From: Asanoa hainanensis
GTDB taxonomy: Bacteria; Actinomycetota; Actinomycetes; Mycobacteriales; Micromonosporaceae
Length of the DNA: 64,000 nucleotides
Direction of reading: 5' to 3'
Assembly (NCBI RefSeq): GCF_900188485.1
Contig: NZ_FZPH01000009.1
Coordinates: forward strand, 248,001 to 312,000
In this document: positions 1-64,000 of the stretch, piece after piece
Numbering within the stretch: the first letter of the stretch is position 1
Layout of the letters: the number at the start of each line of letters is the position of its first letter
The notes under the pieces: generated by a model
Told to the model about the DNA's origin: nothing
What the model saw: the letters and a program-made list of their open reading frames with translations, nothing else
Database searches by the model: none
Position numbers and translations under genes: made by a program

Positions 1-2253
1 TCCGACGGGCCTACCGGCGTACGCGGGCTGCGGTTCTCCGGCGGCCCGGTGGTGACGCTGTTTCCCAACGCCACCCTGCTCGCCTCCGCCTGGAGCACCG
101 AGGCCATGTACGAGGTCGGTCGGCTGCTGGCCGAGGAGGCGATGGCGCAGCGGATCCACGTGGTCCTCGGCCCGACCATCAACCTGCACCGCTCACCCCT
201 CGGCGGCCGGCTGTTCGAGGCGTACTCCGAGGATCCGCTGCTGACCGGCAAGCTGGCGGCGGCGTACGTCCGGGGGATGCAGGATCGCGGGGTCGGCGCC
301 TGCCTCAAGCACCTGGTCGCCAACGAGTCGGAGACCGACCGCACCACCGTCGACAGCGTCGTCGACGAGGCGACGCTGCGCGAGCTCTACCTGCTGCCGT
401 TCGAGATCGCGGTGGCCGAGGCCGACGCCTGGTCGGTGATGGCCGCCTACAACGACGTCAACGGCGTGCCGGCGACCGAGCACCACCACGTGGTCAACGA
501 GATCCTCAAGGGCGAGTGGGCGTACACCGGGCTGGTCGTCTCGGACTGGTTCGCCACCAAGAGCGCCGCGCCCGCCGCGAACGGCGGTCTCGACCTGGTG
601 ATGCCCGGCCCGGCCGGGCCCTGGGGTGACGCGCTCGTGGCGGCCGTCGAGGCGGGCGAGGTGCCCGAGGCAGTGGTCGACGAGCACCTCGAGCGGCTGC
701 TCGTGCTGGCCGACCGGGTGGGCGCGCTCGGCACCCCGCGCACCTGGCCGGCCGCCCTGCCCGCGCCCGACAGCCCGGCCCGACGCACCCAGCTGACCCG
801 CCTCGCGGTGGCCGGGATGACCGTGCTCACCAACCACGACGACGTGCTGCCGTTGGCGCGCACCGGTGGCATCGCGCTGGTCGGCCGGCACGCCGTCGAG
901 ACCATCTGCATGGGCGGGGGATCGGCTCAGGTCAACCCGCCGTATCAGGTCAGCATCGCCGACGGGCTGGCCGCGGCGCTGGGCGAAGCGGCGACGCTGA
1001 CGGTGGCCGACGGGGTCGAGGTCCGGTCGCGACCGGTCAACGCCCGGCCCGGCTTCCTCGCCGACGTGCGGTGGACGCTGTTCGCGGCCGACGGGACGGT
1101 GCTCGACACCAGGGACGACGCGACGTCGACGGTGGTCGGTTTCGACGACGGCCTCGCCGGGCAGGTCGCCCGGATCTCGTTCACGGGCCGGTTCGTGGCC
1201 GGCGGCCCGGTCGAGGTGGGCGCGATCGGTGCCGGCTCGTGGCGGTTGGCGGTCGGTGACCAGGCGCTGGCGTACGAGCTCACGGTGCCGCCCGGCGGCA
1301 TCGGCGCGGAGATCCTGGCGCCGCCGGCGGCGACCGGCGTCGTCACCGCCGCGCCCGACGACCTGCTGACCGGCGAGCTCACCGTGACCTCCGGTGCCGG
1401 GCCGCTCGGCGGAGTGGGCCGTTACGGCGTGGTCGCCCGGCCGGCGCCGGCCGACCCCGACGAGGTGATCGCGACTGCGGTGGCCGCCGCGGCCACGGCC
1501 GACGTCGCCGTGGTCGTCGTCGGCCTCACCGAGGAGGAGGAGACCGAGGCGGTCGACAAGCACACGCTGCGGCTGCCCGGGCGGCAGGACGACCTGGTCA
1601 GCGCCGTCGCACGGGTAGCCCGGCGGACCGTGGCGGTGGTCAACGCCGCGACGCCCGTGCTGATGCCGTGGCTGGACGAGGTCTCCGCCGTGCTCTGGGT
1701 CGGGCTGCCCGGGCAGGAGGGCGGCCATGCGGTCGCGGCCGCGCTGCTCGGCGACCTCGAGCCGACCGGGCGGCTGGTCACCACCTTCCCGGCGACCGAC
1801 GACGCGAGCCCGGCCTGGTCGGTGACCCCTGTCGACGGAAAGCTGCCGTACACGGAAGGCACGTTCGTCGGCTATCGCGGCCACCACGCCGGCCGGGCGC
1901 CGTCGCCGGCGTTCTGGTTGGGGCACGGGCTGGGCTACGGACGCTGGGCGTACGCCGACGCCTCCTGGTCCGGGACGACGGTGCACGTCACCGTGACGAA
2001 CACCGGCGCGCGACCCAGCCGCGAGGTCGTCCAGGTCTACTTCGAACCGTCCGAGGTAGACCAGCCCGTGCGGCTGGTGGGCTGGTGGACCGTCCACGTG
2101 GAGCCGGGTGCCTCGGTGCCGGTCACGGTGCCCTGCGACAGCCGGCTCTGGCGGCGCTGGGACCTTTCCGCTGGCGAATGGTCCACGTTGGACGACGGAC
2201 GGCTACTGATTGCCCGGGGACTGGGCGACGTCCGCGCCGCTATCAATCTCTAG
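1..2253 (+). CDS. Glycoside hydrolase family 3 beta-glucosidase (5' partial)
   Basis: The frame is open from base 1 and ends at TAG 2251-2253, so the true start lies upstream; about 750 residues are visible. The first residues read SDGPTGVRG, a GH3 signature. The (beta/alpha)8 domain follows, with NLHRSPLGGR near residue 61, the KH pair in LKHLVANESE, and the catalytic Asp nucleophile in SDW at about residue 182. A PA14-like insertion lies roughly between residues 300 and 440, then the second alpha/beta domain (EEEETEAVDKHTL) and a C-terminal fibronectin-III-like domain. GH3 enzymes of this type release terminal beta-D-glucose or related sugars from oligosaccharides. Whether the protein is secreted cannot be judged without the N-terminus. 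It converges with the methyltransferase gene and overlaps it by four bases. Confidence 0.93.
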   Translation, partial: SDGPTGVRGLRFSGGPVVTLFPNATLLASAWSTEAMYEVGRLLAEEAMAQRIHVVLGPTINLHRSPLGGRLFEAYSEDPLLTGKLAAAYVRGMQDRGVGACLKHLVANESETDRTTVDSVVDEATLRELYLLPFEIAVAEADAWSVMAAYNDVNGVPATEHHHVVNEILKGEWAYTGLVVSDWFATKSAAPAANGGLDLVMPGPAGPWGDALVAAVEAGEVPEAVVDEHLERLLVLADRVGALGTPRTWPAALPAPDSPARRTQLTRLAVAGMTVLTNHDDVLPLARTGGIALVGRHAVETICMGGGSAQVNPPYQVSIADGLAAALGEAATLTVADGVEVRSRPVNARPGFLADVRWTLFAADGTVLDTRDDATSTVVGFDDGLAGQVARISFTGRFVAGGPVEVGAIGAGSWRLAVGDQALAYELTVPPGGIGAEILAPPAATGVVTAAPDDLLTGELTVTSGAGPLGGVGRYGVVARPAPADPDEVIATAVAAAATADVAVVVVGLTEEEETEAVDKHTLRLPGRQDDLVSAVARVARRTVAVVNAATPVLMPWLDEVSAVLWVGLPGQEGGHAVAAALLGDLEPTGRLVTTFPATDDASPAWSVTPVDGKLPYTEGTFVGYRGHHAGRAPSPAFWLGHGLGYGRWAYADASWSGTTVHVTVTNTGARPSREVVQVYFEPSEVDQPVRLVGWWTVHVEPGASVPVTVPCDSRLWRRWDLSAGEWSTLDDGRLLIARGLGDVRAAINL

Positions 2254-2885
2254 GCGGTCGCGAACAGGATGCCGCCCGGGCGCGGGTCGTCCGGTTCGAG
2301 CAGCAGCTCGGCGTCGACGGTGAAGCCCGCGTCGCGCAGCAAGTCCCGGACGCGGGCCAGGGGGCGGCGGTACACGTACACGTTCATCGGATGTCCGCCG
2401 TAGCCCTCGGTCTTGTGAATCGAGCTGTCACCGACGTGGAAGCCGAGGAGCACCTGGCCGCCGGGCCGCACCACCCGGTGGAACTCGCGCAGGATCGCGG
2501 GCAGGTCGGCCTCGGGCACGTGCACCAGGGACCAGAAGGCGAGCAGTCCGGCGAGCGCGTCGTCCGCGAGGTCCAGGGCGGTCATCGTGCCCACCTCGAA
2601 CCGCAGGCCCGGATGGTCCCGCCGGGCGACCTCGACCATCGCCGGCGACAGGTCGATGCCGTACGCGTCGACACCTCGCTTGGCCAGCTGGGCGGTGACG
2701 TGCCCTGGCCCACAGCCCACGTCCGCGACCGGGCCCCCGCCGGCCCGGTCCACGAGGTCGGCGAAGAGCGTGAGAGCCCCGAGCAGGTGGGGCGCGGTGT
2801 CGAGGGAGCCGCTCACGAACTCGGCGTAACTCACGGCGACCGTGTCGTAGGAGGTGCGGGTGTCTGCCAGCCAGGTGTCTGTCAC
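2250..2885 (-). CDS. Class I SAM-dependent methyltransferase
   Basis: A 211-residue cytoplasmic protein with the Methyltransf_11/25-type fold. Motif I reads VADVGCGPGHVT (about residues 53-64), followed by an acidic residue after beta-2 (GIDLSPAMVEVARR), the segment LLAFWSLVHVP, and the post-motif RVVRPGGQVLLGFHVG. I chose the GTG at 2885 (VTDTWLADTRTSYD) because the open frame further upstream is a compositional shadow of the divergent gene, and family members commonly begin just before the RTSYDxVAxxYAxF block. The substrate cannot be predicted. The start lies 33 bp from the divergent oxidoreductase, so the two probably share a promoter region. Confidence 0.9.
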   Translation of the reverse strand: MTDTWLADTRTSYDTVAVSYAEFVSGSLDTAPHLLGALTLFADLVDRAGGGPVADVGCGPGHVTAQLAKRGVDAYGIDLSPAMVEVARRDHPGLRFEVGTMTALDLADDALAGLLAFWSLVHVPEADLPAILREFHRVVRPGGQVLLGFHVGDSSIHKTEGYGGHPMNVYVYRRPLARVRDLLRDAGFTVDAELLLEPDDPRPGGILFATA

Positions 2886-2918
2886 CCGGACAGGGTAGTG
2901 GTGGGTAGGTTCTGAAGG

Positions 2919-4508
2919 ATGGCGGTGCGAACGGTCGACGCGGTGGTCATCGGTGCGGGGCACAACGGCCTGGTGGCAGCCAACCTGCTGGCGGACGCCG
3001 GCTGGGACGTGCTGGTCCTGGAGGCCACCGACACGGCCGGGGGAGCCGTGCGGACGGCTGAGCTGACCGTGCCCGGATTCCACCACGACGTCTACAGCGC
3101 GTTCTACCCGCTGGGTGCGGCGTCACCGGTGCTGCGTGAGCTGGAGCTGGAGTCGCACGGGCTCGCCTGGCAGCACGCCCCGGCCGTGCTCGCGCACGTG
3201 CTGCCCGACGACCGGTGCGCGGTGCTGTCCCGGGACGTGGACGCGACCGCGGCCTCGTTGGCGGCGTTCGACGAGCGCGACGCTGCGGCGTGGACCGCCG
3301 AGGTGCGGCGGTGGCAGCGGATCGGCTCGCCGTTCCTGGACGCGATCATGCGACCGTTCCCGCCTGTGCGGGCAGGTGCCCGCCTGGCCGCCCGGCTCGG
3401 CCCGGCGGGTGCGCTGGACTTCGCGCGGCTGACGGTGCTGCCGGTCCGCGACTTCGGCCGCGAGAGCTTCCACGGCGAGGGCGCCCAACTCCTGTTCGCG
3501 GGCGGCGCCCTGCACACCGATCTCGGACCCCTGCAGGCAGGCAGCGCCTTGTACGGCTGGCTGCTGGCGATGCTCGGCCAGGACGTCGGGTTCCCGGTGC
3601 CGGTCGGCGGCGCGGGCCAGCTGGTCGCGGCGCTGCTGCGCCGGCTGTCGGCCCGGGGCGGCACGGTCGAGTACGGGCGGCCGGTCACCCGCGTGCTGCA
3701 CGCGCGGGGGACGGCGGTGGGTGTCGAGGACGCGCACGGTGAGCACGTGCGGGCGCGGCGGGCGGTGCTGGCGGACGTGCCGGCGCCCCTGCTGTATTCG
3801 CGGCTGGTCGGGCTGGACGCGCTGCCCGCCGGGTTCACCCGGCACCTGCGGCGGTTCCAGTGGGACAGCGCCACGATCAAGGTGGATTGGGCGTTGTCGG
3901 CGCCGGTGCCCTGGACGGCCGCTGGCGCGCGCGGGGCCGGGACGGTGCACCTGGGCTCGCTGGCGGGGCTGACCGCCTATGGCTCTTCGCTGGCCAGGGG
4001 CGAGGTGCCCGCCGAGCCGTTCGTCCTGATCGGACAGATGACGACCTCCGACGCCAGCCGGTCGCCGGCGGGGACCGAGTCGCTGTGGGCGTACACCCAC
4101 GTGCCGCAACAGGCCGCCGGCGATGCGGACCGGATGCGGGCCCAGGCGGAGCGGATGGAGGAGCTGATCGAACGCCACGCGCCCGGCTTCCGGTCGTCGA
4201 TCCTCGGACGGCACGTGCAGCTACCGGGCGACCTGGAGCACGGCAACCCGAGCCTGTTCGGCGGCGCCATCAACGGCGGCACCTCGGCACTGCACCAGCA
4301 GCTGTTCTTCCGGCCCGTACCCGGGCTGGGCCGCGCCGACACGCCGATCGACCGGCTCTACCTGGCGGGCTCGTCCGCCCATCCCGGCGGGGGAGTGCAC
4401 GGTGGGCCCGGGTCCAACGCGGCCCACGCGGCACTGGCCCGCAACGGTGTCGCGGGCTCGGCGTACTCGGCGGTCATCGGCGGATTGCAGCGCCGGCTGT
4501 ATCGCTGA
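2919..4508 (+). CDS. CrtI-like NAD(P)/FAD-dependent oxidoreductase
   Basis: A 529-residue flavoprotein of the phytoene-desaturase/amine-oxidase superfamily. The N-terminal dinucleotide-binding motif is VIGAGHNGLVAANLLADAG (residues 8-26), followed by an acidic residue in VLEATDTAGG, the usual FAD ribose contact. The C-terminal family motif is LYLAGSSAHPGGGVHGGPG (near residue 485). The length matches bacterial CrtI-like dehydrogenases, but no carotenoid synthase lies nearby, so the substrate is unknown; actinobacteria carry several such paralogues. A TAGGTT -10-like hexamer ends 8 bp before the ATG, which would fit a leaderless or near-leaderless message. The 3' end converges with and overlaps the following membrane protein gene by 35 bp. 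Confidence 0.88.
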   Translation: MAVRTVDAVVIGAGHNGLVAANLLADAGWDVLVLEATDTAGGAVRTAELTVPGFHHDVYSAFYPLGAASPVLRELELESHGLAWQHAPAVLAHVLPDDRCAVLSRDVDATAASLAAFDERDAAAWTAEVRRWQRIGSPFLDAIMRPFPPVRAGARLAARLGPAGALDFARLTVLPVRDFGRESFHGEGAQLLFAGGALHTDLGPLQAGSALYGWLLAMLGQDVGFPVPVGGAGQLVAALLRRLSARGGTVEYGRPVTRVLHARGTAVGVEDAHGEHVRARRAVLADVPAPLLYSRLVGLDALPAGFTRHLRRFQWDSATIKVDWALSAPVPWTAAGARGAGTVHLGSLAGLTAYGSSLARGEVPAEPFVLIGQMTTSDASRSPAGTESLWAYTHVPQQAAGDADRMRAQAERMEELIERHAPGFRSSILGRHVQLPGDLEHGNPSLFGGAINGGTSALHQQLFFRPVPGLGRADTPIDRLYLAGSSAHPGGGVHGGPGSNAAHAALARNGVAGSAYSAVIGGLQRRLYR

Positions 4509-5340
4509 CGTCCCACCACGGGGTCCAGTCGTCGTACACCCAGCTCAGCTTCCGGGCGCGGTTCGCCGGGACCCAGTAGACGCCGACGGCCTCGGCGAAC
4601 CGGGAGTCGGCGCCTGTGCTGCTCGACGCCAGCAGCTCGGCCGAGCCACGGACCGCGACGGCCCACATCAGCGCCCGGCCGTTCATGCGCGCGTCGTCGA
4701 GGCCCTTCGCCGCCGACCGCAACGCCCGACGACCCGCCGGCGTCAGCCACGGTGCCCGCAACAGCAGCCAGCCGACGACCGCGCATGCGCCGGTCACCAC
4801 CAGGAGGCCGGCGGTGGCGGGGCGGGCCGCCTCGGCCCGGTTGCCGAACAGCGAGAGCAGCCGGACGACGCCGAACGCCGCGGCCAACCAGAGCGGGGTG
4901 GTGGTCACCTGGAACCAGCGCCGCCGCTCGGGCGACGAGAGCAGCCCGCGCCGGACGAGCTCGTCGTGGAGCGCACCGGCCGCGGCCCGTACGTCCCGGT
5001 CGGCCAGGGCTCGCGGCCAGCTCGAAGGCTCCCGCAGCCGGCGATGGATGGCGGCCATCAGCGGCGGCGCACCGGCGGGGAGCGGACCGGTCACGTCGAG
5101 GACCGAGCCGGGTCCGAGGTTGATAGCGCCCTTGCGGTGCAGGCCGACCGCGCAGGTGAGGGTGGCGAGGTGGAAGCCGCCGTTGAGGTACGCGAGATGG
5201 ATGGCGCCCAGCTTGCGGCGGCCCGGGTCGCCGCCGGGCCAGAGCCACACCACCGCCCGGGCCGCCAGCGAGACCACGAGGGCGGCCGCGGCCAGGGCGC
5301 CGTAAAGGAGCACGAGCGCCATTGTGCGGTGTGTGCGCAC
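4474..5340 (-). CDS. TIGR04222-like membrane protein
   Basis: A 288-residue protein with an N-terminal membrane helix (about residues 7-28), the soluble block AIHLAYLNGGFHLATLTCAVGL, and two central hydrophobic segments (about 148-190). The layout resembles the TIGR04222 group of actinobacterial membrane proteins, recognised from memory, but it lacks the glycine/cysteine-rich tail seen in many members. Function is unknown. The start is uncertain: GTG 5340 or ATG 5322 in the same frame; neither has a strong ribosome binding site. The gene sits 7 bp downstream of the DoxX-like gene and is probably cotranscribed with it. Confidence 0.75.
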   Translation of the reverse strand: MRTHRTMALVLLYGALAAAALVVSLAARAVVWLWPGGDPGRRKLGAIHLAYLNGGFHLATLTCAVGLHRKGAINLGPGSVLDVTGPLPAGAPPLMAAIHRRLREPSSWPRALADRDVRAAAGALHDELVRRGLLSSPERRRWFQVTTTPLWLAAAFGVVRLLSLFGNRAEAARPATAGLLVVTGACAVVGWLLLRAPWLTPAGRRALRSAAKGLDDARMNGRALMWAVAVRGSAELLASSSTGADSRFAEAVGVYWVPANRARKLSWVYDDWTPWWDVSDTAGAAIRR

Positions 5341-5347
5341 CTCCGGC

Positions 5348-5698
5348 TCACCCGTGGTGGGCCAGGTTCACGACGACGGCGGCCACCACGGTGACGAAGA
5401 AGACGCCCCACCCGACGAGCTTGCGGGAGCCGACACGCAGGTGGGCGACGAGCGCGAGGACGAAGTAGAGCACGAGACCCACGGAAGCGAGGATCCCCAG
5501 GAGGGGTACGGCGAACCCGACCAGCAGCCCGACGGAGCCCAGCGCGAGGAACGTGCCCAGCATCGGCATCCAACTGTGCGGCAGGCGCTTCATGTCGAGC
5601 TGCGCCTTGGGGTAGTCGTGGCCGATCAGGTAGGTGGCCGCGGCGATCGCGGTGAAGACCGAGGCGAGCACGGTGACGGTGACGTAGGCGGCGAACAT
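5348..5698 (-). CDS. DoxX-like small membrane protein
   Basis: A 116-residue integral membrane protein with four predicted helices: residues about 3-21, 44-62, 66-84 and 93-113. The spacing and the polar segment GHDYPKAQLDMKRLP after helix 1 resemble the DoxX-like (DUF4267/DoxX_2) families of small quinone-associated or uncharacterised membrane proteins. I chose ATG 5698 (MFAAYVTVTVLAS); the open frame continues upstream to 5803, but that segment has no membrane-protein character and would overlap the divergent sigma factor gene. It forms a two-gene unit with the TIGR04222-like gene. Confidence 0.7.
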   Translation of the reverse strand: MFAAYVTVTVLASVFTAIAAATYLIGHDYPKAQLDMKRLPHSWMPMLGTFLALGSVGLLVGFAVPLLGILASVGLVLYFVLALVAHLRVGSRKLVGWGVFFVTVVAAVVVNLAHHG

Positions 5699-5801
5699 GC
5701 CCAAAGGACGGTGCGGCCACCCGGTTCGTGTCACGCCGTGACCCGGGTCACACGGAACCTCCCGGCGGTGACCGGTCCTCTTATCCGGTGAGGGGGTCGC
5801 C

Positions 5802-6323
5802 ATGGCCGCGCGGTCGGATCGGGAACGCGAGTTCGGCGAGTTCGTCGCGCTGCGCTACGCCGACCTGGTGCGCACCGCGGTGTTGCTCACCGGCGACCGC
5901 GGGCACGCCGAGGACCTCGTGCAGCGCGCGCTGCTGGCGGTGTTCCGGTCGTGGGACCGGCTCGACCGGCTCGCCAACGCGGAGGCCTACACCCGCACGA
6001 CCATGGTGCGCCTCGAGTCGCGCTGGTGGCGGCGCCGGTGGCGGGCCGAGGTGCCGACCGAGCGGTTGCCCGACCGCCCGATCGGCGACCACGCGGCCGG
6101 CGTCGACACGGCGGAGGTAGTACGCCAGGCGTTGGCGTCGCTGCCGTGGGCGCAGCGGGCGGTGCTGGTGATGCGCTATTTCGAGGAACGGTCCGAGGCG
6201 GAGATCGCCGAGGTGCTCGGCTGCTCACCGGGCACGGTGAAGAGCCGCGCCAGCCGCGGCCTGGCGGCGTTGCGCGCCGTGGTGGACATCGAGGGGGTGT
6301 CAGGTCGTGAGCGACGAGGCTGA
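5802..6323 (+). CDS. SigE-family ECF RNA polymerase sigma factor
   Basis: A 173-residue sigma factor. Region 2 spans about residues 8-75 (FGEFVALRYADLVRTAVLLTG, EDLVQRALLAVFRSWDRL), and region 4 spans about 105-160 with the helix-turn-helix LPWAQRAVLVMRYFEE and EIAEVLGCSPGTVKSRASRGL. The composition and length match the actinobacterial SigE-type (TIGR02983-like) ECF group. The next gene overlaps by 17 bp, which suggests translational coupling to a membrane partner that may act as its anti-sigma or accessory factor. No zinc-binding anti-sigma motif is visible in that partner. Confidence 0.9.
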   Translation: MAARSDREREFGEFVALRYADLVRTAVLLTGDRGHAEDLVQRALLAVFRSWDRLDRLANAEAYTRTTMVRLESRWWRRRWRAEVPTERLPDRPIGDHAAGVDTAEVVRQALASLPWAQRAVLVMRYFEERSEAEIAEVLGCSPGTVKSRASRGLAALRAVVDIEGVSGRERRG

Positions 6324-7716
6324 GTCGGTGCGCGCGCTGCTGACCACGGTGGCCGAGCGCGGTGCTGGGGAGCGTCTCGTCCCGCCGGTCGCCGAGCTGA
6401 TCGGGCGGGCGCGACGCGCCCGCCGCCGGCGCCGGGCGTTCTCCTTCGCGGCCGTGCTCGCGGTGGCGGCCGCGATCGCGCTGCCGCAGGCGATCCCGGA
6501 CCGGGCGCCCGCCGAGCAGCCGTGGCCGGGCTACCCGGCGACCGGCCCCGGCACGGCGGCCGCGCTGGCGGCGGGGCACTGGACCCGGCTGCCCGAGGCG
6601 CCCATTCCGGGCCGGACCGGTGCGGCGGTCGTGTGGACCGGCTCCGAGATGCTGGTCTGGGGTGGCCGGGTGGGCGACTCGGCGCGCTCCGACGGGGCCG
6701 CCTACCGGCCGGCCGACCGCCGGTGGACGGTCCTCCCAGAGGCGCCGCTGACACCGCGCACCCAGATGGCGTACGCGTGGACCGGCACTGTCCTGTTCGT
6801 CTGGAGCGAGTCGGACGGCGCGGTCTACGACCCGGTCGCGCGAAGCTGGCGGCTCGTGCCGACGTCGCCGCTGTCCTGGCGCACGGGCCCGACGGCGGTC
6901 TGGACCGGTCGCGACGTGCTGGTCATCGGCGGCTGGACGGACGACGGACGACCCCTCGCCGACGGGGCCGCCTACGACCCGGCCACCGCGCGGTGGCGGC
7001 CGCTGCCGGCACTCCCGGTGGCGTCCGACCACCCCGTGACCCGGCTGGTGCCGCTGGCGGCGTCCGACCAGGTCTACGTGTGGGCGACCTGGGCGCATCG
7101 GGTGAACACCTCCGAAAACAGCTTCGAGACGACGTTCGGGATGGACCTGTTCCGGCTCGACACCCGCACGGACACGTGGTCGACACCCGTGGCGTCCGGC
7201 GAAGCACCGACCGGTGTGGATCAACCCGTGTGGACAGGGCACGAGATCGTCGTCCCGGCCGCGATGCCGTACCGGCCGGGCTCCGGCCCCGTCGGCGTCG
7301 GCTTGCGGGGCGGCCGCCTCGACCCGGCCGGCGGACTCTGGCGACCGATCACCCACGGCCCGGTCGACGACCTGCGTGGCCAGTCCGTCTGGACCGGCGC
7401 GGCGCTCGTCTCGTTCGGAAACGGCGCGGGAGCGGCGTGGGACCCGACCACGGACCTCTGGAAGGGGTCCGTCGGCGCCGACCATCGAGAGCTTCGCGAT
7501 GGTCTGGACGGGCACGCACCTGCTGATCTGGGGCGAGCAGACCGAGGCCGCCAGCTTCGGAAGCTGACCGTCCTAACCGTCGGGGCACCGCCGGTCAGGC
7601 GGCTGGTCTTCCGCATCTTGCGGGATCCCGAGCGGGTCAGCCCGCCTCGGAGACCGTCTTCAGGCGGCCGAGGCCTTTCTCGAAGTCCGGTCCGATCATC
7701 TGGTCCATCGACTTGA
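6307..7716 (+). CDS. Membrane-anchored Kelch-like beta-propeller protein, apparent frameshift
   Basis: The N-terminal about 40 residues are cytoplasmic and basic, one membrane helix follows (FAAVLAVAAAIALP), and then a periplasm-facing propeller made of repeated W-T-G-x-x-x-LVWGG / AYDPxxxRW units. GTG 6307 overlaps the sigma gene, suggesting a sigma-linked partner. As the sequence stands the frame runs to 7716, but residues after about 386 lose all propeller character. Removing one G from the GGGG run at 7464-7467 restores LWKGPSAPTIESFAMVW and the natural end ...EAASFGS at TGA 7565-7567. The real gene is therefore probably 6307-7567, with a one-base insertion in this sequence: either a sequencing error or a recent mutation. 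Confidence 0.75.
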   Translation: MSDEAESVRALLTTVAERGAGERLVPPVAELIGRARRARRRRRAFSFAAVLAVAAAIALPQAIPDRAPAEQPWPGYPATGPGTAAALAAGHWTRLPEAPIPGRTGAAVVWTGSEMLVWGGRVGDSARSDGAAYRPADRRWTVLPEAPLTPRTQMAYAWTGTVLFVWSESDGAVYDPVARSWRLVPTSPLSWRTGPTAVWTGRDVLVIGGWTDDGRPLADGAAYDPATARWRPLPALPVASDHPVTRLVPLAASDQVYVWATWAHRVNTSENSFETTFGMDLFRLDTRTDTWSTPVASGEAPTGVDQPVWTGHEIVVPAAMPYRPGSGPVGVGLRGGRLDPAGGLWRPITHGPVDDLRGQSVWTGAALVSFGNGAGAAWDPTTDLWKGSVGADHRELRDGLDGHAPADLGRADRGRQLRKLTVLTVGAPPVRRLVFRILRDPERVSPPRRPSSGGRGLSRSPVRSSGPST

Positions 7717-8101
7717 AGAGACCCATCAGGCGGATGCCGAAGCTCTTCGGGCCGATCATTGTCCACGTCACCCGGGAACCGTCGGCGGCTGGCTCGACCT
7801 GGAAGATGATCTCGTTGCGGGACTTGAAGGGCTTCTCGAAGGCCAGGTCGATTGTCACGTCGGACGGCTCCTGCGCCGACACGATCTCCATGCGGCCCAC
7901 GCCGGCCTGCCGGTTGCCCGACCACGAGTAGGCCGCGCCCGGCCCGGCCGGCGCGCCCGAGTATTCGCGATGCAGCGCCGGGTCGACATCTTCCCACGGC
8001 GACCACTGTGTCCAGTTGTGAAAGTCCGCGATCTTCGCGTAGACCCGCTCCGGCGGAGCCGCGATCTCGATCGAGCGCACCACGGTATAGGTTTCGGTCA
8101 C
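7637..8101 (-). CDS. SRPBCC family protein (polyketide cyclase-like)
   Basis: A 154-residue protein with the START/Bet v1-like fold. It begins with the typical beta-strand VVRSIEIAAPPERVYAKIADFHNW and has the WSPWEDVDP loop and a long C-terminal helix (KSMDQMIGPDFEKGLGRLKTV). Members bind hydrophobic ligands or act as cyclases or aromatases; the exact ligand is not predictable. The reading frame is clean and single-domain. It is separated from the response regulator gene by 47 bp on the same strand. Confidence 0.88.
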   Translation of the reverse strand: MTETYTVVRSIEIAAPPERVYAKIADFHNWTQWSPWEDVDPALHREYSGAPAGPGAAYSWSGNRQAGVGRMEIVSAQEPSDVTIDLAFEKPFKSRNEIIFQVEPAADGSRVTWTMIGPKSFGIRLMGLFKSMDQMIGPDFEKGLGRLKTVSEAG

Positions 8102-8148
8102 GGCCCGTCAGCGTACGCCCGAATCAACGTCCATGGTGGAGTTTCACC

Positions 8149-8796
8149 CTAAGGCGCTTCCAGGTAGTTCAGGACCGCGAGCACTCGGCGGTTGTCGTCC
8201 TGATCTGGGAACAGACCGAGCTTCCCGAAGATGTTGTTGATGTGCTTGTTGACCGCCTTCTCCGTCACGCCCAGGCGGCTCGCGATGCCCGCGTTGGCGC
8301 GGCCCTCGGCCATCAGCCGTAGCACCTCGCGCTCGCGCGGCGTCAGGCGGGCGATCGTCTCCTCCTGGCCGCGCCGGGAGAGCAGGTCCGCGACCACGTC
8401 CGGGTCCAGGACGGTGCCGCCCGCGGCCACGATCCGGACCGCCTCGACGAACCGGGCCACGTCGGCGACGCGGTCCTTCAGGAGATAGCCCAAGGCGCCC
8501 TGGCCGTCGGACAGCAACTCGCGCGCGTAGAGCACCTCGACGTGCTGGGAGAGGACCAGGACCGGGAAGCCGGGGGTACGCGCCCGCGCCTGCGCCGCCA
8601 CCCGCAGCCCCTCGTCCGTGAACGACGGCGGCAGCCGGACGTCGACGATCGCGACGTCGGGCGACAGGTCCGCGATGGCCGTGCGGAGCTCCGGGGCCGT
8701 GGCCGCCGTGGCCACCACCGTCTCCCCGTACGCGGTCAGGATCCGGGCCAGGCCGTCGCGGAGCAGGGTCTGGTCCTCGCCGATCACGACCCGCAC
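8149..8796 (-). CDS. NarL/LuxR-family response regulator
   Basis: A 215-residue response regulator. The receiver domain (about 1-120) has the acidic pair in IGEDQ, the phospho-acceptor Asp in VAIVDVRLPP, and the Lys in YLLKDRV. The C-terminal LuxR-type helix-turn-helix reads LTPREREVLRLMAEGRANAGIASRLGVTEKAVNKH. I chose GTG 8796 because it overlaps the end of the kinase gene by 13 bp, a normal arrangement for translational coupling; the open frame upstream is a shadow. It is cotranscribed with the kinase and divergent from the liv-type operon, whose regulation it may control (inference). Confidence 0.92.
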   Translation of the reverse strand: MRVVIGEDQTLLRDGLARILTAYGETVVATAATAPELRTAIADLSPDVAIVDVRLPPSFTDEGLRVAAQARARTPGFPVLVLSQHVEVLYARELLSDGQGALGYLLKDRVADVARFVEAVRIVAAGGTVLDPDVVADLLSRRGQEETIARLTPREREVLRLMAEGRANAGIASRLGVTEKAVNKHINNIFGKLGLFPDQDDNRRVLAVLNYLEAP

Positions 8797-9968
8797 GGCA
8801 CCTCCATCGCCAGCACCGTCGGGCCGCCGGGCGGGCTCGTCACGGCCATCCGGCCGTCGAACGCGCCGAGTCGCTTGCACACCCCGGCCAGGCCGCCGGC
8901 CGGTGGGATGCCGGCGCCGCCCGTGCCGTCGTCGCCGACCTCGACCACCAGGTTCTGGGCGCGGGCGCGCAGGTTGACCCAGGCGCGGGTCGCGCCGCTG
9001 TGCTTGGTGACGTTGGCCAGCGCCTCGGCGATCGCGAAGTAGAGCGCGGCCTCGACCGGTGCCGCGGCGCGTACGCCCGGATCGGCGAGGACCGTGGTCG
9101 GCACGGGGAGCACCACCGCGAGGGCGCGCACCGCCTCCACCAGGCCGCGTTCGGCGAGCACCGGCGGATGGATGCCGCGGACCAGGCGGCGCAGGTCGGC
9201 GAGCGCCTGGCCGCTCGTGTCGCGGGCCTCCGCCAGCAGGGCCTCGGCCTTGTCCGGGTCGGTGCGGATGAGCTGCTCGGCGAGGCCGATAGTCATGCCG
9301 AGCGCCGCGATCCGCGCCTGGGCGCCGTCGTGCAGGTCCTTCTCGATCCGGCGGAGCTCGGCGGCGCCCGAGTCGAGCGCGTCGGCCCTGGTCACCTCCA
9401 GCCGGTCGACGCGGGCCTCGAGGGCGTACCGGGGCGGGCTGAGCAGCGCGGCGCTGAACCGGGCGTGCAGGTCGAGGAACGCGGGCGCGCCGGCGATCAG
9501 GACCGCCACCGCGAGCACGCCGATGCCCACCGCGACCGACCAGAACTGGTGCTCGGTGCCGACCGTGAGCACCACCGGGGCGATCACCAGGCCGAGGCCC
9601 GCCCACGCGCTCAGGGCGACCGGTACGAGGCCCATCGCGGTGCCGACCGGGACGTTGAGGATCAGCCAGAGCAGGTCGCGCCAGGTCGCCGGGTCGAGCA
9701 CCTGACGGAGGCCGTGCGCCGGACCGCGGTAGGGGCGGTCGATCCGTACCCCGGACCACGCCCGGCCGCGTTCCCGCTGCTCGTCGGCGTAGCGCCGGAC
9801 GGCCGCGACCGCGCGGGGTGCGAGCAGCAGGCCGATGCCGAGGGGCAGGAGGGCGATCGAGAGGACGGCGGCCAGGAACAGCGGCAGGCCGCCGAGCGAA
9901 CGCGCCGCGAGCTCGAGACCCCGCAGGCCCGCCTGGCGCGCCGCGGCGATCCGGTCTTCCCACTCCAT
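8784..9968 (-). CDS. Two-component sensor histidine kinase (HisKA_3 type)
   Basis: A 394-residue membrane kinase. Hydrophobic helices lie at about residues 25-50 and 100-165 and form a membrane sensor domain of the PF13796-like kind. The dimerisation helix carries the phospho-acceptor His in RRIEKDLHDGAQARIAALG. The ATP-binding domain shows AEALANVTKHS (N box) and VEVGDDGTGGAG (G1 box). ATG 9968 was chosen because residues upstream in the open frame lack family character. It phosphorylates the response regulator encoded immediately downstream. Confidence 0.92.
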   Translation of the reverse strand: MEWEDRIAAARQAGLRGLELAARSLGGLPLFLAAVLSIALLPLGIGLLLAPRAVAAVRRYADEQRERGRAWSGVRIDRPYRGPAHGLRQVLDPATWRDLLWLILNVPVGTAMGLVPVALSAWAGLGLVIAPVVLTVGTEHQFWSVAVGIGVLAVAVLIAGAPAFLDLHARFSAALLSPPRYALEARVDRLEVTRADALDSGAAELRRIEKDLHDGAQARIAALGMTIGLAEQLIRTDPDKAEALLAEARDTSGQALADLRRLVRGIHPPVLAERGLVEAVRALAVVLPVPTTVLADPGVRAAAPVEAALYFAIAEALANVTKHSGATRAWVNLRARAQNLVVEVGDDGTGGAGIPPAGGLAGVCKRLGAFDGRMAVTSPPGGPTVLAMEVPCGS

Positions 9969-10004
9969 CGTCCGCCCATTCTCCCGCGCCGCGGCGCCGG
10001 TGTC

Positions 10005-10078
10005 GGTAGGGGAAACCCCACCTTCGTCCCCATCGATCCGGGTCGTTTTGTGTGGGCCGTCGACATATCGACCCACAC
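10005..10078. promoter_or_regulatory. Inverted repeats in the TCS/liv divergent promoter region
   Basis: The 173-bp region between the kinase and livG starts contains two dyads. The first at 10005-10022 is GGTAGGGG-AAA-CCCCACC. The second at 10050-10078 is nested: GTGTGG (10050-10055) pairs with CCACAC (10073-10078), and inside it GTCGA (10059-10063) pairs with TCGAC (10068-10072) around CATA. Either may be an operator for the adjacent response regulator or a promoter-region hairpin. No strong -35/-10 pair was assigned. Confidence 0.4.
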
Positions 10079-10141
10079 CCATCCGCTCGTAGGTTTTGCA
10101 CCTCGCCGCGGTGTGGCACGCGACACAGAGAGGGAGGCGCG

Positions 10142-10900
10142 ATGGTCGGGACGGTGCTCGCCACCCACGCCCTGACCCGGGACTTTCGGGGTTTTCGGGC
10201 GGTCGACGGTGTCGACCTGGCCGTCGCGGCCGGCACCGTGCACGCGCTGGTCGGCCCGAACGGCGCGGGCAAGACTACCTTGTTCAACCTCCTGACCGGA
10301 TTTCTGCGGCCCACCTCGGGCCGCATCGAGGTGGGTGGCCGGGACATCACCGGGCTGCCCCCGGAGCGCATCGCCGGGCTCGGTGTGGCCCGCTCGTTCC
10401 AGATCACCAGCCTGTTCCCGATGCTGTCGGCGCGGGAGCACGTGGAGCTCGCGCTCCAGGGCCGGGGCCGGCTCGGCTGGCGGTTCTGGCGGTCGGCGAA
10501 GCTGCTCGGCCGGTTCCGGGACCGGGCCGACGAGCTGCTCGCCATGGTGGGGTTCGAAGAGCTGGCCGAGGTCCCGTCCGACGCCCTCCCGTACGGCCGG
10601 AAACGCGCCCTGGAACTGGCCCTCGCCCTGGCCCTCGACCCGGTCGTGCTCCTGCTCGACGAGCCGACCGCCGGGATGGGCCTGGAGGACGTCGACCGCA
10701 CCGTCGACCTGGTCGACCGGGTCCGCGCCGGGCGCACCGTGGTGCTGGTCGAGCACAACATGAGCGTCGTCGGACGGCTCGCCGACCGGGTCACCGTGCT
10801 GCAGGGCGGCCGGGTGCTCGCGGAGGGCGCCTACGACGAGGTGCGGGCCGACGAACGCGTGATCACCGCCTACCTGGGAGCACCTGATGCTGCGGGTTGA
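10142..10900 (+). CDS. livG: Branched-chain-amino-acid-type ABC transporter ATP-binding protein (LivG-like)
   Basis: A 252-residue ABC ATPase. Walker A reads GPNGAGKTT (about residue 37), the signature region is unusual (LPYGRKRALELALALA in place of LSGGQQ, as in many LivG proteins), and Walker B is VVLLLDEPTAGM. The LivG-specific segment GVARSFQITSLFP follows the Q-loop region. ATG 10142 has a good ribosome binding site (AGGGAGG). It overlaps the second ATPase by 14 bp, so both nucleotide-binding subunits are made together; they should power the LivH/LivM-like permeases downstream. Confidence 0.93.
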   Translation: MVGTVLATHALTRDFRGFRAVDGVDLAVAAGTVHALVGPNGAGKTTLFNLLTGFLRPTSGRIEVGGRDITGLPPERIAGLGVARSFQITSLFPMLSAREHVELALQGRGRLGWRFWRSAKLLGRFRDRADELLAMVGFEELAEVPSDALPYGRKRALELALALALDPVVLLLDEPTAGMGLEDVDRTVDLVDRVRAGRTVVLVEHNMSVVGRLADRVTVLQGGRVLAEGAYDEVRADERVITAYLGAPDAAG

Positions 10901-11579
10901 GGGACTCGCTGCCTGGTACGGCGAGGCCACCGTGCTGCGCGACGTCGCGTTGACGGTCGCACCCGGCGAGGTGGTCACGCTGGTGGGCCGCAACGGCGCC
11001 GGCAAGTCCACGTTGCTGCGCTGCCTGATGGGCCTGCACGCGGGCCAGCGCGGCACGGTCACCTTCGACGGTCGCGACCTCGGTCCACTGCCGGCGCACC
11101 GGCGGGCCCGGCTCGGGCTCGGCTGGGTGCCCGACGACCGGGGCGCGTACGCCTCGTTGACCGTCACCGAGAACCTGACCCTGCCGCCCGCGGTCGGACC
11201 GGACCCGTGGTCGCTGGAACGGGTCTACGAGAGCTTCCCCGTGCTGCACGAGCGCCGGGACTCCGCGGCCACCCAGCTCTCCGGCGGCGAGCAGCAGATG
11301 CTGGCGCTGGCCCGGGTCCTCCGGATGGGCGCCCGGCTGCTGCTCTGCGACGAGCCGACCGAGGGGCTCAGCCCGCTGCTGGTGGCGCGGGTCGGCGACA
11401 TCATCCGGCAGGTCCGCGACCAGGGCACCGCGGTGCTGCTGGTCGAGCAGAACCTGCGCTTCGCGACCGGGGTCGCCGACCGCCATCACCTGCTGGCCGA
11501 GGGCCGGGTGGTGGAGACCCTCCGCAACGAGGAGGTGCGCGAGCGCGAAGGCGAGCTGCTCACGTACCTCGGCATCTGA
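10887..11579 (+). CDS. livF: Branched-chain-amino-acid-type ABC transporter ATP-binding protein (LivF-like)
   Basis: A 230-residue ABC ATPase. Walker A GRNGAGKST (about residue 34), LivF-type segment LGWVPDDRGAYASLTVTENL, signature LSGGEQQMLALARVL, and Walker B RLLLCDEPTEGLSP. The H-loop appears as VLLVEQNLRF, where Gln-Asn replaces the common His as in many LivF proteins. It pairs with the upstream LivG-like subunit to form the asymmetric nucleotide-binding dimer of the importer. Confidence 0.93.
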   Translation: MLRVEGLAAWYGEATVLRDVALTVAPGEVVTLVGRNGAGKSTLLRCLMGLHAGQRGTVTFDGRDLGPLPAHRRARLGLGWVPDDRGAYASLTVTENLTLPPAVGPDPWSLERVYESFPVLHERRDSAATQLSGGEQQMLALARVLRMGARLLLCDEPTEGLSPLLVARVGDIIRQVRDQGTAVLLVEQNLRFATGVADRHHLLAEGRVVETLRNEEVREREGELLTYLGI

Positions 11580-11603
11580 ATCGAGCGCTTTGGAGGCGGG
11601 TCA

Positions 11604-12842
11604 ATGAATAGACGTGTTGGTGCGGTGGTGGTCGGCGCTCTGCTGCTCGCCGGTTGCGGCGGTGGCGGGCCGCAGAGCTCGGGCGACAGCAAGCTCTCCG
11701 GCGACCGGATCGTGCTCGGGGTGCTCAACGACCAGTCGGGTGTCTACTTAGCACTGTCGGGGACCAACTCGGTCAAGGCCGTGCAGATGGCGATCGCCGA
11801 TTTCAAGGCCAAGCACGGTGGTGACGCCATCACCGACGACATCACGGTGGAGACCGCCGACCACCAGAACAAGCCCGACGTGGCCAACACCAAGGCCGCC
11901 GAGATGTACGACCGGCTCGGCGTCGACGCGATCCTCGACGTGCCCACGTCGTCGGCGGCGCTGAAGGTGGCCGACGTGGCCAAGGAGAAGAAGAAGCTCT
12001 ACTTCAACATCAGCGGCGCGACCACGGACCTGACGGGCAAGTCCTGCAACAGGTACACGTTCCATTACGCGTACGACACGTACATGCTGGCCAACGGCAC
12101 CGGTAAGACGGTCACCGAGCAGGGCGCCAAGAACTGGTACATCGTCTACCCGAACTACGCGTTCGGGCAGGACATGGAGAAGAGCTTCTCGACCGCGGTG
12201 ACCGGGGCGGGCGGCACCATCGTGGGCAAGGACGCGACGCCGTTCCCCAACGACAACTTCTCCACGTTCCTGCTCAAGGCGCCGACGCTGAACCCGAAGC
12301 CGGACGTGCTCGGCACCATGCAGGCCGGCGGCGACCTGGTCAACCTGGTCAAGCAGTACAACGAGTTCAAGCTGCGGGAGAAGGGCGTCGGGCTCTCGGT
12401 CGGCCTGATGTTCCTCACCGACATCCACTCGCTGACCCCGGCGGCGCTGGCCGGCACCACGTACACCGACGCCTGGTACTGGAACTTCGACGCCGAGAAC
12501 CGGGCGTTCGCCGACCGGTTCCTGAAGGAGACCGGGTCGCGGCCGACGTTCGCGCACGCGGCGAACTACTCGGCGGCGCTGCAGTATCTGGAGGCGGTGC
12601 AGGCGGCCGGCACCGACGACGCGGACGCCGTGGTCAAGCAGCTCGAGGGCAAGAGCATCAACGACGTGTTCCTGCGCAACGGGAAGATCCGGGCGGAGGA
12701 CCACCGGGTCATCCACGACGCGTACCTGGCGCAGGTGAAGCCGGCCGCCGAGGTCACGGAGGACTGGGACTACGTGAAGATCCTGAAGACGATCCCCGCC
12801 GATTCCGCTTTCCGCACCCCTTCGGCCGACTGCAAGCTATGA
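11604..12842 (+). CDS. Periplasmic-binding-protein-like lipoprotein of the HAAT/Liv family
   Basis: A 412-residue extracytoplasmic solute-binding protein. The signal peptide ends in a lipobox (LLLAGCG, Cys about 19), so it should be anchored to the outer face of the membrane. The rest is a Peripla_BP_6-type two-lobed domain: RIVLGVLNDQSGVYLALSG, then KNWYIVYPNYAFGQDMEKSF and VLGTMQAGGDLVNLVKQYNEF. Family members bind branched-chain amino acids, short-chain amides, urea or aromatic compounds; the ligand cannot be decided. It lies between the ATPase and permease genes, 24 bp after livF, and its stop overlaps the livH start. Confidence 0.92.
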   Translation: MNRRVGAVVVGALLLAGCGGGGPQSSGDSKLSGDRIVLGVLNDQSGVYLALSGTNSVKAVQMAIADFKAKHGGDAITDDITVETADHQNKPDVANTKAAEMYDRLGVDAILDVPTSSAALKVADVAKEKKKLYFNISGATTDLTGKSCNRYTFHYAYDTYMLANGTGKTVTEQGAKNWYIVYPNYAFGQDMEKSFSTAVTGAGGTIVGKDATPFPNDNFSTFLLKAPTLNPKPDVLGTMQAGGDLVNLVKQYNEFKLREKGVGLSVGLMFLTDIHSLTPAALAGTTYTDAWYWNFDAENRAFADRFLKETGSRPTFAHAANYSAALQYLEAVQAAGTDDADAVVKQLEGKSINDVFLRNGKIRAEDHRVIHDAYLAQVKPAAEVTEDWDYVKILKTIPADSAFRTPSADCKL

Positions 12843-13720
12843 GCTCTTTCCTTCAGCACACGTTCGACGGGTTGGTGAGCGGGGCGTTTCTCGCCCTGCT
12901 CGCCCTCGGGCTCGCGGTCATCTTCGGGATGCTGCGGGTGGTGAACTTCGCGCACGGCGCGTTCTACATGCTCGGCGCGGTGGGCACCTACCTGCTGCTG
13001 ACCGAGTTCGGGGTGCCGTTCTGGTGGGCTCTGCTGATCGTGCCGGTGGTGCTGGGCGCGCTGGGCATGGGCGTCGAGCGGGCTTTCGTCCACCGGCTGG
13101 CCCGGCTCGACCCGCTCTACAACTTCCTGCTCACCTTCGGCCTCACGCTGGTGCTGCAGGATCTGGTCAAGCTCCGGTACGGGACGCAGTCGAGCCCGTA
13201 CGCCACACCGTCCGCATTGGACGCGACCGTCGACTTCGGACTGTTCGACTTTCCGGCGTACCGCGTGTTCGTCCTGGCCTTCGCCGTCGTGGCCTGTGTC
13301 GCGGTCTGGTGGCTGCTCGGGCACACCCGGGTCGGCATGGTGGTGCGGGCCGCGACCGAGCATCCGGAGCTCAGCCGGGCGCTCGGCATCGACGTCGGGC
13401 GGTGGGTGACCCCGGTGTTCGGCTTCGGGATCGCCCTCGCCGGCGTCGCCGGGGTGCTGGCCGCGCCGATGCGGGCGGTGAACCCGCTGATGGGCGCCGA
13501 CCTGGTGATCGTGGTGTTCGCGGTCGTGGTGATCGGCGGGCTCGGCTCGATCTTCGGCTCGGTGGCCGCCGGCTTCGGCATCGGCCTGGTCCAGGCCTGG
13601 GGAGAGTCCTATCTGGACCGGTGGCCGATCGTGGCACAGACGTCGGTCTTCGTCATCATGGCGGTCGTGCTGCTGTGGCGCCCGGCGGGGTTGTTCGGGC
13701 GCGAGGAGGCTCCGGCATGA
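12839..13720 (+). CDS. livH: Branched-chain-amino-acid-type ABC permease (LivH-like)
   Basis: A 293-residue integral membrane protein with about eight helices and the LivH features GLVSGAFLALLALGLAVIFG near the N-terminus, VNFAHGAFYMLGA, ALGIDV before the cytoplasmic coupling loop, and VIVVFAVVVIGGLGSIFGS near the C-terminus. It forms one half of the translocation channel with the LivM-like protein. Its start overlaps the stop of the binding-protein gene (ATGA) and its stop overlaps the livM start (ATGA). Confidence 0.93.
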   Translation: MSSFLQHTFDGLVSGAFLALLALGLAVIFGMLRVVNFAHGAFYMLGAVGTYLLLTEFGVPFWWALLIVPVVLGALGMGVERAFVHRLARLDPLYNFLLTFGLTLVLQDLVKLRYGTQSSPYATPSALDATVDFGLFDFPAYRVFVLAFAVVACVAVWWLLGHTRVGMVVRAATEHPELSRALGIDVGRWVTPVFGFGIALAGVAGVLAAPMRAVNPLMGADLVIVVFAVVVIGGLGSIFGSVAAGFGIGLVQAWGESYLDRWPIVAQTSVFVIMAVVLLWRPAGLFGREEAPA

Positions 13721-14724
13721 GCGTGGCCACCAAGTCGCCGTCGCTCGTCCGCGCGGCCGCCCGGGCACCCCGTCGCCTGCGTTGGGCGTTGCTGGTCATC
13801 GGCCTGGCGATCGCGTTGTGGCTGCCCAACGGGCTGTATCCGGCCGTCGCGGTCGACATGCTCTGCTGGGCGCTGTTCGCGGTGGCGGTCGACCTGCTGC
13901 TCGGCTACACGGGCCTGCTCTCGTTCGGCCATGCGGCGTTCTGGGGCACCTCCGCGTACGCCACCGGTCTGGTCGCCATCCACCTCGGCGTGCCGTTCCC
14001 CGTGGCCGTGCTGTCGGGCGCGCTGGTCGCGGCGGTCCTGGCGGTGCCGATCGGATACCTGGCCGTGCGGCGCACCGGCATCTACTTCGCGATGGTGACG
14101 CTGGCCTTCGCCCAAATGATCTACTACATCGCCAACAACCGGCGCGGCCTGACCGGCGGTGAGAACGGCCTGCAGAGCGTGCCGCGGGAGCTGTTCGGGC
14201 TGGACCTGACGGACGCGTACTACTTCTACTACGCGGCCCTGCCGGTGGTGCTGCTCGGCCTGTGGGCGGCGTGGCGGATCGTCAACTCGCCGTTCGGCCG
14301 GGTGCTGGTCGGCATCCGCGACAACCCGGCGCGGGCCCGGGCGCTGGGCTACCCGGTCCACCGCTACAAGCTGCTGGCGTTCGTGCTCTCGGCCTTCATC
14401 GCGGGCCTTGGGGGCGGCCTGTTCGCGATGGCACACCGCTTCGTCACCCTGGACACGCTGCACTGGACCACCTCGGGCAAGGCCGTGGTGATGGTGGTCC
14501 TGGGCGGCATCGGCACGCTGTGGGGCGGTGTGCTGGGCGCGGGGCTGCTGGTGCGGCTGGAGGACTGGCTGTCCTTCTCGGGCTTCGAAGCGGTCGGCCT
14601 GGTCACGGGCGGCCTCTTCGTGGTGGTGGTGCTGGTCTTCCGGCGAGGCCTCTGGGGAACGGCCGCCGAGCTGCTCCGCCGCCGGTCAGGCCTGCGCCGT
14701 GTCCGTGGAGGCGAGCAGGGCTAG
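13717..14724 (+). CDS. livM: Branched-chain-amino-acid-type ABC permease (LivM-like)
   Basis: A 335-residue integral membrane protein with about nine to ten helices. LivM hallmarks are LLGYTGLLSFGHAAFWGTSAYATG, GYLAVRRTGIYFAMVTLAFAQM (start of the transmembrane core), and AVVMVVLGGIGTLWGGVLGA. ATG 13717 is fixed by the ATGA overlap with livH; the long open frame upstream is a shadow. It completes the importer. The 3' end overlaps the convergent DUF2470 gene by 39 bp. Confidence 0.93.
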   Translation: MSVATKSPSLVRAAARAPRRLRWALLVIGLAIALWLPNGLYPAVAVDMLCWALFAVAVDLLLGYTGLLSFGHAAFWGTSAYATGLVAIHLGVPFPVAVLSGALVAAVLAVPIGYLAVRRTGIYFAMVTLAFAQMIYYIANNRRGLTGGENGLQSVPRELFGLDLTDAYYFYYAALPVVLLGLWAAWRIVNSPFGRVLVGIRDNPARARALGYPVHRYKLLAFVLSAFIAGLGGGLFAMAHRFVTLDTLHWTTSGKAVVMVVLGGIGTLWGGVLGAGLLVRLEDWLSFSGFEAVGLVTGGLFVVVVLVFRRGLWGTAAELLRRRSGLRRVRGGEQG

Positions 14725-15435
14725 CTCGCGGGCCAGCTCGTCCTCGGTGGTGACGCGGGAGGTGAACGGCAGGCGCACGTCGTGGTGGCCCTGCCGTCGC
14801 TCGGCGCGGACCGTCAGGCCGTCGGCGTCGATCGCCACCGCTGCGAGCCGCGCGTGCGGCGGGCGCCAGCCGACCGGGAGGCTCAGGCGCTCGACGCCGG
14901 GGCCGTCGGGACCGACGAGCTGGTGCAGGTAGGTCGCCTCGACGGCGGCGACGGGATCGGGCTGGGCAGCGCGGTAGGCGGGGAGCGACACGTCGCCGGC
15001 GGCGGAATGCCGCTCCAGGTGCACGCCGACCGGTTCGACGGCCCACAGCGCGACGGGGGGCAGGTCGAGCAGCGCCGCGATGGTGGTCGCGTCGCAGTCG
15101 TCGAGAGCGGCCGGATCCAGCGCTCGCACGGTGCCGGTGACGGTGAGCCGGGCGCGTACCCGGCAGCGCACCCGTACCGGCACCACCGAGGTCACGTGGA
15201 GTCGCACGCCGCCGGGGCGGCCGCGGGCGGCGACGAGCTGGCCACCGATCGGTGTCATGGCGTCGACCGCGAGGGCCACGGAGCCGTCGGGGAGCACGGC
15301 GTGTGCGGCCACGAGCTCGGAGGCAGTCTCGCCGGTGCGCAGCAGCAGTGAGCTGGACAGCGCGACAACGGACCGTGCGGCGACCGCGTCGCTGGCGGGA
15401 ACGCCGTCCGACGTCCGGCTGGCCTGCGGCGCCAT
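14686..15435 (-). CDS. DUF2470 / HugZ-like iron-regulated protein
   Basis: A 249-residue protein. The N-terminal two thirds resemble the FMN-binding split barrel-like part of HugZ proteins, with VEPVGVHLERHSAAGDVSLP around residues 133-152 followed by a QPDPVAAVEATYLHQL helix. The C-terminal about 80 residues form a DUF2470 domain (LAAVAIDADGLTVRAERR, RLPFTSRV). Related proteins bind heme or FMN and belong to iron-acquisition regulons, so a role in heme or iron handling is likely but inferred. A 19-bp iron box lies 32 bp upstream of its ATG. A shorter homologue is encoded at 57734-58195 behind another iron box. Confidence 0.8.
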   Translation of the reverse strand: MAPQASRTSDGVPASDAVAARSVVALSSSLLLRTGETASELVAAHAVLPDGSVALAVDAMTPIGGQLVAARGRPGGVRLHVTSVVPVRVRCRVRARLTVTGTVRALDPAALDDCDATTIAALLDLPPVALWAVEPVGVHLERHSAAGDVSLPAYRAAQPDPVAAVEATYLHQLVGPDGPGVERLSLPVGWRPPHARLAAVAIDADGLTVRAERRQGHHDVRLPFTSRVTTEDELARELALLASTDTAQA

Positions 15436-15466
15436 GCGGCCTCCTTCGTCGGGATCAGGCAGGCGT

Positions 15467-15485
15467 CAAGCTTAGCCTTACCTAA
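15467..15485 (-). promoter_or_regulatory. Iron box (IdeR/DmdR-type) upstream of the DUF2470 gene
   Basis: On the minus strand the site reads TTAGGTAAGGCTAAGCTTG. By eye it matches the IdeR/DmdR consensus TTAGGTTAGGCTAACCTAA at 15 of 19 positions. It sits 32 bp before the start codon of the DUF2470 gene, a position that would block transcription when iron-loaded repressor binds. The regulator gene is not in this window. Confidence 0.75.
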
Positions 15486-15513
15486 CTCCCGATGGGAAGG
15501 AGGCCGTCCCTGG

Positions 15514-15810
15514 TCAGGCCGGCTGGTAGGTCAGGCAGTCGCTGACCGTGGCACCGGGACCGATCTTGACGGACTTGGCCGTGCACGCCAGGTTGGTGTT
15601 GTGCACACACTGCGTGCGCGCGCAGGCCCCGACGCTACCCTGGACGTCGGCGATGCCGCCGCGGACCGAGGACTCGACGAAGGTCGCGCAGGAGGCGGAG
15701 TCGCCGGCTGAGGCGACGGTCACGGCTGGGGCGTGACAGCCGCCGTCGTTGAAGCTGCAGGCGGTGGCGGCGCATTCACGGACGGCTGGCATCTGCAAGA
15801 GAGTTCTCAT
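15514..15810 (-). CDS. DUF1540-type cysteine-rich metal-binding protein
   Basis: A 98-residue small protein with two DUF1540 units in tandem. The first has CAATACSFNDGGCHAPAVTV and a later Cys (about residues 13-42). The second has CARTQCVHNTNLACTAKSV and SDCLTY (about 63-94). The Cys spacing suggests binding of a metal such as zinc or iron; this is a family-level inference. It lies next to an iron-box-controlled gene, though no box is visible immediately upstream of its own start. Confidence 0.85.
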   Translation of the reverse strand: MRTLLQMPAVRECAATACSFNDGGCHAPAVTVASAGDSASCATFVESSVRGGIADVQGSVGACARTQCVHNTNLACTAKSVKIGPGATVSDCLTYQPA

Positions 15811-16172
15811 TGTGACGTCCTCCGTTTATCTCAATTGTGCGCGCCTATGAACCAGGCCGCGACCAACGGTATCAACAAATGGCTGGGAGCACACTCGCAA
15901 CGATCCGCGCCACGCTGAATGAGGCCGCATAACCGCAGGTCAAGGCCCTGTTCGGGAAATGCGAAAGATTGGACCAGAAAAGCGGCTGGGGCAGTTGTGG
16001 TGACCATTAGCAGGTAAGCCTAGGCTAATTCAGGAAAGGCAACGCTAACCCTTTTCCGAGCGCCGTCCGGGCGGACGTTGTGGGTCAAATCACCTATCCA
16101 GGAGTTTATGGCACCGATACCCGTACGAAACGTCGCCGCGTGACGCTGGTGGAGACGAGGGAAGGGGGCGCC
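15811..16172. other. Intergenic region between the DUF1540 gene and mgsA
   Basis: These 362 bp hold no convincing gene: the short frames present have no family character. The region carries the divergent promoters of the DUF1540 gene and mgsA, a noticeably A+T-richer stretch around 15820-16030, and a palindromic iron-box-like site at 16015-16033. Confidence 0.6.
16015..16033 (+). promoter_or_regulatory. Weak iron-box-like palindrome
   Basis: The site reads TAAGCCTAGGCTAATTCAG. It contains the perfect palindrome AGCCTAGGCT and matches the IdeR/DmdR consensus at about 12 of 19 positions, including the core AGGCTAA. It is about 140 bp before the mgsA start and 205 bp before the DUF1540 start, so its target is unclear. 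It may be a low-affinity site or chance. Confidence 0.35.
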
Positions 16173-16589
16173 ATGCAGCCGCGCAGCGGTATCGCGCTCG
16201 TCGCGCACGACAGTTGTAAGCAGGACATGGTCGACTGGGCACGGTTCAACCGCAAGACGCTGTCCGCACACCGCCTCTACGCCACGGGTACGACCGGCGG
16301 CCGGCTCGTGGACGAGGTCGGGCTCGCGGTCACCCGGCTGCGCAGCGGCCCGCACGGCGGCGACCAACAGATCGGCTCGCGAATCGCCGAAGGCGACGTG
16401 GACCTGCTGATCTTCTTCTGGGATCCGCTGACGGCCCAACCCCACGAGCCGGACGTACGCGCCCTGCTGCGGCTCGCGGTCCTGTCCAACATCCCGGTCG
16501 CGTGCAACCGCGCGACGGCCGACTTCGTCATCTCGTCGCCGCTCCTGACGGGTCGCGACCCGTGGACGACGGAGCTCGTACCCGCCTGA
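16173..16589 (+). CDS. mgsA: Methylglyoxal synthase
   Basis: A 138-residue enzyme that converts dihydroxyacetone phosphate to methylglyoxal and phosphate, a glycolytic bypass. Family motifs are complete: [24 protein letters not shown] (phosphate binding), [10 protein letters not shown] with the catalytic Asp, and [20 protein letters not shown] with the catalytic His and Asp, then [15 protein letters not shown] 16173 follows a GAAGGGGG ribosome binding site; the open frame upstream to 16080 is not conserved in character. The protein is slightly shorter than the about 150-residue enzyme of Escherichia coli, with a short C-terminal tail. Confidence 0.95.
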
Positions 16590-16631
16590 CAGACCTCGAA
16601 ATCCGCGCTGATCTATGCCAGGTTGGTGGGG

Positions 16632-17126
16632 ATGACGAGACGCGGTTGGTGGGTGGGCATCGGCGCGGCGGTCGCCGTGGTGCTGGTGGTCGGCGTGGTC
16701 TGGTGGGTGCGCGCCGGGTCGGGCTCGGGTGAGCGGCTCACCGCGGCCGGCCGCGAGCTCAGCAAGGACGGCGTCAGCGTGGTGGTGCCAGCGGCCTGGC
16801 CGAAGAACCGGCTGGAGTGCGGCACGCCCGTGGCCGACACCTATGTGCTCGACCCCGGCGCCGTGCCGACGTGCGCGCTGAGCCCGGAGCCGAAGGTCAG
16901 CTACGTGGCGCTGCGCGACTCGGAGCTGGCCGCGGACCCCGCGAACGCCGCGGCCACGACGCCGGGCGAGGTCGGGGGAGTGCCGGTGCGCACCGGGGAG
17001 GGTGTCCTGCCGGACGGGCGTACGCGGTGGCTGCTGGTGGTTCCGTCGCGCGACATCGTGGTCGAGGTGGTCTCGGCCGACCCGGCCCTGGTCGCGTCGA
17101 TCTCCGAGTCGGTGCGGGTCGGCTAG
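16632..17126 (+). CDS. Hypothetical membrane-anchored protein
   Basis: A 164-residue protein with an N-terminal membrane anchor (about residues 6-26, GWWVGIGAAVAVVLVVGVVWW) and an extracytoplasmic domain containing two cysteines (ECG and PTCA) that could form a disulfide. I do not recognise a family. It ends just before a strong terminator hairpin and converges with the protease gene. Confidence 0.7.
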   Translation: MTRRGWWVGIGAAVAVVLVVGVVWWVRAGSGSGERLTAAGRELSKDGVSVVVPAAWPKNRLECGTPVADTYVLDPGAVPTCALSPEPKVSYVALRDSELAADPANAAATTPGEVGGVPVRTGEGVLPDGRTRWLLVVPSRDIVVEVVSADPALVASISESVRVG

Positions 17127-17155
17127 TCCGGCGGAGCGCCGAGGCTCCGCCGGAC
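17126..17155. terminator. Bidirectional terminator hairpin
   Basis: A perfect 12-bp stem, GTCCGGCGGAGC (17126-17137) with GCTCCGCCGGAC (17144-17155), and a 6-nt loop. It lies between the convergent anchored-protein and protease genes. There is no T-tract, as is usual for terminators in high-G+C actinobacteria. Confidence 0.75.
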
Positions 17156-17164
17156 CGGTGGGTG

Positions 17165-18406
17165 TCAGCCGACGGTGATGGTGAACCCGGTGTGGCCGAC
17201 GATCTGCGTCAGATCGGCGAAGTAGAGCCGCCAGAAGCACGTCGTCGCGATGCCTGTGCAGGTGGCCGGCTTGCTCGGGTCCGCGGCCGACTGCACGCCG
17301 AGCGCGATGACCCGGTTCGGGTCGCTGTGCAGGCGGAAGACCGGCCCGCCGCTGTCGCCCTGGCCGACCGCGTTGGCCCGGTCGTCGCGCTGCGCCTCGA
17401 CGCCGTTGCTGACGATGGTGCCCGCGTCGAGGGCGTACGTGACCCACTTCAGCGTGATGCGCAGGCTGCAGCGGACCCCGGAGTAGCTGCCGGACTGGCA
17501 GACGTACTGGCCGACCTCGGGCGGCGCCCAGCCGGCGACGCCCTTCGAGAACTCGCCGATGCCCTGACCGGTCGGGTCGACGCCGCCGTCGTAGATGCGG
17601 CCGCGGTGGTCCGACACCGGGATGAACAACGCCTCCAGGTCGGCCTTCTTGTAGTTGGCCGTGCCGACCGCGATCTTCGGGAAGTAGGTGCCGAACGGGG
17701 TGGTGAACGCGTTGCCTGTCGAGCCGCAGTGCCCGGCGGTGAGCAGCACGTTCTGGTTGTTGCGCCGGCCCGCGAACGCGGTCGTGCAGCGCGCGACGGT
17801 GTTCGGGTTGATCTGTCGTTCGATCGTCGAGCCGCCCCAGAACGGGACGGTGTCGGCCCATCGGCCGGTCGGTGTCGGCGCGTCGCCGACCTCCACCGAC
17901 GTGGGCATCGAGGTCAGCGTGCGGGCCGCCGCCATCCGCGTCGTCGACGTGACCCGGACCCGCAGGCCGCTGCCGTCGGCGAGCGGCGCGGCCAGGACGA
18001 CGCCGGACGCGGTGCCCGTCGTGACGAGCCGGGTGGCCTCGGCCTTGAGCTCACGCAGCGCGTACGCCGCGGGAACGATTTTGACCGGGACGCGCTGCCG
18101 CACCTGCCTGACGACGGTGCCGACCGTGGCGGACGGCGTGCCCTTCCAGTAGAGGCGCAGCTCGGTCGAGCCGACGAGCTCGATCCCGGCGAAGTTGGAC
18201 CGCTCCTCGTCGACCACCGCACGGATCCTCGTGGCGGCGTCGACCAACGGCCGTTGACGTTCCTGGAGCTCGTCGACGGCGCCACCACCGGGCCCGGGCT
18301 TGGGCGCGGCCGAAGCCGGCCCGGTGACGCTGACCAGCGTCACGATCGCCACGGTCGTGGTGACCAGCGCGCTGCGTACGGCGCGCGACACGGACGTGGA
18401 ACTCAC
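17165..18406 (-). CDS. Secreted trypsin-like (S1) serine protease
   Basis: A 413-residue preproprotease. A signal peptide (ALVTTTVAIVTLVSVTGPASA, ending about residue 34) is followed by a pro-region of about 150 residues, in which LRELKAEATRLVTTGTAS and the flanking repeats resemble a propeptide of the alpha-lytic protease kind. The catalytic domain carries the triad: His in LLTAGHC, Asp probably in KKADLEALFIP, and Ser in GQGDSGGP. Several cysteine pairs suggest disulfides. I chose GTG 18406 because it places the signal peptide normally; an in-frame TTG at 18424 would add six residues. Confidence 0.88.
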   Translation of the reverse strand: MSSTSVSRAVRSALVTTTVAIVTLVSVTGPASAAPKPGPGGGAVDELQERQRPLVDAATRIRAVVDEERSNFAGIELVGSTELRLYWKGTPSATVGTVVRQVRQRVPVKIVPAAYALRELKAEATRLVTTGTASGVVLAAPLADGSGLRVRVTSTTRMAAARTLTSMPTSVEVGDAPTPTGRWADTVPFWGGSTIERQINPNTVARCTTAFAGRRNNQNVLLTAGHCGSTGNAFTTPFGTYFPKIAVGTANYKKADLEALFIPVSDHRGRIYDGGVDPTGQGIGEFSKGVAGWAPPEVGQYVCQSGSYSGVRCSLRITLKWVTYALDAGTIVSNGVEAQRDDRANAVGQGDSGGPVFRLHSDPNRVIALGVQSAADPSKPATCTGIATTCFWRLYFADLTQIVGHTGFTITVG

Positions 18407-18525
18407 TGCCAAGACGGCCCCCAACCACTCATCGAGCGTGAATTCATGAGTGGAAGAGTATCGATGTCTGAGAGCGCTCCACGTACCGGCGACGGGATTG
18501 GTGCTTAATGACCGATCTTCGGGAG

Positions 18526-19344
18526 TCAGTACTCGACGGAGCGGGTGCCGAGGCGTTCCTCCAGGTCGCCCGGCTGCTGCAGGCCGGCGGCGAAGGCGTG
18601 CTCCGCCCAGGCCTGGTAGCGCGGGCCGCCGATCCGGTCCGCGAACGCGGCGGACTGCGGCGGGAACTCGCTGTCGTCGGGCAGGGTGATGGTGTCCACC
18701 CAGCCCTTGAGCTCGGCGAGGGTCCGGCGGTCGAAGGTCGCGACGCGGCGGGCGAAGGCGGTTACGAACGCGTCGAGCTCCGCGTCCGGCACGGCGCGGT
18801 TGACGTAGCCGTACCGCTCGGCCAGGTCGCCGTCGAAGTCCTCGGCGCCGGCCAGGATCTCCAGGGCGCGGCCGCGTCCGACGAGGCGGGGCAGCCGGGC
18901 CGGCGCGCCGCCGCCCGGCGGGACGCTGCCCGCGCCCATCTCGAACTGGCCGATCAGCGTGCGTTCCCGGCTGGCGAAGCGGATGTCGGTCGCCAGCAGG
19001 AACTCGCTGCCGGCACCGCGCGCCCGGCCCCGGATCTTGCTGATCGTCAGGACGGGCAACTTGCTCACGCGTACGCAGACGTCGACGAAGGGCTGCTGCC
19101 CGGTCGGCGGCGGCGGTTGGTCCGCCAGGGCGGACAGGTCGTCGGTCAGGTCCCAGTGCGCGATGAAGTAGCCCGGGAGCGCGCTCTCGAACACGATCAC
19201 GGCCAGGTCCGGGTCGTTCTCGGCGGCGTCCAGCAGCGCGCGCAGCTCGATGACGAGCTGTGCGCCGAAGACGTTGACCGGCGGGTTGTCGAACGAGGCG
19301 CGCCAGAACGACGGCGACTCCTTCGTGATGCGCAGCTGCGCCAT
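18526..19344 (-). CDS. Enoyl-CoA hydratase/isomerase family protein
   Basis: A 272-residue crotonase-fold protein. It has the N-terminal pattern ASFDNPPVNVFGAQLV, the oxyanion-hole segment IRGRARGAGSEFLLATDIRFAS, and the C-terminal helices of the family. In place of the usual catalytic Glu pair the region reads FEMGAGSVPPGGGAPARL, with a Glu in QFEMG, so the precise reaction (hydratase, isomerase or other) is uncertain. ATG 19344 follows a GAGGGG ribosome binding site and the stop of the carbonic anhydrase gene by five bases, so the two form an operon. Confidence 0.85.
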   Translation of the reverse strand: MAQLRITKESPSFWRASFDNPPVNVFGAQLVIELRALLDAAENDPDLAVIVFESALPGYFIAHWDLTDDLSALADQPPPPTGQQPFVDVCVRVSKLPVLTISKIRGRARGAGSEFLLATDIRFASRERTLIGQFEMGAGSVPPGGGAPARLPRLVGRGRALEILAGAEDFDGDLAERYGYVNRAVPDAELDAFVTAFARRVATFDRRTLAELKGWVDTITLPDDSEFPPQSAAFADRIGGPRYQAWAEHAFAAGLQQPGDLEERLGTRSVEY

Positions 19345-19349
19345 GTGGA

Positions 19350-19880
19350 TCACCCCTCGGGCTGGGTGGGCGGTACGACCACGTCGATCAGTCCGGTGTG
19401 GACGTCGTAGACGAGGCCCGACACCGCCAGCGCGGGCGGAAGGGCCCGCCGCATGAGGTCCACGTCGATCCGGACCGAGGCGTACGGGTCCAGGACCGCC
19501 TTCGTCGGTAGGTCGGCGGCCGGGATCTCGAAGTACTCGGCCAGCAGATCCGGGAAAGCGGCCAGATCCGTGATCCCGCAGTCGGTGTGGTGGAGCACCA
19601 CCAGTTGGGCGCCGGCCCGGGGCTGCCCGGCGCCGCGCGCCTGCGCCACCTTCGCCAGCATCGCCCAGGAGCGCAGGGCTCCCGGCGTGACGCGACCGCC
19701 GACGTTGCGCATGATTACGGCGTCGCCGTTGGCCAGGCCCAGCACGTGGGCGGGGTCGACCCGCGGGTCCACGCAGCCGATGACGCGCAGGCTGCCCGTC
19801 GACCGGAGCGGGGCATCGACGAACGCCTCGCTGGCGGCGAAGGCCGCGTTCCGTCGGACCAGTTCGTCAGTGTCGATCAC
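19350..19880 (-). CDS. Beta-class carbonic anhydrase
   Basis: A 176-residue cytoplasmic enzyme that interconverts CO2 and bicarbonate. The zinc ligands and catalytic dyad of the beta class are visible: Cys and Asp-Arg in VIGCVDPRVDP, and His and Cys in VLHHTDCG. MRNVGGRVTPGALRSWA is the conserved middle segment. GTG 19880 is preceded by GGAG at good spacing; upstream residues in the open frame are not family-like. It is the first gene of a two-gene unit with the enoyl-CoA hydratase-like gene. Confidence 0.92.
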   Translation of the reverse strand: MIDTDELVRRNAAFAASEAFVDAPLRSTGSLRVIGCVDPRVDPAHVLGLANGDAVIMRNVGGRVTPGALRSWAMLAKVAQARGAGQPRAGAQLVVLHHTDCGITDLAAFPDLLAEYFEIPAADLPTKAVLDPYASVRIDVDLMRRALPPALAVSGLVYDVHTGLIDVVVPPTQPEG

Positions 19881-20028
19881 AGCAGACTCCCTGAACGTGT
19901 CGTCTCGATCGTAGCCAGGTCCGCACAAACAGAATGCCTGCTCTGTTTAGTGGCCGTAATCACACCTGGCAGGCGCGGGTGCGCGAGAGATACTGGTCCG
20001 GGCACAAGGCATGACGAAGGGGTCGATG

Positions 20029-20694
20029 ATGCGGGTGCTGATGGTCGCGCCACCTGGTGCGGGCAAGGGGACGCAGGGCGCGGTCATCGCCACGCACTTC
20101 GGCATACCGCACATCGCCACCGGTGATCTCCTGCGGGACCATGTGGCGCGCCGCACCCCGCTGGGCCAGGCCGTCCAGGCGCGCCTGGACCAGGGCGAGC
20201 TGGTGCCCGACGACATCGTCCTCGACATGGTCCGGGAGGCGCTGGCCGAGGCGGCCGCGACGGGCGGCGGCTACGTGCTCGACGGCGTGCCGCGCACCAT
20301 GGCGCAGGCGCGGGCCACGTACCAGATCGCGCTGGAGCTCGGCATGACCGCGGACGTCGCTCTGCACCTCAAGGCCGACGACCGGGAGCTCGAACGGCGG
20401 CTGCTGGCGCGCGCGGCGCTCGAGGGCCGGTCCGACGACACCGTGGAGACCATCCGCCGCCGGCTGCGGGTCTACCACGAGCTGACGCACCCGATCGTGG
20501 CCTGGTACGGCGACCGGGGCATCCTCGTCACCGTCGACGCCATGCGCCCAGCGGACCAGGTCGGCCGCGAGATCCTCGCCGCACTGGAGGTCATGCGCTC
20601 CTTTGTGGACCGCTCGCCTGAAGAGCCCCGGCGCGCCGTCGACCTCAGCGGCCTCGGCGCCGCCTTCGGCGAGCTAGGCGCAGCGCTCCCGTAG
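20029..20694 (+). CDS. adk: Adenylate kinase (stand-alone paralogue)
   Basis: A 221-residue nucleotide kinase. The P-loop is APPGAGKGTQ (where most adenylate kinases have GPPGAGKGT), then the AMP-binding segment HIATGDLLRDHV, GYVLDGVPRTMAQA, and ERRLLARAALEGRSDD (short LID without zinc cysteines), RLRVYHELTHPIVAWY. The last about 30 residues extend beyond the usual end. The core adk of actinobacteria normally sits in the ribosomal-protein operon next to secY; this copy stands alone, so it is probably a second, specialised kinase (inference). ATG 20029 is preferred by spacing from AAGGGG; 20026 and 20011 are in-frame alternatives. Confidence 0.88.
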   Translation: MRVLMVAPPGAGKGTQGAVIATHFGIPHIATGDLLRDHVARRTPLGQAVQARLDQGELVPDDIVLDMVREALAEAAATGGGYVLDGVPRTMAQARATYQIALELGMTADVALHLKADDRELERRLLARAALEGRSDDTVETIRRRLRVYHELTHPIVAWYGDRGILVTVDAMRPADQVGREILAALEVMRSFVDRSPEEPRRAVDLSGLGAAFGELGAALP

Positions 20695-21309
20695 GGTCGG
20701 CACTCCCGGGCCGGTCAGCTCTTCGCAGTAGACCGCGCGGCCGGCCATGGCCATCGTGAGCGCGAGCGTCGTGCCGCTCACCATCGGGCCCGTGCCGGCC
20801 GCGAAGGGCCCGTCCGTCGCCTCCAGACGCAGGCCCTTGACCAGGGTGCGGCTGTTGACCGTGAAGTCGCGGCCGGCGAAGAACCGCGCGACCTCGGTGA
20901 CGGTCGCCACCGGCGGCGTGTGCGACAGCCCGAGCGGCCGGCGGATGTCCTCGCCGTGCACGACCACCTCACCGAGCCAGGCGGCCGTGTCCCGGGTCGG
21001 GGCCGTGGTGCTGGTGACCACCTGGCGGAACCGCTCGAGGGTCTCCGCGGGGGTCGCGCCGCGATGCTCGGCCAGCCGCCGCTGGTTGTGCACGTCGGCG
21101 TCGAAGCGGGCACCCACGATGCTGACCAACCAACGCGCCATCGTGATGCTCGCGCCCGCCGTCAGGTGGGCGACCACCTCTTCGACGACCCAGTCGCCGC
21201 ACAGAGTCGGGTGGGCCCACTGCTTGTCGTCGAGACCGGCCAGGTCGGCGGCGAGAGCGGCGCGCTCCGTGTGGACGGCGGGCCAGAGCGTCGCGGAGCC
21301 GCGAGCCAT
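20674..21309 (-). CDS. DinB/maleylpyruvate isomerase-family protein
   Basis: A 211-residue protein of the mycothiol-dependent maleylpyruvate isomerase / TIGR03083 group. The metal-binding His pattern of the DinB fold appears in VVEEVVAHLTAGA and GEVVVHGEDIRRPLGL, and a first site in the N-terminal helix region. Members use mycothiol or bacillithiol as cofactor in detoxification; the substrate here is unknown. ATG 21309 follows GGAGGACTCG. The gene converges with the adenylate kinase gene and overlaps it by 21 bp. Confidence 0.85.
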   Translation of the reverse strand: MARGSATLWPAVHTERAALAADLAGLDDKQWAHPTLCGDWVVEEVVAHLTAGASITMARWLVSIVGARFDADVHNQRRLAEHRGATPAETLERFRQVVTSTTAPTRDTAAWLGEVVVHGEDIRRPLGLSHTPPVATVTEVARFFAGRDFTVNSRTLVKGLRLEATDGPFAAGTGPMVSGTTLALTMAMAGRAVYCEELTGPGVPTLRERCA

Positions 21310-21366
21310 CGAGTCCTCCACTGTCACGGGCCACGCCGGGGCTTCGGCGCCGCCGGCCCGATCGTG

Positions 21367-22446
21367 TCACACCTGGGCGGCCGGCTGGGCCCCCGCGACG
21401 GGGATGTCCCGTCGATGGTGACGACCGGTGGGCGGCGGCTCGTCGGCGTCGTCCAGGTGGAGGTCGAACGGCGTCCGTCTCTTGTGCCGGCGGCCGGCGA
21501 GGTAGTAAGCGGCCAGACCCAGGAGCGCCCACGCCACGAGTACGGAGATGGGTCGCGCGATGGCGGCGCCGTCGAAGAAGGAGACGTTGCGGAGCAGGGT
21601 GCCGGTCGCGCCGGGCGGCAGGAGCTGGCCGAGGGCGCCCCAGGGATGGGGCAGCATCTCCGGCGCGCTCGACTGGCCGGACAGCGGGTTGCCCAGCAGG
21701 ATCAGCGTCAGCGCGGCGATGGCGATGCCGCCACCGCGCAGCAGCCGTTCGAAGCCCAGGACGAAGTAGCACGTGGCGGCGAGCCCCAGCGCGGCGGCGG
21801 CGGAGGTGGCCCAGTAGTTGGTGTCGAACGTGCCGATCGCGAAGAGCGTTCCGCTGAGCACGAAACCGCCGGCGACGCCGAACACGGCGGCCGCTATCAG
21901 GCGGTGCCAGGCGCCGACGATCAGGGAGATGATCCCCATCGCGGCCAGCCAGCCGCCGAGGGCGATCGGCAGCGCCCCGGCCGCGAGGCCGAGCCCCTTC
22001 GGGTCGCCGGTGCTGAGCGGTCGCAGGTCGTGCACGGTCACCGGCAGCTTCATGGTCGTGCCGAGCTGTTGGGCGACCTGGGTGAGGGAGGTGGCGACGG
22101 CGGAGCTCGCGGCGGAGGCGATGTCCAGGGTCAGGCCGTCGTCGTCGACGACGAACGCGCCGTACACGTCGCGGTCGAGGATCTCGCGCTCCGAGACCGC
22201 CGCGGAGGTGACCATGCTGACGTCGAACGCGCCCGGGGCGGCCTGGTCCAGCGTCGCCTTCAGCTGGGCCCGCTGGGGGCCCGCAGCGGCGATCGGGACG
22301 TCCTTGACGGCCGTGTTGGCGCCCGGTAACGCGAACGCCGTCAACAGGATGACCATCACTATCAACAGGCCGCCGACGGTGACCGCGATCTTCCGGGCCG
22401 TGCTGTGCCCGGCGGGTCCGGGGCCTGCTGCGGCTGACAACGCCAT
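21367..22446 (-). CDS. YhgE/ABC-2-like membrane protein under TetR control
   Basis: A 359-residue membrane protein: one N-terminal helix (about residues 19-41), an extracytoplasmic domain of about 115 residues (DRDVYGAFVVDDDGLTLDIASAAS), and five or six C-terminal helices (about 150-335). This layout matches the YhgE/Pip and DUF3533-like group, related to ABC-2 permeases and export accessory proteins. The cytoplasmic tail is basic. It lies 36 bp downstream of a tetR gene on the same strand, with a palindromic operator between them, so it is almost certainly the TetR target; the role could be export of a toxic compound. Confidence 0.8.
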   Translation of the reverse strand: MALSAAAGPGPAGHSTARKIAVTVGGLLIVMVILLTAFALPGANTAVKDVPIAAAGPQRAQLKATLDQAAPGAFDVSMVTSAAVSEREILDRDVYGAFVVDDDGLTLDIASAASSAVATSLTQVAQQLGTTMKLPVTVHDLRPLSTGDPKGLGLAAGALPIALGGWLAAMGIISLIVGAWHRLIAAAVFGVAGGFVLSGTLFAIGTFDTNYWATSAAAALGLAATCYFVLGFERLLRGGGIAIAALTLILLGNPLSGQSSAPEMLPHPWGALGQLLPPGATGTLLRNVSFFDGAAIARPISVLVAWALLGLAAYYLAGRRHKRRTPFDLHLDDADEPPPTGRHHRRDIPVAGAQPAAQV

Positions 22447-22460
22447 GCTTCGACTACCTC

Positions 22461-22491
22461 CGTGCTTAGATACTGATCGTATCTAAACACG
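22461..22491. promoter_or_regulatory. TetR operator palindrome overlapping the tetR stop codon
   Basis: Perfect arms TTAGATAC (22466-22473) and GTATCTAA (22479-22486) surround TGATC; an outer CGTG/CACG pair (22461-22464, 22488-22491) extends the dyad. It overlaps the TAG stop of the upstream tetR gene and lies 20 bp before the membrane-protein start. Symmetry, size and position fit a TetR-family operator. Confidence 0.7.
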
Positions 22492-23073
22492 GGGGTCGTG
22501 GCCCAGGTCGTGGGCAGTGAGCAAGGGCACCGCGATCTCGTCGACGATGGCGTCGAGCGTTTCCTCCGTCAGCGCGCCGACGATCACCACCTCGTGGCGG
22601 ACGAGGGTGAGGGCGAGCGTGACCACCCGGGGCGGGATCGGCGCGTCGCCGAGCTCTCCGCGGGCCCGCGCCCGGTCCAGCAGGGGTTCGATGACCTCGG
22701 CGCCACGGGCGACGAGCAGGTCGCGGATGGACTCGCCCGATGTGCGGTCGAGCTCGGCCAGGAGGCTGAGCAGCGTCTGCCGTCCGGCACGCTCCATCAA
22801 GGACTGTGCCGTGCGCAGGAAGGCCTTCAGATCCCCGGAAAGACTGCCGGTGTCGGGGGGCAACGTGAGGCCGGGGTTGGCCTCGAGCGAGGCGTCCAGG
22901 ACCATGCCCGCCTTGGTGGGCCAGCGCCGGTAGAGCACCGGCTTGCTGGTGCCCGCCCGGGCCGCCACCCCGTCGTACGTGGTGCCGGCGTAGCCGTGCT
23001 CGGCGACCTCGGCCCGGACCGCCTCGTGGATGGCCCGCACGAGCTCGTCGCCACGCCTGCGTCTCGGGGTCAT
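22483..23073 (-). CDS. TetR/AcrR-family transcriptional regulator
   Basis: A 196-residue repressor. The helix-turn-helix is in the N-terminal third: VAEHGYAGTTYDGVAARAGTSKPVLYRRWPTKAGMV. The C-terminal ligand-binding domain (about 85-190) resembles the TetR_C_16 type. It precedes the YhgE-like membrane gene and probably represses it through the palindrome at 22461-22491. It is divergent from a second tetR gene. Confidence 0.9.
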   Translation of the reverse strand: MTPRRRRGDELVRAIHEAVRAEVAEHGYAGTTYDGVAARAGTSKPVLYRRWPTKAGMVLDASLEANPGLTLPPDTGSLSGDLKAFLRTAQSLMERAGRQTLLSLLAELDRTSGESIRDLLVARGAEVIEPLLDRARARGELGDAPIPPRVVTLALTLVRHEVVIVGALTEETLDAIVDEIAVPLLTAHDLGHDPRV

Positions 23074-23090
23074 TCCGGCACACTACCATT

Positions 23091-23118
23091 GTAGTCGATC
23101 AGACTACGGATGTAGTCT
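23091..23118. promoter_or_regulatory. Overlapping TetR operators between divergent tetR genes
   Basis: Three half-sites alternate: GTAGTC (23091-23096), AGACTAC (23101-23107) and GTAGTCT (23112-23118). Adjacent pairs form two dyads, GTAGTC-N5-GACTAC and AGACTAC-N4-GTAGTCT, the second with perfect 7-bp arms. The second dyad ends 6 bp before the GTG start of the plus-strand tetR, so autoregulation is likely. Confidence 0.65.
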
Positions 23119-23124
23119 GGGTGA

Positions 23125-23691
23125 GTGAGCCGCCGCACCGAGGTCCTCGACGCCGCGATCGCCCTGCTCGGCACCGGTGGGGTCCGCGCCGTCACCCACC
23201 GCGCGGTCGACGCCGAGGCGGGCCTGCCCAACGGCGCCACCTCCAACCTGTTCCGCACCCGCGACGCCCTGCTCGGCGCGGTCGTCGAGCGGTTCGCCGA
23301 GCGGGAGAAGGCCGCCTGGGACGACCTCGCCGCGCGGGACACGCCGGGGTCGCTCGCCGAGCTCGCCGGGGTGATGGCCACCGCGGCCCGCGCGGCCGTC
23401 GGTCCACACCGGACGCTCACGCTCGCCCGCTACGTGATCCTGGTCGAGGCCGCGCACCACCCGGCGTTGCGCGCGCCGCTGCTGGCCGCCGGCAGCCGGG
23501 TCGACGCCTGGTTCACGACGTGGCTGCGGGTGGCCGGGTCGACCGACCACGAGCGGCACGCACCGATCCTGATGAACGCGTACAGCGGCCTGATCCTGCA
23601 CGAGCTGGCCAACCCCGATCCGCACTTCGACCCGGCCGGGCGGCTGACCCCGCTCGTCGAGGCGTTGTTGGGAGGCGCCGATGGACCGTGA
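23125..23691 (+). CDS. TetR-family transcriptional regulator
   Basis: A 188-residue regulator with the helix-turn-helix VRAVTHRAVDAEAGLPNGATSNLFRTRDALL near the N-terminus and a helical C-terminal domain of the TetR_C_6-like kind. GTG 23125 is directly behind the palindromic half-sites, consistent with self-repression and a leaderless or short-leader message. Its stop overlaps the start of the DinB-type pseudogene by 11 bp, so that gene was probably its cotranscribed target. Confidence 0.88.
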   Translation: MSRRTEVLDAAIALLGTGGVRAVTHRAVDAEAGLPNGATSNLFRTRDALLGAVVERFAEREKAAWDDLAARDTPGSLAELAGVMATAARAAVGPHRTLTLARYVILVEAAHHPALRAPLLAAGSRVDAWFTTWLRVAGSTDHERHAPILMNAYSGLILHELANPDPHFDPAGRLTPLVEALLGGADGP

Positions 23692-24096
23692 CGAACTGTG
23701 GCGTGTCGTCGACGACCAGCGTCGCGCGCTGACCGACCAGCTCGCCGAACTGTCCGACGAGGAATGGCGGCAGCCGTCGCTCTGTGCCGGGTGGACGGTG
23801 CGCGACGTCACCGCGCACCTCACCCAGCAACACGTCAGGCTCGGCACCCTGTTGGTCGGCGTCGCGCGCGCCCGCGGCAACGCCGCCCGGGCGAACGGAT
23901 CTGGTCCCGCCCGTGGTTGTTCAAGGGCATGCGGAGCCTGCGCGCGTACGGGTTCGCGGCCACCGACACCCCGTTCCGCACCGGATCCGGGCCGCTGGTC
24001 GAGGGACCGGCGATCGACATCCTGCTGCTGATGACGGGGCGACGGGTGGGGCTGCGCGGGCTCACCGGCCCGGGCGCGGACCTGCTGCGCGGGTAA
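23681..24096 (+). pseudogene. DinB/maleylpyruvate isomerase-family pseudogene (internal deletion and frameshift)
   Basis: The first about 75 codons from ATG 23681 encode a normal family N-terminus (MDRDELWRVVDDQRRALTDQ, LCAGWTVRDVTAHLTQQHV). After about 23900 that frame loses sense, and the family C-terminus appears in the -1 frame (WSRPWLFKGMRSLRAYGF, TGSGPLVEGPAIDILLLMTGR) ending at TAA 24094-24096. The total span of 416 bp is too short: members have about 200 residues, so about 60-70 middle codons with metal ligands are missing. I read this as a deletion near 23895-23915 that also shifted the frame. Confidence 0.75.
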
Positions 24097-24117
24097 CGTC
24101 AAAAGGGGGTGGCTGCC

Positions 24118-24471
24118 ATGGAGCGCAGAACCTTTGACACGCCCGACGAGAAGCGCATGTTCGAGGGCAACGGATTCGCGGAGCTGGTCACGATTGCCGG
24201 CCGGCCGGTCAGCCGGGGCACGTTCGAGCCGGGCTGGCGGTGGACGACCAACCTGGGCCCGATCGCGGGCACGCCGAGTTGCCAGACGTCGCACCTCGGC
24301 TATGTCCTGTCCGGCCGGATGCGGATCATGACGGATGCCGGTCAGACGCTGGAGTTCGGCCCGGGCGACCTGCTGGCCGTCGAGCCGGGCCACGACGCCG
24401 AGGTGATCGGCGACGAGGCCTGCGTGATGGTCGACTTCGGCGAGATCGGTGACTACGCCAAGCGGGGCTAA
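24118..24471 (+). CDS. Cupin-domain protein
   Basis: A 117-residue single-domain cupin. The two cupin motifs are partly present: PGWRWTTNLGPIAG...SCQTSHLGYVLSGRMRI and [20 protein letters not shown]. The first motif has His in TSHLGY and the second has His in PGHDAEV, so metal binding is possible. Function is unknown. ATG 24118 has an AGGGGGT ribosome binding site; GTG 24109 is an in-frame alternative. The stop overlaps the convergent NmrA-like gene by four bases. Confidence 0.82.
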   Translation: MERRTFDTPDEKRMFEGNGFAELVTIAGRPVSRGTFEPGWRWTTNLGPIAGTPSCQTSHLGYVLSGRMRIMTDAGQTLEFGPGDLLAVEPGHDAEVIGDEACVMVDFGEIGDYAKRG

Positions 24472-25214
24472 CCCTGGGCGGCGCGCCAGTCCGCCAGGCG
24501 CGTGTCGGCGATGCGGGCCCCGGGGCCGGGCACTAGCGAGTTCTGGGCCAGCACGGCGCCGAAGTAGTCGGCGGTCGGGTCGGCCACCACCTCGCGTGGG
24601 TCGTGGCTGGCGGCCAGGTTCGACCGGATCAGCTCGTCGAACCGGGCCTGTTCGGGGCCGGCGACCTCGACGACGCCGTTGACCGGGCTGGCCAGCGCCA
24701 CGTCGGCCACCGTGAGCGCCGTGTCGTCGCCGGCGATCGGCCGGAAGGCGACCGGTGGCAGGTGCACCACGTCGCCGTCGGTCGCGGCGTCGGCCATGGC
24801 GTTGAGGAACTCGAAGAACTGGGTCGACCGCACCACCGTGTACGGCACGTCCGACTCGGCGATCATCCGTTCCTGCGCGACCTTCGCCCGCATGTATCCA
24901 CTGTCGAGCATCCGGTCGGCCCCGACGACCGACAGCGCCACGTGATGGCGTACCCCCGCTGCCGTTTCGGCACTGCGTAGGTTGCCCATCGACGTCTCGA
25001 AGAACTCCAGCGCCGCGTCGGCGTCGAAGGACCGCGAGTTCGACACGTCGACCACTACGTCCGCGCCGTCCAGCGCCTCGGCCAGGCCCTCGCCGGTCAG
25101 CGTGTTCACGCCCGTGTTGGGTGCCGCGGCGACCACGTCGTGGCCTTGCTCCCGCAGCCGAGTCACCACTTTGGAACCGATCATCCCGGTCCCGCCGATG
25201 ACGTCGATCTTCAT
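24468..25214 (-). CDS. NmrA-like NAD(P)-binding protein
   Basis: A 248-residue atypical short-chain dehydrogenase. The nucleotide-binding motif IDVIGGTGMIGSKVVTRLREQ is at the N-terminus, followed by DVSNSRSFD and HVALSVVGADRM, then YTVVRSTQFFEFLNAM, which is typical of the NmrA/NAD(P)H-binding family. The catalytic Tyr-x-x-x-Lys is replaced by SGYMRAKVAQE (YMRAK), so a YxxxK-like arrangement survives. These proteins act as redox sensors or reductases of unknown substrate. ATG 25214 was chosen over longer frames because the Rossmann strand should start at the N-terminus. Confidence 0.85.
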   Translation of the reverse strand: MKIDVIGGTGMIGSKVVTRLREQGHDVVAAAPNTGVNTLTGEGLAEALDGADVVVDVSNSRSFDADAALEFFETSMGNLRSAETAAGVRHHVALSVVGADRMLDSGYMRAKVAQERMIAESDVPYTVVRSTQFFEFLNAMADAATDGDVVHLPPVAFRPIAGDDTALTVADVALASPVNGVVEVAGPEQARFDELIRSNLAASHDPREVVADPTADYFGAVLAQNSLVPGPGARIADTRLADWRAAQG

Positions 25215-25286
25215 CCGGACCACCCCCGTTCGGAACCTCCATCGTAACGAGGGGTTACCCGGACGGTGGATGTGCTGTGACAGCCG

Positions 25287-25610
25287 GTGATCGCGGTGGA
25301 TACTGCTGTTGTGGTTGGTACCCGAGGTGAGCAGGGTGGAGAGCTCGACAAGCAGTTCTCCGCGATGTTGGTGAAGAGCCCGGCCAAGGGCGGACACACC
25401 TATGTGGTCTGGCCGGAGTCGGTGGGCTACTTCGGCACACGGGGTCTGGTGAAGGTGCGCGGCACCATCGACGGGCACCCGTTCCAGAGCTCGTTCATGG
25501 CGATGGGCGACGGCCGGCACAAGCTTCCGGTCAAGGCCGAGGTCCGCAAGGCCATCGGGAAGGAAGCCGGTGCCACGGTCACGGTCGTCCTGGCGGAGCG
25601 CCTCACCTGA
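25287..25610 (+). CDS. DUF1905-domain protein
   Basis: A 107-residue protein. From about residue 20 the sequence follows the DUF1905 pattern: [58 protein letters not shown]. Such domains occur alone or fused to the YdeI/OmpD-associated family; function is unknown. The start is uncertain because GTG codons at 25287, 25296 and 25311 are all in frame. Confidence 0.75.
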
Positions 25611-25657
25611 TCGGCCGACCGGGGCGAACCCCGCGGCGCACCATCTGAAGATCGGAA

Positions 25658-28962
<3,305 letters not shown>

Positions 28963-28974
28963 CGTCAGTCGATT

Positions 28975-29015
28975 CGAAGGCGCCGCGCGACCCCCGTGGT
29001 CGCGCGGCGCCTTCG
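28975..29015. terminator. Strong bidirectional terminator after katG
   Basis: A perfect 18-bp stem (28975-28992 with 28998-29015) and a 5-nt loop CCCGT. It sits 12 bp past the katG stop and just before the stop of the convergent membrane protein gene, so it can end both transcripts. Confidence 0.85.
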
Positions 29016-29018
29016 CGC

Positions 29019-30041
29019 TCAGCCCTCGCGGTCCGCGGCCCGACCGAGGGCGATCAGCCGGACGGACTGGTCGCGCCACTGCGCCAGGGCGATGCCGAGG
29101 GCGAGCGTGGCCAGCGGCACGACGACCAGCAGGGTCCACTGGATCGGGACCAGGTAGATCGGGTGCCCGATCCAACTGTTGGAGTAGGCCCAACCGCTCA
29201 AGGTCAGCTTGACCGTGGCCACCAGGGTGACGACGGGTGCGGCGAGCACGACGAGCCGCCACCGGACGGTCGCCGGCAGCGTCAACGCGGCGAGCCCGGC
29301 GGTCAGGATGCTCAGGGCCATGACGATCAACAAGGTGGTCAGCACCTCGTCCGACGAGTGCTCCATGCCCCAGGCGACGTAGACCTGCACCGACTCGACG
29401 TTGTCCCACGTCTTCTTCTGCTGCCAGTGGTTGTAGACCTGGATGCCCTGCACCACGGTGAGGGCACCGGCGAAGGCGGCGAGCCGGGGCAGCCGCAACA
29501 CCGTCAGGGCGTGCCGGCGCGGGGCCGGCAGGGTCAGCGCGGCGGCCGCGACGGCGCCGAGCGCGACCGGCCAGAACAGGTTGACGGCACCGACCGGATC
29601 CGTGTCGTAGGTGCTGGCGACCAGGACGGCCTCGTAGCCGACGGTCGCCCAGGCCAGCACGGCCGCCGGAAGGCGCCGGCCGGCCAGGATCGCCAGCACG
29701 ACCGCCGCCCAACCCCCGGCGCGGATCCAGAGGTGTGCGTTGTCGACACCGAACGGGTCGAGCAGCCGGGCGACCCGCTGTGACAGCAGCACGAGCGCCG
29801 CGAGCAGGCCGAACACCGCCGCCGCGTCCTGCCAGGCCGGCGTGGCCAGGGCGGTGGTGGCCGCCCCGGCGCGGTAGCGCAGGCCCGACACCACGATGTT
29901 CGCGGTGTCACCGAGCGTCGGCCGGCGTTGGCCGGGGCGGGCGCCCGCGAGAAGCACCGCGAGCATCTCCTCCTCGTAGACCCGGCGGTGCGACCACGGG
30001 TACCACACCAACAGCCGCCGATAACGCCGCTCCAGGCTCAC
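29019..30041 (-). CDS. Membrane protein coupled to a PadR regulator
   Basis: A 340-residue protein. The cytoplasmic N-terminus LERRYRRLLVWYPWSHRRVYEEEMLAVLL (about residues 3-31) is a recurrent segment in actinobacterial proteins encoded behind PadR genes. It is followed by about eight membrane helices. Function is unknown. GTG 30039-30041 overlaps the padR stop (GTGA), which fixes the start and indicates translational coupling. PadR-membrane protein pairs often respond to membrane-active or toxic compounds; this is inference only. Confidence 0.8.
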   Translation of the reverse strand: MSLERRYRRLLVWYPWSHRRVYEEEMLAVLLAGARPGQRRPTLGDTANIVVSGLRYRAGAATTALATPAWQDAAAVFGLLAALVLLSQRVARLLDPFGVDNAHLWIRAGGWAAVVLAILAGRRLPAAVLAWATVGYEAVLVASTYDTDPVGAVNLFWPVALGAVAAAALTLPAPRRHALTVLRLPRLAAFAGALTVVQGIQVYNHWQQKKTWDNVESVQVYVAWGMEHSSDEVLTTLLIVMALSILTAGLAALTLPATVRWRLVVLAAPVVTLVATVKLTLSGWAYSNSWIGHPIYLVPIQWTLLVVVPLATLALGIALAQWRDQSVRLIALGRAADREG

Positions 30042-30370
30042 GCCAGGCCCTCCTTCGGTAGCAGGCCGCTGCGGCGCAGCCGGTTGGCGGCCGCGGTGGC
30101 GTTGCGCCGCAGCCGGGTGGTCTCCTCGGCCAGCGCCTGCGCGCCCACGCCGGTCAGCCGGTAGTAGCGGCGCAGCCGCGACTGGACGATCTCTTCGCGG
30201 TCGACCTCGATGAGCCCGTCGGTGCGCAACCGGTCGAGCACGCCGTAAAGCGTGCCGGCGCGCAACCGCACGCGGCCCTCGGAGATGCGCAGCACGTCCT
30301 CGACCACGCCGTAGCCGTGCTGCGGTGTCGCGGCCAGCGCGGTGAGGATCAGGAACGTGGGTTCCGTCAT
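30038..30370 (-). CDS. PadR-family transcriptional regulator
   Basis: A 110-residue winged-helix repressor: EPTFLILTALAATPQHGYGVVEDV, GTLYGVLDRLRTDGLIEVDRE, and the wing RLRRYYRLTGVGAQALAEE, followed by a C-terminal dimerisation helix. The start is probably ATG 30370 (MTEPTFLIL); ATG 30373 and 30385 are in-frame alternatives. The gene overlaps its membrane-protein partner by four bases and lies behind a palindromic A+T-rich site typical of PadR autoregulation. Confidence 0.88.
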   Translation of the reverse strand: MTEPTFLILTALAATPQHGYGVVEDVLRISEGRVRLRAGTLYGVLDRLRTDGLIEVDREEIVQSRLRRYYRLTGVGAQALAEETTRLRRNATAAANRLRRSGLLPKEGLA

Positions 30371-30383
30371 CATGCCCGGGAGC

Positions 30384-30405
30384 ATATATCGGCTCGCGGT
30401 ATATA
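30384..30405. promoter_or_regulatory. Putative PadR operator
   Basis: An A+T-rich imperfect dyad in G+C-rich DNA, ATATATCGGCTCGCGGTATA plus TA, 14 bp upstream of the preferred padR start. Its ATAT...ATAT ends and CG pairs resemble PadR-type operators. Confidence 0.55.
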
Positions 30406-30415
30406 ACGACCCCCG

Positions 30416-31786
30416 CTACGTCGTCGGGTCGTGCCAGCCGCCGTGGGCCGCGGTCAGGGTCGCGGCCTGCTCCGGTCCCCACGTGCCCGGCGCGTAGGGG
30501 AGGGGCGCCGACGAGTCGTCGAGCACCGGTTCGACGACGGCCCAGGCGGCCTCCACGCCCTGCTCGGTGGTGAACAGCGACGCGTCTCCCATCAGGGCGT
30601 CGCCCAGCAGCCGCTCGTACGGCGGCAGGTCCGCCGTCGCCGGCCGGTCCATGGCCGCGAGCTCGACATCCTTGCCCCGCATCGCCTCGCCCGGAGCCTT
30701 GACCATGACGCCGAGACAGATCGCGCCGTCCGGGCCCAGCTTGAACCGCACGTAGTTGGGCGGATGGTCCCGGTCGGCCGAGGCCAGCGCCGCCGGCGGC
30801 CGGCGCAGCCGGACCACGACCTCGGTCGCCGTGACCGGAAGCTCCTTGCCCGCCCGGATGTAGAACGGCACGCCGGCCCACCGCCACGTGTCGACATGGG
30901 CCCGCAGCGCCACGAAGGTCTCCACGGTGGAGTTCGGTGCCACGCCGTCGACCGACAGGTAGCCGGTGAACTGGCCGCGGACGACGTCGTTGTGGCGCAG
31001 TGGGGGCATCGCCCGCAGCACCTTGGCCTTCTCGACGCGGATGTCCTGGTGGCCGTACCCGCCGGGTGGCTCCATCGCGACCAGGCTCAGCACCTGGAGG
31101 AGGTGGTTCTGCACGACGTCGCGGACCACGCCGGTCTTGTCGTAGAAGGCGCCGCGGTCGCTGACGCCGAACGTCTCCGCCATCGTGATCTGCACGGAGT
31201 CCACGTAGAAGCGGTTCCAGAACGGCTCGAGCAGGGCGTTGGCGAAGCGGAAGTAGAGCAGGCCCAGGACGGCGTCCTTGCCGAGGAAGTGGTCGATCCG
31301 GTAGATCGCGTCCTCGGGGAAGATCCCGGTGAGCAGCGCGTTCAGCTCGCGCGCCTCGGCCAGGTTGCGGCCGAACGGCTTCTCCACGACGACCCGGCCA
31401 CCCACCGCGGCGCCGGACTCGTGCAGCGCGGTCGCGACCGTGCCGAACATCGCCGGCGGGATGGCCAAGTAGAACAGCGGCGCCTTGGCGGACCCCAGCT
31501 CCGTCTTCAGTTTCTGGAACGTGCCGGGGTCGCGGTAGTCGCCGTCGACGTACCGGAGCCGGTCGACCAGCTTGCCCACGGTCTCCGCGTCGGTGACGCC
31601 GGCGTCGGCCAGGCTGGCCTTGGCGCGCTGGGCCAACTGGTCCCGGTCCCAGCCGGCCTTCGCGACGCCGATCACCGGCAGGTCGAGCCGGCCCTGCGCG
31701 ATCAGGCCCGCGAGGGCAGGGAAGATCTGCTTGTACGCGAGGTCGCCGGTGGCGCCGAAGAAGACCAGAGCGTCCGCTGTGCCCAC
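30416..31786 (-). CDS. zwf: Glucose-6-phosphate 1-dehydrogenase
   Basis: A 456-residue enzyme of the oxidative pentose phosphate pathway that oxidises glucose 6-phosphate to 6-phosphogluconolactone with NAD(P)+. The nucleotide motif [11 protein letters not shown] is at the N-terminus, EKPFGRNL in the middle, and the active-site signature [10 protein letters not shown] near residue 167. [11 protein letters not shown] is in the C-terminal domain. The length is slightly below the usual about 490-510. It follows pgi on the same strand with an 82-bp gap. The opcA partner often found beside actinobacterial zwf is absent here, so this may be a second zwf copy. Confidence 0.95.
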
Positions 31787-31868
31787 CCGCGCTCCTCCTC
31801 GCCCCCCGACGATCGAGTCACGCTCATTCTCGCCCGGCCGGGGGGCGCAGCGGCGCCGATTGGCCCGA

Positions 31869-33488
31869 TCAGCCCTTCATCGCGAGGTAGCGGCGGATCA
31901 GCTCCCGTGTGGACGAGTCGTGCTCGGGGTTGGGGGCGGAGGCGCCCGTCAGCTCAGGAATGATCTTGGCGGCCAGCACCTTGCCGAGCTCGACGCCCCA
32001 CTGGTCGAAGGAGTCGATGCCCCAGATCGTGCCCTGCGTGAAGACGCTGTGCTCGTAGAGGGCCACCAGGGCGCCGAGCAGCCGGGGCGTGAGCCGCTCC
32101 GCCAGCAGCACGTTGCTGGGCCGGTTGCCCTCCATGACCCGGTGCGGCACGACGTCGGCCGCGGTGCCCTCGGCCCGTACCTCCTCCTCGGTCTTGCCGA
32201 ACGCCAGGGCCTGCGCCTGCGCGAACACGTTGGAGGAGAGCAGGTCGTGGTGGTCGCGCAGCGGGTTGAGGGTCTGGCCGAACCCGATCAGGTCGACCGG
32301 GATGAGCCGGGTGCCCTGGTGGAGCAGCTGGTAGAAGCTGTGCTGGCCGTTGGTGCCCGGCTCGCCCCAGTAGACCGGGCCGGTGTCGTAGTCGATCGGG
32401 CGGCCGTCGCTGGTGACGTGCTTGCCGTTGGACTCCATCGTGAGCTGCTGGAGGTAGGCCGGGAAGCGCTTCAGGTATTGCTCGTAGGGCATGACGCCGA
32501 CGCTCTGCACGTCGAAGAAATTGACGTACCAGACGGTCAGCAGGCCCATCAGCGCCGGCAGGTTCTCGCCCAGCGGCGCCGTGCGGAAGTGCTCGTCCAT
32601 CTCGTGGAACCCGGCCAGCAGCTCGGCGAAGCCCTCGGGGCCGACGGCGAGCATCGTGGACAGGCCGATGGCGGAGTCCATCGAATAGCGGCCGCCGACC
32701 CAGTCCCAGAAGCCGAACATGTTGGCGGTGTCGATGCCGAACTCGGCGACCCGGTCGGCGTTCGTGGACACCGCGACGAAGTGCTTGGCGACCGCGGCCT
32801 CGTCACCGAGCCGGCCGACCACCCAGTCGCGCGCGGAGTGGGCGTTGGTCAGGGTCTCGAGCGTGCCGAACGTCTTGGAGGAGATGACGAACAGCGTCTC
32901 TTCGGGGTCCAGGTCGCGGACCGCCTCCACGAAGTCGGTGGAGTCCACATTGGACACGAACCGGAACGTCAGGTCGCGCTGGGTGTAGTGGCGCAACGCC
33001 TCGTACGCCATCACGGGCCCGAGGTCCGAGCCGCCGATGCCCACGTTGACGACGGCGCGGATCGGCTTGCCGGTGTGCCCGCGCCATTCCCCGGAGCGGA
33101 CGCGGTCGGCGAACGCGGCCATCCGGTCGAGCACCTCGTGCACCTGGGCGACCACGTCGACGCCGTCGACCACGAGCGAGGCGGTCTTCGGCATCCGCAG
33201 CGCCACGTGCAGCACCGACCGGTGCTCGGAGGTGTTGATCGGCGCGCCGGAGAACATCAGGTCGCGCCGCTGCTCGAGCTCGCACTCGCGGGCGAGCTGC
33301 ACGAGCAGCCGCAGCGTCTCGTCGGTGACCCGGTTCTTGGAGTAGTCGAGATAGATCCCGGCCGCCTCGGCCGCCAGTCGTTCCCCACGCGCCGGGTCCT
33401 CGGCGAAGAGCTCGCGCAGGTGCTTCCCGCCGATCTCGGCGTGGTGTGCGGCGAGAGCCTTCCAGGCGGCGCGCTCGCGGAGCGACAT
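31869..33488 (-). CDS. pgi: Glucose-6-phosphate isomerase
   Basis: A 539-residue enzyme that interconverts glucose 6-phosphate and fructose 6-phosphate. Family signatures are present: [48 protein letters not shown], catalytic Glu in [20 protein letters not shown], and [12 protein letters not shown] near the end. ATG 33488 has a GGAGG ribosome binding site; the longer frame upstream is spurious. Together with zwf it sets the split between glycolysis and the pentose phosphate pathway. Confidence 0.96.
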
Positions 33489-33555
33489 GCTTCCTCCAAC
33501 AGGGTCCGATTCAAGCCAGATGTTACCGGCCGTCAGCCGGGTAGGATCACGGATC

Positions 33556-34212
33556 ATGGTCGTGCTCACGTTGCCCTTTCGGGGCACCTGGCTGGCCCGC
33601 AACAGCCCGGCCCGGCGCGTCCCGAGCCACGGCACCGACCTGTTCGCGACGACGTACGCGATGGATTTCATCGCTGTCCGTAACCGCCGCACGGCCCACG
33701 TCCGCGACTGGCGCGCGCTGGCCGGCACCGAGCCGGTGGAGCGGTTCTTCGCCTTCGACGAGCCCATCCTCGCGCCGGCGGCCGGCCGGGTGGTGGCGGT
33801 CTTCGACGGCCGGTCGGACGAGGTGGCCCGCCGCTCGCCGGTGGCGAAGGTGCCCTACCTGCTGACCCAGGCCCGCCGGGTCAAGGCCGGCGCGGGCGCG
33901 ATCGCCGGCAACCACGTGGTGCTCGAGGTCGCGGGCGGCTACGTGCTGCTGGCCCACCTGCGCAAGGGCTCGCTGCGGGTGCGGGTGGACGACGTGGTGG
34001 CGGCCGGCGACGAGCTCGCCACCTGCGGCAACTCGGGCAACTCGACCCAGCCGCACGTGCACATCCAGGTGATGGACGGTCCTGACGCGTACGTCGCCCG
34101 CGGCCTGCCCATCGCCTTCCGCTCCTACCGGGCCTGGCGCCGCCGCGGCGCGAAACCGATCGAGGTCGCCGAGGGCATCCCACGCGAATCCGAGGTCGTC
34201 GAGTCGCTGTGA
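33556..34212 (+). CDS. M23/LytM-type peptidase-like protein
   Basis: A 218-residue protein with a LytM-like (peptidase M23) domain. The metal-ligand pattern is recognisable: His/Asp in [37 protein letters not shown], and the HxH motif in [10 protein letters not shown]. No signal peptide or membrane helix is visible, so secretion is doubtful and it may be a degenerate or intracellular member. A TAGGAT -10-like box ends 8 bp before ATG 33556, suggesting a leaderless message. Confidence 0.82.
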
Positions 34213-34227
34213 CGCGAGAATCGCGTC
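34211..34227. promoter_or_regulatory. Perfect inverted repeat in front of the SDR gene
   Basis: GACGCGA-GAA-TCGCGTC, with perfect 7-bp arms, lies immediately before the ATG at 34228 and overlaps the previous stop codon. It could be an operator or a hairpin at the ribosome binding site. Confidence 0.45.
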
Positions 34228-34953
34228 ATGGCGGAACTCGACGGGCAGACCGTTGTCGTGATCGGTGGGAGTGCGGGGATCGGGCTGGAGACCGCTCGGC
34301 GGGCGCTCGCGGAGGGCGCCGACGTGGTGATCGCCGGCCGTGACCCCGGCCGGTTGGAGCAGGCCGCCCGCGACCTCGGGGTCCACCGCACCGCGGCGTT
34401 CGACGCCGGTGACGCGGGGGCGATGGCGGCGTTCTTCCATGAGCTACCCGACCCGATCGACCACGTCCTGGTGACCGCCGGCGGTCCGCGCTACGGCCCC
34501 ATGCTGGAGATGGCGCCCGCCGACATCAGCCGGGCGCTCGGCGACCACGTGCTTGTCGCCCTCGAGGTCGCACGTAACGCCGTGCCCCGGATGCGGCCCG
34601 GCGGGTCTTTGTTGTTCATGGGTGGCACCGGCGCCCGGAAGATCAGTCGGGAGCTCGGCATCGCGTCGGCGGCCACGGCCGCGCTGCCGCCGTTCGTCGC
34701 CGCGCTCGCGCTGGAGATCGCGCCCTTGCGGGCCAACCTCATCGCCGCCGGGTTCGTCGACACCCCGCTGTCGGCGACGCTGCTCGGCGACCAGCTCGAC
34801 GCGCGCCGGGCCGAGCTGCGGGCGACCCTGCCGATCGGCCGCGTGGTCGGGCCGGACGACGTCGCCGCGCTCGCCGTGCACCTCATGGCCAACACCGCCC
34901 TGACCGGGGCGACCTACGACATCGACGGCGGTCAGCAGTTCGTGGGATCGTAG
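34228..34953 (+). CDS. Short-chain dehydrogenase/reductase
   Basis: A 241-residue SDR. The cofactor motif VVIGGSAGIGLETAR is at the N-terminus, VTAGG stands in place of NNAG, and AASFVDTPL-like FVDTPLSATLLG follows. The usual catalytic Tyr-x-x-x-Lys is not evident: the expected region reads GIASAATAALPPF, so the protein may be an atypical or non-catalytic member. The C-terminus TGATYDIDGGQQFV is typical. The gene lies 15 bp behind the M23 gene. Confidence 0.86.
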   Translation: MAELDGQTVVVIGGSAGIGLETARRALAEGADVVIAGRDPGRLEQAARDLGVHRTAAFDAGDAGAMAAFFHELPDPIDHVLVTAGGPRYGPMLEMAPADISRALGDHVLVALEVARNAVPRMRPGGSLLFMGGTGARKISRELGIASAATAALPPFVAALALEIAPLRANLIAAGFVDTPLSATLLGDQLDARRAELRATLPIGRVVGPDDVAALAVHLMANTALTGATYDIDGGQQFVGS

Positions 34954-34987
34954 GCGGCGACCTGTCGGTTCGTCGAGGGGTACAGCC

Positions 34988-35641
34988 GTGAGCGCACACG
35001 TACCACCGATCGAGGTTGCCGGTTGGAAGGTCCTGGAGCCGTTGGCGGTGGTGGCGGCGTACTGCCGCGACCAGGCCACTACGCTGCGGCGCTACGACGG
35101 GCTCGCCGGTGTGCAGGAGACGCTGACGCCCGAGGTTGTGCGGGCGAGCTGGCTGCTGAACAGCCGGATCAGCTACGCGCAGCAGCGCTGGCTGCTCGAC
35201 CGCTCGCCCGGCGCGCCGTGGCACGACGTGGCGGCCGGCACGCAGCTGCGGGACGCCGACCCCGAGGTCGCGGGCGGCGACTACGACAAGGCCGAGCGGC
35301 TGTACGCGCACTTCTACCGCGACCGGCCCCGCGGCATCGACCACGCGAAGATCAGCAAGTGTCTGCACCTGACGCGGCCGGGTCTCTTCCCGATCCTCGA
35401 CCGCCGGATGCTCCAGCTCTACCACCAGCCGGCCCGGACGGCGGCCCGCGACCTGGAAGACGTCCGGCGCGACAAGCGGCCGGTGCGGCGGGCCTACTGG
35501 GCCGCGATCCGGCGCGACCTGCTCCAGGCCGAGGACGCCCTAGCCGCCCTGCGGGCCGCGCTGCGGGATACCGGCGACGGTGGCGAGCTCAGCGACGTGC
35601 GGCTGCTCGACATCCTGGCCTGGTCGGTGGCGCGTTACTGA
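34988..35641 (+). CDS. Conserved hypothetical protein (DUF6308-like)
   Basis: A 217-residue soluble protein rich in Arg and aromatic residues: RISYAQQRWLLDRSPGAPWHD, HAKISKCLHLTRPGLFPILDRR, VRRAYWAAIRRDLLQAED. It resembles, from memory, the uncharacterised DUF6308 group of actinobacterial proteins; the middle segment (K-x-LHLxRPxLFPxxD) is reminiscent of helix-hairpin-helix base-excision folds, but I would not assign a reaction. GTG 34988 has a GAGGGG ribosome binding site. The stop overlaps the convergent LysR gene by seven bases. Confidence 0.72.
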   Translation: MSAHVPPIEVAGWKVLEPLAVVAAYCRDQATTLRRYDGLAGVQETLTPEVVRASWLLNSRISYAQQRWLLDRSPGAPWHDVAAGTQLRDADPEVAGGDYDKAERLYAHFYRDRPRGIDHAKISKCLHLTRPGLFPILDRRMLQLYHQPARTAARDLEDVRRDKRPVRRAYWAAIRRDLLQAEDALAALRAALRDTGDGGELSDVRLLDILAWSVARY

Positions 35642-36540
35642 AGGTCCCGCGCCACGTCGCGCAGGAGGTGCAGGAAGGCGTCGACCAGCGGCGTGAGCGT
35701 GGTGTCGGCGAGGGTCGCCGCGTAGATCCGGCGGTGCAGGCCGCGCCGGGCCAGTTCGCGATGGACCGTGCCCGGCGCGAGGCCGAGGGTCAACCGCGAC
35801 ACCAGGGCGACGCCGATGCCGGTGCCGACCAGGGCCTGGGCCACGTCGTACGAGGCCGTCTGGAAGCGCACCCGCGGGGTGAAGCCGGCGGCGGCGGTGA
35901 CGCGGTCGAACTGGGCCCGGGCCGCGTGCCCGGCGATGATCGTGACCCAGGCCTCGTCGCGGAGCCGTTCGAGGCGCAGCGGTCCGGTGCCGGCGGCCAG
36001 CGGGTGGTCGTCGGGCAGCACGACGACCATCGGGTCGGTCAGCAGCGGGTGCAGCCGGACGTGCTCCGGCGGCGTCGGCACCTCGTCCCAGGCGGCGATC
36101 ACCGCCAGGTCCAGGTCACCGGCCGCGACCAGGGGGATGCCCTCCTCGGAGCCGATGTCGACCACGGAGAGGTCGGCGTCGGGGTGCCGGTGCCGCAGGG
36201 CGGTCAGCGCCGGCGGCAGCAGGCGCAGCGCGGCGGCCTGGAACCCGCCGATCCGCAGCCGCAGCGACAGCTCGCCGAGCAGCGCCGCCAACCCCGCGCC
36301 GGCCTGCCGGGTCTGCTCGTCGATCACCTGGCCGTGCGCGGCGAGCAGGGCGCCGGCCGCCGTCAGAGAAGCGCCGCGGGGGCCGCGCCGCACCAGCGGG
36401 GCGCCGCAGGCCCGCTCCACCCGGGCGACCTGCTGGGTCACGGCGGCCGCGGTGATCCCGAGGGCGCCGGCCGCGGCCGACAGCGAGCCGTGCCGGTCGA
36501 TCAGGGCGAGCAGCCGGAGCTGCCCTGGCTCCAGGTGCAT
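35635..36540 (-). CDS. LysR-family transcriptional regulator
   Basis: A 301-residue regulator with the winged helix LRLLALIDRHGSLSAAAGALGITAAAVTQQVARVERACG and a LysR substrate-binding domain from about residue 90 (LRIGGFQAAALRLLPPAL). It is divergent from a LysE/RhtB-type exporter gene with 70 bp between the starts, the classical arrangement for control of an amino-acid exporter by its LysR partner. Confidence 0.92.
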   Translation of the reverse strand: MHLEPGQLRLLALIDRHGSLSAAAGALGITAAAVTQQVARVERACGAPLVRRGPRGASLTAAGALLAAHGQVIDEQTRQAGAGLAALLGELSLRLRIGGFQAAALRLLPPALTALRHRHPDADLSVVDIGSEEGIPLVAAGDLDLAVIAAWDEVPTPPEHVRLHPLLTDPMVVVLPDDHPLAAGTGPLRLERLRDEAWVTIIAGHAARAQFDRVTAAAGFTPRVRFQTASYDVAQALVGTGIGVALVSRLTLGLAPGTVHRELARRGLHRRIYAATLADTTLTPLVDAFLHLLRDVARDLQ

Positions 36541-36552
36541 TAAGCAATCTTA
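36541..36552. promoter_or_regulatory. Candidate LysR-binding dyad
   Basis: TAAG-CAAT-CTTA is a perfect short dyad immediately upstream of the lysR start in the 70-bp lysR/lysE intergenic region, which is A+T-rich compared with its surroundings. Short dyads of the T-N-A type are typical of LysR sites. Confidence 0.35.
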
Positions 36553-36610
36553 CAACTGGCCCGCTCAAGCTTTACTTCTCTTCACGGGCCGGCGGCAGCA
36601 GCCTGGAGGC

Positions 36611-37228
36611 ATGCCGACTCACCTGCCCGTCTTCGTCGTCACCACCTGGCTGCTCGCGATGCTGCCGGGCGCCGGGCAGGCGCTGATGCTCCGCCAGACC
36701 ATCGAGGGCGGTCGCCGGCGCGCGTGGGCCAGCGTCGCCGGCACGTGCAGCGGCCTGGTCGTCTGGACCACGGCCGCGGCGGCCGGCCTCTCCGCCGTGC
36801 TGCTGGCCAACCCGCACGCGTACGCCGCCGTCCGGATCGCCGGTGGCGTCCTGCTCGCGGGCCTCGGCGTGAGCACCCTGTGGGGCCTGCGCCGCCCGGC
36901 CGCGGCCCGTCCCGTCGCCGCGCCGATGACCGGCTACGGCCGCGCGTACGCCGCCGGTCTCGCGACGAACCTGGGCAACCCCAAGGCCGGAGTGTTCGCG
37001 ATCTCGCTGCTGCCGCAGTTCCTGACAGACGACGGTCCGGTCTTCCTCTCCAGCGTCGGCCTCGGCCTGCTCTGGGCGCTCGTCACCGGCGCCTGGTACC
37101 TGCTGTTCACCTGGGCCGTCGACCGCGGCCGCACGCTGGTCGCCCGCCCCGCGGTGCACCGCCGCCTTCAACTGGTCACGGGCTGCGCGCTGATCTGCAT
37201 CGGTGGCGCCGTCGCCAGCGGACTCTAG
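36611..37228 (+). CDS. LysE/RhtB-family exporter
   Basis: A 205-residue membrane protein with about six helices. The family N-terminus MPTHLPVFVVTTWLLAMLPG is followed by GAGQALMLRQTIEGGRRRAW (in place of the usual PGPxxxxxxxxxxxxGRRAG), AAAAGLSAVLLANPHAYAAVR, and the motif TNLGNPKAGVFAISLLPQF. It should export an amino acid or derivative. ATG 36611 follows a CTGGAGG ribosome binding site. The divergent LysR gene probably controls it. Confidence 0.92.
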   Translation: MPTHLPVFVVTTWLLAMLPGAGQALMLRQTIEGGRRRAWASVAGTCSGLVVWTTAAAAGLSAVLLANPHAYAAVRIAGGVLLAGLGVSTLWGLRRPAAARPVAAPMTGYGRAYAAGLATNLGNPKAGVFAISLLPQFLTDDGPVFLSSVGLGLLWALVTGAWYLLFTWAVDRGRTLVARPAVHRRLQLVTGCALICIGGAVASGL

Positions 37229-37285
37229 CCATCGATTGCGATCACTAATAGTATTCGGGCGGATACCGTCCGAAGGGAGATCGCT

Positions 37286-37678
37286 GTGTCGCTCACCGTC
37301 TCGCCCGCCCTGCTCGCCGAAGCCGAACGCGGTGAGGTGGCGGCCGCCGACTTCGTCGCCTGCGTCCGCTCGTCCCTCCCGTACGCCTGGGAGCTGATCA
37401 GCCGGGTGGTCGACGACCTGGCGCACGGCGACGCCGACTTCGCCGACAACGTCGTGCCGCCACCGTCCGAACAGGAGCGTGGACAGTTGTTGCGTGCGCT
37501 GGCCAGCGACGCCATCCGCGGCGGCCTGGAGCGGCACTTCGGCGTGAAGCTGGCGTTCCAGAACTGCCACCGGGTCGCCGCGTTCCGCCCGTCGGCGGTC
37601 GGCGGCGACGCCTACCGCCGGTTCACCTCGGCGCGCGGCCAGTTGCTCAACCAGTCACCCGAGCTGCGTGACTGCTGA
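37286..37678 (+). CDS. SCO5389-family protein
   Basis: A 130-residue protein that matches, from memory, the conserved SCO5389-like family of actinomycetes: SLTVSPALLAEAERGEVAAA, FVACVRSSLPYAWELISRVV, LRALASDAIRGGLERHFGV, FTSARGQLLNQSPELRDC. Function is unknown. GTG 37286 has a GAAGGGAG ribosome binding site, and a TAGTAT -10-like hexamer (37249-37254) lies 31 bp upstream. The stop overlaps the start of the LLM oxidoreductase gene by 11 bp, so the two are coupled. Confidence 0.8.
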   Translation: MSLTVSPALLAEAERGEVAAADFVACVRSSLPYAWELISRVVDDLAHGDADFADNVVPPPSEQERGQLLRALASDAIRGGLERHFGVKLAFQNCHRVAAFRPSAVGGDAYRRFTSARGQLLNQSPELRDC

Positions 37679-38672
37679 GCCGCGGACCCACCTCTTCCTG
37701 CTCGCCGGGCGGGTGCCCGGCACCAGCCACGCGGAGACCCTGGCCTCGGCGGTCGGCTACGCGCTGGCCGCCGAGCGCCTCGGGTTCGCCGGTGTCTGGC
37801 TGGCCGAGCACCACTTCATCTCGTACGGGACGTGCCCGTCCGCGGTCGCCCTCGCCGCGCACCTCCTGGGCACGACCAGCCGGATCCGCGTCGGCACGGC
37901 CGCCTGCGTGCTGTCGACCCGGCACCCGGTGGCGCTCGCGGAGGAGGCGGTGCTGCTCGACGAGGTCTCCGGCGGGCGGTTCGCGCTCGGCGTCGCCCGC
38001 GGCGGCCCCTGGGTCGACCTCGAGGTGTTCGGCACCGGCCTGGACCGCTTCACCACCGGCTTCCCGGAGTCGCTGGACCTGCTGCTGGCCTGGCTCTCCG
38101 GCGCACCGAAGGTCGGCGCCGACGGCCCGCTGTTCCGCTTCCGCCCGGTCGCGGTGGTGCCCCGGCCACGCCGGCCGTTGCCCGTGTGGGTGGCGGCCAC
38201 CTCGCCCTCCACAGTGGAGGTCGCCGCCGCCCGGGGACTGCCGCTGCTGCTCGGCCTGCACGCCACCGACGCGGAGCACGCCGACCTGCTCGGCCGCTAC
38301 CGCCGGGTCGCGGCCGCGCACGGGCACGACCCCGCGCTCGCGCCGCATGCCAGCGCCCACCTCGCCCAGGTCGGCCCGGACGCCGCCGCGCTGGTCCGCG
38401 CCCGGCTGCCGGCGCTGCTGGCCGGCACCCGCGAGTACGTGCGGCTGGACGGCTCGCCGCCCGCCCACCGCGACCTCGCCGCGTACACCGAGCACCTGAT
38501 CCGCAACGGTGCCGTGGGCGACGCCGCGGAGGTCCGGCGCCGGCTCGCCGCCTCGGCCGCCGCCACCGGCGTACACCATCGGCTCCTCATGGTGGAGGCG
38601 GCGGGAACGCGGCCGGAGGTGACCGCGAACATCGAGGCCCTCGCGGCCGCCGTGGGCCTGGGTCATCCTTAG
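37668..38672 (+). CDS. LLM-class flavin-dependent oxidoreductase
   Basis: A 334-residue luciferase-like monooxygenase: HAETLASAVGYALAAERLGF, GVWLAEHHFISYGTCPS, RIRVGTAACVLSTRHPVALAEE, and FALGVARGGPWVDLEVFG. Such enzymes use FMNH2 or F420. Its overlap with the SCO5389-family gene suggests a common pathway. The substrate is unknown. GTG 37668 begins inside the previous gene. Confidence 0.88.
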   Translation: MTAEPRTHLFLLAGRVPGTSHAETLASAVGYALAAERLGFAGVWLAEHHFISYGTCPSAVALAAHLLGTTSRIRVGTAACVLSTRHPVALAEEAVLLDEVSGGRFALGVARGGPWVDLEVFGTGLDRFTTGFPESLDLLLAWLSGAPKVGADGPLFRFRPVAVVPRPRRPLPVWVAATSPSTVEVAAARGLPLLLGLHATDAEHADLLGRYRRVAAAHGHDPALAPHASAHLAQVGPDAAALVRARLPALLAGTREYVRLDGSPPAHRDLAAYTEHLIRNGAVGDAAEVRRRLAASAAATGVHHRLLMVEAAGTRPEVTANIEALAAAVGLGHP

Positions 38673-38746
38673 GTCGCATGCGCGGCCGCGACGCGTGCGA
38701 CCCGAGGCCGTCGCCGCCCAGCCACCCCGCGCCTAGCGTCAGAGCT

Positions 38747-39628
38747 GTGATCGAAGTGATGAAACTGACCAAAGTGTACGGTCGGACCCGCGCCGTGGAC
38801 GACCTCTCGTTCACCGTGCGGCCCGGCCAGGTCACCGGCTTCCTCGGGCCCAACGGCGCCGGGAAGTCGACGACGATGCGGATGATCCTGGGCCTGGACC
38901 GCCCGACGGCGGGCCGGGCGACCGTCGCGGGCCGCCCCTACCGCGACCACCGCGCTCCGCTGCACGCCGTCGGCGCGCTGCTCGACGCCCGAGCGGCGCA
39001 CCCGGGCCGGACCGCCCGCGACCATCTGGTCGCGCTCGGGCAGACCCACGGCATCGCGCCGTCCCGGGCCGACGGGCTGCTGGCGGAGGTGGGCCTGGGC
39101 GACGTCGCCCGGCGCCGGGTCGGCGGGTTCTCCCTGGGCATGGCCCAGCGGCTCGGGATCGCGGCGGCGCTGCTCGGGGACCCTGCGGTGGTGGTGCTGG
39201 ACGAGCCGGTCAACGGGCTCGACCCGGACGGCGTCCTGTGGATCCGCACCCTGCTCAAGCGGTTGGCCGCCGACGGCCGCACGGTCCTGGTGTCCAGCCA
39301 CCTGATGAGCGAGATGGCCGTCACCGCCGACCACCTGCTGGTCGTCGACCACGGCCGGCTGCTGGCGGACACGTCGCTGGACGCGTTGCTCGACCGCGAG
39401 CGGGTGTTCGTCCGCGGCCCACGCCCGGACGCCCTGCGCGCGCTGCTGACCGGGTGCGGCGCGACGGTCGACGACGACCGCGGTGGCCTGCTGGTCACCG
39501 GGCTGGGCGTCGACGCGATCGGCGTGGCCGCGGCGGGACAGGGGCTGGTGCTGCACGAGCTCACCCCGCACCGGGCCTCGCTGGAGCAGGCCTACATGGA
39601 GCTCACCACCACGAAGGAGCGGGCATGA
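38747..39628 (+). CDS. ABC transporter ATP-binding protein (drug-export type)
   Basis: A 293-residue ABC ATPase with Walker A GPNGAGKST (about residue 37), Q-loop region RMILGLDRPTAGRATVAG, a signature replaced by GGFSLGMAQRLGIAAAL, Walker B VVVLDEPVNGLDPDGV, and H-loop VSSHLMSEM. GTG 38747 has no clear ribosome binding site; a TAGCGT -10-like hexamer ends 7 bp upstream, which fits a leaderless start. The downstream permease overlaps by four bases, followed by a coupled two-component system. Confidence 0.92.
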   Translation: MIEVMKLTKVYGRTRAVDDLSFTVRPGQVTGFLGPNGAGKSTTMRMILGLDRPTAGRATVAGRPYRDHRAPLHAVGALLDARAAHPGRTARDHLVALGQTHGIAPSRADGLLAEVGLGDVARRRVGGFSLGMAQRLGIAAALLGDPAVVVLDEPVNGLDPDGVLWIRTLLKRLAADGRTVLVSSHLMSEMAVTADHLLVVDHGRLLADTSLDALLDRERVFVRGPRPDALRALLTGCGATVDDDRGGLLVTGLGVDAIGVAAAGQGLVLHELTPHRASLEQAYMELTTTKERA

Positions 39629-40386
39629 CCGGGTTGACGGCGCGCGGCGTGGTCCGCGCCGAGTGGACGAAGCTGCTGTCCCTGCGCTCCACCTGGGCGG
39701 TGCTCGGCGCCACGGCCGTGCTGACCGTCGCGTTCGGCGCGCTGGTCGGCTGGAACCAGGCCCGGGCCGGCGACGCTCCGACCGTGGCCGGCGCGTTCCT
39801 CCCGATCGACCTGTTCTCGCTCGTGCTCGGCGTCTTCGGGGTGCTGCTGATGACCGGCGAGTTCAGCTCCGGGCTCGTCCGGGCCACCTTCGCCGCCGTC
39901 CCGCGCCGGCTGCCGGTGCTGTGGGCCAAGGCCGTCACCCTGGCGGCGGCGACGGTGCCGGTGCTGGCCGTCACCTGCATCGTGGCGCTGCTGGCCAACC
40001 AGGCGTTCGCGGCCGGCGACCGGATCACCCTGGCCGATCCCGGCGTGCTTCGGGCGACCGCCGGCGCCGCCGCGGCACCCCTGGCCATGGGGCTGGTCGG
40101 GCTGGCCATCGGCACACTCGTGCGGCACACCGCGCTGGCCATCGCGCTGTTCGTGGCGACCCTGCTGGTGCTGCCCGCGATCCTGCCGGCCGCGCTGCCC
40201 GACGACACCGCCGGTGACGTCCTGCGGTTCGTCCCCGTCGCCGCCAGCCAGGCGATGTATGCGGTCGGCCCCGACGGCGGCCCCTTCGACCTGCTCGCAC
40301 CAGGCCAGGCGGCACTGGTGCTGGCCGGCTGGGTGGCCGTGCTGCTGGCCGCGGCCGGATTCGTGCTGCGCCGGCGGGACGCGTGA
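39625..40386 (+). CDS. ABC-2-type exporter permease
   Basis: A 253-residue protein with six hydrophobic segments. The N-terminal EWTKLLSLRSTWAVLGAT is the usual cytoplasmic lead-in of actinobacterial ABC-2 permeases, and GEFSSGLVRATFAAVPRRLPVLWAKA follows helix 2. It partners the upstream ATPase, probably in efflux of an antimicrobial or lipid-like substrate. Start and stop overlap the neighbouring genes by four bases each. Confidence 0.9.
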   Translation: MTGLTARGVVRAEWTKLLSLRSTWAVLGATAVLTVAFGALVGWNQARAGDAPTVAGAFLPIDLFSLVLGVFGVLLMTGEFSSGLVRATFAAVPRRLPVLWAKAVTLAAATVPVLAVTCIVALLANQAFAAGDRITLADPGVLRATAGAAAAPLAMGLVGLAIGTLVRHTALAIALFVATLLVLPAILPAALPDDTAGDVLRFVPVAASQAMYAVGPDGGPFDLLAPGQAALVLAGWVAVLLAAAGFVLRRRDA

Positions 40387-41534
40387 ACCGTACCCTCGTT
40401 GGCATGAGGCGGACGCTGGGTGACGTGGCGCTCGTGGCGGCGGCCGTCGCGCTGTCCGCGGTGGTGCTGGCCGGGCGGGCGACGGTCAGCGGACCGGCCG
40501 CGCCGCAGCAGTGGGTCGCCCTCGCGGTCGTCCCGCTCCCGTTGCTGCTGCGGCGACGCTGGCCGGCCGGCACGCTCTGGGCCGTGATCGGCCTGGCCCT
40601 GGCGGCCGAAGGCGTCGGCGCCAACTCACCGGCCGACGTGGTCGCGCCGCTGCTGGGCCTCTACACGGTCGCGCGGCTCTGCCGGCCGCGGCACCTGGTG
40701 GCGCCGCTGGCGCTGGCGGCGGTCGGCCTCGTCGGCTGGGCCGTCAGCGGCACCGTGCCCTGGCCGGCCACGATCGGCGCCGCCGCGGTGGTCGCCGCGA
40801 CCGTCCTGCTCGGCGCCAACGCCCGCACCCGGCAGGCGTACCTGGCCGCGGTCGAGGAGCGGGCCGCGCGGCTCGAGCGGGAACGGGACCGGGAGGCCCG
40901 GCTCGCGGTGGCCGACGAGCGGGTCCGGATCGCCCGCGAGATGCACGACATCGTGGCGCACAACCTGGCCGTCATGGTCGCGCTGGCCGACGGCGCGAGC
41001 TACGCCGCCGAGTCCGAGCGCGTCGGCACCGCGATGCGGCAGGTGTCGGCCACCGGCCGCCAGGCGCTCGACGAGATGCGCCGGCTGGTCGGGCTGCTGC
41101 GCGGCGGCGGCCCGGGGGAGCGGTCGCCGCAGCCGGGGCTGGCCGACCTCGACGACCTGGTGGGCCAGGTGCGCGCGGCCGGCGTCGCGGTGGACCTGCG
41201 GCTGGAGGGCCGGCCCGGCGACTGGGGCCAGGGCGCCGGCCTGACCGTCTATCGAATCGCCCAGGAGGCGCTGACCAACGTGATCAAGCACGCCGGCCCG
41301 GGCGCGCGGGCCGACCTGCTGGTGCGGTACGCCGCCGACGCGGTCGAGATCGAGGTGCTCGACGACGGTGCCGGCCGCGCCGCGACGCCGCCGGCGCCGG
41401 CCGACCGGCACGGGCTCGCCGGGATGGCCGAGCGGACGGCGTCCTACCGGGGCACGGTCGACGCCGGCCCCCGGGACGGATCCGGCTGGCGGGTGCACGC
41501 GAGGCTCCACTTCGGACGGGAGCTGGCCGCGTGA
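40383..41534 (+). CDS. Two-component sensor histidine kinase
   Basis: A 383-residue HisKA_3-type kinase with four or five N-terminal membrane helices (about 10-155), a linker coiled coil rich in Arg/Glu (EERAARLERERDREAR), phospho-acceptor His in RIAREMHDIVAHNLAVM, N box AQEALTNVIKHAG, and G1 box EVLDDGAGRA. The absence of a large extracytoplasmic loop suggests sensing in the membrane, as with kinases coupled to drug-exporting ABC transporters. GTG overlap with the permease gene. Confidence 0.93.
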   Translation: MNRTLVGMRRTLGDVALVAAAVALSAVVLAGRATVSGPAAPQQWVALAVVPLPLLLRRRWPAGTLWAVIGLALAAEGVGANSPADVVAPLLGLYTVARLCRPRHLVAPLALAAVGLVGWAVSGTVPWPATIGAAAVVAATVLLGANARTRQAYLAAVEERAARLERERDREARLAVADERVRIAREMHDIVAHNLAVMVALADGASYAAESERVGTAMRQVSATGRQALDEMRRLVGLLRGGGPGERSPQPGLADLDDLVGQVRAAGVAVDLRLEGRPGDWGQGAGLTVYRIAQEALTNVIKHAGPGARADLLVRYAADAVEIEVLDDGAGRAATPPAPADRHGLAGMAERTASYRGTVDAGPRDGSGWRVHARLHFGRELAA

Positions 41535-42193
41535 CGACCGGCGTGCTGCTCGCGGACGACCAGGCGTTGGTGCGCACCGGTTTTCGGATGGTGCTGGAGA
41601 GCCAGCCCGACCTCGCGGTCGTGGGCGAGGCCGGCACCGGCGCCCAGGCGGTGGCGATGACCGCCGCGGTGCGCCCCGACGTGGTCGTGATGGACGTGCG
41701 GATGCCGGTCGAGGACGGGATCGCGGCGACCCGGCGGATCGTCGCGGCGGGCCTGCCGTCCCGGGTGCTGGTGCTCACGACGTTCGACCTCGACGAGTAC
41801 GTGTACGCGGCGCTGCGGGCCGGCGCGAGCGGCTTCCTGCTCAAGGACGCCCCGCCGGCCGACCTGCTGTCCGCGATCCGCTCGGTGGCCGCGGGCGACG
41901 CCGTCGTCGCGCCGCCGGTCACCCGTCGGCTGATCGACGCGTACGCCGGCTTCCTGCCCGACCCCGCCGCTCCCGCCGACGGCCGGCTGGACCGGCTCAC
42001 CGAGCGGGAGCGGGAGGTGCTGCTGGAGGTGGCGCAGGGCCGCTCGAACGCCGAGATCGCGGCGACGTTCCGGCTCGCCGAGGCGACCGTGAAGACGCAC
42101 GTCGGCCGCATCCTCACCAAGCTCGGCCTGCGCGACCGGGTGCAGGTGGTGGTCTGGGCGTACGAGCACGGCGTGGTCGCCCGCCGTCAGTAG
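41531..42193 (+). CDS. NarL/LuxR-family response regulator
   Basis: A 220-residue regulator. Receiver residues: LLADDQALV, Asp in VVVMDVRMPVEDG, VLTTF, and Lys in FLLKDAPP. The LuxR-type DNA-binding domain reads LTEREREVLLEVAQGRSNAEIAATFRLAEATVKTHVG. GTG 41531 overlaps the kinase stop (GTGA). It probably activates the four-gene transporter/kinase operon. The 3' end overlaps the convergent aldo/keto reductase gene by seven bases. Confidence 0.93.
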   Translation: MTTGVLLADDQALVRTGFRMVLESQPDLAVVGEAGTGAQAVAMTAAVRPDVVVMDVRMPVEDGIAATRRIVAAGLPSRVLVLTTFDLDEYVYAALRAGASGFLLKDAPPADLLSAIRSVAAGDAVVAPPVTRRLIDAYAGFLPDPAAPADGRLDRLTEREREVLLEVAQGRSNAEIAATFRLAEATVKTHVGRILTKLGLRDRVQVVVWAYEHGVVARRQ

Positions 42194-43269
42194 CGCACGG
42201 TGCTCTGCAGGAGCGGCGGGTAGACCTCGGACTCCCGCCCGTCCACTGTGGTGCCCGCGAACTGCAGCATGGCCTGCTGCGCCCCGTGCATCGGGGCCGG
42301 GTAGTCCAGGTCCGGTGTGGACACCGCGTCCAGGGTGCGCAGGTGCTCGTCGGTGAGGCGCACCGTCAGGCCGGCGAGGTTGTCCTCCAGGTGGCCGACC
42401 CTGCGGGCGCCGATGATCGGCACGACGGTGCCTTCGCGGGCGCGCAGCCAGGCCAGCGACACCGCGGCCGCCGTGGCGCCGAGCTCCTCGGCGATCGCGG
42501 CGACGGCCTCGATCACGTCGTAGTCGGCGTTGCTGGGCCCGCCGACGTACGCCGTCCGCGCCGAGTCGGTGACCTGGCCGCCGCGCCGGTACTTGCCGGA
42601 CAGGAAGCCGTTGCGCAGCGGGCTCCACGGCACCAGGGCCAGGCCCTGGTCGCGGGCCAGCGGCGCGATCTCGCCCTCGACGGTGCGGGCCAGCAGCGAG
42701 TACTCGACCTGGAGCGCGACCAGCGGCGTCCAGCCCCGCAGCTGCGCCATCGTCTGCGCCTGCGCGGTGACCCAGGCCGGCGTGTTGGAGAAGCCGACGT
42801 AGCGGATCGTGCCCGCGCGGACCAGGTCGTCGAGCGTGCGCATCGTCTCGTCGGTCGGGGTGTGCCGGTCCCAGTTGTGCATCCAGTAGACGTCGAGGTG
42901 GTCGGTGCGCAGCCGGCGCAGCGACTCGTGCAGCTGGGCGATGATCGAGCCGCGACCGGCGCCGCCGCCGTTCGGGTCGCCGGGGAACATGTTGAAGAAG
43001 AACTTCGACGCGAGTACGACGTGGTCGCGCAGCCCGGGCCGCGCGGCGAGGTAGTCGCCGAGGATCTTCTCCGAGTGGCCGTTGGTGTAGAAGTTGGCGG
43101 TGTCCACGAAGTTGCCGCCGCGCTCCAGGTAGGTCGCGAGGATCTTCTCCGACTCCGCGACGTCGCAGCCGGCCCCGCCGGGGTCGCTGCCGAAGGTCAT
43201 CGCGCCGAGCGCGAACGGGCTGACGCGGAGGCCGGATCGGCCGAGGGTGACGTAGCTGTCGAGTGCCAT
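42187..43269 (-). CDS. Aldo/keto reductase
   Basis: A 360-residue NADPH-dependent reductase of the AKR superfamily. The catalytic tetrad is visible: Asp and Tyr in FVDTANFYTNGHSEK, Lys in VVLASKFFF, and His in DVYWMHNWDR. The C-terminal cofactor site reads PIIGARRVGHLEDNLAGL. The substrate is unknown. It lies 72 bp downstream of the AraC-family gene on the same strand and may belong to its regulon. Confidence 0.92.
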   Translation of the reverse strand: MALDSYVTLGRSGLRVSPFALGAMTFGSDPGGAGCDVAESEKILATYLERGGNFVDTANFYTNGHSEKILGDYLAARPGLRDHVVLASKFFFNMFPGDPNGGGAGRGSIIAQLHESLRRLRTDHLDVYWMHNWDRHTPTDETMRTLDDLVRAGTIRYVGFSNTPAWVTAQAQTMAQLRGWTPLVALQVEYSLLARTVEGEIAPLARDQGLALVPWSPLRNGFLSGKYRRGGQVTDSARTAYVGGPSNADYDVIEAVAAIAEELGATAAAVSLAWLRAREGTVVPIIGARRVGHLEDNLAGLTVRLTDEHLRTLDAVSTPDLDYPAPMHGAQQAMLQFAGTTVDGRESEVYPPLLQSTVRY

Positions 43270-43341
43270 GCGTCAAGTCCACCGCCGCCGCGGCGCGCGG
43301 CGTAGACCGTTCCGCGCGGGCTCTTGCCTGATCCTGCCTTT

Positions 43342-44223
43342 CTACGGCAGGGCCGCCTCAAGGCGGCCCGCGTCCCGGCTCGGCGGGGCGCCGAACGCGC
43401 GCCGGTACTCCCGGCTGAACTGGGACGGGCTGTCGTAGCCGACCCGGGCGCCCACGCCGGCGATGTCGCCCGGGTCGGTGGCCAGCAGCAGCCGGGCCTG
43501 GTGCAGCCGGATCCGCTTCTGGAACTGGATCGGGCTCATCGCGGTGACGGTCTGGAAGTTGCGGTGGAAGGCCGAGACGCTCATCCCGGCCAGCCGGGCC
43601 ACGTCCTCGACCCGGAACGGCTCCGCGTAGTTGTCGCGGATCCACCGCACCGCCCGCTCCACGTGCCGCAGCCCGCTGTCGGGCAGGCCGAGCTGGCGGA
43701 CCAGGCCGCCCTGCTCGCCGGTGACCAGCCGCCAGAGGATCTCGCGGATCACCAGCGGGGCGAGCACCGCCCGGTCGCGCGGCGTCTCCAGCAGCCGCAC
43801 CAGCCGCAGCACCGCGTCGAGCAGCTCGGCGGGCGCGTCGCTGACCGCGATGCCGGGCGGAGCGGCCGCCGGCACCTCGCCCGGCCCGGCGCCCAGCAGC
43901 AGGTCGGCGATGTCGTCCGGGCGCAGCACGAGCCCGAAGCCGAGCGCCGGGCGGCGCTGGCTCGCGTCGACGAAGTGGCCGGTGACGGGCAGGTCGACCG
44001 AGGCGACGAGGTACTGCCCGGCGTGGTACTCGTACACCCGGTCGCCGAGCGACAGCCGTTTCGCACCCTGCGCGATGACCGCGAGGACCGTGCCCGACAT
44101 CGACGGCGACGGCGGCAGTGACCGTTCGACCTTGGAGATCAGCACGCCGTCGATCGCGGTCGTCCAGTCGGGCCGCGCGTGCCGGGCCAGCAGGGTCCGG
44201 AGCTCGTCGAGCTGCTGCATCAT
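43342..44223 (-). CDS. AraC-family transcriptional regulator
   Basis: A 293-residue regulator with an AraC_N-type cupin domain (about residues 20-170, YEYHAGQYLVASVDLPVTGHF) and the double helix-turn-helix at the C-terminus (VEDVARLAGMSVSAFHRNFQTVTAMSPIQFQKRIRLHQAR, VGYDSPSQFSREYRRAFG). The start overlaps the stop of the VOC gene by four bases, so the two are translationally coupled. Likely targets are its own operon or the aldo/keto reductase gene downstream. Confidence 0.92.
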   Translation of the reverse strand: MMQQLDELRTLLARHARPDWTTAIDGVLISKVERSLPPSPSMSGTVLAVIAQGAKRLSLGDRVYEYHAGQYLVASVDLPVTGHFVDASQRRPALGFGLVLRPDDIADLLLGAGPGEVPAAAPPGIAVSDAPAELLDAVLRLVRLLETPRDRAVLAPLVIREILWRLVTGEQGGLVRQLGLPDSGLRHVERAVRWIRDNYAEPFRVEDVARLAGMSVSAFHRNFQTVTAMSPIQFQKRIRLHQARLLLATDPGDIAGVGARVGYDSPSQFSREYRRAFGAPPSRDAGRLEAALP

Positions 44224-44600
44224 CCGATTTCAGCACACACCGGGTCGGCCCAGCCCGGCAGTGGGATCAGGCAGAACGGGTGGCCGGCGGGATCGGCGTA
44301 CACGCCCTCGCCGGCGAGCTTGCGGGCACCGAGGGCGAGCACCGCCGCGCCGGCGGCCTCCCGGTCGTCGACCATCACGTCGAAGTGGATCTGCTGGGGT
44401 ACGGCCGGGTCCGGCCAGGTCGACGCCGGGTTCTCCGGCGCCCGCTGGAAGGCGAGGCCCGAGGTCCGGTCCGAAACGGCGACGACCGCGAAATCGTCGT
44501 CCTGGTACGTGATCGGCAGGCCGAGGAGCGCGCTGTAGAACCGCGCCACCGCGTGCGGATCCGGGCAGTCGAGGATCGTGTGGTGCAAGCGTCCGATCAT
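44220..44600 (-). CDS. VOC (glyoxalase-like) family protein
   Basis: A 126-residue protein of two beta-alpha-beta-beta-beta units: LHHTILDCPDPHAVARFYSALLG, LAFQRAPENPASTWP, HFDVMVDDREAAGAAVLALGA and HPFCLIPLPG. Metal-ligand positions (His in LHHTIL and IHFDVMV, Glu absent at the last position) suggest a dioxygenase- or resistance-type member, or a domain without classical glyoxalase activity. ATG 44600; coupled to the araC gene. Confidence 0.85.
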   Translation of the reverse strand: MIGRLHHTILDCPDPHAVARFYSALLGLPITYQDDDFAVVAVSDRTSGLAFQRAPENPASTWPDPAVPQQIHFDVMVDDREAAGAAVLALGARKLAGEGVYADPAGHPFCLIPLPGWADPVCAEIG

Positions 44601-44610
44601 CCACCGAACG

Positions 44611-45206
44611 TTAGACCGTGATGACGACCTTGCCACGCCCGTGGCCGGGCTCGACGTCGCGATGTGCGTCGGCGGCTTCGGACAGCGGGTAGGTCGCCCG
44701 GACGTGGATGCGCAGGCCGGCCCCCACCAGTTCGGCCAGGCGGGCGGCCGAGCGCAGCGGGGGAGTGACCCGGATGCCGAGGTCGGCTGCCCGACCATGG
44801 TCGACCAGCGTCAGGATCCGGCGGCGGTCGGCCACCAGGTCGAGGGAGATGTCGAGCGCGGCACCGCCGGCGCCGTCCAGCGCCGCGTCGACGCCACCCG
44901 GTGCGGCCGCGCGCACCCGGTCGGCCAGGCCGTCGCCGTACGCGACCGCGATCGCGCCCAGCCCGCGCAGGTAGTCGTGGTTCTCCGGGCGGGCGGTCGC
45001 GACGACCGTGGTGCCCGCCCGCGACCTCCTACGGCATCGCGGGCGCCGGCCGGGAGCCAGCCCGCCCGCACCGCGCAGTCGTAGGGCTGGACGCCCGCCG
45101 CGCGTACCCGGATCAGCACCTGACCCTGGGCCGGCACCGGATCGGGCAGCTCGAACACGCGGAGCACGTCGGGACCACCGGGTTTGTCGAAGGCAGCAGC
45201 ACGCAT
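44611..45206 (-). pseudogene. Quinone oxidoreductase (MDR family) pseudogene, internal deletion and frameshift
   Basis: The N-terminal about 58 codons from ATG 45206 are normal for a zinc-independent MDR oxidoreductase (MRAAAFDKPGGPDVLRVFEL, VRAAGVQPYDCAVRAGWLP). The remaining sense lies in another frame from about 45015 to 44611: TTVVATARPENHDYLRGLGA, VDAALDGAGGAALDISLDL, GRGKVVITV. What lies between in the family, about 110 residues with most of the catalytic domain and the AxxGGVG Rossmann motif, is missing. The 596-bp length confirms the loss. A deletion near 45015-45040 explains both the loss and the frame change. Confidence 0.78.
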
Positions 45207-45240
45207 GGCCAGGAGTCTGCGACCTCAAGCGGGGTTGAGG

Positions 45241-45699
45241 TCAATGCGTGGGCAGGTCCGGCTCCCGGGAGTCCTTCGGCCGGGTGCCGAAGATGCGCCG
45301 CTCCGACTCGTCGATCCGCACGTCGTTGATGCTGGCCTCGCGGCGGCGCATCAGCCCGTGCTCGTCGAACTCCCACAGCTCGTTGCCGTAGCTGCGCCAC
45401 CACTGGCCGGTGCCGTCGTGCGACTCGTACTGGAAGCGGACCGCGATCCGGTCGTCGGTGAACGCCCACAGGTTCTTGCGCAGTGCGTAGTCCAGCTCGC
45501 GTGACCACTTGTCGCGCAGGAACTCGACGATCGCCGGACGCCCGACGACGAAGGTGTCCCGGTTCCGCCAGACCGAGTCCTCCGTGTACGCCATCGAGAC
45601 CTTCTCCGGGTCCCGGGTGTTCCAGGCGTCCTCCGCGGCCTGCACCTTGACCAGGGCGGACGGGCGGTCGAACGGCGGCAGCGGAGGTCGGTCGGTCAT
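45241..45699 (-). CDS. NTF2-like protein (DUF1348)
   Basis: A 152-residue NTF2/SnoaL-like protein of the DUF1348 group: [73 protein letters not shown], and [13 protein letters not shown]. Catalytic role unknown. It sits between the pseudogene and the SRPBCC gene on the same strand. Confidence 0.88.
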
Positions 45700-45717
45700 C
45701 CACCGACCGTACGCCGG

Positions 45718-46341
45718 CTACGCCTCCTCAGGGGCGAACTGCGCGAGGGCCATCTGCCGGCCAGCCGCCGTCTCCTCGGCCGTGGCGGTGCCGGACGCCG
45801 CGACCACGGACTCCCAGGCGTCGACCGAGCCACGGGAGAACTCGCGGACCTCGGGCGAGTTGGCGTGCGCGATCGGGTCGTCGAACACCTCGCCGGCGAG
45901 GTGCAGCGCGAGGCCGAGCAGCGCGCCGTCCCAGCCGGGACCGACGAACAGCGCGCCCGCGCCGCTGCCGGCCATCTCGATCGGCACGGTGTGGGTGAGC
46001 TCGAGCTCCGTGTCGTCGGCGGTGCCGGCGGAGAGCGTCAGGTTGACCACGCTGGTCGGGCCGCCGAAGGTGACGGTGAGCCGGTGCGGCGGCTCGCAGC
46101 GCCGGATCTCGCCGCCGGCGTTGCCCTCGAGCTGGAAGGTGCCGCCCTCGCGCAGGTCCCCGGTGAGCGGGTAGAACCACCGGGCGATCCGGTCGGGCGT
46201 GGTGAGCGCGTCCCAGACGTCCTCGACCGGAGCCGCGTACGTCCGGCGGAGGACCACGGAGACCTCCTCGCCGCCGCCCTCGGCCGGGCCGACGCCGACC
46301 TCGCGGTGGATCGCCTTGAGGTGGTTGGCGATGTCGATCAT
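45718..46341 (-). CDS. SRPBCC/AHSA1-domain protein
   Basis: A 207-residue protein with an activator-of-Hsp90-like (AHSA1) domain: SVVLRRTYAAPVEDVWDALTTPDRIARWFYPL, GGTFQLEGNAGGEIRRCEPP, LTVTFGG, ELELTHTV, GWDGALLGLALHL. Many actinobacterial members are paired with an ArsR-type regulator; none is present here. ATG 46341 follows GAGAGGACAG. Ligand unknown. Confidence 0.87.
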   Translation of the reverse strand: MIDIANHLKAIHREVGVGPAEGGGEEVSVVLRRTYAAPVEDVWDALTTPDRIARWFYPLTGDLREGGTFQLEGNAGGEIRRCEPPHRLTVTFGGPTSVVNLTLSAGTADDTELELTHTVPIEMAGSGAGALFVGPGWDGALLGLALHLAGEVFDDPIAHANSPEVREFSRGSVDAWESVVAASGTATAEETAAGRQMALAQFAPEEA

Positions 46342-46424
46342 GCGGCTGTCCTCTCGATCGCGGTGACGGGCGCGGGCGGCCCGCCCGCCACATTCTGACA
46401 GTCGCCGCTTATATAAGTCCAGAG

Positions 46425-47036
46425 TTAATCCAGGGCGGCGAGCAGCGCGTCCAGGCGCTCGGTGTCCAGCCACCCGTTGACCGCGACGGCACCGGTCCGG
46501 TCGACGTCGACCTGGACGCGGTCGACCGCGCCCGCCTGCCAGTCGACCAGGTCGGGGAACCGGTCGTCGAGCACCACGAACTCCTGGTTGGTCGAGCCGG
46601 CCCAGGGGCGCTGGTGGTCGATCCGGTCCTGCCGGAACGGGCCCGCCACCAGCAGGTCCGTGGCCGCGAGCAGGTCGGCGACCCCGGGTTTGCCGGCCGC
46701 CGCGGCCCGGCGCAGGGCCGCGTGGGTGTAGCCGGAGAAGGTCAGCACCGAGCGACCGCCGGCGCGCACCCGGCGGGCCACCGCGGCCAGCCCCTCGGCC
46801 TGGTCGAACGGCTCACCGCCGAGGAGGGTCAGGCCGCCGGACGGCTCGGCTAGGACCCGGGCCGCCAGTGCGGTCGACGACCAGGGGACGCCGCCCTCGG
46901 CCGCGAACAGATGTGGGTTGAAGCAGCCGGCGCAGCGGATCGAGCAACCCTGCACCCAGACGGCGGTACGCACGCCCGGGCCCTCGGCAGTCGTGGTGCC
47001 GAGGTAGCGGGCGACGGCGACCGCCGGTTCAGACAT
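46425..47036 (-). CDS. Radical-SAM 4Fe-4S activase-like protein (NrdG/PflA type)
   Basis: A 203-residue protein. The cluster motif CxxxCxxC is in VWVQGCSIRCAGCFNPH, and LTLLGGEPFDQAEGLAAV is the glycyl-radical-activase GGEP-type motif that contacts SAM. FSGYTHAALRRA and FVVLDDRFP follow. Known relatives activate anaerobic ribonucleotide reductase or pyruvate formate-lyase, but no glycyl radical enzyme is encoded here. It is the last gene of the five-gene operon with the Ycf46-like ATPase, and its start overlaps the previous gene by 8 bp, so it probably modifies or serves that system (inference). Confidence 0.87.
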   Translation of the reverse strand: MSEPAVAVARYLGTTTAEGPGVRTAVWVQGCSIRCAGCFNPHLFAAEGGVPWSSTALAARVLAEPSGGLTLLGGEPFDQAEGLAAVARRVRAGGRSVLTFSGYTHAALRRAAAAGKPGVADLLAATDLLVAGPFRQDRIDHQRPWAGSTNQEFVVLDDRFPDLVDWQAGAVDRVQVDVDRTGAVAVNGWLDTERLDALLAALD

Positions 47037-47796
47037 CGAGGATGCGGCCCGCGTGGCCGCCCGGGCCGGGTGGGTGCGGCTGCGGCGGAGGTGCCGTGGC
47101 GACGGGGATGGCACGGACCAGCGGCAGGATCCGGACGTATTCGTGCGGTTGCAGCCCGAGCGCCGCACTGAACGCGTAGACGTCCGCGAAGCCGCCGCGA
47201 CGTTCCCGCTCGGCGACCGCCCGCAGCGCTCGTGCGTGGTCGAAGTGGGGGAGCGTCACCAGTTGCGCCGCGGTGGCGGAGTTGACGTCGATCGGCTCGG
47301 CCGACGCGGGCGGTGCGGGCTGGGCGGGCGGCGGCGCCGGATACGAGGGCTGTGCCGGCGGATACGAGGGCTGTGCCGCCGGGTAGGTGGGCTGGGCCGG
47401 CGGGTACGGGGGATGGAACGCCGGATAGCCGGGCGGTGGCGCCAGCGGTGTGGCATGCCAGGGGACGTAGGTGGCCTTGAAGCGCAGCCACGTGGGGTTT
47501 ATCGCGAAGGCGTGCAGGATGACGGCGAGCCAGGTCACCAGCCACAGGCCGACCGCCCAGTTGCTCAGGGCGGTGTCCTGCTCCGACTCACCGATCACGA
47601 TGAACAACGCGGTCGAGACCACCAGGTAGGCGATGCCGGAGATCCACAGTGCACGGCGCTTCATCCGGATCCCGAGGTAGATCAGGGCGCTGGAGCCGAG
47701 GCAGCCGAAGCCGGCCACCGGCAGCACCAGCCAGAGGCTGTGCAGCACTCGCCACGACAGCTTGCGGGCCGGGCCAGGGTCAAAGGCGGTCGACAT
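47029..47796 (-). CDS. Membrane protein with Pro-rich linker and helix-hairpin-helix tail
   Basis: A 255-residue protein in three parts: four membrane helices (about residues 15-110), a Pro/Ala/Tyr/Gln-rich linker with repeated (Y/S)YPPAQP units (about 125-175), and a C-terminal domain IDVNSATAAQLVTLPHFDHARALRAV like the ComEA helix-hairpin-helix. Such domains bind DNA non-specifically or mediate protein contacts. The arrangement places the tail in the cytoplasm or outside depending on topology, which I cannot fix. It overlaps the DUF2997 gene by 17 bp and the activase gene by 8 bp, so it belongs to the Ycf46-like operon. Confidence 0.8.
   Translation of the reverse strand: MSTAFDPGPARKLSWRVLHSLWLVLPVAGFGCLGSSALIYLGIRMKRRALWISGIAYLVVSTALFIVIGESEQDTALSNWAVGLWLVTWLAVILHAFAINPTWLRFKATYVPWHATPLAPPPGYPAFHPPYPPAQPTYPAAQPSYPPAQPSYPAPPPAQPAPPASAEPIDVNSATAAQLVTLPHFDHARALRAVAERERRGGFADVYAFSAALGLQPHEYVRILPLVRAIPVATAPPPQPHPPGPGGHAGRILDV
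47336..47431. repeat. Short tandem repeats encoding a Pro/Tyr-rich linker
   Basis: Degenerate 24-27-bp units (GGATACGAGGGCTGTGCCGG and variants) repeat about four times on the minus-strand coding sequence, encoding PAQPSYPP-like units. They are intragenic and low-complexity, not CRISPR-like. Confidence 0.7.
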
Positions 47797-47998
47797 CGTG
47801 CACCGTCTCCGTGGTCTCGACCGTGGCGCGGGCACGGGTGTAGTCGGCGGTGTGCGCGCTCGACACGGTGGTCGCGTCGAGCAGGTCTTCGAGCACGGCG
47901 ATGTAGTCGAGGCACTCGGCGCCGTGGATGCCGTGCGTCTCGGCGGTGACCGTGCCGTCGGGGGCGACCACCACCGTGACCGCCTCGCGCGCGGTCAT
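47780..47998 (-). CDS. DUF2997-domain small protein
   Basis: A 72-residue protein: VTVVVAPDGTVTAETHGIHGAECLDYIAVLEDLL is the DUF2997 pattern, with a Cys in GAECLD. DUF2997 proteins are found with DUF1257/Ycf35-like proteins in cyanobacteria and other bacteria; no molecular function is established to my knowledge. It overlaps the DUF1257-like gene by four bases (ATGA), and its C-terminal part overlaps the next gene by 17 bp. Confidence 0.85.
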   Translation of the reverse strand: MTAREAVTVVVAPDGTVTAETHGIHGAECLDYIAVLEDLLDATTVSSAHTADYTRARATVETTETVHDVDRL

Positions 47999-48459
47999 GC
48001 CCGCTCCCGCTGCTCGACAGCGAAGACCAGCCGCACGGACGCGTCTTCCTCTAGCGTCTCGGACTCGAGGCGGAGCCCGGCCGCCGGCGCGCGGGTGCGC
48101 AGCCGGTCGAGCACGGCCGCCTGCACCTGCCTGCCGTACGCCTCGTCGAGCCGCCGGACGATCTCGACAGCGCGGGACTCGTCGACGTCACCGGCGAAGT
48201 GCGCCGCCCAGATGCCCTCGGTGTCACGGGTGAACCGGGCGGTGACGCCCTGCCACACCGCGTCGACCAGGTCGGTGCCGGTCGTGACGACGGCACCGGT
48301 CTCGCGCAGCGCCGCGGACAGCAGCGCGCTGTCGCGCATCCGGGTCGACACCGTGCAGACCAGGCCGCCGCCGGACCCACCCGGCTGGTCGGCGGCGCGG
48401 GCCGAGATGGCCGCCGCGGCGGCCAGTGCCGCCGGAATGAGGAGCAGGGAGACGCTCAT
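47995..48459 (-). CDS. Ycf35/DUF1257-like protein with N-terminal membrane anchor
   Basis: A 154-residue protein. Residues about 1-20 form a hydrophobic segment (MSVSLLLIPAALAAAAAIS), probably an anchor. The rest follows the DUF1257 pattern: CTVSTRMRDSALLSAALRET, then a variable centre, and RRLDEAYGRQVQAAVLDRLR with LRLESETLEEDASVRLVF at the end. Ycf35 proteins are conserved in algal plastids and cyanobacteria and have no assigned mechanism. The Cys is in LVCTVS. It lies 27 bp downstream of the AAA+ gene and overlaps the DUF2997 gene. Confidence 0.75.
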   Translation of the reverse strand: MSVSLLLIPAALAAAAAISARAADQPGGSGGGLVCTVSTRMRDSALLSAALRETGAVVTTGTDLVDAVWQGVTARFTRDTEGIWAAHFAGDVDESRAVEIVRRLDEAYGRQVQAAVLDRLRTRAPAAGLRLESETLEEDASVRLVFAVEQRERA

Positions 48460-48486
48460 CCCACCATCCAACCATCGACGAGGCAA

Positions 48487-50118
48487 TCAGAACTCCACCG
48501 GCCGGCCGCCGTGCGAACGATGCGGGCCGCCCGCGTCGGGTCGCGGTTGCGGCGTTTCGAGATCCCAGTCCTCGGCGGCGGTCGCGGCGACCGCGCGGGC
48601 GTCGGCCCAGGCCCGGACCGCGGCGATCCGCTCGGCCTGGGTGCGGCTCAGCGGCACCATGTTGACCAGAGCCCGCACGACGTCGTCCTGGCGCAACGGG
48701 CGTCGCTCGGCGAAGGCGTCGTAGACGGCGGCGACGAGCGCGTGCTCGATCTCGGCGCCGGAGTAGCCCTCGCTTAGCGAGGTGAGCTCGGCGAGCACGC
48801 CGCTGTCGACGGAGAGCGCCCCACCCACCCGCGGGTTGCGCAGCCAGCGGGCGAGGTGGACCTGCCAGATCGAGCCGCGCTCGGCCCGGGTCGGCAGGTC
48901 CACGAAGAACACCTCGTCGAACCGGCCCTTGCGGAGGAGCTCGGGCGGGAGGCTCTCGATCTCGTTGGCGGTGGCGATCACGAACACCGGCCGGTTCTTC
49001 TCCTGCAGCCAGGTCAGGAACGAGCCGAACACCCGCGACGAGGTGCCGGAGTCGCCGGCGCCGGTGGCGGCGAAGCCCTTCTCGATCTCGTCGATCCAGA
49101 GGACGCACGGCGACACCGCCTCGGCCGTGCGGATCGCACTGCGCATGTTCTGCTCGCTCGACCCGACGAGGCCGGAGAACACCCGCCCGATGTCGAGGCG
49201 GAGCAGCGGGATGCCCCACGCGGCCGCGACGGCCTTGGCGGTCAGCGACTTGCCGCAGCCGGGTACGCCGGTGATCAGCACGCCGCGCGGCGCCGGCAGG
49301 CCGTAGTCGGCCGCGTCCGCCAGCCACGCGCCCTCGCGGCGGCCCAACCAGCGCTTCAGGTTCTCGAGCCCGCCGACGTCGGACAGCACCGGCCCGGTCT
49401 CGACGAACTCGAGCAGCCCCGCCTTGCGTACCGTCTGCCGCTTCTCCTCCAGGATCACGGGCAGGTCGGCGATGCTGATGACGCCGTCGTTGACCATCGC
49501 GCGGGCGAACGCGTTCTCCGCCTCGTGCAGCGTCAGGCCGAGCGCGGCCTTGGCGAACCGCTCGCGTCCGCTGTCGTCGAGGTCGATCCGGAGCCGGGGC
49601 GAGCCGGCGTTGGCCCGGAGCATCCCGTCCAGCACGGCACGGATGTCGGTCTCGGACGGCAAGGGGAAGTCGACGACCGTGACGTCCTTTTCGAGCTCGA
49701 CCGGCACCCGGTGGACCGGCGAGACGAGCACGAGGCTGCGCGGAATGGCGCCGGACCGGAACGCGGTCGCCAGGTCGCGCAGGCGCCGGATCACCGCCGG
49801 GTCGCCGGGCTGGCCGGCGCCGCCGAGCACGGGATGCAGGTCGCGGAACACCGCGACGATCGGCTGGTGGATCCGCAACAACGCGTCGAGCGCGTCCGAC
49901 GGGTTCTTCGTGCGGCCCTGCTCCTCGCCGTCGTCGCGGCGCAGCCCATCGGTCAGCGACCAGGTCCACACCGCGCGCGGGGTGCGCACGAGACCGGCGT
50001 CACCGGCGACCGCGCGCACCTCGAACAGCACCCGCAGCTCCTCGTGCGACTCGACCGCGATGATCGGGAAGCGCGCCTTGAGCAGTTGGGCGAGGGTGGT
50101 GCGGAAGGACTCTGCCAC
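48487..50118 (-). CDS. Ycf46-like AAA+ ATPase
   Basis: A 543-residue ATPase. The N-terminal half (about 1-255) is a degenerate RecA/AAA-like domain ([48 protein letters not shown]) without Walker A. The C-terminal half is a full AAA+ module: [12 protein letters not shown], Walker [16 protein letters not shown] (about 290), Walker [12 protein letters not shown], sensor 1 VIATANEI, arginine-finger region [16 protein letters not shown], and sensor 2 [11 protein letters not shown]. This two-domain layout is that of Ycf46. GTG 50118 was selected because the Ycf46 fold begins there; there is no strong ribosome binding site. It is the first gene of the five-gene operon. Confidence 0.88.
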
Positions 50119-50161
50119 GCGGGCAGTCTGCCCTATCCGCACCACCCTCCACGATGCTCCC

Positions 50162-52237
50162 TTACGGTGTCGTCGCCGGGAAAAGGACGACCTGGTCGGT
50201 GCCGACCTGGCCGTCGGCGTCGGTGTACGTCGCCACGAAGACGCCGGAGAGGTTGTCACCGGATCCGTGACCGGGTGCCGAGGTGGTGATGCTGCCGGAG
50301 CAACCCGTCGCCGAGGTGATCGGGTGGCCGTGCTCGTCGTGGCCGAGGATGTAGTTCACGGTGACCCGCGAGCAGTCCGTCGGCTGGTTGTCGACCACGG
50401 TCACCTGGAAGGGCACCGTGTCACCGAACTCGAACGGCTGACCCTCCTGCGGTGCGACGATCGTGACCGTCGGTGGCCGGGGGCCGACGACGAACGGAAG
50501 CTCGGCCGACGCCGAACGACCGGTGCTGTCGGTGACCTTGAGCGTGACCCGGTAGTTCCCGTTCGCGGCGAACGTGTACGTCGGGTTCGCCGCCCGCGAG
50601 TCCACCGTGCCGTTGGCGTCGAAGTCCCACGCGTACCGCAGCGCGTCGCCGTCCGCGTCGGTGGTGCCGGCGCTGGAGAACTGGACGGTCAACGGTGCGT
50701 CGCCGGCCAGCGGTTGGGCGCTGATCACCGGGACCGGCGTGCGGTTGCCACGCACGAAGTCGAACCTGGACAGTTGCGCGTCCGGGTTCTCGGCGAAGAA
50801 GCCGTCGCCGTATTCGAGGACGTAGAGCGCGCCGTCGGGGCCGAACTCCATGTCCATCGGGTTGTCGACCACGAAGGAGCCCAGCACCGGCCGGATGTCG
50901 GCCACGTTGCCGTGCCGGTCGAGGCGGAACTCCTTGATGTAGTCACGCGTCCACTCGTAGAACAGCGGCACGCCGTCGTAGTAGGACGGCCACTTGGTCC
51001 GCGAGTCGTTGCGCTTGTCGTATTCATAAGCCGGGCCGCCCATCGGGCCGATGCCGCCCTCGCCGAGGCCCGGGAACTCCGCCGACGGCGCGTAGGAGTA
51101 GGCCACCTCGGCCTTCTCCACCGCGGGCAGCCGGGTCAGGCCGGTGTTGTGCGGCGACTCGTTGACGGGCCGCCGGCAGTTGAACGGCGCACCCGACGTG
51201 CCCGTGGCGAAGTCGTAGTCCACGTAGGGCAGTGCGTCGGTCGCGCAGTACGGCCAGCCGTAGTTGGCCGGCTTGTCGATCCGCATCCACCGGCCCTGGC
51301 CGGCCGGCCCACGCGCCGGGTCGGCCGCGCCGGCGTCCGGCGAGTAGTCGCCCACGTACACGTCGTCGGTCCGCTTGTCGACGGCGAACCGGAACGGGTT
51401 GCGCAGGCCCATCGCGTAGATCTCCGGGCGGGTCTTCGGCGTGCCCGGCTTGAACAGGTTGCCGGACGGGATGGTGTAGCCGCCGCCGTTCTTGACCCGG
51501 ATCCGCAGCACCTTGCCGCGCAGGTCGTTGGTGTTGGCCGACGTGCGCTGCGCGTCGAAGGCCGGGTTGCGGGTGGCCCGCTCGTCGATCGGCACGTAGC
51601 CGTCGGAGAAGAACGGGTTGCTGTCGTCACCGGTCGACAGGTAGAGGTTGCCCTCGCTGTCGAAGTCGATCTGCCCACCGACGTGGCAGCAGATGCCGCG
51701 GTCGGTGTTCACCTGGATGATCTTCTGCTCGCTGCGGAGGTTGAGCGTGTTGCCTTCCAGCTTGAACCGGGAAAGCTGGAGGTGGCCCTTGAACGGCGCG
51801 AAGTCGGCCGCGGTGCCCTCGAACGGCGCGTCGCCCTCGTTGACGTCCGGCGTCGCCGGGTCGTCGGTCGGGGTGTCCAGCACCGGCGAGTAGTAGAGGT
51901 AGACCCACTTGTTGCGGGCGAAGTCCGCGTCGATCGCGACGCCCTGCAGGCCTTCCTCGTCGTGTTCGTAGACGGGCACGTCGGCGGCGAGTATGTTGCG
52001 CCCCGAGCGTGGGTCGTGGATCCGCACCTCACCGGTGCGGGCGGTGTGCAGCACCCGGTTGTCGGGCAGCACGGCGAGGCTGACGGGCTCGCCGGGAAAG
52101 TCGTTGAGCGTGACCTTCTGGAAGTTGCTGTCGGCGGGTGGCCCGCCGGGTGGTGCGGCCGCGGCCGGTGACAGCGATATGCCGCCGCCGGCTACCGCGA
52201 GGAGCGGCGCGACGACCAGGGCAAGCTTCTTGCGCAA
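50162..52237 (-). CDS. Secreted glucose/sorbosone dehydrogenase-like protein with PKD domain
   Basis: A 691-residue exported protein. A basic signal peptide (RKKLALVVAPLLAVAGG...SPAAAA) is followed by a GSDH-type beta-propeller related to PQQ-dependent aldose dehydrogenases (about 45-490: DEEGLQGVAIDADFARNKWVY, CCHVGGQIDFDSEGNLYLSTGDD, LRNPFRFAVDK, GPDGALYVLEYGDG), a PKD domain (about 500-590: DGDALRYAWDFDANGTVDS), and a C-terminal beta domain with a Cys pair. The start is a TTG at 52235-52237: GGAGG lies 6 bp upstream, and the signal peptide begins there. The electron acceptor and substrate are not predictable. Confidence 0.88.
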   Translation of the reverse strand: MRKKLALVVAPLLAVAGGGISLSPAAAAPPGGPPADSNFQKVTLNDFPGEPVSLAVLPDNRVLHTARTGEVRIHDPRSGRNILAADVPVYEHDEEGLQGVAIDADFARNKWVYLYYSPVLDTPTDDPATPDVNEGDAPFEGTAADFAPFKGHLQLSRFKLEGNTLNLRSEQKIIQVNTDRGICCHVGGQIDFDSEGNLYLSTGDDSNPFFSDGYVPIDERATRNPAFDAQRTSANTNDLRGKVLRIRVKNGGGYTIPSGNLFKPGTPKTRPEIYAMGLRNPFRFAVDKRTDDVYVGDYSPDAGAADPARGPAGQGRWMRIDKPANYGWPYCATDALPYVDYDFATGTSGAPFNCRRPVNESPHNTGLTRLPAVEKAEVAYSYAPSAEFPGLGEGGIGPMGGPAYEYDKRNDSRTKWPSYYDGVPLFYEWTRDYIKEFRLDRHGNVADIRPVLGSFVVDNPMDMEFGPDGALYVLEYGDGFFAENPDAQLSRFDFVRGNRTPVPVISAQPLAGDAPLTVQFSSAGTTDADGDALRYAWDFDANGTVDSRAANPTYTFAANGNYRVTLKVTDSTGRSASAELPFVVGPRPPTVTIVAPQEGQPFEFGDTVPFQVTVVDNQPTDCSRVTVNYILGHDEHGHPITSATGCSGSITTSAPGHGSGDNLSGVFVATYTDADGQVGTDQVVLFPATTP

Positions 52238-52587
52238 CTGACGCCTCCTGTGTCTGGGTGAACAGAGCACACCCGGACCGGGTCAGCGTCGCATGTCGTT
52301 CGTCGCCGACACGATGGCACGCCGGACGCACGGCCGGTCACGGGTGACCAGGCGTTCGCCGGCTGGTGCCACGGGGCCGACGAGAGGCGAGACCGAACTC
52401 GCGGGGCGGCGCGCACAACGTCGGGGCCCGTGCCAAGGGCCCACGCGCCGACGAGCGGCGAGGATCTCGCACAACGGTGTGAAGTTCCGGAACCCCCCAT
52501 CGATTGATCGGAACATCTCGATCCTTCCGGTCACCCTACGCGATTTAATCGATGGCTGCCCGCCGATAAGGGTTGCTAATTTGCGGC
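52238..52587. other. Intergenic region between two divergent genes
   Basis: These 350 bp separate the sugar-dehydrogenase and methyltransferase starts. No frame here looks coding. The region carries both promoters, an A+T-richer stretch from 52495 on, and a 9-bp inverted repeat listed separately. Confidence 0.6.
52497..52555. repeat. Spaced 9-bp inverted repeat upstream of the methyltransferase gene
   Basis: CCATCGATT (52497-52505) and AATCGATGG (52547-52555) are exact inverted copies separated by 41 bp, upstream of the methyltransferase promoter. They could be paired regulator half-sites or chance. Confidence 0.4.
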
Positions 52588-53328
52588 ATGACCTCACCCC
52601 CGCCTGCGGGCAACGGCGCGCGGCTCACCTTCATGGCACCGCTGTCCGCGGCGCGGGCCGACCGCATCGTGACCGGCCTCGCTGCCGGATCGCCGTCCAC
52701 TGTGGTTGATCTGGGCTGTGGTTGGGGAGAGCTGCTGCTGCGGGTCGTGGCGGCCTGCCCGGGCGCCAAGGGCATCGGTCTCGACACCCACGAACCCGAC
52801 CTGGCCCGCGGGCGCGCCAACGCGGAGGCCCGCGGGCTCGACGGGCGCGTCACGTTCGTCGACGGCCCGGCCGCCGACCACCGCGACACCGCCGACCTGC
52901 TCGTCAGCGTCGGCGCCTACCAGGCGTTCGGCACGATCGCGTCGGCCCTGGGCGCCATCCGGGAGCTGGTCAACCCGGGCGGGCGGGTGCTGTTCGCGGC
53001 CGAGTTCTGGGAGTCGCCGCCGCCACCCGACCGGCTCGCCCTGATGTGGCCGGGCATGTCGGCCGACGACTGCACCGACCTGGCCGGGCTCGTCGACCAG
53101 GCGATCGCGGCCGGCTTCCGGCCGCTGCGCGTCGAGACCGCCACGCGCGACGAGTGGGACGAGTTCGAGTCACTGCTGGCCGCCGACCGCGAAGAGTGGC
53201 TGATCACCCACCCGAACCACCCCGAAGCGGCGGCGGTACGCGAGCAGGCGGACAGCCAGCGGAACATCTGGCTGCGGGGCCACCGGGGCCTGATGGGCTT
53301 CGCGTACCTGACGTTGGGGCCGAGCTAG
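52588..53328 (+). CDS. SAM-dependent methyltransferase
   Basis: A 246-residue class I methyltransferase: motif I VVDLGCGWGELLLRV (about 40-54), acidic residue in GIGLDTHEPDL, DGPAADHRDTADLLVSVGAYQAFG, and VNPGGRVLFAAEFWE. The centre (YQAFGT, RELVNPGG) resembles the group of small-molecule methyltransferases. ATG 52588 is preferred because a TAATTT -10-like hexamer (52577-52582) ends 5 bp upstream, fitting a leaderless start. Substrate unknown. Confidence 0.87.
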   Translation: MTSPPPAGNGARLTFMAPLSAARADRIVTGLAAGSPSTVVDLGCGWGELLLRVVAACPGAKGIGLDTHEPDLARGRANAEARGLDGRVTFVDGPAADHRDTADLLVSVGAYQAFGTIASALGAIRELVNPGGRVLFAAEFWESPPPPDRLALMWPGMSADDCTDLAGLVDQAIAAGFRPLRVETATRDEWDEFESLLAADREEWLITHPNHPEAAAVREQADSQRNIWLRGHRGLMGFAYLTLGPS

Positions 53329-53804
53329 CGCCTGTCCTCCAGCGCGACCAGTGTGGCGTAGGTGACCGCGCCGTACACCAGGTGGGGGATCAGGTCGCTG
53401 AGCCAGTCGGTGGCCGACCAGGTGCGTGGGTCCGACACCCGCAGCCCGGCCAGCGTGCCGTCGCTGACTGCCATGGCGCCCAACCCCACCGCCACCGTGC
53501 CGACCGCCAGCGGCGGCCGCCAGCCCGCCGCGTGCAGCAGGCCGAACGCGGTGCCGACGAACACCCCGGACAGCACGCCGGAGAGGCCGCCGAGCCCGTT
53601 GAAGCGGTTCTGGCGGTGTGAGTTCTGCCCCGGTACGTCCAGCGGGAGGTGCTTGACGATCGCTTCGGCGGTTTCGGCCGGCACGTCGCTGGCCGGACGT
53701 CCCCGGATGGCCATGTCGAGGTAGGTGGTCGCGTCCAGCGCCGCGCAGCCCGCCGCACCGGCCGCGGCGCCGGCGGTCGCGCCGGACAGCAGCGTCAGGT
53801 CCAT
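53325..53804 (-). CDS. Small hypothetical membrane protein
   Basis: A 159-residue protein with three or four hydrophobic segments (about 3-22, 70-90, 95-115, 135-150) and a conserved-looking cytoplasmic segment TTYLDMAIRGRPASDVPAETAEAIVKHLPLDV. The type is common in actinobacteria but I do not know a name for it. ATG 53804 was chosen; ATG 53813 is in frame. The 3' end overlaps the convergent methyltransferase gene by four bases. Confidence 0.72.
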   Translation of the reverse strand: MDLTLLSGATAGAAAGAAGCAALDATTYLDMAIRGRPASDVPAETAEAIVKHLPLDVPGQNSHRQNRFNGLGGLSGVLSGVFVGTAFGLLHAAGWRPPLAVGTVAVGLGAMAVSDGTLAGLRVSDPRTWSATDWLSDLIPHLVYGAVTYATLVALEDRR

Positions 53805-53844
53805 GCCCCGCACATGCCCCGCGAGCCAGACCGCAAACTAGGGC

Positions 53845-55023
53845 GTGGACATCCCCAGCGCCGACCTCGCCCGCACCCTCGACCTGTCGGTCGCCCGGCG
53901 GTGGTTGCTCGACCGCCGCGCGGACCTGCTCGCCGAGCTCGGCGACTACGTGTCGCGGGAGACGCCCAGCGACAGCAAGCCGCACCTCGACGCCGGCCTG
54001 GACTGGCTCTCCGGCCGGCTCACCGAGGTGCTCGGGCCGCCCGAGTCGGTGCGGCGGGTGCCGTCCGCGACGCACGGCGACACGCTGGTCGCCGACTTCG
54101 CCGGGGTCGGGCCGCGCCGGTTGCTGGTGCTGTGCCACTACGACACCGTTTGGGGCGCGGGCACCCTCGCCGAGCGGCCGTTCGTGGTGGAGGGCCGGAT
54201 CGCTCGCGGCCCCGGTGTCTTCGACATGAAGGCCGGCCTCGTGCAGGCGCTGTGGGCCGTGCGGGCGCTGGACGCCGCCGGGCTGTCCCGGCCGCCGCTG
54301 CGCGTCGTGCTCAACGGCGACGAGGAACTGGGCAGCCCAAGCTCCCGGCCGGTGTTGGAGGCGGCGGCCGACGGCGTGACCGCCGCTCTGGTGCTGGAGC
54401 CCGGGCTCGCCGGTGCGCTGAAGACGGCTCGCAAGGGCATCGGCATGTTCCGGATCGACGTCACCGGCGTCGAGGCGCACGCCGGGCTCGACCCCGAGAA
54501 GGGGATCAGCGCGATCGACGAGCTCGCCCGGATCGTGCTCACGCTGCGGGCCGTGCAGGACCTGGCGCGTGGCACGAGCGTCAACGTGGGCACCATCGCG
54601 GGCGGCACCCGCGGCAACGTGATCGCCGGACACGCCTGGGCCGCCGTCGACGTGCGGGTCGCCGACCCGGCCGAGGCGCGGCGGGTCGACGCCGCGCTCG
54701 GCTCCCTGGAACCGGGCGATCCGCGCCTGACCGTCACGGTCGGCGGGGGTTGGAACAGGCCGCCGATGACGCGTACACCCGGGATCGCGGCCATGGTCGA
54801 CCTCGCCCGTGCTCTGGCGGCCCGGCTCGGCGGGGATCTGTCGGAATGCGCGGTTGGTGGTGGCAGCGACGCCAACTTCCTGGCCGCGCTGGGCGTGCCG
54901 CTGCTCGACGGTCTCGGCGCGGTCGGCGCCGGCGCGCACGCCCGTGACGAGCACATCGACGTCGACGCGACGGTCGCGCGCGCCGCGCTGGTCGCCGCGA
55001 TCGTCCACGCGTTCGCCTGCTAG
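53845..55023 (+). CDS. M20-family metallopeptidase
   Basis: A 392-residue zinc peptidase of the carboxypeptidase G2-like (M20) group. Zinc and catalytic residues are in LVLCHYDTVWGAG (His, Asp), GVFDMKAGL (Asp), NGDEELGSPSSR (catalytic Glu and metal Glu), LEPGL, and HARDEHIDV (His near the C-terminus). A dimerisation domain is inserted around 180-290 (GVEAHAGLDPEKGISAIDELA). No signal peptide is visible, so action is cytoplasmic. GTG 53845. Confidence 0.92.
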   Translation: MDIPSADLARTLDLSVARRWLLDRRADLLAELGDYVSRETPSDSKPHLDAGLDWLSGRLTEVLGPPESVRRVPSATHGDTLVADFAGVGPRRLLVLCHYDTVWGAGTLAERPFVVEGRIARGPGVFDMKAGLVQALWAVRALDAAGLSRPPLRVVLNGDEELGSPSSRPVLEAAADGVTAALVLEPGLAGALKTARKGIGMFRIDVTGVEAHAGLDPEKGISAIDELARIVLTLRAVQDLARGTSVNVGTIAGGTRGNVIAGHAWAAVDVRVADPAEARRVDAALGSLEPGDPRLTVTVGGGWNRPPMTRTPGIAAMVDLARALAARLGGDLSECAVGGGSDANFLAALGVPLLDGLGAVGAGAHARDEHIDVDATVARAALVAAIVHAFAC

Positions 55024-55134
55024 GGACCACGTCGGAAAACCGACCGGCCGATTCGAGGGATGTAAACATTCCGTAGTCTCGATGTCACTGCGGGTATTTC
55101 CCTGCCCGCACGGGGGCTATGCAGGAGGTCGGAC

Positions 55135-55692
55135 ATGAGGGGACTTTTTCGCGTGGGTGCCGCACTCGTGATGGCGGCGGTGGTGATGGTGACGGGTGTC
55201 CCGGCGGTGGCCGCGGCACCCGCTGGGACGCCGGGTTTGGCGACATTGGACGGTCGCGTCATCGACCTGGGTAAGAGCTGGCAGGGCGCGCAGTCCTGTC
55301 TGGTGTTCGCGGCGTCGGACACGCGCTGTTTCACCTCGCACGCCGAGGCCGACAGGGTGGTGGGCTACCAGCGCGAGGCGGACCCGCTGGTCGCGCAGGC
55401 ACGCAGCGCGGTGGTGGCGGCGGCGGTGCCGTCGTGCGGGTCCGGCTGGCTGTGCCTCTACGAGAACACCAACGGCGGCGGGCGGCGGCTGCAGTTCAGT
55501 GACGAGTACTGGCACTACCTGGCCGACTGGGGCTTCAACCGCTCGACGTCGTCGTGGCGCAACAACCAGAGCGCCAGCGACGTCGGCCACCTGAGCCTCT
55601 ACAACCTGACGTCCGTCTACAACTGCGGCGCCCGCTCCTATGCGTTGTCGATGGGCATTTACAACGACCAGGCGTACGCCGTCTGGGGCTAA
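55135..55692 (+). CDS. Secreted I36-like / beta-gamma-crystallin-like protein
   Basis: A 185-residue exported protein. Signal peptide to about residue 28 (GAALVMAAVVMVTGVPAVAAAP). The C-terminal about 85 residues form a crystallin-like domain, SGWLCLYENTNGGGRRLQFS, HYLADWGFNRSTSSWRNN, of the peptidase-inhibitor I36 (SMI) type, with paired cysteines. Such proteins inhibit metalloproteinases in Streptomyces; the activity here is inferred from fold only. A GCAGGAGG ribosome binding site precedes ATG 55135. Confidence 0.85.
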   Translation: MRGLFRVGAALVMAAVVMVTGVPAVAAAPAGTPGLATLDGRVIDLGKSWQGAQSCLVFAASDTRCFTSHAEADRVVGYQREADPLVAQARSAVVAAAVPSCGSGWLCLYENTNGGGRRLQFSDEYWHYLADWGFNRSTSSWRNNQSASDVGHLSLYNLTSVYNCGARSYALSMGIYNDQAYAVWG

Positions 55693-55695
55693 ACG

Positions 55696-56691
55696 CTAAA
55701 GGTAGGTGTCGTAGCCGATCACGGCCGGCGCGGTGAGCTCGAGCTGACCGACGTCGGTGGCCAGGACGCGCTCCTGTGCGAGGACGCGTCCGCTGCCGGG
55801 GTCGACGACGAACGTGTGCGTGACCGGCAGGCCGGTCCCATCGACGACGACGGTGTACGCGTCGCCGGTGCGGCCGGCCCGGTCGGTGAGCGCGCCCGTG
55901 TAGCGCAGCCCGGGCAGCCCGGCCAGGAGGGTCAGCGTCGCGGCCGTCTCGGCGGTGGTCAGGGCGCGCTCGTGGAGCACGTCGGTGACGCCGCCGACGA
56001 CCGTGGTCGCCGGGTCGGTGCCCGGCCGGGTGGCGGACAGCCACGCGCGGAGCCGGTCGGGGTCGGTCGGCGGCCGGTCCGGCCAGAGGGCGACGAACTC
56101 ACCCGCCGCGTATTCCTCGGTGCTGCGGGTCTGGTCGGCGCCGGGTGATCCCTCGTCGCGCCACTCGTCGAGCTGGGCTTCGGTGGGCGCCTCGGGCGGG
56201 AGGTAGACGACGGTGCGGGTGCCGGAGTTGTCCGGCTCGCGCCGGAGCTCGGTCTCGGTGGGGATGACGACGCAGGTGACCGTCGTGCCGGCGATGTCGC
56301 TGTTCAGTGCCCAACTGCGGATCAGCACGTGGTCGCGGATCGGGGTGGCGGGCGCCGGCTGGTCGGCGACCGTGGCGGCCAACGCCAGCAGGCGGGGGCC
56401 GCCCGGCTCGGACGCGGACCGGACGCTGGCCAGCGGTGCCGGTGTCGCCCACGCACTCGACGCGGCCTGGGGGAGGGCGACGGCCACGACGACGCCCGTG
56501 ATCGCGACGAGCACCACAGCCGCCGCGGCCGCCACCCAACGGGCGCGGGTGGGGGCGCGACGGCGGGCCGGCGGTGCGGCCATGATGTCGCGCAGCATGC
56601 GCTCGCGTCGGTCGAGGTCGGCCACGTAGCCGTCGTCGGCGACGGGGTCGGTGGGACCGAAGAGCTCCCGCAGCCGGTCGGCGTCGTTCAT
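55696..56691 (-). CDS. CU044_5270-family membrane protein linked to a sigma factor
   Basis: A 331-residue protein with a cytoplasmic N-terminus (about 1-48, LRELFGPTDPVADDGY, RRERMLRDIMAAPP), one membrane helix (about 52-72), and an extracytoplasmic domain that resembles the CU044_5270 family (IRSWALNSDI, LRAWLSATRPG, LAGLPGLRYTGALTDRAGR). These proteins are regularly encoded behind ECF-type sigma factors in actinomycetes and may act as anti-sigma or signal-transmitting partners. The start overlaps the sigma gene stop (ATGA). Confidence 0.85.
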   Translation of the reverse strand: MNDADRLRELFGPTDPVADDGYVADLDRRERMLRDIMAAPPARRRAPTRARWVAAAAAVVLVAITGVVVAVALPQAASSAWATPAPLASVRSASEPGGPRLLALAATVADQPAPATPIRDHVLIRSWALNSDIAGTTVTCVVIPTETELRREPDNSGTRTVVYLPPEAPTEAQLDEWRDEGSPGADQTRSTEEYAAGEFVALWPDRPPTDPDRLRAWLSATRPGTDPATTVVGGVTDVLHERALTTAETAATLTLLAGLPGLRYTGALTDRAGRTGDAYTVVVDGTGLPVTHTFVVDPGSGRVLAQERVLATDVGQLELTAPAVIGYDTYL

Positions 56692-57266
56692 CGGCGGGAC
56701 CGCCGGCCGAGGAGGGCGACCAGTTGGTGCGGCCGGTTGGGCTGCGGGTCCCACAGCTTGCGCAGCCGGGTCACCCGGTTGCTGACGGCGGTGCGGCCCA
56801 TGCCCAGCACCTGGGCGACCTCGGGGATCGTGAGCCCCTCCCAGGCGATCAGCTCCAGGATCTCGCGGTCGCGGTCGCCGAGCTCGGCGAGGGCCTGCCG
56901 CAGCGCCATCTTGTCGACGACGCCGCTGGGCCGGTCGTCGCGGTCGGGCAGCGTGACCAGCGGGTCGCTGCCCGGGTCGTAGGGGTCGTTGCGTTCGCGC
57001 TGGCGACGCCGGAACTCGTTGGCGAGCACGTTGCGGGCCGTGCGGTAGAGCCACGGCAGCGGGTTGTCGGCCGGGACGTTCTCGCGGCTCTCCCACGCGA
57101 TCGTCATCACCTGGCCGACGAGGTGGTCACAGTCCAGATCGGCCGCACGGCGGCGGACGAAGCGCCCGACGTCGTCGTAGTGCAGCCGATACATCGCTTC
57201 GAACCTCTCGTCATCGCTCGTCGAGCCCGTCACCGCCGTTGTGTCCACCTCCCCACGAGTTGTCAC
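56688..57266 (-). CDS. ECF-type RNA polymerase sigma factor
   Basis: A sigma-70 family protein of about 192 residues. Region 2: FEAMYRLHYDDVGRFVRRRA, VGQVMTIAWESR, NPLPWLYRTARNVLANEFRR. Region 4: ELGDRDREILELIAWEGLTIPEVAQVLGMGRTAVSNRVTRL. The start is not certain: GTG 57266 is used here; further GTG codons downstream at about 57248 are in frame, and the open frame extends to 57317. It is coupled to the membrane protein downstream by a four-base overlap. Confidence 0.85.
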   Translation of the reverse strand: MTTRGEVDTTAVTGSTSDDERFEAMYRLHYDDVGRFVRRRAADLDCDHLVGQVMTIAWESRENVPADNPLPWLYRTARNVLANEFRRRQRERNDPYDPGSDPLVTLPDRDDRPSGVVDKMALRQALAELGDRDREILELIAWEGLTIPEVAQVLGMGRTAVSNRVTRLRKLWDPQPNRPHQLVALLGRRSRR

Positions 57267-57440
57267 GCCAGGGAGAGAAATTAGCGCCAACTGAGGAGAG
57301 GACGTCGCTGGGTCCACAGTGGCCGTCCCTTCGCGACCGAACCGTTACCTAATTTCCCTGCCAGGCATGTGACGTCGAGGCCCTCACCCGACACAAGCGG
57401 ATCAGGATCCAGTCGACGAGGATGCATCCGAGGAGCGGCG

Positions 57441-57749
57441 ATGACCGCACGGCAGCAGGCACCCAACCAGGTGACGCAGCGCTCTCAGGTGACCCAGCGC
57501 GCGCGGCCGGCGCTGTTCGTCGTGCCCGCCGAATGGCCGACCGGGTTCGACCCGACCCGCGGCCTCCTGGTGACCCTCGACTGGTGCAGCGGGCGGGTGG
57601 TCAGCGAGGAACGGGTCGAATACGTCGGGGAGCGCTGGTCCCCGGTGCGGCACCCGTTCGTGGTGTCCGCGGTCCTCTTCCTCGCGGACGCCGGATACCG
57701 GCACGGGCACCGATCGCGACCGGTCGCCCCGGGTCAGCCGGCCGCGTAG
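57441..57749 (+). CDS. Small hypothetical protein
   Basis: A 102-residue protein of unknown family: ALFVVPAEWPTGFDPTRGLLVTLDW, SEERVEYVGERWSPVRHPF, VSAVLFLADAGYRHGHRSRP. No membrane or signal segment. ATG 57441 follows a good GAGGAG ribosome binding site, which supports translation, although the G+C-rich context makes short frames easy to find. The 3' end overlaps the convergent DUF2470-like gene by 16 bp. Confidence 0.55.
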   Translation: MTARQQAPNQVTQRSQVTQRARPALFVVPAEWPTGFDPTRGLLVTLDWCSGRVVSEERVEYVGERWSPVRHPFVVSAVLFLADAGYRHGHRSRPVAPGQPAA

Positions 57750-58195
57750 TCGTCGGGGTCGATCTCGATCATCAGCCCGTCCGGGTGCTCGAAGCGGACC
57801 TCGGCGACGTCCATCCGGTGCAGCGTGTGGCCGTGCCCGACGTCCAGCAGGTCCGGCAGCGGGTTGTGCGCGGCGAAGTCGAGCACGGCGCCGCGCAGCA
57901 ACGGCTCGCGCAGCCTCGTCGACCAGCCGGAGATCCAGAGCTGGCCGCCGTCGGGTGCCGTGATGGACAGGACCGTCGCGACGTCGTAGTCGTCGCACGA
58001 GGTCAGCGCCTTGTCCACCGGGTCGCCGACGGCGGCGAGCAGCAGCGGGGAGCCGGCCCGGTCGAGCGCGTGCCGCACCGGGAACGGGCCGGGGCCACCG
58101 CGGGCCGTCGCGCGCCGGGCGACCTGGACCATGCCCGGCAGGTGCCCGGACGCGAGCGTGCGCACGAGCGCGACGAGGACGGTGGACTGCGCCAT
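57734..58195 (-). CDS. HugZ/DUF2470-like iron-regulated protein (short form)
   Basis: A 153-residue protein homologous to the N-terminal part of the 249-residue protein at 14686-15435: both share a helix-plus-split-barrel pattern, here LLAAVGDPVDKALTSCDDYDVA and HRMDVAEVRFEHPDGLMIEIDPDDY against EPVGVHLERHSAAGDVSLP in the long form. The C-terminal DUF2470 domain is absent. A heme- or FMN-related role in iron handling is inferred. ATG 58195 has a GGGAGG ribosome binding site. A near-consensus iron box 29 bp upstream is shared with the divergent S4 gene. Confidence 0.78.
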   Translation of the reverse strand: MAQSTVLVALVRTLASGHLPGMVQVARRATARGGPGPFPVRHALDRAGSPLLLAAVGDPVDKALTSCDDYDVATVLSITAPDGGQLWISGWSTRLREPLLRGAVLDFAAHNPLPDLLDVGHGHTLHRMDVAEVRFEHPDGLMIEIDPDDYAAG

Positions 58196-58224
58196 GACGG
58201 ACCTCCCGGGGTGTGCCTGTGTAG

Positions 58225-58243
58225 TTAGGTTAGGCTAACCTCT
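58225..58243 (+). promoter_or_regulatory. Near-consensus iron box in the S4 / DUF2470-like divergon
   Basis: The site TTAGGTTAGGCTAACCTCT matches the IdeR/DmdR consensus TTAGGTTAGGCTAACCTAA at 17 of 19 positions. It lies 29 bp from the DUF2470-like start on one side and 26 bp from the S4 start on the other, so one iron-loaded repressor dimer pair could silence both genes. Confidence 0.85.
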
Positions 58244-58269
58244 CGGCTGATCCAACTCGTGGAGGCAAC

Positions 58270-58878
58270 GTGAACCAGTCGCGGCCGAAGGCAAAGCTCT
58301 CGCGGTCCCTCGGCATCCCGCTGACGCCGAAGTGCGTCAAGTACTTCGAGCGCCGGCCGTATCCGCCCGGCGTGCACGGTCGCGCGCGCCGCAAGGAGAC
58401 CGACTACAAGGTCCGGCTGCTGGAGAAGCAGCGGCTGCGCCACCAGTACAACGTCAGCGAGGTGCAGATGCGCCGGGCGTTCGCCGAGGCGCACCGGGGC
58501 ACCGGGAAGACCGGCGAGCGGATGGTCGTCGCGCTGGAGTGCCGGCTCGACTCGCTCGTGCTGCGGGCCGGGTTCGCGCGCACGATCTACCAGGCGCGCC
58601 AGGCCGTGGCCCACGGGCACATCGCCGTCGACGGGCGCAAGGTGGACCGGCCCTCGTACAAGGTGCAGCCGTTCCAGACCATCGCGGTACGCGAGAAGAG
58701 CCGCGACAAGACGCCGTTCCAGGTCGCCGCGGCCGGTGCGCACGTCGGCGCCCGCACCGCGCCGTACCTGTCGACCGCGATCGCGGACCTGCGTACGACG
58801 CTGATCCGGTTGCCCGAGCGCACCGAGATCCCGGTCCTCTGCGACGAGCAGCTCGTGGTCGAGTTCTACAGCCGCTGA
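58270..58878 (+). CDS. rpsD: 30S ribosomal protein S4 (zinc-ligand-free type)
   Basis: A 202-residue S4 protein. After [33 protein letters not shown]-type N-terminus come [20 protein letters not shown], the S4 domain [34 protein letters not shown], and [13 protein letters not shown]-like [13 protein letters not shown] at the end. It lacks the four-Cys zinc site of C+ S4 proteins and resembles the stand-alone rpsD of Streptomyces. GTG 58270 has a GGAGG ribosome binding site. It is transcribed divergently from an iron-regulated gene behind an iron box, which is most unusual for a core ribosomal protein; whether another rpsD exists in the genome cannot be seen here. Confidence 0.93.
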
Positions 58879-58937
58879 CCTGATCTTCAACATCTATCCA
58901 TTTACATTCGTGAGGATAGGGCCGCACCATTGGCCCT

Positions 58938-59480
58938 ATGCCTCGTCGGTTGCTCACCCTCGTCTCTGCGGCCACCCTTGCCGCCGTGATGCTGCTCGGC
59001 ATCGCATCCCCCGCCGCCGCCGTCACCAACGCCGAGAAGCTCGCCGTCCTGTCGAGCTTCACCCAGACCAGTGCCAGCAGTTACAACGCCTGGAACGCGG
59101 CCCGCCTCAACCGCGGTCCGTGGCAGGCCTACAACTTCGACTGGTCCACCGACTACTGCTCGACCAGCCCCGACAACCCCTTCGGGTTCGCGTTCGAGCT
59201 CTCCTGCTACCGGCACGACTTCGGTTACCGCAACTACAAGGCGATGGGCCAGTTCAGCGCCAACAAGTCGCGTCTGGACAGCGCCTTCTACGAGGACCTC
59301 AAGCGCTCCTGCGCCCGCTACAACGCGGTGCTGAAGCCGATCTGCGACGGCCTGGCCTGGACCTATTACCAGGCCGTTCGGGCGTTCGGCAAGGTCGTGG
59401 TCAGCCAGGCCGAGCTCGACAAGGTCGGCGCCCAGATCGCCGAGGCGCGGCGCCAGGAGGCGCTGGCCCGCCGCTCCTGA
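58938..59480 (+). CDS. Secreted prokaryotic phospholipase A2
   Basis: A 180-residue exported enzyme. Signal peptide to about residue 28 (LVSAATLAAVMLLGIASPAAA). The catalytic domain contains FDWSTDYCSTSPDNPFGF (calcium-binding loop Asp) and SCYRHDFGYRN with the catalytic His-Asp pair, as in the Streptomyces violaceoruber enzyme, plus cysteines for two disulfides. A C-terminal helical tail (AELDKVGAQIAEARRQEA) extends beyond the core. It hydrolyses the sn-2 ester bond of glycerophospholipids. Confidence 0.93.
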   Translation: MPRRLLTLVSAATLAAVMLLGIASPAAAVTNAEKLAVLSSFTQTSASSYNAWNAARLNRGPWQAYNFDWSTDYCSTSPDNPFGFAFELSCYRHDFGYRNYKAMGQFSANKSRLDSAFYEDLKRSCARYNAVLKPICDGLAWTYYQAVRAFGKVVVSQAELDKVGAQIAEARRQEALARRS

Positions 59481-59486
59481 CCCACC

Positions 59487-59523
59487 GGGTGACCGGGCCC
59501 GCCGCGCGCGGGTCCGGTCACCC
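59487..59523. terminator. Bidirectional terminator hairpin
   Basis: GGGTGACCGG (59487-59496) pairs exactly with CCGGTCACCC (59514-59523), and the stem continues inwards through GCCC/GGGT-type pairs. It lies between the convergent phospholipase and diguanylate cyclase genes. Confidence 0.75.
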
Positions 59524-61002
59524 CGTCGAGTCCGGGTGCAGCTGTAGCCCCGAGTGCCGCCGCTTGGCCTCGTACATGGCCTCGTCCGCGTCGCGCAGCA
59601 GGGACTCGAAGGGCTTGGTCCGGCTGGCGGCGATGCCGACGCTGGCCGCGGGCCGCAGGGTACGGCCGTGGATGCGCACCGGTTCGGCCAGCGCGCGCAG
59701 GATCCGGCGGGCGGTGGCCACCGCGTCGTCGGCCGACGTGTCGGCCAGCAGCACGCTGAACTCGTCGCCGCCCAGGCGGGCCACCGTGTCACCGGGGCGC
59801 ACGCTGCGGCGCAGCCGCGTCGCCGCCGTCTTGAGCAGGTCGTCACCGGCGTGATGGCCGAAGGTGTCGTTGACCAGCTTGAACTCGTTGAGGTCCAGCA
59901 AGAGCACGGCCCGGCCGTGGCCCGGTTCGGAGCTGCCGAGATGCTGGGCGTGCTGGTCGAAGAACGCCCGGTTGGCCAGGCCCGTCAGGTGGTCGTGGTT
60001 GGCCGCGTGGCGCAGCCGCTCCTCCTGCCGGCCGAGCGCCTCGACGGTCTCGCCGAGCCGGTGCACCAGCCGCTCGTTGTCCGCGAGCACCACCCCCTGC
60101 CGCGCCGTCACGATGGTGGTGAGCAGCACCGCGCCGACGACGGTGCCCCAGCTCTCGATGGTCAGTCCCACGATCGGCAGCTGGATGATCAGCATGAGCT
60201 GGGTGGCGGCCACCGCGAAGAAGGGCAGCCGCAGGGTCACCGGCGACGGCCGGAGCGGGCCGGACGTCCGGGCTGGCCCGCGGCGCAGCCATTCGACGCA
60301 CGCGCCGACGACGAGCGCCAGCGCCGGCAGCATCCGCAGCACGAAGATTCCCCGCGAGTCCGCGGCGGCGAGCTGCGGGTTGAGCATGTGACTGACGCCG
60401 AAGAGCGCGATCGCGGCGGCCAGGACCGCCCCGGTCGCCCGGCTGAACGGCGCGTCCTCGATCATGACGAGCCGGACGACCGCGAACGCGGCCGCGATCG
60501 TGATGACGGAGCCGATCACCGTCCAGGCGATCTCGAGCGGTCCGGTCGCCTGCTCGCTGCCGATCAGCGCGATCGACCAAACGAAGACCGCGGTCGCTAT
60601 CAGCACCGTCGCGGCGTCCAGCCACATCCGCGCCCGTTCGCGGCCGGTCGTCGCCCCCGGCCGGGTGAGCAGGAACGCCAGTAGGACGATGGACCCGCCG
60701 GCGATCACCAGCGTCGACACGGTGATGTCGCGACCGGCGCCGGCCGGGTCGACGGCGAACTGGACCACCCGCACCAGCCCGCCGACGGTCTTCAGCGCGC
60801 CGGCCACGGCGGCAGCGCCCCAGAACAGCCTGGCCCGGGCCGGCTGCCCCGGCCGGCGCCACAGCCGCCACGCCAGCCACGCGAACGTGCCTTCGAGCGC
60901 CGCCTGGGCCGACCACGACGTGATGGCCGGGGCGGGGCCCAGCCAGATCAGGAGCGCCGCGACGGCGAAGATGCCGAACACGCCGCCCAGGACGCGGACC
61001 AT
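59518..61002 (-). CDS. Membrane-bound diguanylate cyclase (GGDEF)
   Basis: A 494-residue protein with about ten hydrophobic segments (residues about 5-320) and a C-terminal GGDEF domain: HDHLTGLANRAFFDQ, LLLDLNEFKLVNDTFGHHAGDDLL, and RLGGDEFSVLLAD. The allosteric inhibitory-site motif RPGD lies five residues before GGDEF, so feedback inhibition by c-di-GMP is likely. It synthesises c-di-GMP from two GTP. No EAL domain is present. The N-terminal MFS-like or MASE-type sensor domain is not one I can name. Confidence 0.92.
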   Translation of the reverse strand: MVRVLGGVFGIFAVAALLIWLGPAPAITSWSAQAALEGTFAWLAWRLWRRPGQPARARLFWGAAAVAGALKTVGGLVRVVQFAVDPAGAGRDITVSTLVIAGGSIVLLAFLLTRPGATTGRERARMWLDAATVLIATAVFVWSIALIGSEQATGPLEIAWTVIGSVITIAAAFAVVRLVMIEDAPFSRATGAVLAAAIALFGVSHMLNPQLAAADSRGIFVLRMLPALALVVGACVEWLRRGPARTSGPLRPSPVTLRLPFFAVAATQLMLIIQLPIVGLTIESWGTVVGAVLLTTIVTARQGVVLADNERLVHRLGETVEALGRQEERLRHAANHDHLTGLANRAFFDQHAQHLGSSEPGHGRAVLLLDLNEFKLVNDTFGHHAGDDLLKTAATRLRRSVRPGDTVARLGGDEFSVLLADTSADDAVATARRILRALAEPVRIHGRTLRPAASVGIAASRTKPFESLLRDADEAMYEAKRRHSGLQLHPDSTG

Positions 61003-61036
61003 CCACCCATCTCAGCACCACGCGCCGACCGGGCGG

Positions 61037-61948
61037 CTAGGTTCCGGGCACCTGGTCGGTCACGGCCGCCAGGAACGCGGTCAGCGCGGGGGCCGGCGGC
61101 GTGTCCCGGGTGACGGCGACCAGCCTGCGCCGCAGCGTCACCTCGGCGACGTCCCGGACCGCCACCGCCCGGTCGTCGGCCGGCAGGGCCAGCACCGGCA
61201 TCAGGGCGACCGCCGCGCCGGCGCGGACGATCTCGAGCTGGACGTCGGCGTCGTTGGAGCGATGGCGCAGGTCGGGCTCGTAGCCGCCGAGCGACCGGCA
61301 GGTGCCCACCACCATGGCGTGGTGGCCGGTGCCTTCGGCGGACGCGGTCCAGACGGCCGACCGCAGTTCGGCGACCGCGACGGGTCCGCCGGCGCCGGCC
61401 AGCGGGTGCGCGGCCGGCAGCACGATCTTCATCGGCTCCTCGAGCAGCACGGTGAAACGCAGCCCCGCCGGGCGGGGGCGGGGCTGGCCGTCGTACTCGT
61501 CGCCGATGACCAGGTCGACCGCGCCCAGGCGCAGGCTCGGCAGGGACTGTTCCAGCTCGTACTCGAAGATCTCGACGCGTACGCCCGCGTGGTCGGCGCT
61601 CATCCGGGCCAGCGCCGGCACCAGCAGCTTGCGGGCGGCGGACTGGAGGCCGCCGGCCCGGACGGTGCCCCGGATGTCGCCGCTCAGCGCGGCCAGATCG
61701 GCCTCGGCCGACTCAGCCGCGGCCAGCAGGACGCGGGCGTGCTGGGCCAGCAGCCGTCCGGCGTCGGTGAGCCGCACACCGCGCCCGGCCCTGGCGAAGA
61801 GCGCGGTGCCGACCTCCTTCTCCAGGATGGACAGCTGCTGGGAGACGGTCGACGGGCTGTAGCCCAGGGCCGTGGCGACCGCCGCGAGGGTGCCCCGCTC
61901 CTCGACCTCCCGGAGGAACCGCAGTCGCCGCAGGTCCAGCACAACCAT
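61037..61948 (-). CDS. LysR-family transcriptional regulator
   Basis: A 303-residue regulator. Winged helix: LRRLRFLREVEERGTLAAVATALGYSPSTVSQQLSILEKEVG. Effector domain from about residue 90 (GTVRAGGLQSAARKLLVPAL). It is divergent from an EamA-type transporter gene with 64 bp between the starts, a typical LysR-target arrangement. Confidence 0.92.
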   Translation of the reverse strand: MVVLDLRRLRFLREVEERGTLAAVATALGYSPSTVSQQLSILEKEVGTALFARAGRGVRLTDAGRLLAQHARVLLAAAESAEADLAALSGDIRGTVRAGGLQSAARKLLVPALARMSADHAGVRVEIFEYELEQSLPSLRLGAVDLVIGDEYDGQPRPRPAGLRFTVLLEEPMKIVLPAAHPLAGAGGPVAVAELRSAVWTASAEGTGHHAMVVGTCRSLGGYEPDLRHRSNDADVQLEIVRAGAAVALMPVLALPADDRAVAVRDVAEVTLRRRLVAVTRDTPPAPALTAFLAAVTDQVPGT

Positions 61949-62012
61949 GCGGGAATCCTAACGAGTCGAATCCACGAATCATCGCTGGACCTGATGACTC
62001 GCGCCGCTGATC

Positions 62013-63002
62013 ATGGTTCTCGTGGGTCCCGCTCTGTGCCTCCTGTCCGCCGCGTGCTTCGGCGCCATGGCGATCTTCGGCAAGCTCGCGTACGACGCCG
62101 GCGTCTCGCCCGGTGCGCTGCTGCTCGTCCGCTTCACCCTGGCGGCGGTGCTGCTCGGCCTGGTCCTGCTGCTGCGCCCGGGCCTGCGGGGTACCGCGGC
62201 GGAGCGGGGCACGACGACCGCGCGCGTGCTGCTCGTCGCCGTCGGTCTCGGCGCCATCGGGTACGCCACGCAGGCGAGCCTGTTCTTCGCGGCCCTGGAG
62301 CGGATGGACGCCTCGCTGCTGTCGCTGATCCTCTACACGTTCCCGGTGCTGGTCACCGTGTCGGCGGTGCTGCTCGGCCGGGACCGGCTCACCCCCGCGC
62401 GGGGCGCCGCGCTGGTGGCCGCGTCCTGCGGCACGCTGCTGGTGCTGCTCGGTGCCGGCGCGGTCAGCTTCCAGCCGGTCGGTGCGCTGCTGGCCTTCGG
62501 CGCCGCGCTCACGTACACGGTCTACATCCTGGTGGCCGACACCGTCGTGCACCGCCTGGCGCCGGTGGTGCTGTGCGCGCTGGTGATGAGCGGCGCGGCC
62601 GTGACCCTGGGCGGCCGGGCCGTGCTGGCCGGCGGCGTGGACCTGACCTTCGGGCGGGCGGGCTGGCTCTGGCTGTCCTGCATCGCCGTGCTCTCGACGG
62701 TCGTGGCCATGCTGACGTTCTTCGCGGGCCTGAAGCGGACCGGCCCTTCGACGGCCGCCATCCTGTCCACCTTCGAACCCGTCGTCACCACGGCGTTGGC
62801 GGCCCTCACCCTCGGCGAGTCGCTGACCCCGCTCCAGCTCGGTGGCGCGGCGCTCGTGCTGTCGTCGGTCGTCGTGCTGCAGGTGCGGGTCGGCCGGCCC
62901 GGGACGTCCCGGGCCGGCCGCGCGTGGGTCAGCCGTTGGTGGGGTGGCAGCTGGTCGTCGGGTTGGTCGGGGTTCCGTTCGGGCACTTCACCCAGACCTT
63001 GA
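62013..63002 (+). CDS. EamA-family (DMT) transporter with read-through C-terminus
   Basis: A ten-helix drug/metabolite transporter: GPALCLLSAACFGAMAIFGKLAYDAGVSP, ASLLSLILYTFPVLVTVSAVLLG, and the second EamA repeat ending ILSTFEPVVTTALAALTLGESLTPLQLGGAALVLSSVVVLQV. The normal end of the family is about residue 290, near 62890. The frame instead runs through a perfect 30-bp terminator palindrome and 74 bp of the antisense strand of the glucanase gene, adding a low-complexity tail (WVSRWWGGSWSSGWSGF). Loss of the original stop, or an indel just before it, is likely. It may be controlled by the divergent LysR gene. Confidence 0.88.
   Translation: MVLVGPALCLLSAACFGAMAIFGKLAYDAGVSPGALLLVRFTLAAVLLGLVLLLRPGLRGTAAERGTTTARVLLVAVGLGAIGYATQASLFFAALERMDASLLSLILYTFPVLVTVSAVLLGRDRLTPARGAALVAASCGTLLVLLGAGAVSFQPVGALLAFGAALTYTVYILVADTVVHRLAPVVLCALVMSGAAVTLGGRAVLAGGVDLTFGRAGWLWLSCIAVLSTVVAMLTFFAGLKRTGPSTAAILSTFEPVVTTALAALTLGESLTPLQLGGAALVLSSVVVLQVRVGRPGTSRAGRAWVSRWWGGSWSSGWSGFRSGTSPRP
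62891..62920. terminator. Perfect 30-bp palindrome, terminator of the glucanase gene
   Basis: CGGCCGGCCCGGGAC (62891-62905) is followed at once by its exact reverse complement GTCCCGGGCCGGCCG (62906-62920). It lies 9 bp past the stop of the minus-strand glucanase gene and would form a G+C-rich hairpin in transcripts from both strands. Confidence 0.8.
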
Positions 63003-64000
63003 CCGAGTCGACGCTGAACACCGACGGGAAGGTCGCCGCGTTCGGGTTGTTGTTGTTCGATCCGCCGGTCGCCAGGTTGACCAGCAACTGCGGGTCGGAG
63101 CCCTGCCAGGTGAAGTTGGTGCCCTTCACCCAGGTGTTGTCGACCCACTTCTCGATCTGGCCGTTGCGCCAGACCAGCGTGTACGTGTGGTAGTCGGACG
63201 CGAAGTCGAAGCCCGGGTGCCACACCCACTGGTTGGTCATGATGCTGTGGTAGTTGGAGCCGACGCCGTCGCCGTGGTCGTAGCCCGTCCAGTCGAAGGT
63301 GTTCTGGGTGGGCGTGTCGAAGAACTCGACGACGTCGATCTCGGACGGGGTGTTGGGTGCCTGCTTGGCGTAGAGCCAGAACGCCGGCCACGCTCCGCTG
63401 CCCCGCGGGATCTTCGCGCGGACCGAGAACACGTACGTGCGCCCGTCCCGCGGGTAGAACGTCTCCTTGGTGGTGATCTGGCCGCTGCTGATGCCGCCGT
63501 TGTAGACGCCGCCGAGGTTCGGCACGGCGGTCAGCTCCAGCCGGTCCGAGGTGATCTTGTGGTTGGTGCTGTTGAACGGCTGGTAGCGCTGCCACTCGTT
63601 GTTGATGACCGTCGTGCCGGCGATGCCGTACGGGTTGAAGTTCGTCGCCAGGTTGCTGACGTTGCGACCGGAGCCGGTGCCGAAGCGGTAGTCCCGCAGC
63701 AGCCCGAAGCCGGTCAGGTCAGGGCCGCTGCCGGTCGGCGGGGGAGTGGTGCCGCCGCCGACGAGCTCCCAGCGCTGGTTGGAGCCGCCGTTGCAGTCGT
63801 AGAGCTGCACGACGGTGCCGGCCGCGGTGCCCTGGCCCTTGACGTCGACGCAGCGTCCGGACGCGGCGCCGCGGATGGTGCCGTCGCTGTTGACGGTCCA
63901 GCGCTGGTTGGCGCCGCCGTGGCACGCGTACGTGATGACCGGCGTGCCGTTGGCGGTCAGCTCGCCTTTCGCGTCGAGGCACTGGCCGTTGATGGTGATC
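62929..64000 (-). CDS. GH16 endo-beta-glucanase with ricin-B lectin domain (5' partial)
   Basis: The frame enters at the window edge and ends at 62929; the true start is beyond 64000. The first visible part is a CBM13/ricin-B lectin region with QxW motifs (GGANQRW, GGSNQRW), followed by a Thr/Pro linker and a GH16 domain: TNHKITSDRLELTA, PRGSGAWPAFWLYAK, and the catalytic SEIDVVEFFD with the nucleophile and acid/base Glu pair. WNGQIEKWVD-like WRNGQIEKWVDN and LLVNLATGGS follow. It should be an extracellular beta-1,3- or mixed-linkage glucanase. Domain order (lectin before catalytic) is less common than the reverse. Confidence 0.92.
   Translation of the reverse strand, partial: ITINGQCLDAKGELTANGTPVITYACHGGANQRWTVNSDGTIRGAASGRCVDVKGQGTAAGTVVQLYDCNGGSNQRWELVGGGTTPPPTGSGPDLTGFGLLRDYRFGTGSGRNVSNLATNFNPYGIAGTTVINNEWQRYQPFNSTNHKITSDRLELTAVPNLGGVYNGGISSGQITTKETFYPRDGRTYVFSVRAKIPRGSGAWPAFWLYAKQAPNTPSEIDVVEFFDTPTQNTFDWTGYDHGDGVGSNYHSIMTNQWVWHPGFDFASDYHTYTLVWRNGQIEKWVDNTWVKGTNFTWQGSDPQLLVNLATGGSNNNNPNAATFPSVFSVDSVKVWVKCPNGTPTNPTTSCHPTNG

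Follow-up and report, generated by a model that had tools for sequence, protein, structure and literature searches.

Ycf46, Ycf35 and DUF2997 proteins are kept in plastids and cyanobacteria, and to our knowledge no mechanism has been agreed for them. Among AAA+ proteins outside this group, ClpX docks the tail peptide of SspB. The C-terminal peptide of SspB, RGGRPALRVVK, is named as a ClpX ligand in a passage of PMC3983244, and a passage of PMC4284462 gives Synechocystis cluster g as DUF2997, ycf35 and fed7. Among openly licensed PMC papers, a search listed none that treats the five genes as a set or the C-terminal motif described below.

The window, a stretch of 64,000 nucleotides from Asanoa hainanensis, contains a five-gene operon on the minus strand (46425..50118). 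The genes, all on that strand, encode a two-domain AAA+ ATPase of 543 aa with a GTG start (48487..50118), a divergent DUF1257 (Ycf35-like) protein with an N-terminal hydrophobic segment, MSVSLLLIPAALA (47995..48459), a DUF2997 protein of 72 aa (47780..47998), a membrane protein with a hydrophobic N-terminal part, a Pro-rich linker and a degenerate helix-hairpin-helix (HhH; HHH_3) domain (47029..47796), and an NrdG-like radical-SAM enzyme of 203 aa (46425..47036), whose C-terminal stretch (VNGW...) runs past the NrdG model. Spacings recalculated from the coordinates were 27 bp followed by overlaps of 4, 17 and 8 bp, confirming the layout given in an earlier sequence-only reading of this DNA. 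The grouping is more than chance, because this set of genes is found side by side again in other phyla, and the operon is one uncharacterised mobile module around a putative ATP-driven remodeller and a radical enzyme. Like the module, cyanobacteria combine DUF2997 with an AAA relative that adjoins DUF1257 (eight loci; nearest relatives, best 80 of 548), and cluster g, as that passage lists it, also has an Fe-S protein attached, the ferredoxin Fed7. Unlike in the module, the AAA gene of the eight cyanobacterial loci (best 80 of 548) had neither an HhH nor an NrdG-like gene close by, and the cyanobacterial AAA tail is YQRMEF-like. The module adds two further genes that travel with Ycf46/Ycf35/DUF2997 in bacteria.

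All AAA frequencies hold for nearest relatives only, since the scan of named genomes took in the 80 best of 548 relatives and that of viruses the 80 best of 312. Radical-SAM and HhH genes both lay within 6.5 kb of the AAA gene in 45 of 93 AAA loci (nearest relatives; best 80 of 548); three of the remaining loci had the radical-SAM gene only, two the HhH gene only and 43 neither. The linkage of activase and HhH gene to the AAA gene, as proposed in the sequence-only reading, was thereby upheld. All five genes were present in 42 of the 93 loci, and these five-gene loci came in at least seven gene orders from six named phyla, plus plasmids (nearest relatives; best 80 of 548). Module content is therefore kept, rather than order: a joint search of the five families, suggested by the same reading, found the genes together but not in a conserved arrangement. 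Three of the 45 loci with both radical-SAM and HhH genes were incomplete, lacking one or two further genes of the module (L039, L058, L047 (contig edge)). Within the genus, the block was missing from two of six members, sister species in which it was cleanly absent between the same flanking genes, there separated by about 135-150 bp. Five plasmid records matched P0005 at E ≤ 1e-25, and each of them had the complete set of five genes, in one and the same order. To look for a defence function, PADLOC was run on neighbour genes alone: 100 of these, drawn from a sample of 140 among 411 eligible, gave mad3 six times, mad8 three times, AriA twice and single matches including AbiH and MzaA, which speaks neither for nor against such a function.

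The AAA protein has a single Walker A motif (GVPGCGKS, residues 284-291; 49246..49269, minus strand) and no other G-x-GK[ST], so its N-terminal half is degenerate; the Pfam AAA match was restricted to residues 280-407. Both results bear out the two-domain architecture with a degenerate N-terminal half that had been read from the letters. The Ycf46 trait, a two-domain AAA+ protein with the N-terminal ATPase site lost, is present in the window protein, which we take to be a Ycf46, although the searches returned no model called Ycf46. The best PDB match of its profile (A1) was a VCP-like ATPase (E 1e-76), and the likeness to the Cdc48/p97/NVL unfoldases lies in the C-terminal ATPase half, which is Cdc48/p97 D2-like. 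The window protein differs from these unfoldases in having one intact ATPase site and in scoring 101 bits against the CDC48 model cut-off of 802. The cut-off for the IetA/IteA anti-phage ATPase, 510 bits, was likewise not reached (73.1).

A C-terminal motif, R-x-[ILV]-[DE]-[FLVI]-COOH, is common to the AAA and the HhH protein and is new here. In the window the AAA protein ends in GGRPVEF-stop (48490..48510, minus strand) and the HhH protein in AGRILDV-stop (47032..47052, minus strand), and both ends recur in relatives. Among nearest relatives (best 80 of 548), the motif formed the C-terminal end of 57/60 HhH ORFs and of 39/45 AAAs from loci with radical-SAM and HhH genes, the other six AAAs being without the exact terminal motif. 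An HhH profile blind to the last 20 residues again gave 57/60. Only three of 1338 other called genes ended in the motif, namely GyrB, an HhH protein that had been missed and, next to the module of locus L038, a membrane Mrr-nuclease protein; two of the three are probably members of the system. In loci outside the main counts (L159, L160, L167, L168, L171) it was found in 6/6 HhH and 5/5 AAA proteins; two of these five AAA tails were identical. Genome G011 has a motif-bearing AAA and HhH protein with no DUF1257 or DUF2997 match (positive controls run); the single protein that the radical-SAM profile matched there is an ordinary PFL activase. The motif common to the two proteins had been missed in the sequence-only reading.

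In phages, too, this AAA family comes with a partner that bears the motif, but no radical-SAM, DUF1257 or DUF2997 gene is linked to the pair. The AAA-ATPase of Corndog-type mycobacteriophages (PHROG 8638) belongs to the family of the module AAA (P0001, E 2e-136) and, with its PHROG 11021 neighbour, resembles the module in having the same tail motif and a motif-bearing partner. It differs in that the other module genes were not found in the phage genome read: SchoolBus carries a motif-bearing AAA and a motif-bearing partner, and DUF1257, DUF2997, radical-SAM and HhH profiles gave no match in its whole genome. In phage RHph_I4 the same profiles do recover DUF1257 and DUF2997, both of them annotated there. 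Across viral AAA loci (best 80 of 312), a partner protein of one family was present in 35 of 82, directly downstream of the AAA gene in 26 of the 35; two scanned members matched PHROG 11021, and no search here related the PHROG 11021-type partner to the HhH protein. In shuffle tests, which ignore the kinship of the phage sequences, these partners held 33 motif copies for 29 distinct sequences vs 5.6 in shuffles (maximum 12 of 200), and control genes 117 copies vs 103. When partners first noticed by the tag were left out, 27 copies were counted in the same way for 26 sequences vs 4.8 (maximum 13 of 500), and 19 of the 26 had the motif in the last 60 residues vs 1.1 (maximum 5). The motif is mostly internal in these partners. 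In the AAA tail it lay within two residues of the end in 28/35 partner-bearing viral loci, vs 20/1552 other genes. It was present in 4/23 tails of viral AAAs that have DUF1257/DUF2997 and no motif partner, and in 19/24 with neither DUF nor known partner (best 80 of 312), so the AAA tail can carry the motif with no known partner beside it.

In the radical-SAM enzyme, which matched Fer4_12 in Pfam (E 3.8e-29), the three cysteines of CxxxCxxC (C31, C35, C38; 46923..46946, minus strand) and the SAM-binding GGEP were invariant over 44 aligned sequences, in agreement with its first description as a CxxxCxxC radical-SAM enzyme. These two motifs and matches to both the NrdG and PFLA models are shared with NrdG and PFL-activating enzymes. 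It differs from those activases in its extra C-terminal stretch, its NrdG score and the lack of a radical enzyme in the genus: the glycyl-radical domain PF01228 was found in 0/6 genomes (own and five congeners), with E. coli, Bacteroides and Lactococcus all matched as controls. A glycyl-radical enzyme partner in this genus was rejected on that count. The sequence-only reading was right that the activase stands without its radical enzyme, and its suggestion that it activates some other protein gained nothing, as no result showed activation. With no glycyl-radical domain and with the linkage described above, neither a distant NrdD partner nor an unlinked activase and HhH gene, the two observations named as fatal to that reading, turned up in the genus. 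The module places a radical-SAM enzyme of the glycyl-radical-activase group in genomes that yielded no glycyl-radical enzyme. A profile search for it within the phylum matched 40/396 genomes, this one among them, for the most part over no more than the NrdG core, and no AAA match lay beside these in seven loci fetched.

We read the motif as a docking peptide that would be recognised by the AAA itself, in a membrane protein-remodelling machine with accessory DUF1257, DUF2997 and radical-SAM proteins, and give this reading a probability of just under one half. Other explanations were weighed against it. The radical-SAM protein might serve an unlinked radical enzyme as its glycyl-radical activase, with the operon as the activation device; the NrdG model did match all 44 aligned sequences, but the window protein stays under the equivalog cut-off (TIGR02491; 85.4 vs 126.1 bits), many carriers of the module are aerobic actinomycetes, and with PF01228 absent from all six genus genomes while controls matched we allow it a very slight chance. 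Nor does the enzyme seem likely to modify the shared motif so that the modified tail controls assembly of the machine. Such a role would suit an enzyme of a group acting on glycine-containing peptides (its only PDB matches were PFL-activating enzymes), and the two proteins with the tail are encoded in its own operon. In loci with radical-SAM and HhH genes, position -6 of the 39 tagged AAAs is G in all 39, position -7 is G in 35 and position -8 is R in 30; most of these AAA tails thus read RGGR. HhH tails, however, have G at -6 in only 30/57 and E in 18, the glycyl-radical consensus RVxGY is not in the motif tails, and in phages and G011 the motif stands on AAA and partner without such an enzyme.

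Two further readings leave the shared motif to another protein, and both appear quite improbable. The p97 tail is read by cofactors, and the DUF1257 (or DUF2997) protein could be the reader of this one. In 43 loci without radical-SAM and HhH genes (cellular plus three phage, DUF1257 in L021 and L111 set by hand; nearest relatives, best 80 of 548), the AAA tail core was present in 14/19 with adjoining DUF1257 vs 3/24 without (p 9e-5), an association that came down to three independent supported pairs on the tree. Strong in these first loci, it failed in the 82 viral loci (best 80 of 312), where the direction was reversed (7/20 with DUF1257 vs 40/62 without, p 0.036), and all 118 loci without radical-SAM and HhH genes gave 17/32 vs 43/86 (nearest relatives; best 80 of 548 / 80 of 312). 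On the tree (five long-branch rows left out), the sequences being related, the tests on independent pairs for a tail that depends on DUF1257 or HhH lacked power and reached no significance. The motif might otherwise be a degradation or delivery signal for a general host protease or chaperone. Its C-terminal position and hydrophobic end are like those of degrons, and the HhH proteins would then be turned over. Against this, the ATPase itself carries the motif, unrelated neighbours rarely do (3/1338), and its mostly internal position in phage partners is ill-suited to a C-terminal degron.

For the preferred reading, recognition by the AAA is argued by elimination, from SchoolBus and G011. The operon would produce an ATP-driven protein-remodelling machine at the membrane, with the Cdc48-like AAA+ ATPase as its hub, and R-x-[ILV]-[DE]-[hydrophobic] at a flexible tail end would mark both the ATPase and its dedicated HhH membrane partner. 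The copy on the ATPase may be a ligand built into the protein, acting between subunits of the ring or in self-inhibition; the copy on the HhH partner may recruit this membrane protein to the ring, where it would be anchor or client. The DUF1257 and DUF2997 proteins would be accessory adaptors, and the radical-SAM enzyme would modify a component or client of the machine. ClpX/SspB resembles this proposed working in that a short partner tail peptide docks on an AAA+ ring, and differs in belonging to another AAA+ family; in the module the ATPase carries the motif too. When AAA columns of motif-bearing proteins were compared with those of the others, none stood out as a clear candidate for the binding site. 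The motif could instead be read by a host factor from outside the loci, and the AAA/HhH pair of G011 could be a decaying remnant; either would count against the AAA as reader. The viral AAA tails that keep the motif with no known partner, the three incomplete loci and the six AAAs without the exact ending also weigh against the preferred reading. More tentatively, and with rather less confidence, the Ycf46 AAA+ family as a whole may use its own five-residue recognition code, carried on the ATPase tail and copied by dedicated partners: in bacteria by membrane proteins of a mobile five-gene module whose radical-SAM enzyme would modify the machinery, in aerobes too, and in phages by an unrelated protein. 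Were this so, the Ycf46, Ycf35 and DUF2997 families would have a common mechanism. The motif linking ATPase and partner in bacteria and phages takes these proteins from 'unknown function' to tests that are feasible with two proteins and a peptide.

The HHH_3 domain of the HhH protein scored 32.5 bits (cut-off 27). A Kyte-Doolittle scan showed three hydrophobic segments, where four membrane helices had been claimed. G-h-G hairpin glycines define the ComEA-type DNA-binding HhH. These glycines were absent in the window protein, whose first hairpin is PHFD, and the second hairpin glycine was missing in 26 of 30 pattern-readable hairpins (60 HhH ORFs), which makes DNA binding doubtful; of the ComEA-like assignment, the domain stands and the DNA-binding sense is weakened.

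The DUF2997 protein matched PF11211 (E 7.1e-16; 58.3 bits vs cut-off 24.1), as its earlier naming predicted, and the glycine and cysteine of its GxxC (G26, C29) were invariant in 52 aligned sequences. The window DUF1257-like protein matched no Pfam family at E ≤ 1. Its iterated profile joins cyanobacterial neighbours, and 19 of its 63 aligned relatives matched PF06868 (DUF1257); the proposed DUF1257/Ycf35 kinship therefore holds through relatives and not through a direct match. PDB searches with DUF1257 and DUF2997 profiles gave no credible match. Aligned with hhalign, the C-terminal stretch of the radical-SAM enzyme and DUF2997 gave probabilities of 92% and 90% over a hairpin of no more than 16-18 columns, and 20% in global mode, which does not establish a relation between the two. 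A hydrophobic DUF1257 N-terminus was recognised by pattern in 30/44 proteins beside a radical-SAM gene vs 1/19 others; it fits, together with the hydrophobic segments of the HhH proteins, the membrane association suggested before. The single exception, a hydrophobic start with no radical-SAM neighbour, came from the contig-edge locus L032.

Five tightly packed minus-strand genes at 46425-50118 encode an AAA+ ATPase (543 aa), a DUF1257-like protein with a hydrophobic N-terminus (154 aa), a DUF2997 protein (72 aa), a membrane protein of 255 aa that contains both a Pro-rich linker and an HHH_3 domain (the HhH protein), and a radical-SAM enzyme (203 aa; rSAM). The measured intergenic spacing was 27 bp, followed by overlaps of 4, 17 and 8 bp, the same values as in the sequence-only reading, and the operon proposed there was confirmed more strongly than it had been put. 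The ATPase has a single intact Walker A motif at residue 284, and the nearest solved structures to its C-terminal half were D2 domains of the Cdc48/p97 type (profile A1). No Pfam family was matched by the 154-aa protein, which was named DUF1257-like because a profile made from related sequences picks up proteins among which 19 of the 63 aligned match PF06868. The DUF2997 protein scored over its Pfam cut-off, and the G and C of its G-x-x-C were kept in 52/52 aligned sequences. The rSAM enzyme is NrdG-like, with a score under the NrdG cut-off; its CxxxCxxC and GGEP did not vary across the 44 sequences aligned. Direct repeats of 21 bp at 47331-47402 code for a portion of the HhH protein's Pro-rich linker.

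AAA loci were compared at 93 sites, comprising a named-genome set (the best 80 of 548 relatives in a scan with the AAA alignment) and further loci on plasmids, in phages and in other genomes. Counting neighbours on the same strand within 6.5 kb of the AAA gene, both rSAM and HhH genes were found at 45/93 loci, rSAM without HhH at 3, HhH without rSAM at 2 (L018, and L032 at a contig edge) and neither at 43. All five genes were present at 42/93, which bears out the linkage claimed earlier. When 1152 genes lying up to 6 kb from AAA were clustered, the five module families appeared in 86, 57, 46, 43 and 39 of 86 loci, and the family ranking after them in 11. Gene order differs among lineages (at least seven basic orders) and gene content is constant; the five genes are one module. 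Named phyla of carriers were Actinomycetota, Bacillota, Candidatus Melainabacteria, Planctomycetota, Fusobacteriota and Bacteroidota, and all five genes were also held by five actinobacterial plasmid records, three of them typed conjugative, and by an environmental viral contig (L171). With the own genome counted, DUF2997 was rare, found in 6/61 relatives and in 3/296 Actinomycetota (2 of the 3 over cut-off). In the gut bacterial loci L041, L046 and L051 the module adjoins ATP synthase subunit-like genes, recognised by eye, with no obvious defence island in the surroundings. A more distant AAA relative (L020, genome G023) lies among large unidentified genes with none of the four partners nearby.

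Within the genus, three other species carry the identical five genes in identical order. AAA, rSAM, DUF2997 and DUF1257 were not found genome-wide in two further congeners, where the flanking genes face each other with about 135-150 bp between them and the sequence match to the window reaches the end of the rSAM gene. Relatives of the flanking gene at 50162-52237 gave 10-11 matches per genome in genomes G003 and G004 (E<=1e-60), and the copy adjoining the empty site in G003 is split over two frames.

The AAA and HhH proteins share a C-terminal motif. At rSAM+HhH loci, a variable linker in most AAA proteins leads into a terminal (R)GGR-x-[ILV]-[DE]-[FVY], and most HhH proteins terminate in [GE]R-x-[ILV]-D-[LFIVW]; the tails in the window are GGRPVEF and AGRILDV, respectively. 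Counted strictly as R-x-[ILVMF]-[DE]-[FLVIYWM] at the extreme C-terminus, the motif was present on 57/60 HhH ORFs and 39/45 AAAs of these loci. The HhH exceptions were one residue short (L035), had one residue after the motif (L042) or were a doubtful ORF (L064); the AAA exceptions had extra residues after the motif (L058, L064), a broken motif (L026), an end inside it (L047), an altered motif (L062) or none (L027). Because the original HhH profile had taken in tails, a new one was made after trimming 20 C-terminal residues; on equally trimmed ORFs it again gave 57/60. At five loci outside these counts (L159, L160, L167, L168, L171) the motif was on 6/6 HhH and 5/5 AAA proteins, two of the five AAA tails being identical. 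No listed DUF1257, DUF2997 or rSAM protein of a full system bore it, and it ended 3/1338 other called genes, using a pattern whose third place allows M and not F. These three were GyrB in L029, an HhH protein in L060 missed by the profile (HHH_3 E 9e-10), and a protein that combines an Mrr-type nuclease domain (Mrr_cat), a hydrophobic N-terminal part and the tail GRRLDV; it adjoins a full module in a Melainabacteria MAG (L038:7809-8549) and hints that the motif can be attached to other effectors. Seven consecutive HhH ORFs precede the rSAM gene at L049:4296-9335, with the motif on 7/7. At L029:9118-9660, upstream of AAA, lies the gene of a second tagged hydrophobic protein (GGRVIDL, no Pfam match).

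Of the 60 HhH ORFs, 49 had between one and three segments of strong hydrophobicity, 8 had none and 3 had at least four; ORFs were taken stop-to-stop, hence with loose starts. By pattern, a hydrophobic MS-x-S-L-type start of DUF1257 was present in 30/44 cases at rSAM-gene loci and in 1/19 elsewhere (L032, contig edge). A second hairpin glycine is the rule for DNA-binding HhH. It was absent from 26 of the 30 pattern-readable hairpins in the 60 ORFs, and from these sequences we therefore read the HhH part as a probable protein-contact domain.

A motif-bearing partner was also found at viral AAA loci, where one family occurred at 35/82, directly downstream of the AAA gene in 26/35. Its members at L109:6691-7494 and L280:7558-8391 match PHROG 11021. 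Most family members near phage AAA bear between one and three copies of the motif, usually internal to the C-terminal region and occasionally at the extreme end. The 29 distinct partner sequences held 33 copies against 5.6 expected by shuffling (maximum 12), although these sequences are related and the copies therefore not independent events; 1520 control genes held 117 against 103 expected. By reading, the motif lay in the last 60 residues of 22/29. A terminal tag at four loci had first drawn attention to the family; without these, 26 sequences gave 27 copies against 4.8 expected, with the motif in the last 60 residues of 19/26 against 1.1 expected. Viral AAA tails bore the motif within 2 residues of the end at 28/35 loci with the partner, 4/23 with DUF1257/DUF2997 and no partner, and 19/24 with neither, compared with 20/1552 other genes.

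DUF1257 was initially taken as the motif reader because, at the 43 loci without rSAM and HhH, the tail core tracked it (14/19 with DUF1257, 3/24 without). This idea was dropped when the 82 viral loci gave 7/20 with and 40/62 without. In phage SchoolBus, the AAA protein gp95 ends in ...VRVLDL and its partner gp94 has GRAIDF inside its tail; in the whole genome the profiles for DUF1257, DUF2997, radical SAM and HhH matched nothing, and the same profiles did recover the DUF1257 and DUF2997 genes annotated in phage RHph_I4. Genome G011 has AAA and HhH proteins that both bear the motif, with no DUF2997 or DUF1257 match genome-wide (positive controls rang), and its sole radical-SAM match adjoins a pyruvate-formate-lyase-like gene. 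Since AAA is what motif-bearing pairs share, the simplest candidate reader, by elimination, is the AAA protein itself. Most likely, then, an AAA+ remodeller would recruit its membrane partner through a tail motif that it also bears itself. The C-terminal peptide of SspB has a docking role on ClpX. A ClpX study (PMC3983244) employs a C-terminal SspB peptide, RGGRPALRVVK. Work on Synechocystis describes a cluster of DUF2997, ycf35 and the ferredoxin fed7 (PMC4284462). Citing others, a further paper places Ycf46 (slr0374) in a stress-responsive operon and links its loss to reduced carbonic anhydrase activity (PMC7496141). Searches of the openly licensed PMC literature turned up no paper on either the motif or the five-gene set.

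A search for PF01228, the glycyl-radical domain, was negative in all 6 genomes of the genus, so the check for a glycyl-radical protein elsewhere in the genome came back empty; 2 of 7 other genomes searched had it, and E. coli, Bacteroides and Lactococcus controls were positive. The own genome gave one match to the genus rSAM profile, the operon's own enzyme. The earlier interpretation, an activase-like enzyme lacking its radical partner within a membrane-associated ATP-driven system that would remodel or activate some protein, stood for the linkage and the missing radical enzyme; the activation is conjectural. Two Planctomycetota loci (L089, L097) have a different, PFL-activase-like radical-SAM gene upstream of AAA, by an AAA-DUF1257-DUF2997 set, and an Fe-S enzyme therefore seems to have been recruited more than once. 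A comparable gene lies upstream of AAA in L081, judged by gene length only. In the Treponema succinifaciens plasmid pTRESU01 (L108), radical-SAM and Ycf46-like AAA genes directly precede the gene for a phage baseplate V protein, and upstream lies a weak match, below cut-off, to a baseplate hub; the setting is possibly that of an injection apparatus.
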